Assembly (NCBI GenBank): GCA_011174815.1
Contig: DUFF01000084.1
Coordinates: 1 to 35,404, forward strand
Reading direction: 5' to 3'
DNA: 35,404 nt
From: Dehalococcoidia bacterium
GTDB taxonomy: Bacteria > Chloroflexota > Dehalococcoidia > Dehalococcoidales > RBG-16-60-22
The position numbers and the translations under genes are program-made. Below the pieces are notes generated by a model. That model saw only the letters and a program-made list of their open reading frames with translations. It was not told the DNA's origin and did not search any database. Below are positions 1-35,404 of the stretch, in pieces (within the stretch, counting starts at the first letter, position 1; every line of letters starts with the position of its first letter).

Positions 1-886
1 CCGCGGCTTTTTGTCCTTCCTCTGCAACGTAAAAGAGGCGTTTTTCAAGCTCGCTCTGTTCTCCCAACCACACCATTCTCTGCATATCTACTCGATACCC
101 TTTCAGGCTTGCGCCTCCATCGAAATAGAGCTGTCTGCCTGCCTCCAATTTTTTATCCGAGGGTCGTCCGGTGGACATGCTGTAATGCCTTGCACCACCC
201 CGAAACATCATTTCGCCATGCATTGGCGTATCATAGGCACCCTGGTCCATAAAACTCTTCTCCAGGATGTAGAGGAGCTCACGCTCTGTCATACCGATAT
301 TTATCTTTTTCACAGCTTCCCGGATCCCGTTCACCGTGATCTTGCAGACCTCCCGCATAACACCTATCTCCCAATCGGTTTTGATGGACCGAGAAGACCA
401 GATAAGATCCGTGCCATTGGTAAAAGTTGCCTTTGAAAGGCCTTCCTTGATCTTTTCAAATTCAGAAAAACTGGCGTCCATATAGATATAGGCTGGGCCG
501 CCTTCTTCCGTTCCGATCACTCCTTTTTCCAGTCCCAACTCTTTTAATTTATTGATATATATCTCCGTAGGTTCCTGGGGTAAATGCCAATGTTCAGCCC
601 CTCCCCAGGGCAGGATATTCTCATCTTCAACCCAACTCATGTGCATTGCCAGCACATGACAAATTTGTGGCAGAATTAAAATAGGGCTTCCCGTTTGAGG
701 GACGATTGCGCCGTGAAGCCCGGGGAAATACCAGGTTTTTCGAAAACCTGTGAAGTAAGTTAAATCTTCTTTCGCAAAGAGTAATAGCGCATCGACACCC
801 GTTTCCTTCATCTTTTTCTGGATCTTTCTCAGTCTCAGATCATATTCCTCGCGGGGTATCTCAGGGAAAGGGATATCTCTTTTCAT
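1..886 (-). CDS. M24-family metallopeptidase / Xaa-Pro dipeptidase-like protein (partial, runs off the left edge)
   Basis: Own translation of the minus strand from ATG at 886: MKRDIPFPEIPREEYDLRLRKIQKKMKETGVDALLLFAKEDLTYFTGFRKTWYFPG...; open to position 1; AAAGGAG just upstream of the ATG; creatinase-type N-domain followed by M24-like region. Absent from the ORF track because there is no stop in the window. Confidence 0.8.
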   Translation of the reverse strand, partial: MKRDIPFPEIPREEYDLRLRKIQKKMKETGVDALLLFAKEDLTYFTGFRKTWYFPGLHGAIVPQTGSPILILPQICHVLAMHMSWVEDENILPWGGAEHWHLPQEPTEIYINKLKELGLEKGVIGTEEGGPAYIYMDASFSEFEKIKEGLSKATFTNGTDLIWSSRSIKTDWEIGVMREVCKITVNGIREAVKKINIGMTERELLYILEKSFMDQGAYDTPMHGEMMFRGGARHYSMSTGRPSDKKLEAGRQLYFDGGASLKGYRVDMQRMVWLGEQSELEKRLFYVAEEGQKAA

Positions 887-1087
887 ACGGCTCCTTTCTT
901 CACCTTAATATTTTATGTACGAGCGACTAAATTATAATCCTATTTGGTGGGATGTCAATATCTTTTGTTCCTGCTAAACGCGTTGATTAACAAAAAGCTA
1001 GGTCGTGTATTAGGGTAATGAAATAGCTTCCCCTAATCATGCGAAATGGACTTCTGTTTGATGGGCAGCAGAACAAGCATGAGAGGG

Positions 1088-2467
1088 TTATTTGGAACTG
1101 GGCAGGGTGAAGGTCAAACGGGTGCCCCTGCCCAGTTCACTCTGGACTTCAATGCCACCGCCATGGGCCTCGACCAGGCGTTTAGCAATGGTAAGTCCGA
1201 GGCCGCTACCGCCCGTAGCCCGGGCTCGGGACTTGTCAACACGGTAGAAACGTTCAAATATGTTAGGCAGGTCTTCATCGGGGATGCCCTTACCCGTATC
1301 AGCCACAGAAACCTCCACCCAGTTGTCCTTCTGTATGGCACTAACGTTAATGCTATCACCGCTGTCAGTGTGAGCCATGGCGTTATCCAGAAGGTTATGA
1401 AGCACCTGGGCAATCCGCTGAGAATCGATGTTCACCGATGGCAGCTCATCGCCGAGGTCAACAGATAATGCCACACCTTTTGACGCCGCCTGAGCCTGGA
1501 AAGCCAGTACTGACTGGCTTATCAACTTAGAGATGTCCTCAGATTGGCATATCAGTTTCAATTCGCCCGCTTCGGCGAGACTCAGCTCTTGAAGCTCGTC
1601 AACCAGCCTTGCTAGTCGGGTCGCCTCTTCATTTAGTGATTGGATAGACTCGGCATCCGGTTTCATTACGCCATCGTTCACTGCCTCCAGATAGCCGCGG
1701 ATATTGGAAAGGGGGGTTCTCAGCTCATGCGCCACATCAGCCACCATATTGCGCCGCAATTGCTCAGCACGTTCCAGGTCATTGGCCATTGAATTGAATG
1801 CCCGAGCCAGCTCTCCCACTTCGCCCTTGTCCTTGAGCTCCAGCCTCTGGGAGAAATCTCCCTGCCCCAGCCTCCTAGCGGCTTCAGTCAGCGCTTTTAT
1901 GGGATACAGGATTCGCCGCGATAAGATAAGGGTCAGGGCCAGCGCCACGCCGCCCCCTATAAGACACCCCCAGATAACAAACTGCGTTATCGAGTGAGAT
2001 AGAAACAGTGACGAAGTCGGGTCTGTTGACGATTCCGGACCGATATAGATGGTACCCAGCGATTCCGTTATCGTTGGTGGTTGCGGCAAAAAAGGATGTG
2101 GCGGAAAGGGCTGCGGCGGTAAGAGCAAAGGTTTTTCTGATGGCGGAGGCTGGTATGTCTGCCCTACCAGTGCTCCCTGAGAGTCAGCAATAACTACGCC
2201 GCTTTTATCAGTGAGCACGATGCGGCGGCCGTACAAGCTTCCCATCTCCTCAACCTGGGTCTGAATACCGGTCCAGTCCCCCTGCTCGAAATAGTGTTGT
2301 GTGAGCGAATGCAGCAAGCGGGCAAAGTGCGCCTCCTCACGCCGCTCCTCAAAGCGCCCGATTTCCCCGCTTGTCCTCAGGCTTATGAAGAGAGAAACCG
2401 TGCCGATGGTCACCAGTATTACCGAAAGGAAGGCGATTAAAAGACGAAATCTCAGGCTATGTATCAT
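1088..2467 (-). CDS. HAMP-domain sensor histidine kinase
   Basis: N-terminal TM, Pro-rich extracytoplasmic region, second TM, HAMP, H-box [21 protein letters not shown]-box and G-boxes ([39 protein letters not shown]). Confidence 0.95.
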
Positions 2468-3152
2468 TACCCGCCTCTAAAAACTTATAACCGACTCCGT
2501 ATACTGTTTTGATATATTTAGGATGGTCAGGGTCTGCCTCCAGCTTGCGACGCAGGTTAAGGATATGGACATCTATGGTACGGTCAAAGCCTTCAAAGTC
2601 ATAACCAAGGGCTTTGTCGATGATTTCGGCCCGGCTGAAAACCCTGCCGGGTTCTTTTGCCAGAATCCCCAGCAGTTTGAATTCAGTCGGCGTCAGATTC
2701 AGAGAACTGCCATCAAGAAATGCCTGATGCTTCCCGAAGTCTACAATAAGTTTACCGTTCTTGATTTCAGATGGACCACGCTCCCCGGGGAGACGCCTGA
2801 GCAAGGCCCTCACTCTGGCCGCCAGCTCCTTGGGGCTGAAGGGTTTGGTCACATAGTCATCTGCTCCCAGGTCTAGGCCGGTCAGCTTGTCCTGTTCGGT
2901 TGTTTTGGCGGTGAGCATAATGATTGGCACATCGGATTCCTCCCTCAGGGTGCGGCAGACCTCAAGCCCGTCCATGCCGGGCAACATAAGGTCCAGAACA
3001 ATAAGGTCAGGATGTCTTTCCCGGGCCTGACGCAGGGCTTCAATGCCATCATAAGCCGTCAGCACCCGGTAACCATCCCGGTTCAGATAGAGTTTGACCA
3101 GTTCCACCGTTTTTTGGTCATCATCAACAATTAATACCCGTTTGCCTGCCAT
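2457..3152 (-). CDS. OmpR/PhoB-family response regulator
   Basis: Receiver domain ([32 protein letters not shown]) and winged-helix output ([25 protein letters not shown]...[14 protein letters not shown]...GVGYKF); overlaps the kinase start by 11 bp. Confidence 0.97.
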
Positions 3153-3201
3153 CGTTGAATCTTCCCATTAACCAGTCCTCAGTTAATGTTATACCATAAA
3201 T

Positions 3202-3219
3202 GTTAAGAAATTATTAATT
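3202..3219 (-). promoter_or_regulatory. Putative response-regulator binding site upstream of the regulator gene
   Basis: Minus strand AATTAAT-aatt-TCTTAAC, heptamer direct repeat with 11-bp start-to-start pitch, 50-67 bp upstream of the regulator ATG. Confidence 0.4.
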
Positions 3220-3240
3220 CTCTGTTGGCCCATTAAAGAA

Positions 3241-3269
3241 AGGAGAGGGGGAGAATGTCCCCCTCTCCT
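3241..3269 (-). terminator. Strong hairpin, probable intrinsic terminator downstream of the small exported protein
   Basis: AGGAGAGGGGGA / TCCCCCTCTCCT perfect 12-bp arms, 5-nt loop; minus-strand continuation TTTCTTTAATGG. Confidence 0.65.
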
Positions 3270-3301
3270 GGCACGGCCACTAAATGAAACCGCTACGACT
3301 T

Positions 3302-3712
3302 TTACTGGCCATTCCACGGCATACACGGTCCAGGAAAACCACGGGGCCCGCCATGGCCTTTGAAGCCGAATTCAAACGGAACATCAGGCCTTGCCTGTTG
3401 CCACTGTAGAAACCCATCGGCCTGTTCCTGAGTTATCTCGCCCTTTTCTACCAGGCTCTGAAGATGGTTCTGCATGAACTTAGTTTGCTCCTCGCTTCGG
3501 GCTTGGGCAAAGGCATCTTCGAGCGCTTCTGGCTCAATGGCGACGCCGGTATTCTGTTCGTAGATTTCACAGACCCTGTCCAGCAGCGCCCCGTATCGGG
3601 TTTCAGTCTGGTTGTCATCATCACCGTTAGCCAGGACTACCCCACCGAGGCTCCCGGCCAAGACTACCGCTGCCAGCAATGTAACAATAATAAACTTTTT
3701 ACTTCGCCACAT
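3302..3712 (-). CDS. Small exported protein, DUF2680-like
   Basis: Signal peptide MWRSKKFIIVTLLAAVVLAGSLGGVVLA; helical region with LVEKGEITQEQADGFLQWQQ; Gly/Pro-rich Cys-containing tail; RBS AAGGAGGTGCAACCGAAATG. Confidence 0.8.
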   Translation of the reverse strand: MWRSKKFIIVTLLAAVVLAGSLGGVVLANGDDDNQTETRYGALLDRVCEIYEQNTGVAIEPEALEDAFAQARSEEQTKFMQNHLQSLVEKGEITQEQADGFLQWQQARPDVPFEFGFKGHGGPRGFPGPCMPWNGQ

Positions 3713-3767
3713 TTCGGTTGCACCTCCTTTCCTTTGTGAATTCTATCAACAATGATAAAGAACAAAT

Positions 3768-3785
3768 ATTAAAATCTGATTAAGA
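3768..3785 (-). promoter_or_regulatory. Putative response-regulator binding site upstream of the small exported protein
   Basis: Minus strand TCTTAAT-caga-TTTTAAT, 11-bp pitch direct repeat, 56-73 bp upstream of ATG at 3712. Confidence 0.4.
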
Positions 3786-3841
3786 TTCTAAGAGAGCGGC
3801 AAACCATTGTGCGAAGCCGATATCGTGCCCGATTGTAGAGG

Positions 3842-3862
3842 AATCAATGATGATCATTGATT
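3842..3862. promoter_or_regulatory. Perfect dyad, operator-like
   Basis: AATCAATGA-tga-TCATTGATT, 9-bp perfect inverted repeat with 3-bp centre in the divergent intergenic region. Confidence 0.45.
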
Positions 3863-3871
3863 AAGTATAAA

Positions 3872-3889
3872 TCTTCATAATTTCTTAAT
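3872..3889 (+). promoter_or_regulatory. Putative response-regulator binding site upstream of the exporter operon
   Basis: TCTTCAT-aatt-TCTTAAT, 11-bp pitch direct repeat, about 70 bp upstream of ATG 3960; the wider 3877-3893 block matches the regulator-promoter block 3198-3214 (reverse complement) at 16/17 positions. Confidence 0.45.
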
Positions 3890-3959
3890 ATTTCCCTGCC
3901 ATACTAATTGCAGAATTATTTTTTCTCACTGATAATAGAGCAAATAGGAGGCCGGGAAT

Positions 3960-5750
3960 ATGAAGAGAATGGTAAAGATAGCCCTTATAGTTTTTATTAT
4001 TGTCGGGCTTGCCCTTCCCTCGTTGGGCTGCGGTTCGGAGCCAGACGAGGCGGGGCCAGCGGAAACTCAGATAGCCACCGTAGAGCGGGGTGACCTGACC
4101 GTGGAAATCACCGCTGCCGGCAATCTGGCGCTATCCCGTACCGAGGACTTATCCATTGACCTATTCTATCAAGAAGGAACGGTAGAAGAGGTTCTGGTGG
4201 AAGAGGGAGATATCGTTGAGGAAGGACAGGCGCTGGTCAAATTGGACACTGAGGAATGGGAGGATAATCTAGACGAATTGCAGGACAAGTTGACCGAAGC
4301 AGAGCGTGCCTTGACAGCAAAGAAGCGCGCCCTAGTCCAGGCTGAGCGCAAAGTTATCGACCTTGAGCGCGAGGTTGTCGATAAAGAAGATGATGTAACC
4401 AAGGCTGAACGCCAGGTTACTGCCAAGGAGATTGCCGTGAGCCAGGCGCAGCTCAACCTGGATACGGCGGAATATGACTTAAGCGAAATAGACGAGGTGA
4501 AAGAAGCGCAGGACGCTGTAGATGAAGCGGAAGATAATTTGAGGCTTATTAGAATGGTGCAAAGGGGCGAGTTAGGCGGAGGGCTGCAGGGCAACTTCGC
4601 CTACTGGAATGAGCTGGAAGTCCGCGCTGAGGAAGAATTAGCTGAAGCGCAGGAGGAATTGCAGGAGATACTGAATGACCTCAGTACTCGGATATCAGAC
4701 GATGTAGCACTGGACGTAGCAGAAAAACAGCTACAGGTCAAACAGAAGCAGCTGGCACTTGAGGATGCGCAGATAGCGGTAGACGATGCCGAGAAAGCGG
4801 TAGCGGATGCCAGATATACTTTGGAGGATGCACAGTTAGATGTGGAGGATGCCAGGCATGATGTGGGAGATGCTCAGTTAGATGTAGAGGATGCTCAGAA
4901 AGCGCTGGGGGACACCCAGGAAGAGTTGGAAAAGGCAAACAGCAAAAGCCCGATTATTGTGGCACCGTTCGACGGGTTCATCACGAAGGTAAATGTGGAA
5001 GGTGGCGACGAGGTGTTGAGCGGTACAGTTGCTGTCCAGCTTGCCGACCCCAACAAATTTGAAGCAGAGATCATGGTAAGTGAAATGGATATATCGCAAA
5101 TAAAAGAGGGAGGAGAAGCCTGGGTGCAGGTTGATGCTCTATCCGGCCTGACCCTTCCCGCTGAGGTAACTCATATTTCACCCACAGCTACCATTTCACA
5201 AGGGGTGGTGAACTATAAAGTAAAAGTCGAAGTGGCGTCACCTGAAGAAATGATGCAGGAGCAGCAGGCAGCCCAGCAGGAGGCAGCAAAGAGAATACAG
5301 GAGGGGGAACTTCCCGAGCGCTTGCAACAGGCAATCGAAGAGGGGCGGATTACGCAGGAACAGGCGGAAGAAATGATAAATCAGATGCAGCAGTTGCCGG
5401 GAGCGCAGCAATGGCAATTGTCCTCAGCAATACCTGAAGATTTTCAGCTCAGGGAAGGCCTGACCGTCACCGTAACCATCGTGGTGGCCGAGAGAAGCGA
5501 TGTGCTGCTCGTCCCCAACGCGGCGATTACCACTCAGGGAGGGCAGAGCTATGTCCAGGTGGTATCATCGTCTGGTGACACCGAACAGCGCACCATACGG
5601 ACCGGCATCAGCGACTGGCAGTACACCGAGGTAACCGAAGGGCTGAGCGAAGGCGAGCAGGTGATTGTACCGCAGGGGACTACCGTTACATCGACAACGC
5701 AATCGAGAGGTCCGGGAGGGGGCATAATGTTCGGACCGCCCCCCAGATAA
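3960..5750 (+). CDS. HlyD/MacA-like membrane fusion (periplasmic adaptor) subunit
   Basis: N-terminal signal/lipobox-like segment ending in GC; biotinyl-lipoyl halves (TVEEVLVEEGDIVEEGQALVKLD, SPIIVAPFDGFITKVNVEGGDEV), long coiled coil, beta-barrel and MP domain; directly precedes MacB-type ATPase and permease. Confidence 0.93.
   Translation: MKRMVKIALIVFIIVGLALPSLGCGSEPDEAGPAETQIATVERGDLTVEITAAGNLALSRTEDLSIDLFYQEGTVEEVLVEEGDIVEEGQALVKLDTEEWEDNLDELQDKLTEAERALTAKKRALVQAERKVIDLEREVVDKEDDVTKAERQVTAKEIAVSQAQLNLDTAEYDLSEIDEVKEAQDAVDEAEDNLRLIRMVQRGELGGGLQGNFAYWNELEVRAEEELAEAQEELQEILNDLSTRISDDVALDVAEKQLQVKQKQLALEDAQIAVDDAEKAVADARYTLEDAQLDVEDARHDVGDAQLDVEDAQKALGDTQEELEKANSKSPIIVAPFDGFITKVNVEGGDEVLSGTVAVQLADPNKFEAEIMVSEMDISQIKEGGEAWVQVDALSGLTLPAEVTHISPTATISQGVVNYKVKVEVASPEEMMQEQQAAQQEAAKRIQEGELPERLQQAIEEGRITQEQAEEMINQMQQLPGAQQWQLSSAIPEDFQLREGLTVTVTIVVAERSDVLLVPNAAITTQGGQSYVQVVSSSGDTEQRTIRTGISDWQYTEVTEGLSEGEQVIVPQGTTVTSTTQSRGPGGGIMFGPPPR
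4761..4928 (+). repeat. Eight tandem 21-bp / 7-aa coiled-coil units inside the adaptor
   Basis: EDAQIAV/DDAEKAV/ADARYTL/EDAQLDV/EDARHDV/GDAQLDV/EDAQKAL/GDTQEEL in phase without interruption. Confidence 0.85.
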
Positions 5751-5757
5751 GGAGCCG

Positions 5758-6432
5758 ATGACATTGATTAAATTACGCGATATAACCAAGGTCTACCCCA
5801 TGGGCAAACGAGAACTAACGGTGCTCCGAGGGATAAGCGTTGATATCGAAAAGGGCGAACTGGTGGCGATTATGGGTCCTTCAGGCTCGGGCAAGTCTAC
5901 CATGCTCAACCTGATAGGCTGCCTGGATAAACCGACCTCGGGCAATTACTACCTGGAGGGCAAAGAGGTAAGCCGACTGAATGGCCGTGAACTGGCCGGA
6001 ATCAGAGCCAATAAGATAGGTTTTGTCTTTCAGACCTTCAATCTGCTGCCACGGCTTTCGGCGCTCGCCAACGTGGAGCTGGGCATGAGGTACGCCGGCG
6101 GTGTGGACCGTGCCAAGGCTCTGGAGGCACTTGAAAGAGTGGGATTGGCCGACCGAGCTAATCATCGTCCTACCGAGATGTCCGGCGGAGAGATGCAAAG
6201 GGTGGCCATCGCCCGGGCTCTGGTGAAAAACCCACCCCTGATTCTGGCCGATGAGCCTACCGGCAATCTGGACAGCCGCTCCGGCGCGGAGATAATCTCC
6301 ATCCTGACCTCGCTGCACGCTGAACAGGGCATCACCCTGCTTATGATAACCCATGATGCAAACATCGCTCACCATTGCCAGCGTATCATCCACCTCATGG
6401 ACGGGCAGGTAGAAAGGGAGGAGCAGGTATGA
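5758..6432 (+). CDS. ABC transporter ATP-binding protein, MacB/LolD type
   Basis: Walker A GPSGSGKST, signature MSGGEMQRVAIARAL, Walker B LILADEPTGNLDS. Confidence 0.97.
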   Translation: MTLIKLRDITKVYPMGKRELTVLRGISVDIEKGELVAIMGPSGSGKSTMLNLIGCLDKPTSGNYYLEGKEVSRLNGRELAGIRANKIGFVFQTFNLLPRLSALANVELGMRYAGGVDRAKALEALERVGLADRANHRPTEMSGGEMQRVAIARALVKNPPLILADEPTGNLDSRSGAEIISILTSLHAEQGITLLMITHDANIAHHCQRIIHLMDGQVEREEQV

Positions 6433-7661
6433 AGAAGTGGCTTGAACCTATGAGCACTGCCTGGGTCGGCGTGGCCACGCACAAGCTGCGCAGCTTTTTG
6501 ACCATCCTGGGGATAGTAATCGGCGTGGCCGCCGTAATCAGCCTGATGTCCATCGGTAGGGGGGCCCAGGAAGACATCCTCTCCCGCATCGAGACCCTCG
6601 GGTCCAACCTCATCACCATCAGCCCCGGGTCGTTTACTTTCCGCGGCGTAGGTGGTGCTGCCGGCGGTGCCCAGACCCTCACCATAGAAGATGCGGAGGC
6701 AATTGCGGAGCAGGTCCCCTACATATCTGCGGTAGCTCCTTCTTACTCAAGCAACCTTCAGGTAGTCGCCGGCGGTGAGAACATGAACTCCCAGGTTACC
6801 GGGGTAACTCCAGAGTATATGTCGGTAAACAATCTGGAAATTGCCAGCGGCAGTTTTTTCACCGAATTCGAATATCAGCGTGGCGCGAGGATAGTCGTGA
6901 TTGGCTCCGAGATTAAGGAAACGCTCTTTGGCGATGCTGACCCCGTGGGGCAGCAGATACGCATGGGCGGTATCATCGTGCGCGTCATCGGCGTGCTGGA
7001 GAGCAAGGGACAGATGTTTGGCTCGCCTGATGACGCCATCTTTATCCCGCTGACCGCCATGCAACAGGCGGTTGCCCAGCCGCGAACGGCTCAGGGGGAA
7101 CGCGTGGTATCATCCATATCGCTGACAGTAAGCGACGAGAAGCAGGCGGACTACGTGGTTGCTGAAATCACTACCCTGCTCCGCGCTCGCCACCAGCTTG
7201 GTCCCCTTGATGAGGATGATTTCAACATCAGGTCCATGGAGGAACTGGCCCAAACGGTAACCGAAGCAACAGGCACGATGACTCTTCTGCTGGGCGCTAT
7301 CGCCGCCATCTCATTACTCGTGGGAGGTATCGGCGTGATGAATATCATGCTGGTCTCCGTTCTGGAGAGGACCAGGGAGATAGGTATTCGCAAGGCCCTC
7401 GGAGCCAGGGAGAGGGATATATGGATTCAGTTTCTCATTGAAGCGGCTTTCCTGACTTTTGCCGGCGGTATCATCGGGGTTATCGCAGGCTGGGTAGTTT
7501 CCTATATTGTCTCCAGCACAGGGCTGGTATCAACTGTGGTTTCGGCTGACATAGTTATTATGGCAGTCTCGGTATCGGTAGGCATCGGTCTTTTCTTCGG
7601 CTTCTATCCCGCCTGGAACGCGTCACGTCTGAACCCAATTGAGGCTTTGAGGTTCGAATAG
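6429..7661 (+). CDS. MacB-like ABC transporter permease (FtsX domain)
   Basis: Start corrected to the ATG at 6429 (ATGA overlap with the upstream stop): MKKWLEPMSTAWVGVATHKLRSFLTILGIVIGVAAVISLMSIGRGAQ...; C-terminal ERTREIGIRKALGARERDI. Confidence 0.95.
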   Translation: MKKWLEPMSTAWVGVATHKLRSFLTILGIVIGVAAVISLMSIGRGAQEDILSRIETLGSNLITISPGSFTFRGVGGAAGGAQTLTIEDAEAIAEQVPYISAVAPSYSSNLQVVAGGENMNSQVTGVTPEYMSVNNLEIASGSFFTEFEYQRGARIVVIGSEIKETLFGDADPVGQQIRMGGIIVRVIGVLESKGQMFGSPDDAIFIPLTAMQQAVAQPRTAQGERVVSSISLTVSDEKQADYVVAEITTLLRARHQLGPLDEDDFNIRSMEELAQTVTEATGTMTLLLGAIAAISLLVGGIGVMNIMLVSVLERTREIGIRKALGARERDIWIQFLIEAAFLTFAGGIIGVIAGWVVSYIVSSTGLVSTVVSADIVIMAVSVSVGIGLFFGFYPAWNASRLNPIEALRFE

Positions 7662-7759
7662 AGGCTATGCCCAACTTGATATGATAATATAGAACTATGA
7701 AGCCTTAAAAAAATATTTTGGTAACCAATGCAATTCACATGTGCGGGAACTGTCTGTGC

Positions 7760-8656
7760 TCACTTGACGAGCTGGATACCGGCCTGGCTTAATGCCTCAC
7801 GAATCGCCGTTTTCTGCTTTTCTGAGCTAGCTGGCATCGGTGAACGAGGTGGGCCAGCTTTCCGTCCTTGAATCTCCATGGCGTACTTTACATTCGCCGG
7901 TAGATTATCCCCGTTTATAGCATTCCAGATTATCAATAGTTTTCGGTGTAAGTCCAAGGCCTTGACGTGGTCGCCTGATTGTACCGCTTCCCACAGTTGG
8001 ACGCATAAAGCGGGAACTGCCGTTGGTATAGCGGCTATGGCTCCATCTGCCCCCAGAGAGAAAGAAGGATAGAGGAGGGCGTCAACCGCAGACATGAGCA
8101 CACCCCGGTCACCTACACTGAGAATTAGGTCAGCTAAGAGCTTGAGGTCACCGCCACTCTGTTTGACTCCAATGACTCCTTCGATTTCAGTTATGATTTT
8201 CGTCAGCAGACTGGGAGAACAATAGCACCAGGGCACAACATTATATATAATGACGGGTAAGCCGACCTTCTCGACTACCTGAGCAAAATGCCTCTGCATC
8301 ATTGCATCATCGGGCTTGAACAAGTAGTGTACCGGCGTTATCTGCAAAGCGGCGACATCCAGGTCGGCGACGGCCTTTCCCGTTTCGATTGCTTGTCTGG
8401 TGCTATCAACGATGATTCCGGCGATAACTGGCACTCGGCCGCGGGCTTCCTCGATGGCAGCTGCTACCGAATTTCGCAGTTCCTGTGTGGACAAAGTATG
8501 TCCCTCACCGGTGCTCCCGCCGACAGCTATGCCATGTACTCCGGCTTTTTCGATGAGGAAGCGAACATCTGCCCGCAAGGCTGCTTCATCCAGCTCTTCA
8601 TTGCTGTCAAAAGGAGTTGCTATTGGGGTGACAATGCCATATATGTTCTTTTTCAT
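7760..8656 (-). CDS. DapA/N-acetylneuraminate lyase family aldolase
   Basis: GSTGEGHTLS motif, IIYNV tyrosine region, GVKQSGGD Schiff-base lysine region. Substrate not assignable. Confidence 0.85.
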   Translation of the reverse strand: MKKNIYGIVTPIATPFDSNEELDEAALRADVRFLIEKAGVHGIAVGGSTGEGHTLSTQELRNSVAAAIEEARGRVPVIAGIIVDSTRQAIETGKAVADLDVAALQITPVHYLFKPDDAMMQRHFAQVVEKVGLPVIIYNVVPWCYCSPSLLTKIITEIEGVIGVKQSGGDLKLLADLILSVGDRGVLMSAVDALLYPSFSLGADGAIAAIPTAVPALCVQLWEAVQSGDHVKALDLHRKLLIIWNAINGDNLPANVKYAMEIQGRKAGPPRSPMPASSEKQKTAIREALSQAGIQLVK

Positions 8657-8821
8657 GAAACTACCTCCAGTTTTATTTCTGATTTTTCAGTTGACGATAT
8701 GTAGTGTACACATAAACGTGAAAAAATAAAAGTGCTCTTTAACTAAAGCTAGAAGGCAATACATATCATCCGTTTTCCGCGCCTTTTACCTTATCCCCCA
8801 CCCACCGGAGGTTAAAACTGA

Positions 8822-9643
8822 TTACCAGATGTAGTAAAACCCGTCGCGCTTCACTACCTCTAATGGCGTGCCGAAGAGATGGGAAAGCGATTCCGATGCA
8901 ACCACCTCCTCTTTGCCGCCGTCCTTGAAGACCAAGCCTGCCTTGAGGAGGATAACACGCTCAATCTCAGGCAGGATATCGGCAGTATTATGCGTCACCA
9001 TGATAATGCCGGTGCCTGCGCCCGCAATCTTGCTCAGTATATTCCGCAGTTTATGAGCAGCGTGAAAGTCCAGACTTGAGGTCGGTTCATCGAGGACCAA
9101 GGCCTGAGGTTCATGTACCAGAGCCTGGCCAATCAGTATGCGCCGCGCCTCACCCGTTGAGATCTGGTTCATCTTTCGTTCCGCAAGGTGCGATATTTCC
9201 AGCAGCTCCATTACCTCCCGCCCTTTTTGTTCCATCGCTGGTGTTACATAATGATAAGGCCAGACCCCTATGCTACTGAAGAAGCCGGAAAGAATTATTT
9301 CCCCGCAGGTGAAGTTCCCGGTGCTGAGTGCAACTAAATCTTCGGTGACAATCCCCAGCAATTTGCGTAACTCAAAGACGTTCCAGTCCTCTCTACCGAG
9401 AATACGTACATAGGAATCAGGGATCCCGGCGTGGGGATAGCATTCCCGGGTGATGGTTTTGATGAGAAACGATTTGCCCGCGCCATTGGGGCCAAGTATG
9501 GCAACATGCTCCCCTACATTAACAGCAAGCGTTATGCCATTTAATACGATGCGGTCATTCTTGCTGACGACAACGTTCCGGTATTCAATTAACGATGTCT
9601 GGTGTTCTGCAGCTGATGGCATAGTCTCAATACAAAGATACAA
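8822..9643 (-). CDS. ABC transporter ATP-binding protein (stand-alone)
   Basis: Walker A GPNGAGKS, signature ISTGEARRILIGQALV, Walker B LVLDEPTSSLD. Confidence 0.9.
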   Translation of the reverse strand: MYLCIETMPSAAEHQTSLIEYRNVVVSKNDRIVLNGITLAVNVGEHVAILGPNGAGKSFLIKTITRECYPHAGIPDSYVRILGREDWNVFELRKLLGIVTEDLVALSTGNFTCGEIILSGFFSSIGVWPYHYVTPAMEQKGREVMELLEISHLAERKMNQISTGEARRILIGQALVHEPQALVLDEPTSSLDFHAAHKLRNILSKIAGAGTGIIMVTHNTADILPEIERVILLKAGLVFKDGGKEEVVASESLSHLFGTPLEVVKRDGFYYIW

Positions 9644-9757
9644 GAATTAAATTATGATTATACTGTCAGGGAGCGATTTAATATTTTATCATACTCGCCG
9701 GTACATTGACGAACACTGCTTATTTATATATTGTATTAGCACAAGGAGGTGAGCATA

Positions 9758-10519
9758 ATGGATATGTTTGATCTATCCGGAAAAGTGGCTATAGTAACCG
9801 GCGGCAATCAGGGAATCGGTTTGGCCATCACACGTGCCCTGGCCCAGGCTGGCGCCGCGGTTATCATCGCCAACCGCAGGGCCGAAGAAGGGGCCAATGC
9901 GGCCGAATCCCTGAAAAAAGAAGGCTTAAATGCAATTTCCATCCCCACCGATGTCAGTGATGAGTCATCGATAGCAGCAATGGTGGCCAAGGTAATCGAC
10001 AGTTACGGGAAAATCGATATTCTGGTTAATAATGCCGGAGTCATCGTCAGGAAACCCGCCGAAGAGACTACCAGAGAAGACTGGGAACATATTATGAATA
10101 TCAACCTGAGAGGCGTGTTTTTCTGTTGTCAGCTCGTGGGCAGAGAAATGATAAAGCGAAAAAAAGGCAAAATAATCAATATCTCCTCCGATGCAAGCCA
10201 GAGAGCCATGCCGGAACGTTCCGTATATGCCACTTCCAAAGCTGGCGTCTCCCACCTGACACGATGCCTGGCCACAGAATGGGCAGGACATAATATCAAC
10301 GTTAATGCCATTGGACCCGGCCCGACGCGCACCCCTTTGAATCAAAAATACTACGACGAAAACCCGGAGAAACTGCAGCAGACGGTACAGTCCATTCCCA
10401 TGGGCAGAATGGGCGACACCTCGGACTACATGGGTGCAGCGGTTTTTCTCGCTTCGGAAGCCTCCAATTTTGTCACCGGCCAGACATTGCTCGTCGAGGG
10501 TGGTTCGACCATCTGGTAG
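9758..10519 (+). CDS. Short-chain dehydrogenase/reductase
   Basis: AAGGAGGTGAGCATAATG start; TGGNQGIG, NNAG, YATSKAG motifs and VEGG C-terminus. Preferred ATG at 9758 over the track's GTG. Confidence 0.95.
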   Translation: MDMFDLSGKVAIVTGGNQGIGLAITRALAQAGAAVIIANRRAEEGANAAESLKKEGLNAISIPTDVSDESSIAAMVAKVIDSYGKIDILVNNAGVIVRKPAEETTREDWEHIMNINLRGVFFCCQLVGREMIKRKKGKIINISSDASQRAMPERSVYATSKAGVSHLTRCLATEWAGHNINVNAIGPGPTRTPLNQKYYDENPEKLQQTVQSIPMGRMGDTSDYMGAAVFLASEASNFVTGQTLLVEGGSTIW

Positions 10520-10570
10520 GTATAAAGTGATGTGCCATTTTTTAAATATTTGTTCCCAAGGAGGTTATGT

Positions 10571-11206
10571 ATGGCGGACTATGAAGCATTAAAGAAAAGG
10601 ATTCAAGAACTGGCCGAGAAATCCTGGGATAGTGAGCCTATTAGGGCCTGGTTCAACAAACTCAGCGAGGAAGATATTCCCAGAAAGACTTTACTGCGCG
10701 AGGAAATAATCGCCCGTAAACAGGAAGTCCTGGACCGTGTCCAGCGAAAAGGCGAGGAATGTGAATTCCTCAGCCACAGCTGAGCCAAGGGTGCGGCTCT
10801 TCCCGTGATGGAGGAGTTCGGCCTGGGAAATATGGATATTATCCAGGCGCTTTCACCTTTTCCCGGCTTTGGCGCCACCGGCAGAATCTGCGGAGCCGTA
10901 TCTGGAGGCCTTGTTGCTCTCGGCCTGTATTTTGGCAGCGCGGACATGACCGATTACTCGAAAACCGGCGCTGCTATCAGTGCAGCCCGTAAATTTCTGC
11001 CCCGCTTTGAGGAGGTGCTCGGTTCTCTGCAGTGCGCTGAAATACAGGAAGACGCGATATTCGGCCGCTTCATGGATCCCAGGGCCAGCCAGGAGAATAT
11101 GCAAGCTTTTATAGATGCCAAAGGTTACGCGAAATGCGCGCTGCCCGCGGCGATAGGTGCCAGGCTTGCTGCCGAAATCATCATCGAAGACATGGCGCAG
11201 CAATGA
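10571..11206 (+). CDS. Putative selenoprotein, C-GCAxxG-C-C family redox protein (UGA at 10781-10783 read as Sec71)
   Basis: The two track ORFs are in the same frame and separated only by TGA: MADYEALKK...GEECEFLSHS-U-AKGAALPVMEEFGLGNMDIIQALSPFPGFGATGRICGAVSGGLVALGLYFG...LQCAEI...YAKCALP. Start behind AAGGAGGTTATGT. U aligns with the first conserved Cys of the family; the CGAxxG and the two later Cys are present. Confidence 0.82.
10797..10816 (+). promoter_or_regulatory. Candidate bacterial SECIS hairpin
   Basis: CUCUUCC-CGUGAU-GGAGGAG: 7-bp stem (one G-U) extendable by two G-U pairs, 6-nt loop with G at loop position 2; loop begins 21 nt after the UGA. Confidence 0.65.
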
Positions 11207-11258
11207 GCGGTTGAACTATATTTTTCGCAAGCGCTGGATATATATTTATTTAACGGTC

Positions 11259-11717
11259 CTAGAATTGGCTGAAATGGGCAGCTAACCGCCTTTTCAGCGC
11301 CTGGTATTGCCCCCATATCTGCTGCGGCATTCTGGCACCGAACCTATTGAGGAACTCTTGAATCTCAGCGATTTCCTGCGCCCGTTCGTCTCTATTTACA
11401 GCAAAAAGCTTTTCAAACTTCTCCCGCGGAAAATCTAGGCCATCGAGAGTTAAATCTTCATGATTCGGCATCAGCCCCAAAGGTGTCTCCCTTGCTGAGA
11501 TGCGACCCTTCACCCGGTCAATGATCCATTTCAGCACCCGTATGTTCTCTCCAAATCCCGGCCAGATGAGCTTTCCCTCTTCATCCAAACAGAACCAGTT
11601 TGCCGAATAAATTCTTGGTGGCTGCGCGGCTGGTCTTCCTGCATCGATTTTAGCTAAATATTTCGTTCTTTCAATAGACCGTTGTCGAATGGTATAATTT
11701 GTAATAAAGTTTGGCAT
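11259..11717 (-). pseudogene. C-terminal remnant of GTP-type phosphoenolpyruvate carboxykinase
   Basis: KYLAKIDAGRPAAQPPRIYSANWFCLDEEGKLIWPGFGENIRVLKWIIDRVKG...TPLGLMPNHEDL matches the PckG C-terminal region; the N-terminal three quarters (active site) are absent and the upstream DNA is occupied by an opposing GNAT gene. Confidence 0.8.
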
Positions 11718-11719
11718 AT

Positions 11720-12205
11720 ATGATACGTCAGTGCCGGGCCAGTGATGCCCAGAGAATGTACTTTATCATCAATAAAGCCGCGGAAGCGTATGAAGGCGTG
11801 ATTCCGCCCGACCGTTACCAGCAGCCCTATATGTCGATGGGTGAACTAAGAGAGGAAATGGAACGGGCTACCTTCTACGGCTGGGTAGCAGGTGAAGAGC
11901 TAGTGGGTATTATGGGAATGGAACCAATCAAAGATGTAACTCTTATCCGTCATGCTTACGTTTTGCCCGAGCATCAACGAAAAGGCATTGCCACTAAACT
12001 GCTCGACCATATTAAACGTATGGTGAAGACATCCCGATTGCTGGTGGGGACATGGGCCGATGCCAGCTGGGCGATTTCTTTCTACCAGAAACATGGATTT
12101 CATCTGTTGCCCGATAAAGACCTGCTGCTGAAAACATACTGGGATATTCCCCGGCGACAGATTGAAACTTCCGTGGTGCTGGGTATAGATTGCAGACAGG
12201 CATGA
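11720..12205 (+). CDS. GNAT-family N-acetyltransferase
   Basis: MIRQCRASDAQRMYFIINKAA...LIRHAYVLPEHQRKGIATKLLDHI...SFYQKHGF. Confidence 0.85.
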   Translation: MIRQCRASDAQRMYFIINKAAEAYEGVIPPDRYQQPYMSMGELREEMERATFYGWVAGEELVGIMGMEPIKDVTLIRHAYVLPEHQRKGIATKLLDHIKRMVKTSRLLVGTWADASWAISFYQKHGFHLLPDKDLLLKTYWDIPRRQIETSVVLGIDCRQA

Positions 12206-12215
12206 AGGAGTCAAG

Positions 12216-12572
12216 ATGAATGTAAAGTCTCTGAATCGGCTGCTTCAGGCAGCGGTGATAACCCTCTCAATGATCGCAGTATGCCAGGAACTGGAAAAGC
12301 CAAAAGAAGAACGTGAGTGGCATGGGAAGGCGGCTGGCTTTGTCCCTTATGATTTCCGGATGCCCACTATGGAACGAATCAGGGAAGCATACTGGAACCC
12401 CTACGACAGCCGGATCCTGGTCCCCGAAGCGTTTGGCGTCGGCTGGGCGATTAACTTCTACGCACTGCTCGAGCGTTTGAGGCTGATCGGGCAGGACCTT
12501 TCCGAGGAAGATTTCCTGATGCCAGGCCAGCACATGAAAAAGGTATTGACTCACGCGCTTGAGGCTGAGTAG
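12216..12572 (+). CDS. Conserved small protein, possibly DUF5808-like
   Basis: RBS AAGGAG; VPYDFRMPTMERIREAYWNPYDSRILVPEAFGVGWAINF. Family name is from memory. Confidence 0.6.
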   Translation: MNVKSLNRLLQAAVITLSMIAVCQELEKPKEEREWHGKAAGFVPYDFRMPTMERIREAYWNPYDSRILVPEAFGVGWAINFYALLERLRLIGQDLSEEDFLMPGQHMKKVLTHALEAE

Positions 12573-12623
12573 GCATCGGTTCTCTCGATATCAGAAAACG
12601 ACAAAGGAGGATAGGCATATCCT

Positions 12624-13499
12624 TTGACAGCTCATGTTAATCCGCAGGAAAAAGCAGCATTCATTCAGGAAGAAATCAGGGCTTTTGTGCGCAATAGCCC
12701 GCTGAATCGCATGCCTGATGCCGATGATGACTTTATCTTTGACGAACCACTGGTCCAGTTTGCCGATGGCAATGATTCAATCTTCAACGATTATAAAAAG
12801 ATAATTGACCCCTCCCACCTCACCCCCCGTGAAGCCCTGGCCGCAGCTTATGAGAAAAGCCCCGGAGACCTGCCAGCACAGCTGTCCGTCGTCAGCTGGA
12901 TACTGCCCATTACCGGCAAGACGCGGGAATCAAATCGACCTCAAAAGAGGGTACCATCGCGTCTCTGGGTATACACCCGATGGTACGGAGAAAAGCTCAA
13001 CGAGGCGCTGAGGGCACACGTGGTCGAAGTCATCACAGAGAGAGGCTATCTTGCCACCGCACCAATGCTCCAGCCATACTTCAAGAGAATGGACAACTAC
13101 GCCGGCCCTCTTTCCAACTGGTCGGAACGGCACATCGCCTACGCCGCCGGGCTGGGCACCTTCAGCCTCTCCGACGGCTTCATCACCGAGCGGGGCATCG
13201 CCCACCGCTGCGGCAGCGTGGTCACCGATATGCCCCTCCCCATCAGCCCGCGGACTGCTCAAACACCGTATTCAAACTGCTTATTTTATGTCAACAATGA
13301 ATGCCGGGAGTGTATTCCCCGCTGTCCTGCCGGCGCCATCACCGAACAGGGCCATGATAAGATAAGATGCCGTGATTACCAGCACGATGAAATCGGCTAC
13401 ATCAGGCAGAGATACGGCGTGGAAGTGGCCGGCTGCGGGCTATGCCAGACCGGTGTCCGCTGCGAGTTCAAAAACCCGGCGAAAAAATTAAAAGTCTGA
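12624..13499 (+). CDS. 4Fe-4S double-cluster protein, epoxyqueuosine-reductase (QueG)-like
   Basis: TTG start behind AAAGGAGG; SERHIAYAAGLGTFSLSDGFITERGIAHRCGSVVTD; cluster motif C-x7-C-x2-C-x3-CP and GCGLCQTGVRCEF. Confidence 0.75.
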   Translation: MTAHVNPQEKAAFIQEEIRAFVRNSPLNRMPDADDDFIFDEPLVQFADGNDSIFNDYKKIIDPSHLTPREALAAAYEKSPGDLPAQLSVVSWILPITGKTRESNRPQKRVPSRLWVYTRWYGEKLNEALRAHVVEVITERGYLATAPMLQPYFKRMDNYAGPLSNWSERHIAYAAGLGTFSLSDGFITERGIAHRCGSVVTDMPLPISPRTAQTPYSNCLFYVNNECRECIPRCPAGAITEQGHDKIRCRDYQHDEIGYIRQRYGVEVAGCGLCQTGVRCEFKNPAKKLKV

Positions 13500-14747
13500 C
13501 CATGTCCCCCACACCCCATCCTGGTAAATGCTCTCCAGCTTTACGGGCACCAGCTGATTGGTCAAATCCTCATTGCTCCTTGTGTAGACCCTGATGTAGT
13601 TTGCCGTGTAGCCTGACCAGACGCCATTTGATTTCTGCTCCCACAACACCGGCATGGCTCGGCCCAGAAAGTGCTGCCGGAAATTAAGGGCGCTTTCCCC
13701 GGCCAGCGCCAGCATCTTCTTGACCCTCTCCCTCTTTACCTTATCTGAAACCTGGTCCGTTATATCGGCGGCCTCTGTCCCCGGCCGCCGTGAGTAAGGA
13801 AAGACATGGATACGGGCAAAGCCAGTCCGCCGGCAGAAATCATGGCTCTCCTTGAATTCGGCCTCGGTCTCACCAGGGAAACCAGCGATAACGTCGGTGG
13901 TGATGGCTGTATCCGGCAACTCCCTTCTAATCAAAGCGACCGCGTACTGATAGTCCGCCGAAGTATAGCGCCGCTTCATCCGCCTGAGGACAGAGTCGCT
14001 GCCGCTCTGCAGGGAAAGGTGGAACTGCGGACACAATCGACTATCTTCCCACAGCTCAAGCAACTCTGCGGATACCTCCTGAGGTTGCAAAGATGACAGC
14101 CTCAACCTGGTTACTCCAGTTTCCGCCAGAATGCGCTTTAAAAGACCAGCGAAATTTATGCCATCGCAGTGATAGGCTCCGACTTCGGTGCCCGTGAGCA
14201 CCACTTCCCTAGCTCCGCCGGCTATCCGGTCTTTCACTTCAGCGATGACCTTTTCCACGGGCACGCTTTTCACTTTCCTCCGCACCAGCGGCACGATGCA
14301 GTAACTGCAGAAATCACGGCAGCCGTCCTGAATTTTCAGAAAGGAGCGGTTCCGTCCATAATCATATCCGTTGTGCTCGCCCGGAGGTAAAGAGGCAAGA
14401 CAGCCAGATGCCCGCAGCTTATCGAGCACCTGTGTCTTCCGGTCGTTGCCGAGGACGAGGTCAACACCTTCTATCCCGGCCAGTTCCTGAGGCGACCTCT
14501 CCGCATAGCAGCCAATGGCTATCAACCGGGCAGCACCATTGCGGCGGTGCGCCTGCCTGAGCAGGTTCCGGGCCTTGCGGTCGGCGATGTGCGTCACCGT
14601 GCAGGTATTTAGTATATAGATATCGGCCTCGGCCACGGACCTGACCAGCGTATAACCCGCCGCCGCCAGTTCCCGTGCCAGTGTTTCGGCCTCCGCCTGG
14701 TTCAGCTTGCAGCCAAGCGTGTCTAAAGCAATCCTAATATCGCTCAT
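13488..14747 (-). CDS. mtaB: tRNA t6A37 methylthiotransferase
   Basis: MSDIRIALDTLGCKLNQAEAETLARELAAAGY; radical-SAM CRDFCSYCIVPLVRRKVKSVP; LRLSSLQPQE; FHLSLQSGSDSVLRRMKRRYT. Confidence 0.9.
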   Translation of the reverse strand: MSDIRIALDTLGCKLNQAEAETLARELAAAGYTLVRSVAEADIYILNTCTVTHIADRKARNLLRQAHRRNGAARLIAIGCYAERSPQELAGIEGVDLVLGNDRKTQVLDKLRASGCLASLPPGEHNGYDYGRNRSFLKIQDGCRDFCSYCIVPLVRRKVKSVPVEKVIAEVKDRIAGGAREVVLTGTEVGAYHCDGINFAGLLKRILAETGVTRLRLSSLQPQEVSAELLELWEDSRLCPQFHLSLQSGSDSVLRRMKRRYTSADYQYAVALIRRELPDTAITTDVIAGFPGETEAEFKESHDFCRRTGFARIHVFPYSRRPGTEAADITDQVSDKVKRERVKKMLALAGESALNFRQHFLGRAMPVLWEQKSNGVWSGYTANYIRVYTRSNEDLTNQLVPVKLESIYQDGVWGTWSDF

Positions 14748-14903
14748 TGCCCCTATCTTCAATATCATTATAGAGTCGTCATTCACCAGCGGTCAAAGCC
14801 AGGGCTCCGCTTGCAAACGGGCAGCAATTATGGTAAAAAACTAATTAAATCACCTAGAAATTACGGGTTCTAATCTATTAAAGAGAAATATGGAGCATCG
14901 CTC

Positions 14904-16157
14904 ATGAATAGCAATAAAGATCGGGTTGTGGTCACGGGGATGGGCACTCTCAGCCCCCTCGGCCTGGATACCAAAACCACCTGGGAAGGACTGGTTGCCG
15001 GCCAGTCCGGCATTGACTACATAACGTTGTTTGACCCGGCAGACATGGAGGTCAAGTTCGCCGGTGAGGTGAAGGGTTTCGTACCCACGGACTACGTTGA
15101 ACGCAAAGAAGCACGCCGCATGGATCGCTTTGCCCAGCTGGCAGTCGCAGCCAGCCGGGAGGCGGTAGAATCTTCGCGGCTGGAAATCAACCATACCAAC
15201 AGCGAGGACATCGGGGTCATCATCGGCTCAGGCATTGGTGGGCTTACCACCCTGTTTGAACAGGCCAAAATACTCGTGGAAAGAGGGCCAGACCGCGTCA
15301 GCCCATTCCTAGCTCCAATGATGATTGCCGATATTGCTGCCGCCCAGATATCTATAGCACTTGGCATCAAGGGGCCCAATTTCTGCACCACGTCGGCCTG
15401 TTCCAGCGGCTCGGATGCCATCGGTGCCGCGTGTGAACTCATCAGACACGGTGATGCTCGGGTAATGCTGGCCGGCGGTACCGAGGCCATCATCAATCCG
15501 CTGGGCATTACCGCCTTCAGCGCCTTGAAAGCGATTTCCACCAGAAATGATGCTCCCAAGAAAGCCTCTCGCCCCTTTGACGCCGAGCGCGACGGATTTG
15601 TCATCAGCGAGGGTGCCTGTGTACTTATCCTGGAGAAGTTGGGGCACGCCCTGAAAAGAGGCGCTCCTGTCCTGGCAGAAGTCGCTGCTTACGGGGCCAC
15701 GGCCGATTCCTTTCACGTTACTCAGCCGCTGGAAAGCGGCGAAGGCGCTGCCAAAGCCATGCGCATCGCGCTGAAAAAGGCGGGGTTGTCTCCGACAGAC
15801 ATCGATTATATCAACGCCCACGGTACTTCGACGCAGTTAAACGACACCATGGAGACCAGAGCTATAAAAACCGTCTTCGGTAATTACGCCTACCGGGTGC
15901 CGATAAGCTCTACCAAGTCCATGCTGGGGCACCTCATCGGCTGTGCCGGCGCCACCGAAGCACTGATCTGTATCCTGTCCATCATGAACGGCATTATCCC
16001 GCCAACCATCAACTACGACCACCCCGACCCCGATTGTGACCTTGACTACGTGCCCAACGTCGCCCGCGAGGCGGAAGTTAATACGGCACTGTCCAACTCG
16101 TTCGGGTTCGGCGGACATAACTCGGTACTGATATTCCGAAAATATTCCGAGGCATAA
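14904..16157 (+). CDS. fabF: 3-oxoacyl-ACP synthase II
   Basis: VVVTGMGTLSPLGLD, TTSACSSGSDAIG, NAHGTSTQLND, KSMLGHLIGCAGATEA, NSFGFGGHN. Confidence 0.95.
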   Translation: MNSNKDRVVVTGMGTLSPLGLDTKTTWEGLVAGQSGIDYITLFDPADMEVKFAGEVKGFVPTDYVERKEARRMDRFAQLAVAASREAVESSRLEINHTNSEDIGVIIGSGIGGLTTLFEQAKILVERGPDRVSPFLAPMMIADIAAAQISIALGIKGPNFCTTSACSSGSDAIGAACELIRHGDARVMLAGGTEAIINPLGITAFSALKAISTRNDAPKKASRPFDAERDGFVISEGACVLILEKLGHALKRGAPVLAEVAAYGATADSFHVTQPLESGEGAAKAMRIALKKAGLSPTDIDYINAHGTSTQLNDTMETRAIKTVFGNYAYRVPISSTKSMLGHLIGCAGATEALICILSIMNGIIPPTINYDHPDPDCDLDYVPNVAREAEVNTALSNSFGFGGHNSVLIFRKYSEA

Positions 16158-16159
16158 GC

Positions 16160-17851
16160 TTGAGTCGCTACCGCTGGAATGTGCTGCCACCGGTGCCGCG
16201 CCAGTATCTGGCGAGCAACTCGAGCATTCCTCCTCTTTTGGTCCAGCTCCTGTTCAATCGCGGCTTGAAAGAGCCGGCACAATTAACGTCTTTCCTCGCC
16301 GTCGACCGAAACCTCTGCAGCAGCCCGCTGCTGCTGCCGGATATCCATTCGGCTGTAGCCAGAATATATCGGGCCTTGCTCTCCGGAGAACCGATCGCCA
16401 TCTACGGCGACTATGATGCTGATGGCATCACCGCCACTGCTCTGCTTGTGCAGGGCCTTTCCGCACTAGGCGGCACCGTGGTTCCTTATATCCCGCACCG
16501 CCTGACTGAAGGCTACGGTTTGAAAACAACGGCACTGGAGAACCTCCGTCAGCAGGGCTTTAGGCTCGTGGTCACCGTCGATTGCGGGATTACCAGCGTG
16601 CCCGAAGTCAGACGGGCGAGGAGACTGGGGCTGGATATCGTTATTACCGACCATCATACACCGTTGCCCGAAATACCGCCGGCGGTGGCCATTGTCAATC
16701 CAAAGCTGGCCGGTTCTGCCTATCCCTTTACGGAACTGACCGGCGCTGGGGTAGCATTTAAATTGCTCCAGGCGCTCTACCAGAGCGTTGGTCGGGAAGG
16801 GCAACTGGAGGAACTGGTGGACCTGGCCGCACTCGGCACCGTCGCCGATATGTCACCGCTGCAGGGCGAAAACCGCTACCTGGTAAAAGAAGGGCTGCGG
16901 TTGATGAACCGGAATCCACGCCTGGGGCTGAGGGCGCTTATCGACCAAGCAGGGTTAAGCGGCGGAAGTCTTGACGCCGAATGCATATCCTGGATGATTG
17001 CCCCACGACTTAATGCCGCGGGACGACTGGAACACGCCATGTCCAGCTACAAATTGCTCACCACCGACTCCTCAACTGAAGCCCGCCGACTGGCACGCTG
17101 GCTGGAGCAGAAAAATACCGAGCGACAGAAGCTCACCTCCAGCACACTGATGCGGGCCAGGGAGCAGGTTCTCTCGCGCGGCATCTTGCCGCTTCTCATG
17201 GCCAGCGACCGGGACTACTTCCTCGGCATTGCCGGGCTGGTGGCCAGCCGACTGGCTGAGGAATTCTATCGCCCGGCGGTGGTCGTTAAGACCGGTGGAA
17301 AAGTGAGCAGCGGCAGCTGCCGCAGCATTCCGGAGTTCAACATCATCGCTGCCCTGAAAGAGAGCCGACACCTGCTCTCGCAGTTCGGCGGGCATTCCCA
17401 AGCGGCTGGCTTCACCCTGCCCACTCGAAACCTGCCCCGGCTTGAGGAAATATTGTTGAACCTGGCCACCGTTCAGCTCAGAGAAGTTGAGCTGCGCCCC
17501 AGCCTTGATATCGACGCCGAGATTACATTACCCGACCTCGGTGGAGATACCTTCCAGATAACGCAGCAGCTGGCCCCTTTTGGCCGCGGCAACCCCCTGC
17601 CCACCTACCTCAGCCGGCGCGTTGAAGTTACGGACTGCCGTACCATGGGCAATGGTGGCGAACACCTGCGCCTGAAGCTCAGGCAGAACGGTACCAGGTG
17701 GGACGCTGTTGCCTTCCGTCTGGGCAGCTGCCTAGCAGATGTCTCTCCCGTTATAGATATCGTATATAATCTGGAAATAGACCGCTGGCAGGGAAAGGAG
17801 ACACTCAGGCTCAATATCCTGGATTTCGCACCAAGCAGCCAATCTCCGTAA
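16160..17851 (+). CDS. recJ: Single-stranded-DNA-specific exonuclease RecJ
   Basis: IYGDYDADGITATALL, VTVDCGIT, VITDHHTP, LAALGTVADMSPL, SGSCRSIPEFNI, QFGGHSQAAGFTL. Confidence 0.95.
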   Translation: MSRYRWNVLPPVPRQYLASNSSIPPLLVQLLFNRGLKEPAQLTSFLAVDRNLCSSPLLLPDIHSAVARIYRALLSGEPIAIYGDYDADGITATALLVQGLSALGGTVVPYIPHRLTEGYGLKTTALENLRQQGFRLVVTVDCGITSVPEVRRARRLGLDIVITDHHTPLPEIPPAVAIVNPKLAGSAYPFTELTGAGVAFKLLQALYQSVGREGQLEELVDLAALGTVADMSPLQGENRYLVKEGLRLMNRNPRLGLRALIDQAGLSGGSLDAECISWMIAPRLNAAGRLEHAMSSYKLLTTDSSTEARRLARWLEQKNTERQKLTSSTLMRAREQVLSRGILPLLMASDRDYFLGIAGLVASRLAEEFYRPAVVVKTGGKVSSGSCRSIPEFNIIAALKESRHLLSQFGGHSQAAGFTLPTRNLPRLEEILLNLATVQLREVELRPSLDIDAEITLPDLGGDTFQITQQLAPFGRGNPLPTYLSRRVEVTDCRTMGNGGEHLRLKLRQNGTRWDAVAFRLGSCLADVSPVIDIVYNLEIDRWQGKETLRLNILDFAPSSQSP

Positions 17852-17864
17852 AACATTTAGGTAG

Positions 17865-18494
17865 ATGGATAACCAGATAGCACTCACTATCATTGCCATT
17901 GTCTGTGCTTATGTTGTCGGCTCCGTCCCTTCAGGCTACATTATGGGGCGACTGCGTAAAGGGGTCGATATTCGCCAGATAGGGAGCCACAGCATGGGAG
18001 CTATGAACGTCTTCTACCAGATTGGATTTATGGAGGGACTCGCGGTTCTGGCGATGGACATTGGCAAAGGGGCGGCCGCGGTGGCGCTGGCCCGCTGGCT
18101 GTGCGTGCCGCTCTATGCCCAGCTGTTAGCCGGCGCCGCTGTCGTGACCGGTCACGCATATACTGTCTTCTTGAAATTCCGGGGCGGGAGAGGAGGCGCC
18201 ACCTGTATTGGTATTCTCATCTACCTTATGCCTTGGGGCATCCCTGTCTATGCCGCCATCTTCGGGCTCAGCCTGCTGCTGACGCGCTACCCCACTTTGA
18301 GCTACAGCCTAGCCTTTCTCTGCTTCCCATTCGTCGCCTGGCTGAAATACCATTCCCTTGAATTCATTATCTTTTCTATCGGCATTCTGCTGCTGCCCGG
18401 CATTAAATACCTCCCCAGAATGAAGGAGATGCGCAACAAGGGAGGCAGCTGGCGCCATGTCTTTCTCCGCCGAAACTTTAAGGACCGGCTTTAA
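17865..18494 (+). CDS. plsY: Glycerol-3-phosphate acyltransferase PlsY
   Basis: GSVPSGYIMGRLRKGVDIRQIGSHSMGAMNVFYQIG, DIGKGAAAVALA, GHAYTVFLKFRGGRGGAT. Confidence 0.9.
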   Translation: MDNQIALTIIAIVCAYVVGSVPSGYIMGRLRKGVDIRQIGSHSMGAMNVFYQIGFMEGLAVLAMDIGKGAAAVALARWLCVPLYAQLLAGAAVVTGHAYTVFLKFRGGRGGATCIGILIYLMPWGIPVYAAIFGLSLLLTRYPTLSYSLAFLCFPFVAWLKYHSLEFIIFSIGILLLPGIKYLPRMKEMRNKGGSWRHVFLRRNFKDRL

Positions 18495-18518
18495 GCAGTG
18501 TTGGCTTCGTAAGTTAAT

Positions 18519-19781
18519 TCAGCGTATTTGCTGTTCACCGCCCCGTGGCGTCATGGTCATAATTATGGCACCGATAAATGCACCGCCAGCCATGGACACC
18601 CACGTGCCCTGATAGCTCCCCCAGTGGTCAAATACCCAGCCGGCTATCGGCGGTCCGACCATGGTTCCGACCATCAAAATACCCCAGGCAAAACCAATGA
18701 TGGTGCCGAAGTTGCCCCGTCCAAAATGTCCCCGCAGCAGTACGCCAACCATGGTATTAATGCCTCCGTATCCGAAGCCCAGGAAAACCAGGAAAGGTAC
18801 CAGCAACCATATCCACCCCAGAGAAACATATTCAAAGCATATCAGCCCCAGTGCCAACATGATGAGGGCGAGCGTTGACAACCGTTTGGCGACATATTTA
18901 TCGGCAAGCCAGCCGAAACCGAAACGCCCGCTGATACTCAGTAGCGGGATGGCAGTTGCCACCAGGCCTGACATAGTCCGGGTGAAACCTAGGCTACTCA
19001 GGTATGGCATCACGTGCGTTATCACCGCCGGTATCACTATGAACTGCGGCATCACCGCCAGCACGGTGAGCCAGAAGACACGGGTCTTCATCGCCTGCCG
19101 GGCGCTGATGCTTATCTCCTGGGCTGGCAGCTTCATGGAACTGCTGTCAAAGGTTACTCCACGAGCTTCCCCTCCATCAGGCAGATAACCATATTGCTCG
19201 GGCTTATGCCGCAGGAGCAGCGAGAGCGGTAGTCCAATAACGAACATGCCGATACTCATGATGACTATTGCCGTCCGCCAATCGTAAAGGTCGACCAGTC
19301 TAACTACCAATGGAACGAGAAGCCCGCTGGAGCCATAACCGCATATCATGATACCACTGGCCAGCCCCACCCGACGGTGGAACCAGTTGGCTACCGCCGT
19401 TACCGTGACCGATATGCCACAGCTGCTGATGCCGAGCGACATTAAAATGAAAGCAATGTAGAACATAAGTAAAGAGTGTACCTGACTGAGCAGCATCAGG
19501 CCCAGCCCCATTAACAGCACCCCGATGAAGATCACTCTTCTCGGTCCCCAGCGGTCGACCAGTATGCCTACTACCGGTGCCAGCATCCCGGCTTCCAGCC
19601 CGCGTATGGAAGCGGCGATTGAAATCGAAGTGTAGCTCCAGCCAAATTCTTCGGCTATCGGCTCAAAGATGGCGGTAAAGCCGTAGAATATCACCCCACT
19701 CATATACAGGGCGATGATAAAGCAGGCGCCGACGATCCACCACCCGTAGAAAATGTTTGAGAAGCGCCGCGGCGAAGGCAT
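18519..19781 (-). CDS. Major facilitator superfamily transporter (OFA/MCT-like)
   Basis: Twelve-TM profile, YGWWIVGACFIIAL N-terminus, GVILVDRWGPRRV-type loop; ATG 19781 overlaps the lgt stop (TAATG). Confidence 0.88.
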   Translation of the reverse strand: MPSPRRFSNIFYGWWIVGACFIIALYMSGVIFYGFTAIFEPIAEEFGWSYTSISIAASIRGLEAGMLAPVVGILVDRWGPRRVIFIGVLLMGLGLMLLSQVHSLLMFYIAFILMSLGISSCGISVTVTAVANWFHRRVGLASGIMICGYGSSGLLVPLVVRLVDLYDWRTAIVIMSIGMFVIGLPLSLLLRHKPEQYGYLPDGGEARGVTFDSSSMKLPAQEISISARQAMKTRVFWLTVLAVMPQFIVIPAVITHVMPYLSSLGFTRTMSGLVATAIPLLSISGRFGFGWLADKYVAKRLSTLALIMLALGLICFEYVSLGWIWLLVPFLVFLGFGYGGINTMVGVLLRGHFGRGNFGTIIGFAWGILMVGTMVGPPIAGWVFDHWGSYQGTWVSMAGGAFIGAIIMTMTPRGGEQQIR

Positions 19782-20554
19782 TATTCCCCTGCCCTCACCC
19801 ACCTTGTTCTCATAACCATGATCGGCACGGCGACCGACAGCACGATGACGGCGATGACCTGTGCCTGATGCAGACCAAAGAGGAAAGACGTCCCTTCGCG
19901 CAGAAAATCCGTGCCCAGGCGATACACCGAGTACAGACTGATGTAGATCAGATAGATGGAGCCATCAGGCCTGAGGTGTCCTTTGAGCCGGAGCAATATC
20001 CCGCAAACGAGCAGGTTCCAGAATATCTCGTATACCTGCGACGGGTGTACCTCCACGCCAACCGGGCAGAAGCTATCGGGATGGGTGTAGACAATACCCC
20101 AAGGTAACGTCGTTTCCATCCCGTAACAGCAGCCATTGAGCGTACAGCCCACCCTGCCTACAGCCTGTGCCAGAATAATACCGGGTGCCACCACATCGGC
20201 GAAGTAGGCGAAATTCATTTTGCTGAATCGGCTGTAAACCCAGATACCCACAGTGGCGCCCAGCACCGCCCCGTAAGCGGTCAGCCCCCCGCCACCGATT
20301 ATCTCCCCCGGATACAGACCATAGTATTCCCAGCGGTCTATCACGTGCAGCAGCCGGGACAGCACCAGGCCGGAAGGGATGCCCACCAGTGCCGCCGTAA
20401 ACACGGTATCATAGGAAATTCTGGCACCCCTTTTCACCTGCCAGGCCGTCCACAGGACAACGGTTAAAATCGCCAAGGCGATGAAAATGCCGTACCACCG
20501 AACTTCAATCGAGCCGATGGTAAAAGCGACCGGGTCAATGCTTATCGTAATCAT
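19781..20554 (-). CDS. lgt: Prolipoprotein diacylglyceryl transferase
   Basis: GSIEVRWYGIFIALAI, GGGLTAYGAVLGA, GRVGCTLNGCCYG, HPSQVYEIFWN, DFLREG. Confidence 0.93.
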   Translation of the reverse strand: MITISIDPVAFTIGSIEVRWYGIFIALAILTVVLWTAWQVKRGARISYDTVFTAALVGIPSGLVLSRLLHVIDRWEYYGLYPGEIIGGGGLTAYGAVLGATVGIWVYSRFSKMNFAYFADVVAPGIILAQAVGRVGCTLNGCCYGMETTLPWGIVYTHPDSFCPVGVEVHPSQVYEIFWNLLVCGILLRLKGHLRPDGSIYLIYISLYSVYRLGTDFLREGTSFLFGLHQAQVIAVIVLSVAVPIMVMRTRWVRAGE

Positions 20555-20569
20555 CGGATTTCTCCACAA

Positions 20570-21469
20570 TCAGGCACATAGCGCTTCAACAAAGGCCACG
20601 GCATCAAAATCAGCCATATCCTCCAGTTTCTCTCCGGTGCCGACGTATTTAATCGGTATCTGCAGCTCATCGCAGATGGTGAGCACGATGCCTCCTCTGG
20701 CAGTACCGTCCAGCTTGGCCAGAAAAATGCCCGTAACTCCCACCGCGTCGGTAAAATATCTGGCCTGTGTCAGGCCATTCTGGCCGGTGATGGCGTCAAT
20801 GACCAGAATCACCTCATGCGGTGCCGCCTCGTCCATCTTGGCTGCGACCCTCTTTATCTTCTTCAGCTCCTCCATCAGGTTGTACTTGGTGTGGAGACGG
20901 CCAGCGGTATCAATGATAACTTCCTCGACCTGCCGGTTCTGTGCCGCCTGAAGAGCATCATAGACCACCGCCCCCGGGTCTGCCCCCGGCTGGTGGGCGA
21001 TTACCTCCGCTTTGGCCCGCTCAGCCCACTTCTTTAACTGGTCAATGGCCGCCGCCCGGAACGTGTCTGCCGCCACCAGCAAGACTCGTTTACCGTCCCT
21101 TTGCCGTCGGTGAGCGTATTTGGCGATGGACGTCGTCTTACCGCCGCCGTTGACCCCGACGAAGAGAGAAACCCTGAGCGGCGCTGGAACAGCCGGCTCT
21201 CCCTGAGGAGCTATATTCAGGATATCTACCATCTCCGCCTTGAGGGTTTCCCGCACCTGTGAGCCGTTCAACCTCTCCTTATCCGCCTTCTCTCTCACCG
21301 CCCCGATTAATTTCTCGGCGGTAGTTATGCCCACATCAGCGCCGATGAGCAGTTCCTCAAGCTCTTCCCATACTTCGTCGCCAACCGTGGGGCGGTCGAA
21401 GAGGTGTATGGCCCGGGAAAACCAGGCCTCGCGACTTTTCTTCAGGGCTTGTGTAAATAGACCAGCTAT
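20570..21469 (-). CDS. ftsY: Signal recognition particle receptor FtsY (NG domain); start codon ambiguous, possibly ATA at 21469
   Basis: [50 protein letters not shown]. Frame extends 45 codons beyond the track's GTG: (I)[55 protein letters not shown], the conserved N-domain; preceded by in-frame TAG at 21472-21470. Confidence 0.88.
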
Positions 21470-21546
21470 CTACCTCACCCCCTTAATCCCCCTCTCCTTC
21501 AAAGGAGAGGGCGGAGAATTTTTAAAAGAGGGGCTTCGCCCCTCTT
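21470..21546. repeat. Double-hairpin intergenic repeat abutting the ftsY 5' end
   Basis: CCTCTCCTT-ca-AAGGAGAGG (21491-21510) followed by AAGAGGGGC-ttc-GCCCCTCTT (21526-21546). Confidence 0.6.
21526..21546 (-). terminator. Intrinsic terminator downstream of the helicase
   Basis: Minus strand AAGAGGGGC-GAA-GCCCCTCTT followed by TTAAAAATT; 9-bp perfect stem, 3-nt loop. Confidence 0.65.
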
Positions 21547-21581
21547 GAACACCCTAAAATTAATTATACCTTTAATGAATT

Positions 21582-23867
21582 TTATGTGAGCAATTCTTTC
21601 AGTAATACCCGGGCAGCCTCTTTGTCCAGAGGCTGATTGTTGTTGCCGCACTTGGGCGATTGTATACAGCTCGGGCAGCCGTCCTCACACGGACACTCCA
21701 CAATCGTCCTTAATGTAGCTTGCCATAATTCGGTAATGATGTCAAAGCCTTTCTCGGTGATGCCGACGCCGCCGGGATAGGCATCATAGATGAACACCTG
21801 GGCACGACCGGTGTCCGGGTGCAGTGGTGTGGACACGCCGCCGATATCATTGCGGTCGCACATGGCAAAAAGCGGCAGGATGCCGATGGCCGCGTGCTCC
21901 ACCGCATGCAGGCCGCCAGCGTAGTCAAGCTGCGCTTCTTCAAGGCGGTATTCAGCACCATCTGGCAGGTCAAACCACAGGCCAACAGTGGCGAAGGTCT
22001 GCGGCGGCAGGTCGAGAGGTTCCTCCCCTATTACTTCGTCGGTATACTGCGCCTTCTTTTTGAAGCCCACGACGTGGTTGGTGACCTCAACCTCCCCCAG
22101 GTACAGGTTCACCTTCCCGACCTTTTTCTTACTAAGCACCTTCACGATGTGCAGGTCTTCAACCTCCTTGGTCTGAGTGTAGTAATTGACCGCTTTCGGC
22201 TCAGCGTAGGCAACGCGGTTTTCCAAGTCCAGCTCCCTTACCAGATAAGACTCTCCCTGATGGAGATAGATAGCGCCCGGGTGTACCTGAAAGAAAGCCA
22301 CGCTGGCCTCCACCGTCTCCAGCAACGAGTCCGTTGACATGTCCGCCACATCGAAATTCTTTCCCGATGTGGAGCGAATATTGACCGCCTGTGCCGGGTA
22401 GGCGATTGCTGGGGACAGATACCACCTCTGGTTGCGTTCCCGGAGGACTCCCTGTTCCACCAGCATATCCCTTTCCGGCTTGAAAGCGGGGCCGAATATC
22501 ACCTCATCGCCGCTGTCAAGGGGGCATTCCCATGCGGCGCACAGCAGGTGGGCTCGTAAAATATAGGGATTGCCCGGATTGACCAACGCATTTTCAAAAC
22601 TTTTACCGAAGAATGAATCCGGGTGTCTCATAAAATACTGGTCCAGCGGGTTGTCCAGCGCCACCAGAAAGCTCATCGCCTGTTCCTGGCGCCTTCCGCT
22701 TCGCCCTGCCTGCTGCCAGGTGCTGGCGATGGTGCCGGGATAGCCCGCAAGCACCGTTGCGTCAAGGTCGCCGATGTCTATGCCCAGTTCCAAGGCATTG
22801 GTGGCCACCGCCCCGGCGAGCCGCCCTTGGAAAAGCTCTCTTTCGATACGGCGGCGTTCCTCCGGAAGGTAGCCAGCGCGGTAGGGCGTTATCTGCGGCG
22901 GCCGGCCTACACTCATCTCGGCCAGCCTCTCTTTGGCATAAATGTAAATCAGCTCGGTGAGGCGGCGGGTTCGGGCAAAGGTCAGTGTGCGGATACCCTG
23001 GTGCACCAGTTCGGTGAAGAGATGGGTGGCCTCACTGTTGGCGCTACGGCGGATACTTTTTGCCTGGTCAATAAGCGGCGGGTTCCAGAAAACGAAGTCC
23101 TTGCCGCCGTGGGGCGAGCCATCACGGTCAACCACCTCGAAGGGCAGCCCAACCAGTTGCTCGGCGTGTTCGCCGGGGTTGGCAATGGTCGCCGAAGAAC
23201 AGATGAACTGGGGCTCGGAACCGTAGAGACGACACAGACGCCGCAGCCGGCGCAGCACACCGGCCACGTGTGAACCGAAGACACCGCGGTAGGTGTGGGC
23301 TTCATCCACCACCACGTAGCGCAGGTGGCGCAGCAGCCTGGACCAGTACTGATGATTGGGCAGGATACCCACATGAAGCATATCGGGGTTGCTCAGGATT
23401 ACTTTAGCACGCTTCCGTATCTCGGCCCGTTCCCCTTTCGGCGTATCGCCATCAAACGTGTCCAGTTCCTCAATATGGAAAAGGTCGGGGGTAAATAATT
23501 TATGTAAAGCACGTAGCTGGTCCTGCGCCAGTGCCTTGGTCGGAAAGAGATAGAGAGCACGACTTCCCGGGTCGTTTAGAAGAGCCTCGGCAACGGCGAT
23601 ATTGTAGCAGAGGGTCTTGCCGCTGGCGCTGGCCGTGGCCACCATGACGTTCTGCCCGTCTCGTATCCTGTTGACCGCTTCCGCCTGGTGCGCATAGAGG
23701 GGAAATAGCCCCTGCGCCCGCAAACAGTCCCGCAGTGTCGGAGCCAGCGGCCGGTCAAGCTCGGCATACTCGGCCCGGCGGGGTGTAATACGCTCTATAT
23801 GGGCAATCTGGCCGGCGAAGGTGGGCTGGGACTCAAGATGATGCAGGAAGGCCAGAGTATCCAACAC
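21582..23867 (-). CDS. YprA/MrfA-like DEAD/DEAH helicase with C-terminal Zn-binding (DUF1998-type) domain
   Basis: ATASASGKT, DEAH (VVDEAHTYRG), SSATIANP, TNALELGIDIGDLDATVLAGYPGT, QQAGRSGRR; C-terminal CPCEDGCPSCIQSPKCGNNN. Confidence 0.92.
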   Translation of the reverse strand: MLDTLAFLHHLESQPTFAGQIAHIERITPRRAEYAELDRPLAPTLRDCLRAQGLFPLYAHQAEAVNRIRDGQNVMVATASASGKTLCYNIAVAEALLNDPGSRALYLFPTKALAQDQLRALHKLFTPDLFHIEELDTFDGDTPKGERAEIRKRAKVILSNPDMLHVGILPNHQYWSRLLRHLRYVVVDEAHTYRGVFGSHVAGVLRRLRRLCRLYGSEPQFICSSATIANPGEHAEQLVGLPFEVVDRDGSPHGGKDFVFWNPPLIDQAKSIRRSANSEATHLFTELVHQGIRTLTFARTRRLTELIYIYAKERLAEMSVGRPPQITPYRAGYLPEERRRIERELFQGRLAGAVATNALELGIDIGDLDATVLAGYPGTIASTWQQAGRSGRRQEQAMSFLVALDNPLDQYFMRHPDSFFGKSFENALVNPGNPYILRAHLLCAAWECPLDSGDEVIFGPAFKPERDMLVEQGVLRERNQRWYLSPAIAYPAQAVNIRSTSGKNFDVADMSTDSLLETVEASVAFFQVHPGAIYLHQGESYLVRELDLENRVAYAEPKAVNYYTQTKEVEDLHIVKVLSKKKVGKVNLYLGEVEVTNHVVGFKKKAQYTDEVIGEEPLDLPPQTFATVGLWFDLPDGAEYRLEEAQLDYAGGLHAVEHAAIGILPLFAMCDRNDIGGVSTPLHPDTGRAQVFIYDAYPGGVGITEKGFDIITELWQATLRTIVECPCEDGCPSCIQSPKCGNNNQPLDKEAARVLLKELLT

Positions 23868-23878
23868 GACCCTCCTTA

Positions 23879-24169
23879 CTAGACAGGCAGTATCTCGATT
23901 TCGTAATCGAGAATCTCGGCCTCAAATCGACTGTTAATCACGAAATCAACGACTTTGGACAGCACTTCGTTGGCATGCCGGTTCTCATTGCTGACGCAAC
24001 AGATGCCGATGGTCGCCAGTTGCCAGCGATCGTTATTGTCCACTTCCGCCACGGAGACGTTGAACCTGTTCTTTACGCGACCGATGATGGATTTCACTAC
24101 CTGTCGCTTGCCTTTAAGAGACCCGTTCTCCGGCAGGCGGAGATTTACCTTGCACACGCCGACATGCAT
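23879..24169 (-). CDS. DUF503 family (YlxP-like) protein
   Basis: VCKVNLRLPENGSLKGKRQVVKSIIGRVKNRFNVSVAEVDNNDRWQLATIGICCVSN. Confidence 0.9.
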   Translation of the reverse strand: MHVGVCKVNLRLPENGSLKGKRQVVKSIIGRVKNRFNVSVAEVDNNDRWQLATIGICCVSNENRHANEVLSKVVDFVINSRFEAEILDYEIEILPV

Positions 24170-24204
24170 GATGTACCCGGTAGAGACGGATGAACAAGTT
24201 AAAA

Positions 24205-24330
24205 TTATATCTGGTAGCGGCCGTCCCTGTCCTTAATGTAGCATTCCGCTTCAGGAGTGTCAAACTGATAGCTGAAGAGGCAGCCTATACAGCTTGCCCG
24301 CGCCAGGCAACTTATGCTATGATTATGTAT
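24205..24330 (-). other. Candidate Cys-rich mini-ORF without a canonical start codon
   Basis: Minus-strand stop-to-stop frame: IHNHSISCLARASCIGCLFSYQFDTPEAECYIKDRDGRYQI*; protein-like composition, four Cys, no ATG/GTG/TTG. Confidence 0.25.
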
Positions 24331-24388
24331 TCAATCCTGAACGAACCAGAAAACCAGCCATCCATTCTTCCCACAGGTGAATAGCCAG

Positions 24389-25627
24389 ATGCCGAAGATT
24401 TATTTTATTGACGTGACCAACCGCGACGGGGTACAGACCGCCAAGCTAGGCCTGTCCAAGCTGGAAAAAACGATGATGAACCTTTACCTGAATGAGATGG
24501 GCGTTTTCCAGTCGGAGTTTGGCTTTCCCACCACCAGACACGAGACTCTGTACCTGCAGGCAAATCTGGAGTTGGCGGAGATGGGAGTGCTGCAACCAAT
24601 CCGGCTGGAAGGCTGGATTCGAGCCGTGGCCAGCGATGTCGAGACCGCGTTCAGACTGGTGCCGAATATCAAACATCTGAATATTTCCCTCTCCACATCA
24701 ACCCAGATGATAGATGGCAAATTTCAGGGCAGAAAGCAGCAGGATGACATCATCCATGATATGACCGAGGCACTGGACGCTGCCAAGGAACTGGGAGCGG
24801 AAACGGTGGGGGTGAATGCGGAAGACGCATCGAGGACCGACATCAAATTTCTCATCCGGTTCGGTCTGGCGGCCAAAGAACACGGCGCCGACCGCCTCCG
24901 GTACTGCGACACCCTCGGCTACGATAACCCTTTTACCATTTACGATACCATCAAGAGTCTGGTGGAAAACACCGGCATGCCGCTTGAGATTCACTGTCAC
25001 GGGGATCTGGGGATGGCGGTGGCCAACTCTATCGCCGGGGCCAAAGGTGTCATTGACGGCGGCCAAGATGTTTACATCAATACCACCGTGAACGGTATCG
25101 GCGAAAGGGCCGGCAATGCCGACTTGGTAGCGGTGGTTCTGGCGGCGATGAAGTCAAAGCAATTCGCCGAGAAGTACCAGCTTGGACAGCCGATTGATTT
25201 ATCACAGTCGTTCAAGATAGCCAAGTTCGCCAGCTACGCTTTTGACGTGCCGATCCCCATCAACCAGCCCGGAGTCGGCGCCAACGCCTTTGCCCACGCC
25301 TCCGGCATTCACGCTGATGGCGTGCTGAAAGACCCGGAGAACTATGAGCTTTATGGGTATGAGGAGCTGGGACGGGGCGACCCGGTAATGGTGGAAACGG
25401 GGAGAGAGATAATTGCCGGGCAGTACAGCGGTATCTCCGGCTTCAGTCACCTCATGGGGAGGATGGAAGTGCAGTTCAGTAGCCGCGAGGAAGCTGCCGA
25501 GATTCTGGAGCTCGTCCGCTATGCCAATGTCGAAGCGCAGAAACCGCTCGTTGAGGATGAACTGCTTTTCATCGCCAAATACCCCAAGATAGCCAAAAAA
25601 TTGCTGACGCTAACGCCGCTGGCGTAA
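24389..25627 (+). CDS. LeuA/homocitrate-synthase-superfamily enzyme (candidate Re-citrate or homocitrate synthase)
   Basis: IYFIDVTNRDGVQTAKLGLSKLEK; LEIHCHGDLGMAVANSIAGAKGV; NTTVNGIGERAGNADL; FAHASGIHADGVLKDP. GTG at 24377 is an alternative start. Confidence 0.88.
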   Translation: MPKIYFIDVTNRDGVQTAKLGLSKLEKTMMNLYLNEMGVFQSEFGFPTTRHETLYLQANLELAEMGVLQPIRLEGWIRAVASDVETAFRLVPNIKHLNISLSTSTQMIDGKFQGRKQQDDIIHDMTEALDAAKELGAETVGVNAEDASRTDIKFLIRFGLAAKEHGADRLRYCDTLGYDNPFTIYDTIKSLVENTGMPLEIHCHGDLGMAVANSIAGAKGVIDGGQDVYINTTVNGIGERAGNADLVAVVLAAMKSKQFAEKYQLGQPIDLSQSFKIAKFASYAFDVPIPINQPGVGANAFAHASGIHADGVLKDPENYELYGYEELGRGDPVMVETGREIIAGQYSGISGFSHLMGRMEVQFSSREEAAEILELVRYANVEAQKPLVEDELLFIAKYPKIAKKLLTLTPLA

Positions 25628-25650
25628 CCGGAGTAGCATTAAATTACCAA

Positions 25651-25670
25651 GGCTGCCATTAAAAGCAGCC
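25651..25670 (+). terminator. Possible intrinsic terminator
   Basis: GGCTGC-cattaaaa-GCAGCC followed by CTTATCATTT; modest stem and T-tract. Confidence 0.35.
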
Positions 25671-25704
25671 CTTATCATTTACCAGCAACGGGAGGTGACC
25701 GAAA

Positions 25705-26172
25705 ATAGAAAGAGATAAGCCACCTTTCCGGGTAAAGCCAATCGGCGTGGTGAGTAACGAAATCCGGAAGCCGCCAGAGCCGCCTTACGGCTGGGACAAA
25801 GTCGTCTCCCGCATTGAGATTGTACCCGGTTTGACGGAGGCGCTTGATAGTCTTGACGAATTTTCCCACATCATTGTCCTCTACTGGATGGATAGACTGA
25901 AACCGGAACCTCAGCCGCTGAAAGTCCACCCCAGACGCGACCCTTCGTTCCCACTGGTCGGGCTTTTCGCCACGCGCGCTCCGAAAAGGCCTAACCCCAT
26001 CGGCAAGGCCACGGTAAGGTTACTGAAAAGAGAGAGAAACGTGCTTACCGTCTCCGGCCTAGATGCCCTTGACGGTACCCCGGTAATCGATATCAAGCCC
26101 TATTTGCCCGGCTATGACTCGGCAGCTAACGCCAGAACACCATCCTGGGTGACGCCACATCCGGAAGGATAA
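25705..26172 (+). CDS. trmO: tRNA t6A37 N6-methyltransferase TrmO (UPF0066/TsaA family), apparent ATA start
   Basis: Frame upstream of the track's GTG encodes (I)ERDKPPFRVKPIGVVSNEIRKPPEPP, with the conserved KPIGVV strand split by the track start; GGGAGGTGA at 25690-25698 is 9 nt from ATA 25705. FSHIIVLYWMDRL, GLFATRAPKRPNPIGKATVRLL, DALDGTPVIDIKPYLPGYD. Confidence 0.85.
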   Translation: MERDKPPFRVKPIGVVSNEIRKPPEPPYGWDKVVSRIEIVPGLTEALDSLDEFSHIIVLYWMDRLKPEPQPLKVHPRRDPSFPLVGLFATRAPKRPNPIGKATVRLLKRERNVLTVSGLDALDGTPVIDIKPYLPGYDSAANARTPSWVTPHPEG

Positions 26173-26236
26173 TGGTTGACGCCAATCGGGTGATTGCATA
26201 ATAATATTGTCTAGACTGGCCATGTGGGGAGCAGAA

Positions 26237-26995
26237 ATGGCGACCAAAGAACTGGTAAGGATGGAAAATGTCTGGGTATATAATGACGGTATCCCGGTAC
26301 TGGAAGACATAAACCTCTCCATTGAATCGAAGGACTTCCTCGGCATCATCGGCCCCAACGGCGGCGGCAAAACCACGTTGCTCAAAGTAATACTCGGCCT
26401 GATAAAGCCGAACCGCGGCCGGGTCACCGTACTGGGCATGCCGCCGGAGCGAGGAAGGAAATACATCGGCTATATTTCACAGTTCAACCTCTTTGACCAC
26501 GATTTTCCCATCAGCGTTTTGGAAGTGGTCCTCATGGGCCGCTATAACAAATCCGGCCTCTTCCATCGTTACCGTGAAGAAGATAGAGAGGCAGCCATTA
26601 CCGCCCTGAAGACCGTGGATATGCTCGGCTACAAAGACCGGCAGGTGGGCAGGCTCTCCGGCGGCGAACAGCAACGCGTCTTTATTGCCCGGGCGCTGGT
26701 GACCAACCCACGGTTGCTGCTGCTTGATGAGCCGACTGCCAGCATCGACCCGAATATGCAGGCCGAGTTCTACGAACTGCTGGACAGATTGAAGGAAGAC
26801 ATGGCCATTGTTCTGGTCTCCCACGATATCAGCGCCGTTTCCATCTATGTCAGCGAGATTGCCTGCCTCAATCACCAGCTTTTCTACCACGGTTCCAAAG
26901 AGGTATCGGCGGAGGAGCTGGAGAAAGCCTACCACTGCCCCATCCAGCTCATTGCCCATGGCACCGTGCCCCATCGGGTACTCAGGGAACACTAA
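26237..26995 (+). CDS. Zn/Mn-type metal ABC transporter ATP-binding protein
   Basis: GPNGGGKTTLLKVILGL, LSGGEQQRVFIARAL, LLLDEPTASIDP; followed by a ZnuB-like permease. ATG 26237 with upstream GGGGAG. Confidence 0.93.
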   Translation: MATKELVRMENVWVYNDGIPVLEDINLSIESKDFLGIIGPNGGGKTTLLKVILGLIKPNRGRVTVLGMPPERGRKYIGYISQFNLFDHDFPISVLEVVLMGRYNKSGLFHRYREEDREAAITALKTVDMLGYKDRQVGRLSGGEQQRVFIARALVTNPRLLLLDEPTASIDPNMQAEFYELLDRLKEDMAIVLVSHDISAVSIYVSEIACLNHQLFYHGSKEVSAEELEKAYHCPIQLIAHGTVPHRVLREH

Positions 26996-26998
26996 GCC

Positions 26999-27838
26999 AT
27001 GCTCGATGCACTTCAGTATCAGTTCATGCAGAATGCCCTGCTGGCCGGGCTGCTAGCAGCCATCGCCTGCGGCATCGTCGGCGTTTACGTGGTGGTCAAG
27101 AAAATCGTTTTTATCAGCGGTGGCATCGCTCACGCATCTTTCGGTGGCATCGGGCTGGGGTACCTGCTGGGCATAAATCCGGTGCTAGGGGCAATGGCCT
27201 TTACCATCGCCTCATCGCTGGGCATCGGCCTGGTAACCAGACGCACCAGATTGCCCGAGGACACCGCCATTGGCATTTTGTGGGCAATGGGGATGGCACT
27301 GGGTATAATCTTCATCGGTCTGGCCCCGGGATACGCTCCTGACCTTTTCAGCTATCTCTTCGGAAACATCCTGACTGTGCCTTTCTTTGATTTAATGCTG
27401 ATGCTCATACTGGATGTGGTTATCATCGTATTGGTTGCGCTTCTCTACAAGGAATTCCTGTACCTTTCATTTGATGAAGAGTTCAGCACTGTATCCGGTG
27501 TGCCCACCGAAAGCCTCTACCTTCTCCTGCTCTGCCTGGTGGCCCTGACCGTGGTGGTCCTGATAAGAGTGGTCGGCATCATCCTGGTCATCGCCCTGCT
27601 CACCATCCCGGCGGCGCTGGCCCGGCAGTTTACTTACAGCCTTAAAAAAATGATGCTGCTGGCTATTTCAGCCGGAGTGGTCTTTACCTTCAGTGGCCTG
27701 TGGATTTCCTACGTGCTCAATTTAGCCTCCGGCGCCACCATCATTCTGGTCAGCGGTACGGTGCTGTTCCTCTCTTTCGGGATAAACAAACTGCGTCGCA
27801 GAACACGGGGAGACAGCCACACTGCCAGCACTGCCTGA
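26999..27838 (+). CDS. Zn/Mn-type metal ABC transporter permease (ZnuB/MntC family)
   Basis: [58 protein letters not shown]. Confidence 0.93.
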
Positions 27839-27886
27839 CCGGCCAAGCTATTGCCGCTGCCACTGAGATAACCTATAATTGGAACC

Positions 27887-28813
27887 GTGGCGAACCTTTC
27901 GGTACAACTGGCCCCGAAAAGCAGTGTGGGTTTGCGGCTGGCCAACCCGGTCATGACCGCATCCGGCACTTTTGGCTACGGCACCGAGTACAGTCACCTG
28001 TTTGATATCCAGAAGCTCGGCGCCTTCGTCTGTAAAGGAACCACCCTGAAACCCAGAGACGGCAACCCCCAGCCGCGCTTAATGGAGACCCCCTCCGGCA
28101 TGCTCAATTCCATCGGCCTGCAGAACATCGGAGTGAAAGCCCTCATAAAAGAAAAAGCGCCTATCTGGGCAAGATGGCGCGTCCCGGTAATCGTCAATAT
28201 CGCCGGTGAGACGGTTGAGGAATACGCCGCGCTGGCGAAAGAGCTAAATAATGTCGCCGGAATCAGCGGTCTGGAGGTCAATATAAGCTGTCCCAACATC
28301 AGCGCCGGCGGGGCGGAGTTCGGCGCGCACCCTGAGTCAGCCAACAGGGTAACCGCCGCGGTCAGGACAAACACCTCACTCCCCGTGCTGGTGAAACTGA
28401 CCCCTAACACCGGCGAAATCGCCGGGGTGGCTGCGGCGGTGGCCGAGGCCGGTGCTGATGCCATCTCCCTGATCAACACAGTCCGGGGCATGGCCATCGA
28501 TATTTACACGCGACAGACATTGCTCGGCAATCGCACCGGTGGCCTTTCCGGCCCAGCGATAAAGCCCATAGCTTTAGCCATGGTCTATGAGGTGGCGGGG
28601 GCGGTTGATTTACCGGTGGTCGGGTGCGGAGGCATCACCTCCGGCAGCGACGCCATTGAGTTCTTCATGGCCGGCGCCAGCGCCGTGCAGGTGGGCTCGG
28701 CCAGCTTTATAAATCCCCGCGCCTCCCTTGATGTGCTGGAGGGCATCGAGCAGTTCATGGCCAGAGAGGGCATCGAAGACATCAGCGAGCTGGTTGGCGC
28801 CGCCCGGCACTGA
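27887..28813 (+). CDS. pyrD: Dihydroorotate dehydrogenase, class 1B-like
   Basis: LANPVMTASGTFGYGTEY, CKGTTLKPRDGNPQPRLMETPSGMLNSIGLQN, LEVNISCPNI, VKLTPN, GGITSGSDAIEFFMAGASAVQVG. Confidence 0.95.
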   Translation: MANLSVQLAPKSSVGLRLANPVMTASGTFGYGTEYSHLFDIQKLGAFVCKGTTLKPRDGNPQPRLMETPSGMLNSIGLQNIGVKALIKEKAPIWARWRVPVIVNIAGETVEEYAALAKELNNVAGISGLEVNISCPNISAGGAEFGAHPESANRVTAAVRTNTSLPVLVKLTPNTGEIAGVAAAVAEAGADAISLINTVRGMAIDIYTRQTLLGNRTGGLSGPAIKPIALAMVYEVAGAVDLPVVGCGGITSGSDAIEFFMAGASAVQVGSASFINPRASLDVLEGIEQFMAREGIEDISELVGAARH

Positions 28814-28815
28814 AG

Positions 28816-29391
28816 CTATGCCTTCTCCTTCAACACCAGCCCGGCCTTATACGCTTCGGCAATCATCTCGCCGAAGGCGAAGTACCTCCGGAAAGTAACA
28901 TCGAATATAATTGGCCTTATTTTATCCACATCCGGCTTGCCGTCGGTTAGGCAATCCCCGGAGACATAAGTCCCCTCCACCTGTCCGATGATGAAGTCAT
29001 GGCTGCCCAGGTTCATAATGTGCCCCACCCGGCACTCCAGATTGACCGGGCACTGTTCAATCAGAGGCGCCGTCTCCAGATGCCCGTAAAATACTTTGAA
29101 CTGGCAAACCTTCACTTTGTCCACATCGGCGCCGGAGGTGATGCCGCAGAAGTCGGCCTCCTTTACCAGGCCAACGGAAGGGGTGTTTATGGAGAACGTC
29201 TTGTTCTGCCAGATGCCCTTCAGCGTGTAACTCTTGTGTCGCAGCAACACACCCATCATCGGCGGCTCCGCGTTGACCACCCCACCACCGCCCATCGCCA
29301 TGAAGTTGGCTTTGCCATCGATATTTGACCCTACCAGAAGCGTTGGTCGGGGATACAAAAGTCGATCAGGTTGCAGCTCAACCTTGTTCAT
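28816..29391 (-). CDS. Flavin reductase-like domain protein
   Basis: RPTLLVGSNIDGKANFMAMGGGGVVNAEPPMMGVLLRHKSYTLKGI; FSINTPS. Confidence 0.85.
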   Translation of the reverse strand: MNKVELQPDRLLYPRPTLLVGSNIDGKANFMAMGGGGVVNAEPPMMGVLLRHKSYTLKGIWQNKTFSINTPSVGLVKEADFCGITSGADVDKVKVCQFKVFYGHLETAPLIEQCPVNLECRVGHIMNLGSHDFIIGQVEGTYVSGDCLTDGKPDVDKIRPIIFDVTFRRYFAFGEMIAEAYKAGLVLKEKA

Positions 29392-29881
29392 CGTTCTTTT
29401 CCTCCATATCTACCAAGATTTTATTCAAAATGTATTGCTCCCTGGCGTTCATTCCTCTCCTCTGTTCCGGCCTTTCGTGGTCATGGCCGAGCAGGTGGAG
29501 CACGCCATGAACGATGAGTATTGCCAGCTCTTTCACCACGGGATGGCGGTGCTCCTGCGCCTGTATGGCCGCCTGCGGATAGGAGATGACCACCTCGCCG
29601 AGATGGATAATGCCATCAGGAGGCACTACAAATGGAGCTGGCTCGCCCCTGTGCTTTTCTTCCTCCGTTGTCATGTAAAAGGCGAGGACGTCGGTCGGGT
29701 AGTCCTCCCCGCGATAGGTCCGGTTCAGCTCCTGCACCCTTGCCTGGTCGGTTATGACCAGGCCCATTTCCGCATTCGGGCTGACGTTTTGCGCCTCAAG
29801 CGCCCGCTCAGCAACGGAGCAAAGCCAGTCTGCACCGGGGCAACCTTCAAATTCCCCGTCAATGATTATATTAATCTCCAT
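29378..29881 (-). CDS. ybeY: rRNA maturation endoribonuclease YbeY
   Basis: VQELNRTYRGEDYPTDVLAF; HGVLHLLGHDHE. Confidence 0.93.
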   Translation of the reverse strand: MEINIIIDGEFEGCPGADWLCSVAERALEAQNVSPNAEMGLVITDQARVQELNRTYRGEDYPTDVLAFYMTTEEEKHRGEPAPFVVPPDGIIHLGEVVISYPQAAIQAQEHRHPVVKELAILIVHGVLHLLGHDHERPEQRRGMNAREQYILNKILVDMEEKNDEQG

Positions 29882-29946
29882 AGCCGCTATGTGCCAATCA
29901 TCATAGCACAGGCCTCAACAGGCCAGCAAACCTCAGCCGCTGGCGA

Positions 29947-29975
29947 TTGAGCAGAGGGTAAATTTATGATATAGT
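29947..29975 (+). promoter_or_regulatory. Sigma70-type promoter for tRNA-Ser
   Basis: TTGAGC-N17-TATAGT, -10 ends 25 nt before the tRNA 5' end. Confidence 0.5.
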
Positions 29976-30000
29976 AAATATACATAAAACATTGCTTGCG

Positions 30001-30092
30001 GGAGGGATCGCATAGTGGTCTAGTGCGGGCGCCTGCTAAGCGCTTACCCTGGGAAACCGGGGTCGTGGGTTCAAATCCCACTCCCTCCGCCA
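30001..30092 (+). tRNA. tRNA-Ser(GCU), CCA encoded
   Basis: Acceptor GGAGGGA/TCCCTCC, long variable arm, anticodon GCT at 30035-30037 in a 5-bp stem/7-nt loop (CTGCTAA), GGTTCAAATCC T-arm, G discriminator, CCA. Confidence 0.96.
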
Positions 30093-30158
30093 TAGCAATC
30101 GATGACACATACCCCTGAAAAGGGGTATATTACTATTAAGGATAAGTTGTGGAGTGAA

Positions 30159-31412
30159 ATGCCCAGTTATCATATCTGGACCATCGGCTGTCAGATGAAC
30201 AAGGCGGAATCGGAGCGGCTGGGCAGCTTCTTCGAGCACCTGGGCTACCGGGCCACGGACGCTGCAGAGAATGCTGACGTTATCCTGCTCAATAGCTGCG
30301 TGGTGCGCCAGAGCGCGGAAAATCGGGCGGTCAATAAAATAAGAGCGCTGCAATCTTACGTCCGGGCACATCCAGATATCACTTTGGCCGTTACCGGATG
30401 TCTGGTGAACTCTGACACCACACGCTTGAAAAAGGACTTTCCTTACGTAGATTTCTTCTTCAAGCCGGGCGACTACCCACCCTGGCTGGAGAGACCAGAG
30501 ACTACGGTAACATTGCCGCAGAACCCTGCCCCGGCCACCTATGTGCCCATCATCCAGGGGTGTGATAATTTCTGCGCCTACTGCATTGTCCCGCACCGCC
30601 GCGGCCGGGAGAGGAGCCGTCCCGTAAAAGAAATCGTCTGCGAGGTCAGAGAGCTGGTCAGGCGAGGTGTCAGAGAGGTAACGCTGCTAGGGCAGAATGT
30701 GGACTCGTACGGGCATGACCTGCCCGATAAGCCCGATCTTGCCGATTTACTGGAAGAGCTTGATATAATTGATGGCCTGGTACGGATACGTTTTCTGACC
30801 AACCACCCCAAAGATATGAGCGATAAGCTCATTGACGCCATTGCCCGTCTGGACAAGGTCTGCGAATGGATAAGCCTACCGGTTCAGTCCGGCAGCGACG
30901 ACATACTCAAAATGATGCGTCGGGGCTACACTGCCGCGCAATACCGGCGGCTGGTGAAAAGAATACGGCATACCGTCCCCGGCGTGGCGCTGAGCACGGA
31001 TGTCATCGTTGGTTTCCCCTCGGAGACGGAAGCTCAGTTCCAGGAAACGGCGCACCTGCTCTCCGAGCTGCGGTTTGACAACGTACACGTGGCGGCATAT
31101 TCACCTAGGCCGGGAACCAGCGCTGCCCGAGAGCTGGCAGATGATATCCCACTAGTCGTGAAAAAAGAACGTTTGAACGTCATTGAACATCTCCAAGAGA
31201 AAATCGCCGCGGAAATCAACGGGCATCTGCTTGGTGAAACGGTGGAAATCCTGGTCGAGTCCAGGGCGAAGGGCAAATGGCAGGGAAGAACCCGCACCGG
31301 CAAGCTGGTATTTTTCCGCGATAGCCATGACTATCTGTGGAAAATGGCCAATGTTCAGATAGGAAAGACGAGCCCATGGTCACTCCAGGGCAGTGTTGAT
31401 ACATCAAAGTAA
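30159..31412 (+). CDS. miaB: tRNA-2-methylthio-N6-dimethylallyladenosine synthase (MiaB)
   Basis: MPSYHIWTIGCQMNKAESERLGSFFEHLGY; GCDNFCAYCIVPHRRGRERSRP; LLGQNVDSYG; LPVQSGSDDILKMMRRGYT; TDVIVGFPSETEAQF. Confidence 0.92.
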   Translation: MPSYHIWTIGCQMNKAESERLGSFFEHLGYRATDAAENADVILLNSCVVRQSAENRAVNKIRALQSYVRAHPDITLAVTGCLVNSDTTRLKKDFPYVDFFFKPGDYPPWLERPETTVTLPQNPAPATYVPIIQGCDNFCAYCIVPHRRGRERSRPVKEIVCEVRELVRRGVREVTLLGQNVDSYGHDLPDKPDLADLLEELDIIDGLVRIRFLTNHPKDMSDKLIDAIARLDKVCEWISLPVQSGSDDILKMMRRGYTAAQYRRLVKRIRHTVPGVALSTDVIVGFPSETEAQFQETAHLLSELRFDNVHVAAYSPRPGTSAARELADDIPLVVKKERLNVIEHLQEKIAAEINGHLLGETVEILVESRAKGKWQGRTRTGKLVFFRDSHDYLWKMANVQIGKTSPWSLQGSVDTSK

Positions 31413-31421
31413 GGAGGCACA

Positions 31422-31775
31422 ATGGTAAAGTATGGTCTGATTACGGGTATGCTGCTCACGTTGCTGGCGGTACTCGGCGGCTGCGTACCGCCGGAAGGGG
31501 CTGAGGAAGGTGGTTTCGACTGGACACTTATTATCTTTATCGTCCTGCTGGTAGCCATCTTCTACTTTCTCATCATCCGGCCGCAGCGTCGGCAGCAGAA
31601 AAGACATCAGGAACTGATGCAGGAACTGAAACGCGGTGATAAGGTTATCACCACCGGAGGCATCTACGGCATTGTCGATAGCCTGAGCGATGACAGCGTA
31701 GTTTTGAAAGTTGAATCGGGCGGCACTATCCGCGTTGCCCGAAACAGCATTGCCGGCCAGCGTCAAGAGCAATAG
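31422..31775 (+). CDS. yajC: Preprotein translocase subunit YajC, lipobox-containing variant
   Basis: IIFIVLLVAIFYFLIIRPQRRQQKRHQELMQELKRGDKVITTGGIYGIV; N-terminal LLTLLAVLGGC lipobox. Confidence 0.93.
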   Translation: MVKYGLITGMLLTLLAVLGGCVPPEGAEEGGFDWTLIIFIVLLVAIFYFLIIRPQRRQQKRHQELMQELKRGDKVITTGGIYGIVDSLSDDSVVLKVESGGTIRVARNSIAGQRQEQ

Positions 31776-31778
31776 CAC

Positions 31779-33347
31779 ATGAAAGGCTATGACTACATAA
31801 TAGTGGGCAGCGGCATCGCTGGCCTCTATACGGCGCTCCTTGCCAGAGAGCAGGGCAGCGTGATGGTGATTACCAAGGGCAGCATTGAGGACTGCAATAC
31901 TAGGCACGCCCAGGGAGGTATCGCCGCCGCCATCGGACAGGATGATTCCCCTGACCTGCACTTCAAGGACACCTTGGCCGCCGGGGACGGCCTGTGCGAT
32001 GAAGCGGCTGTACGCATTCTGGTTGATGAGGCCCCGGCCCGCATTGCCGAGCTGGTCAATTTCGGTGTCCCGTTTGACACGCTGGACGGCAGAGTCGCCC
32101 TTACTCTGGAAGCCGCCCACAGTGTCCCTCGCATCCTGCATGCTGGCGGTGATGCCACCGGTGAGCATATTGAGGTCACGCTCAGCCGATTGGTGCGTCT
32201 TGCCCGAATTCCGGTACTGGAAGACAGCCAGGCCGCGGAAATCCTGGTGGAGAAGAATGCGGTCAAGGGCATAAAGGTGCTGGACTGCCATGCTGGCTCT
32301 ATAGAGACGTTTGAGTGCCGCCACCTCATTCTCGCCACCGGCGGCGCCGGCCAGCTCTTCAGGTTCAACACCAACTCCGACATCGCCACTGGTGACGGCA
32401 TCGCCCTCGCCTTCAAGGTCGGGGCGGAAATCATAGATATGGAATTTTTTCAATTTCACCCCACCGCCCTGCACCTTCCCGGGGTGATGCCTTTTCTCAT
32501 TTCGGAAGCGGTCAGGGGCGAGGGCGGTATCCTGCGCAATGCCTCAGGACATCCCTTCATGCCCGACTACGCCCCGCAGGGTGACCTAGCCCCGCGGGAT
32601 GTGGTGGCACGCAGCATCCTCTACGAGATGGAAAAGACCGGCTCCGACCGGGTTTATCTGGACATTACCCATCTTTCTCCCTATGTAATCACCACCCGCT
32701 TCCCCCATATCTACCGCTTCTGTCTCGATCATGGCCTTGATATCACCAAAGAGATGGTGCCGGTGGCGCCGGCCGCCCATTATATGATGGGCGGTATCAG
32801 GACCAATACGTGGGGAGAAACAAACGTGTCCGGGCTGTTCGCCACTGGCGAAACCGCTTGCACCGGAGTGCACGGGGCCAACCGCCTCGCCTCTAACTCC
32901 ATGCTGGAGGTGGTCGTTTTCAGCAAGCGCATCATGGAGCGCACTGCCAGAGGGGCCAAGGCCATGGCACCGGCTGCCGCCAAGCGCCCGGAAATCAAAG
33001 GTAAACTGAGCGCAAGACAGGTCGCTAGGGCATTGCCTGCACCCAGTTTCACCAGCCTGCAGCAACTCACCTGGAATAACGTGGGCGTGATTAGAGACCG
33101 TGCTGGTCTATCCCGGGCGGCCGACATTCTGGCAGAGTGGCAGCATAAATTGCCGCCACCCACCGACCGCCCTTCCCATGAGCTGCACAACCTGGTGCTG
33201 ACCGGCAGGCTGATCGCCGAGGCGGCACTGCTAAGAGAGGAGAGCCGCGGGGCGCACTACCGCTCCGATTTTCCCGAAAAAGCCCCGCAGTGGCAGTGCC
33301 ATATCGTCTTCACCGCAGAGCAATCCAGAGGAGCCAAAAGTGGCTAA
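31779..33347 (+). CDS. nadB: L-aspartate oxidase
   Basis: YIIVGSGIAGLYTALLA; NTRHAQGGIAAA; FQFHPTAL; HYMMGGIRTNTWGETNVSGLFATGETACTGVHGANRLASNSMLE. Confidence 0.96.
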   Translation: MKGYDYIIVGSGIAGLYTALLAREQGSVMVITKGSIEDCNTRHAQGGIAAAIGQDDSPDLHFKDTLAAGDGLCDEAAVRILVDEAPARIAELVNFGVPFDTLDGRVALTLEAAHSVPRILHAGGDATGEHIEVTLSRLVRLARIPVLEDSQAAEILVEKNAVKGIKVLDCHAGSIETFECRHLILATGGAGQLFRFNTNSDIATGDGIALAFKVGAEIIDMEFFQFHPTALHLPGVMPFLISEAVRGEGGILRNASGHPFMPDYAPQGDLAPRDVVARSILYEMEKTGSDRVYLDITHLSPYVITTRFPHIYRFCLDHGLDITKEMVPVAPAAHYMMGGIRTNTWGETNVSGLFATGETACTGVHGANRLASNSMLEVVVFSKRIMERTARGAKAMAPAAAKRPEIKGKLSARQVARALPAPSFTSLQQLTWNNVGVIRDRAGLSRAADILAEWQHKLPPPTDRPSHELHNLVLTGRLIAEAALLREESRGAHYRSDFPEKAPQWQCHIVFTAEQSRGAKSG

Positions 33348-34224
33348 AGCGCCGAGACCGGAAGAACAGATAGCGGCCATCATTGACCTCGCCATCGCCG
33401 AAGACCTGGGGCATGGCGACGTTACCAGCGAGATACTGGTCCCGCCCGAACTTGAGGGCAGGGCCACCATATACGCCAGAGAAGCGGGCATCGTGGCCGG
33501 AGTTGAGGTAGCGGGGAAGGTCTTTCTCAAGATTGACCCCTCGATTTCATTCACCGTGCTGTGCAAGGACGGCGCTGCGGTCAGGTCCGGCGCTAAAGTC
33601 GCCGAGGTCAGCGGCCGGGTGATAAGTATCCTTAACGCCGAGCGCACGGCGCTCAACTTCCTGCAACGCCTCAGCGGCATCGCCTCGTTGACGGCAAAGT
33701 ATACCGCGGAAATGCACGGCCTGGAGACGTACATCGCCGACACCCGAAAGACCACCCCCGGGCTCCGCCGGCTGGAAAAGCACGCCGTGAGCATGGGCGG
33801 AGGCAGGAACCACCGCCTTCACCTCGGCGACGGAATATTAATCAAGGACAATCACCTCGCCGCGCTGCGTGCCCTCGGTATGAGCCTGAAGGAAATCGTG
33901 GCCAGGGCCAAAAAGAACGCCCCGCGCGGACTCAAGGTTGAAGTTGAGGTCGATTCGGTTCCGGAAGCGATGGAAGCCGCCGAAGCCGATGCCGACATCA
34001 TCATGCTGGACAATATGGGCCCGGACGAGATGCGCCAGGTAGTGAAATCACTAAAGGGCAAGGTAAAGATTGAAGCCTCGGGGGGCATCACACTGAACAA
34101 TGTCCGCCAGGCCGCGCTGACCGGTGTGGATTACATCTCAATCGGCGCCCTCACCCATTCACCGAAGGCGCTGGATATCAGCCTCGAGTTCGACCCCGAA
34201 TCCTTCAAGTCCGCCCGGCTTTGA
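33340..34224 (+). CDS. nadC: Nicotinate-nucleotide pyrophosphorylase (carboxylating)
   Basis: EDLGHGDVTSEILVP; ERTALNFLQRLSGIA; DTRKTTPGLRRLEKHAVSMGGGRNHR; IMLDNMGPDEMR; EASGGITLNNV; SIGALTHSPKALDISL. GTG start overlapping nadB. Confidence 0.96.
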   Translation: MAKAPRPEEQIAAIIDLAIAEDLGHGDVTSEILVPPELEGRATIYAREAGIVAGVEVAGKVFLKIDPSISFTVLCKDGAAVRSGAKVAEVSGRVISILNAERTALNFLQRLSGIASLTAKYTAEMHGLETYIADTRKTTPGLRRLEKHAVSMGGGRNHRLHLGDGILIKDNHLAALRALGMSLKEIVARAKKNAPRGLKVEVEVDSVPEAMEAAEADADIIMLDNMGPDEMRQVVKSLKGKVKIEASGGITLNNVRQAALTGVDYISIGALTHSPKALDISLEFDPESFKSARL

Positions 34225-34800
34225 CGCCCGGCAGAGATAGTTTTCACAGTTGTCCTCTATCTCTACGTCGGCAAAACCGGCCTCGGAAAGCATCAGGCGC
34301 ATTTCCCGCTCTTCAGGGATAACATCGTGGCACACTTCGGGAATGCCGTTATGCAGTCCGTTTATCGCCTCCCGACAAGATGTATGGCAGATATGCAGGC
34401 TCCCGCCGTTCCGGAGCACGCGGTACATCTCCGCCAGCGCCCCCGCTTTATCCTGAAAGTGCGGGAAGCTGGAGTAGCAGACCACACTATCAACAAATGA
34501 TTCAGGCAGCGGGATATGAGCGGCATCGGCGTTCAGATAGGCCACCACACCATCGAAGGCCTTTGTCTGTGCCCGGTGCAGCATCTCCTCGGCGATATCA
34601 AGCGCCAGGATTTTCCCTTCGCTGCCAATTCTTTGCCGCAAAAAAGGCAGAAAAACGCCGGTACCCGTGCCGATATCCAGAACCGTTGACCCCGGCCAGA
34701 TATCCAGTCGCGCCGCCATTTGCCTCAGCTTGGACTGGTCCCTTTCTGCCGCCATTTCATCCCAGATGGCTGCCTTACCGTTGAAGTAGGTCCTAATCAT
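34159..34800 (-). CDS. Class I SAM-dependent methyltransferase
   Basis: VLDIGTGTGVFLPFLRQRIG, ALDIAEEML, VDSVVCYSSFPHF, EMYRVLRNGGSLHI. Start corrected to ATG at 34800. Confidence 0.85.
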   Translation of the reverse strand: MIRTYFNGKAAIWDEMAAERDQSKLRQMAARLDIWPGSTVLDIGTGTGVFLPFLRQRIGSEGKILALDIAEEMLHRAQTKAFDGVVAYLNADAAHIPLPESFVDSVVCYSSFPHFQDKAGALAEMYRVLRNGGSLHICHTSCREAINGLHNGIPEVCHDVIPEEREMRLMLSEAGFADVEIEDNCENYLCRASKPGGLEGFGVELEADIQRLR

Positions 34801-35404
34801 GGCTCGCCTCCGCAAGAGCATTTGTCCGCCAGCCCTTCACCCGGCGCTTGGGCGAGAAAACGGCGGCCAGGAGGAAAATAACCGAGGAAGTAACCACTAT
34901 GGTGGCACCGCTTGGTATATTGAAAAGATAGGAAAACAGCAGTCCCATCCAGCCCGACAGCACGCCGAATCCCGCTGCGAGCAGGAACATCTTCCTCATA
35001 CTGTAGGTAAGCTGGTAGGCGGCTGCCGCCGGGTTAAGAATCAGGCTGAAAATCAAGATGCCGCCGATGGAGCGCAGGGTGGCGGTGATGGTGGCGCCAG
35101 TCAAAAACAGTATGCCGTATAATATCGCGGTGGCCGGGATACCCACCGAGAGCGCTATGCCCCGGTGAAAGATGGTGGCCTGTATCTCTTTATAGAAGAC
35201 GACTATCAGACCCACTACCAGCACCGCTACAATAGCCAGCAAAATGACGTCGCCTCTGGTATTGGTGAGGATACTGCCCCACAGCAGCTCCAGTGCCCCC
35301 GACTTGGTGCCGGGCATCAGGCCCATAAACAAAAACGCCAGCCCGAGCATAAGAGAAAAGATGACCCCCACCGAGGTCTCGGGGCTGAGCTCACCGCGGT
35401 CGGC
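34793..35404 (-). CDS. Zn/Mn-type metal ABC transporter permease (partial, runs off the right edge)
   Basis: Frame continues past the track's start to the window edge: ADRGELSPETSVGVIFSLMLGLAFLFMGL...; IGGILIFSLILNPAAAAYQLTYSMRKMFLLAAGFG...IPSGATIVV. Confidence 0.9.
   Translation of the reverse strand, partial: ADRGELSPETSVGVIFSLMLGLAFLFMGLMPGTKSGALELLWGSILTNTRGDVILLAIVAVLVVGLIVVFYKEIQATIFHRGIALSVGIPATAILYGILFLTGATITATLRSIGGILIFSLILNPAAAAYQLTYSMRKMFLLAAGFGVLSGWMGLLFSYLFNIPSGATIVVTSSVIFLLAAVFSPKRRVKGWRTNALAEASHD

Follow-up and report, generated by a model that had tools for sequence, protein, structure and literature searches.

Three promoters of one envelope locus in a Dehalococcoidia bacterium carry paired direct repeats (boxes) that, judging from comparison with related genomes, are probably the operators of an autoregulated OmpR/PhoB-family envelope-stress regulon run by the adjacent two-component system. 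The locus lies within the window, i.e., the whole 35,404-nucleotide stretch of DNA that was analyzed, and comprises the following features, with the source of each assignment in parentheses:

1088..2467, minus strand: sensor histidine kinase with HAMP, HisKA and HATPase_c domains (Pfam)
2457..3152, minus strand: OmpR/PhoB-family response regulator, the presumed reader of the boxes (Response_reg and Trans_reg_C)
3188..3193, minus strand: candidate -10 element of the regulator promoter, TATAAC, 8 bp past the second repeat (sequence)
3202..3217, minus strand: regulator-promoter box, TTAAT-N6-TTAAC, with heptamers at 3219-3202 (sequence, relatives-only profile, 24/27 relatives)
3241..3269, minus strand: terminator-like hairpin at the boundary between the small-protein gene and the regulator promoter (MFE z -4.3)
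3302..3712, minus strand: small exported helical protein, DUF2680-like (domain search of orthologs)
3752..3757, minus strand: candidate -10 element of the small-protein promoter, TATCAT, 10 bp past the second repeat (sequence and relatives' alignment)
3768..3785, minus strand: small-protein promoter box, TCTTAAT-N4-TTTTAAT, with the core TTAAT-N6-TTAAT (relatives-only profile, 27/31 relatives)
3872..3889, plus strand: exporter promoter box, TCTTCAT-N4-TCTTAAT (relatives-only profile; kept in congeners and in unlinked exporter operons)
3900..3905, plus strand: candidate extended -10 element of the exporter promoter, TGc-CATACT, 10 bp past the second repeat (sequence and alignment)
3960..5750, plus strand: HlyD/MacA-like adaptor lipoprotein of the exporter (Pfam and NCBIfam)
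5758..6432, plus strand: MacB/LolD-type ATPase (Pfam and NCBIfam)
6375..7661, plus strand: MacB-type permease, MacB_PCD plus FtsX (Pfam)

A preliminary description of this DNA had reported three heptamer pairs, whose coordinates, strands, gene orientation and 11-bp pitch were all recovered as given there. Counted back from the start codon, the box begins at 67 bp for the regulator gene (3219 to the ATG at 3152), at 73 bp for the small-protein gene (3785 to 3712) and at 88 bp for the exporter (3872 to 3960), and the 17-mer ATAATTTCTTAA[C/T]ATTT indeed matches at 16 of 17 positions between the regulator and exporter promoters. The repeat unit was borne out in part: the pair at 11-bp pitch stands, but the full TCTTAAT heptamer does not, the conserved unit being TTAAY-N6-TTAAY together with a -10-like element.

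The reality of this motif is decided by phylogenetic footprinting. Relatives were gathered via the small protein (101 genomes) and via the adaptor (nine loci, mostly from Dehalococcoidia/Chloroflexi and one unrelated). The cluster of small protein, regulator and kinase is conserved among them, with 72-93% identity of the regulator in nearly all loci. With the window and one duplicate left out of the counts, TTAAY-N6-TTAAY was found upstream of the small-protein gene in 27 of 31 relatives and upstream of the regulator gene in 24 of 27, compared with 0.09 and 0.12 in dinucleotide shuffles, and the core stands in gene orientation at a near-fixed distance. In the same upstream regions, pitches other than 11 bp occurred 0-1 times, none being enriched, the complement pattern was absent, and the reversed pattern appeared at most once; the core was likewise absent upstream of the kinase, ATPase and permease genes of the relatives. 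Tandem direct half-sites at a pitch of 10-11 bp, by which OmpR/PhoB-family operators are recognized, are thus present at the 11-bp pitch only. The preliminary description would have abandoned the motif if it were lost upstream of orthologous loci or no commoner than in composition-matched shuffles; instead, the core is kept across an order and lies far above its dinucleotide shuffles.

Matching the bare consensus, by contrast with footprinting, is weak evidence. A loose scan for TCTTAAT-N4-TCTTAAT (up to three mismatches) found five matches in the window, where 1.8 were expected, but genome-wide it returned 81 matches, below the 108 of a reversed control, and at that scale it is useless. A profile termed R1 was built from 42 sites of relatives and no sequence from the window, although its independence is partial because sites from congeners are included. 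R1 was run over the window's 1.57-Mb genome, where a first look gave 474 candidates, of which the best 150 were scored. Four matches were obtained at E up to 10, and the first three ranks fell to the small-protein box (E 1.6e-4), the regulator box (E 2.1e-4) and the exporter box (E 2.8e-4). The fourth match among these 150 (G000:C70:66261-66292, locus L133; E 0.25) precedes an alpha/beta hydrolase gene; it is probably a weak but real member, because congeneric orthologs of this hydrolase in genomes G002 and G003 also bear the core. The failure of the loose scan to exceed its reversed control is what one would expect if the boxes were chance likenesses of A/T-rich -35 regions in an AT-rich promoter background. 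That explanation is rejected and retains a negligible probability, given a shuffle expectation of about 0.1 (0.09 and 0.12) against 27 and 24 observed, the strict 11-bp pitch with no reversed or complementary enrichment, and the genome-wide R1 ranking, with just three strong sites in 1.57 Mb among the best 150 of 474 candidates.

The genes served by these promoters belong to recognizable families. The regulator matches Response_reg (7e-35) and Trans_reg_C (1.8e-28) in Pfam, as expected from the earlier assignment of the adjacent gene to the OmpR/PhoB family; its receiver, its Trans_reg_C winged helix and a cognate HisKA kinase place it among two-component members of that family. None of the regulator, kinase, ATPase and permease reached the cut-off of an NCBIfam equivalog model, so none is named by these models. 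Orthologs of the small protein matched DUF2680 at E up to 1 in 18 of 26 cases (best 2e-9), and the window's own protein gave a sub-threshold match (E 0.024). It is predicted to have a hydrophobic helix at its N terminus, followed by three more helices. Comparison of its model (pLDDT 73) with the PDB gave no significant match, leaving a CpxP/Spy relationship unsupported by fold, although a distant one may exist. In all 27 loci examined, including that of the window, the segment ahead of the regulator box is strongly structured, with a folding energy under -15 kcal/mol. Since the hairpin divides the small-protein gene from the regulator promoter, the small protein is expected to come from its own transcript, and the regulator and kinase from a second, autoregulated promoter. 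Such separate transcripts would suit an abundant secreted effector combined with feedback.

The position of the boxes suggests how they may act. In the aligned promoters of relatives, TTAAY-N6-TTAAY is followed after about 10 bp by a -10-like hexamer, frequently with TG and a single intervening base ahead of it, and a promoter search at the boxes found no consensus -35/-10 promoter in gene orientation. Class II geometry, with the box in place of the -35 element and about 10 bp upstream of the -10, is seen in the small-protein and exporter promoter alignments. At the regulator promoter (TtATAAcAT in the relatives' alignment), the register is ambiguous because the hexamer fits either 8 bp (TATAAC) or 10 bp (TAACAT) past the second repeat. 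A phosphorylated regulator dimer would bind TTAAY-N6-TTAAY head-to-tail where a -35 element would otherwise lie, and would recruit RNA polymerase to the -10 element about 10 bp downstream, as in PhoB-type class II activation. Many OmpR-family proteins both activate and repress. The boxes might therefore be repressor or dual-acting operators, with the regulator repressing its targets unless signalled, and a location inside the -35 region or directly ahead of it would suit this too. We consider it improbable, and none of the results favors it, since these promoters have no recognizable same-orientation -35 element and the box precedes the -10 by about 10 bp, as do the two repeats of the E. coli PhoB boxes at activated pho promoters (PMC1906773). 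Under activation, the regulator would switch on the operon that encodes it, together with the genes for the small secreted DUF2680-like protein and the MacAB/YknXYZ-like exporter. Conserved, position-fixed boxes are consistent with the autoregulation and the co-control of exporter and DUF2680-like protein predicted in the preliminary description.

The adjacent regulator is supported as the reader of the boxes by their co-occurrence, together with the lack of HtrA or exporter boxes in regulator-less genomes (see below). Of 151 genomes of the order, 43 have a full-length regulator ortholog (E up to 1e-85); 39 of these 43 gave a box at E up to 0.01, against 15 of the 108 others (Fisher p 3e-19). 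Among genomes that gave the profile no sites, the figures were 19/23 and 12/105 (p 4e-11), both p-values being inflated by common descent and by assemblies that are incomplete. Of the 15 box-bearing genomes without a detected full-length ortholog, at least one (G021) has its regulator split between contigs. The recognition helix, DRTIDVHIL followed by N or K and then LRRKLE, is kept with small variations in the orthologs compared. The window's genome encodes five further OmpR-type proteins, four of them with a quite different helix; all five are at most 46% identical to the regulator, and no box was found near any of them.

The fifth of these proteins (C88; L076:5165-5839) combines a PhoB-like helix with a degenerate receiver and, by eye, has glutamine synthetase and an ammonium-transporter-like gene in its vicinity. 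On account of this receiver and these nitrogen-gene neighbors, it is likely a GlnR-type nitrogen regulator. Three congeneric genomes encode OmpR-type regulators (44-46% identity) interrupted by one in-frame TAA stop (G003:C53:857-1549, G002:C53:7425-8117 and G005:C64:1406-2095). In addition, four tandem 11-bp TTAA-type repeats occur at L135 (about 1135-1180) and L140 (about 954-1000), upstream of methylglyoxal-synthase-like and arsenate-reductase-like genes and adjoining a paralogous regulator-kinase pair. They look like a multi-repeat operator of the Pho-box type. Because the paralogous system adjoins such repeats, the TTAA half-site is probably common to closely related regulators, and cross-talk may occur in the relatives that have this system.

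Alternatively, the boxes could be Pho boxes whose reader is a PhoB/PhoP phosphate regulator, or they could serve another OmpR-family protein of the cell. The TTAAC repeats at 11-bp pitch resemble the cyanobacterial SphR boxes (CTTAACCT, 8 + 3 bp; PMC1906773), and the pitch matches general PHO-box geometry, in which each 11-nt repeat has seven conserved and four less conserved nucleotides (PMC4415409). Also in keeping with this view are the paralogous regulator-kinase pair of G028 and G018 (53% and 51% identity), followed by its four tandem repeats, and the PhoB-like recognition helix of the GlnR-like orphan. The alternative is nevertheless unlikely: box presence tracks orthologs of the adjacent regulator, the other OmpR-type proteins of the genome are at most 46% identical and have no box nearby, and the recurring targets are envelope genes. 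The locus was not assigned to the Pho regulon because the regulator scores 236 bits against the PhoB model cut-off of 296 and no pst operon occurs among the inspected targets. Compared with the Pho boxes of PhoB, PhoP and SphR, the putative operators of the adjacent regulator share the 11-nt repeat, the spacing of about 10 bp before the -10 and, with cyanobacteria, a very similar half-site, but comprise two repeats, whereas SphR needs three or more, and precede envelope rather than phosphate genes.

In relatives, the regulon appears from box recurrence to reach beyond the locus, an aspect absent from the preliminary description. In the family-wide profile scan, boxes away from the locus repeatedly precede exporter operons, either unlinked or located downstream, as well as genes for HtrA-type proteases, CotH-family proteins, an alpha/beta hydrolase and EtfA; order-wide, HtrA, the exporter and EtfA reappear, joined by a SurA/PpiC-type isomerase, TIG/Ig-repeat surface proteins and proteins with NPCBM-associated domains. 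Most recurring targets are exported proteins. The HtrA targets bear trypsin and PDZ domains, and their promoters carry the core in all 14 regulator-bearing genomes of other genera that could be scored (profile scores being low in two), while a fifteenth, cut by a contig end, gives a partial profile match. The core was found at HtrA promoters in none of eight genomes scored as lacking the regulator. Strong exporter boxes are confined to regulator-bearing genomes, though not present in all of them. Within the window's own genus, no HtrA promoter of the five regulator-bearing genomes carries the core, which makes the envelope-stress reading weaker there.

Some matches fall outside this pattern. 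EtfA-like genes (electron transfer flavoprotein alpha) carry a box in several families (L116, L120, L131, L320, L324, L325 and L349) and form an unexpected non-envelope target; neither they nor the alpha/beta hydrolase are obvious envelope genes. The best box of the family scan (L119; G020:C83:2622-2655) is followed by a MutS2-like gene in a genome where neither the regulator nor the small-protein gene was detected, and may be a fossil promoter or an assembly join. A match at a DnaA promoter (L138), for which recurrence was not seen, was set aside as probable chance.

Several characterized systems offer points of comparison. In CpxRA of Enterobacteria, the two-component genes adjoin the gene for a small exported protein (cpxP). 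CpxRA is an autoregulated OmpR-family system with tandem half-sites, GTAAA-N5-6-GTAAA, as is proposed for the present one, and its targets include HtrA/DegP and a peptidyl-prolyl isomerase (PMC9600279). Unlike CpxRA, the present system has the half-site TTAAY, a regulator that fits the models for MtrA, RpaB and PhoB better than the one for CpxR, a DUF2680-like small protein with no CpxP-like fold found in the PDB comparison, and a MacAB-like exporter among its putative targets; the locus was not classified as Cpx because its small protein belongs to another family and its half-site differs. CiaRH of Streptococcus is a further two-component system that controls HtrA. Two reports describe CssRS of Bacillus and Streptomyces as exerting two-component control of HtrA-type proteases under secretion/envelope stress (PMC5157995, PMC12802291). 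The likeness to CssRS and CiaRH lies in putative control of an HtrA-type protease, suggested here by boxes outside the window's genus; it spans a different lineage without evident sequence-level orthology, and the small DUF2680-like protein and exporter belong to the core locus only here. The exporter resembles MacAB-TolC and YknXYZ in its adaptor, MacB-like ATPase and MacB_PCD/FtsX permease. Unlike in MacAB, the ATPase and permease are separate proteins rather than a fused MacB, and all exporter subunits score far below the MacA/MacB equivalog cut-offs.

By analogy, the best reading is that the system would work like CpxRA, CssRS or CiaRH, through autoregulated OmpR-family control of an HtrA-type protease and envelope genes. 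The ancestral regulon would have been a response to envelope or secretion stress, comprising the HtrA protease, the exporter, the small secreted protein and surface proteins. In this circuit, the small protein would probably be an abundant effector or would feed back on the kinase in the way that CpxP does on CpxA. Searches of the open-licence literature found no paper linking DUF2680 with two-component systems, no functional paper on DUF2680-like small proteins and no Dehalococcoidia envelope-stress regulon. A wider proposal, tentative though far from implausible, is that Dehalococcoidia and relatives possess an order-wide regulon for envelope stress with its own operator and composite promoter, that the DUF2680-like protein is a new kind of secreted partner for the kinase, and that the output was rewired in the window's genus, with HtrA outside the regulon and the exporter beside the regulator gene inside it.

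The circuit is thus of a familiar type, here in a largely uncultured bacterial group. The regulatory wiring of Dehalococcoidia, most members of which are uncultured, is nearly unknown; across this order, sequence comparison yields a predicted binding site together with the likely regulator and the targets that recur, giving a prediction for each genome. DUF2680-like small proteins thereby gain a testable place in an envelope-stress circuit.
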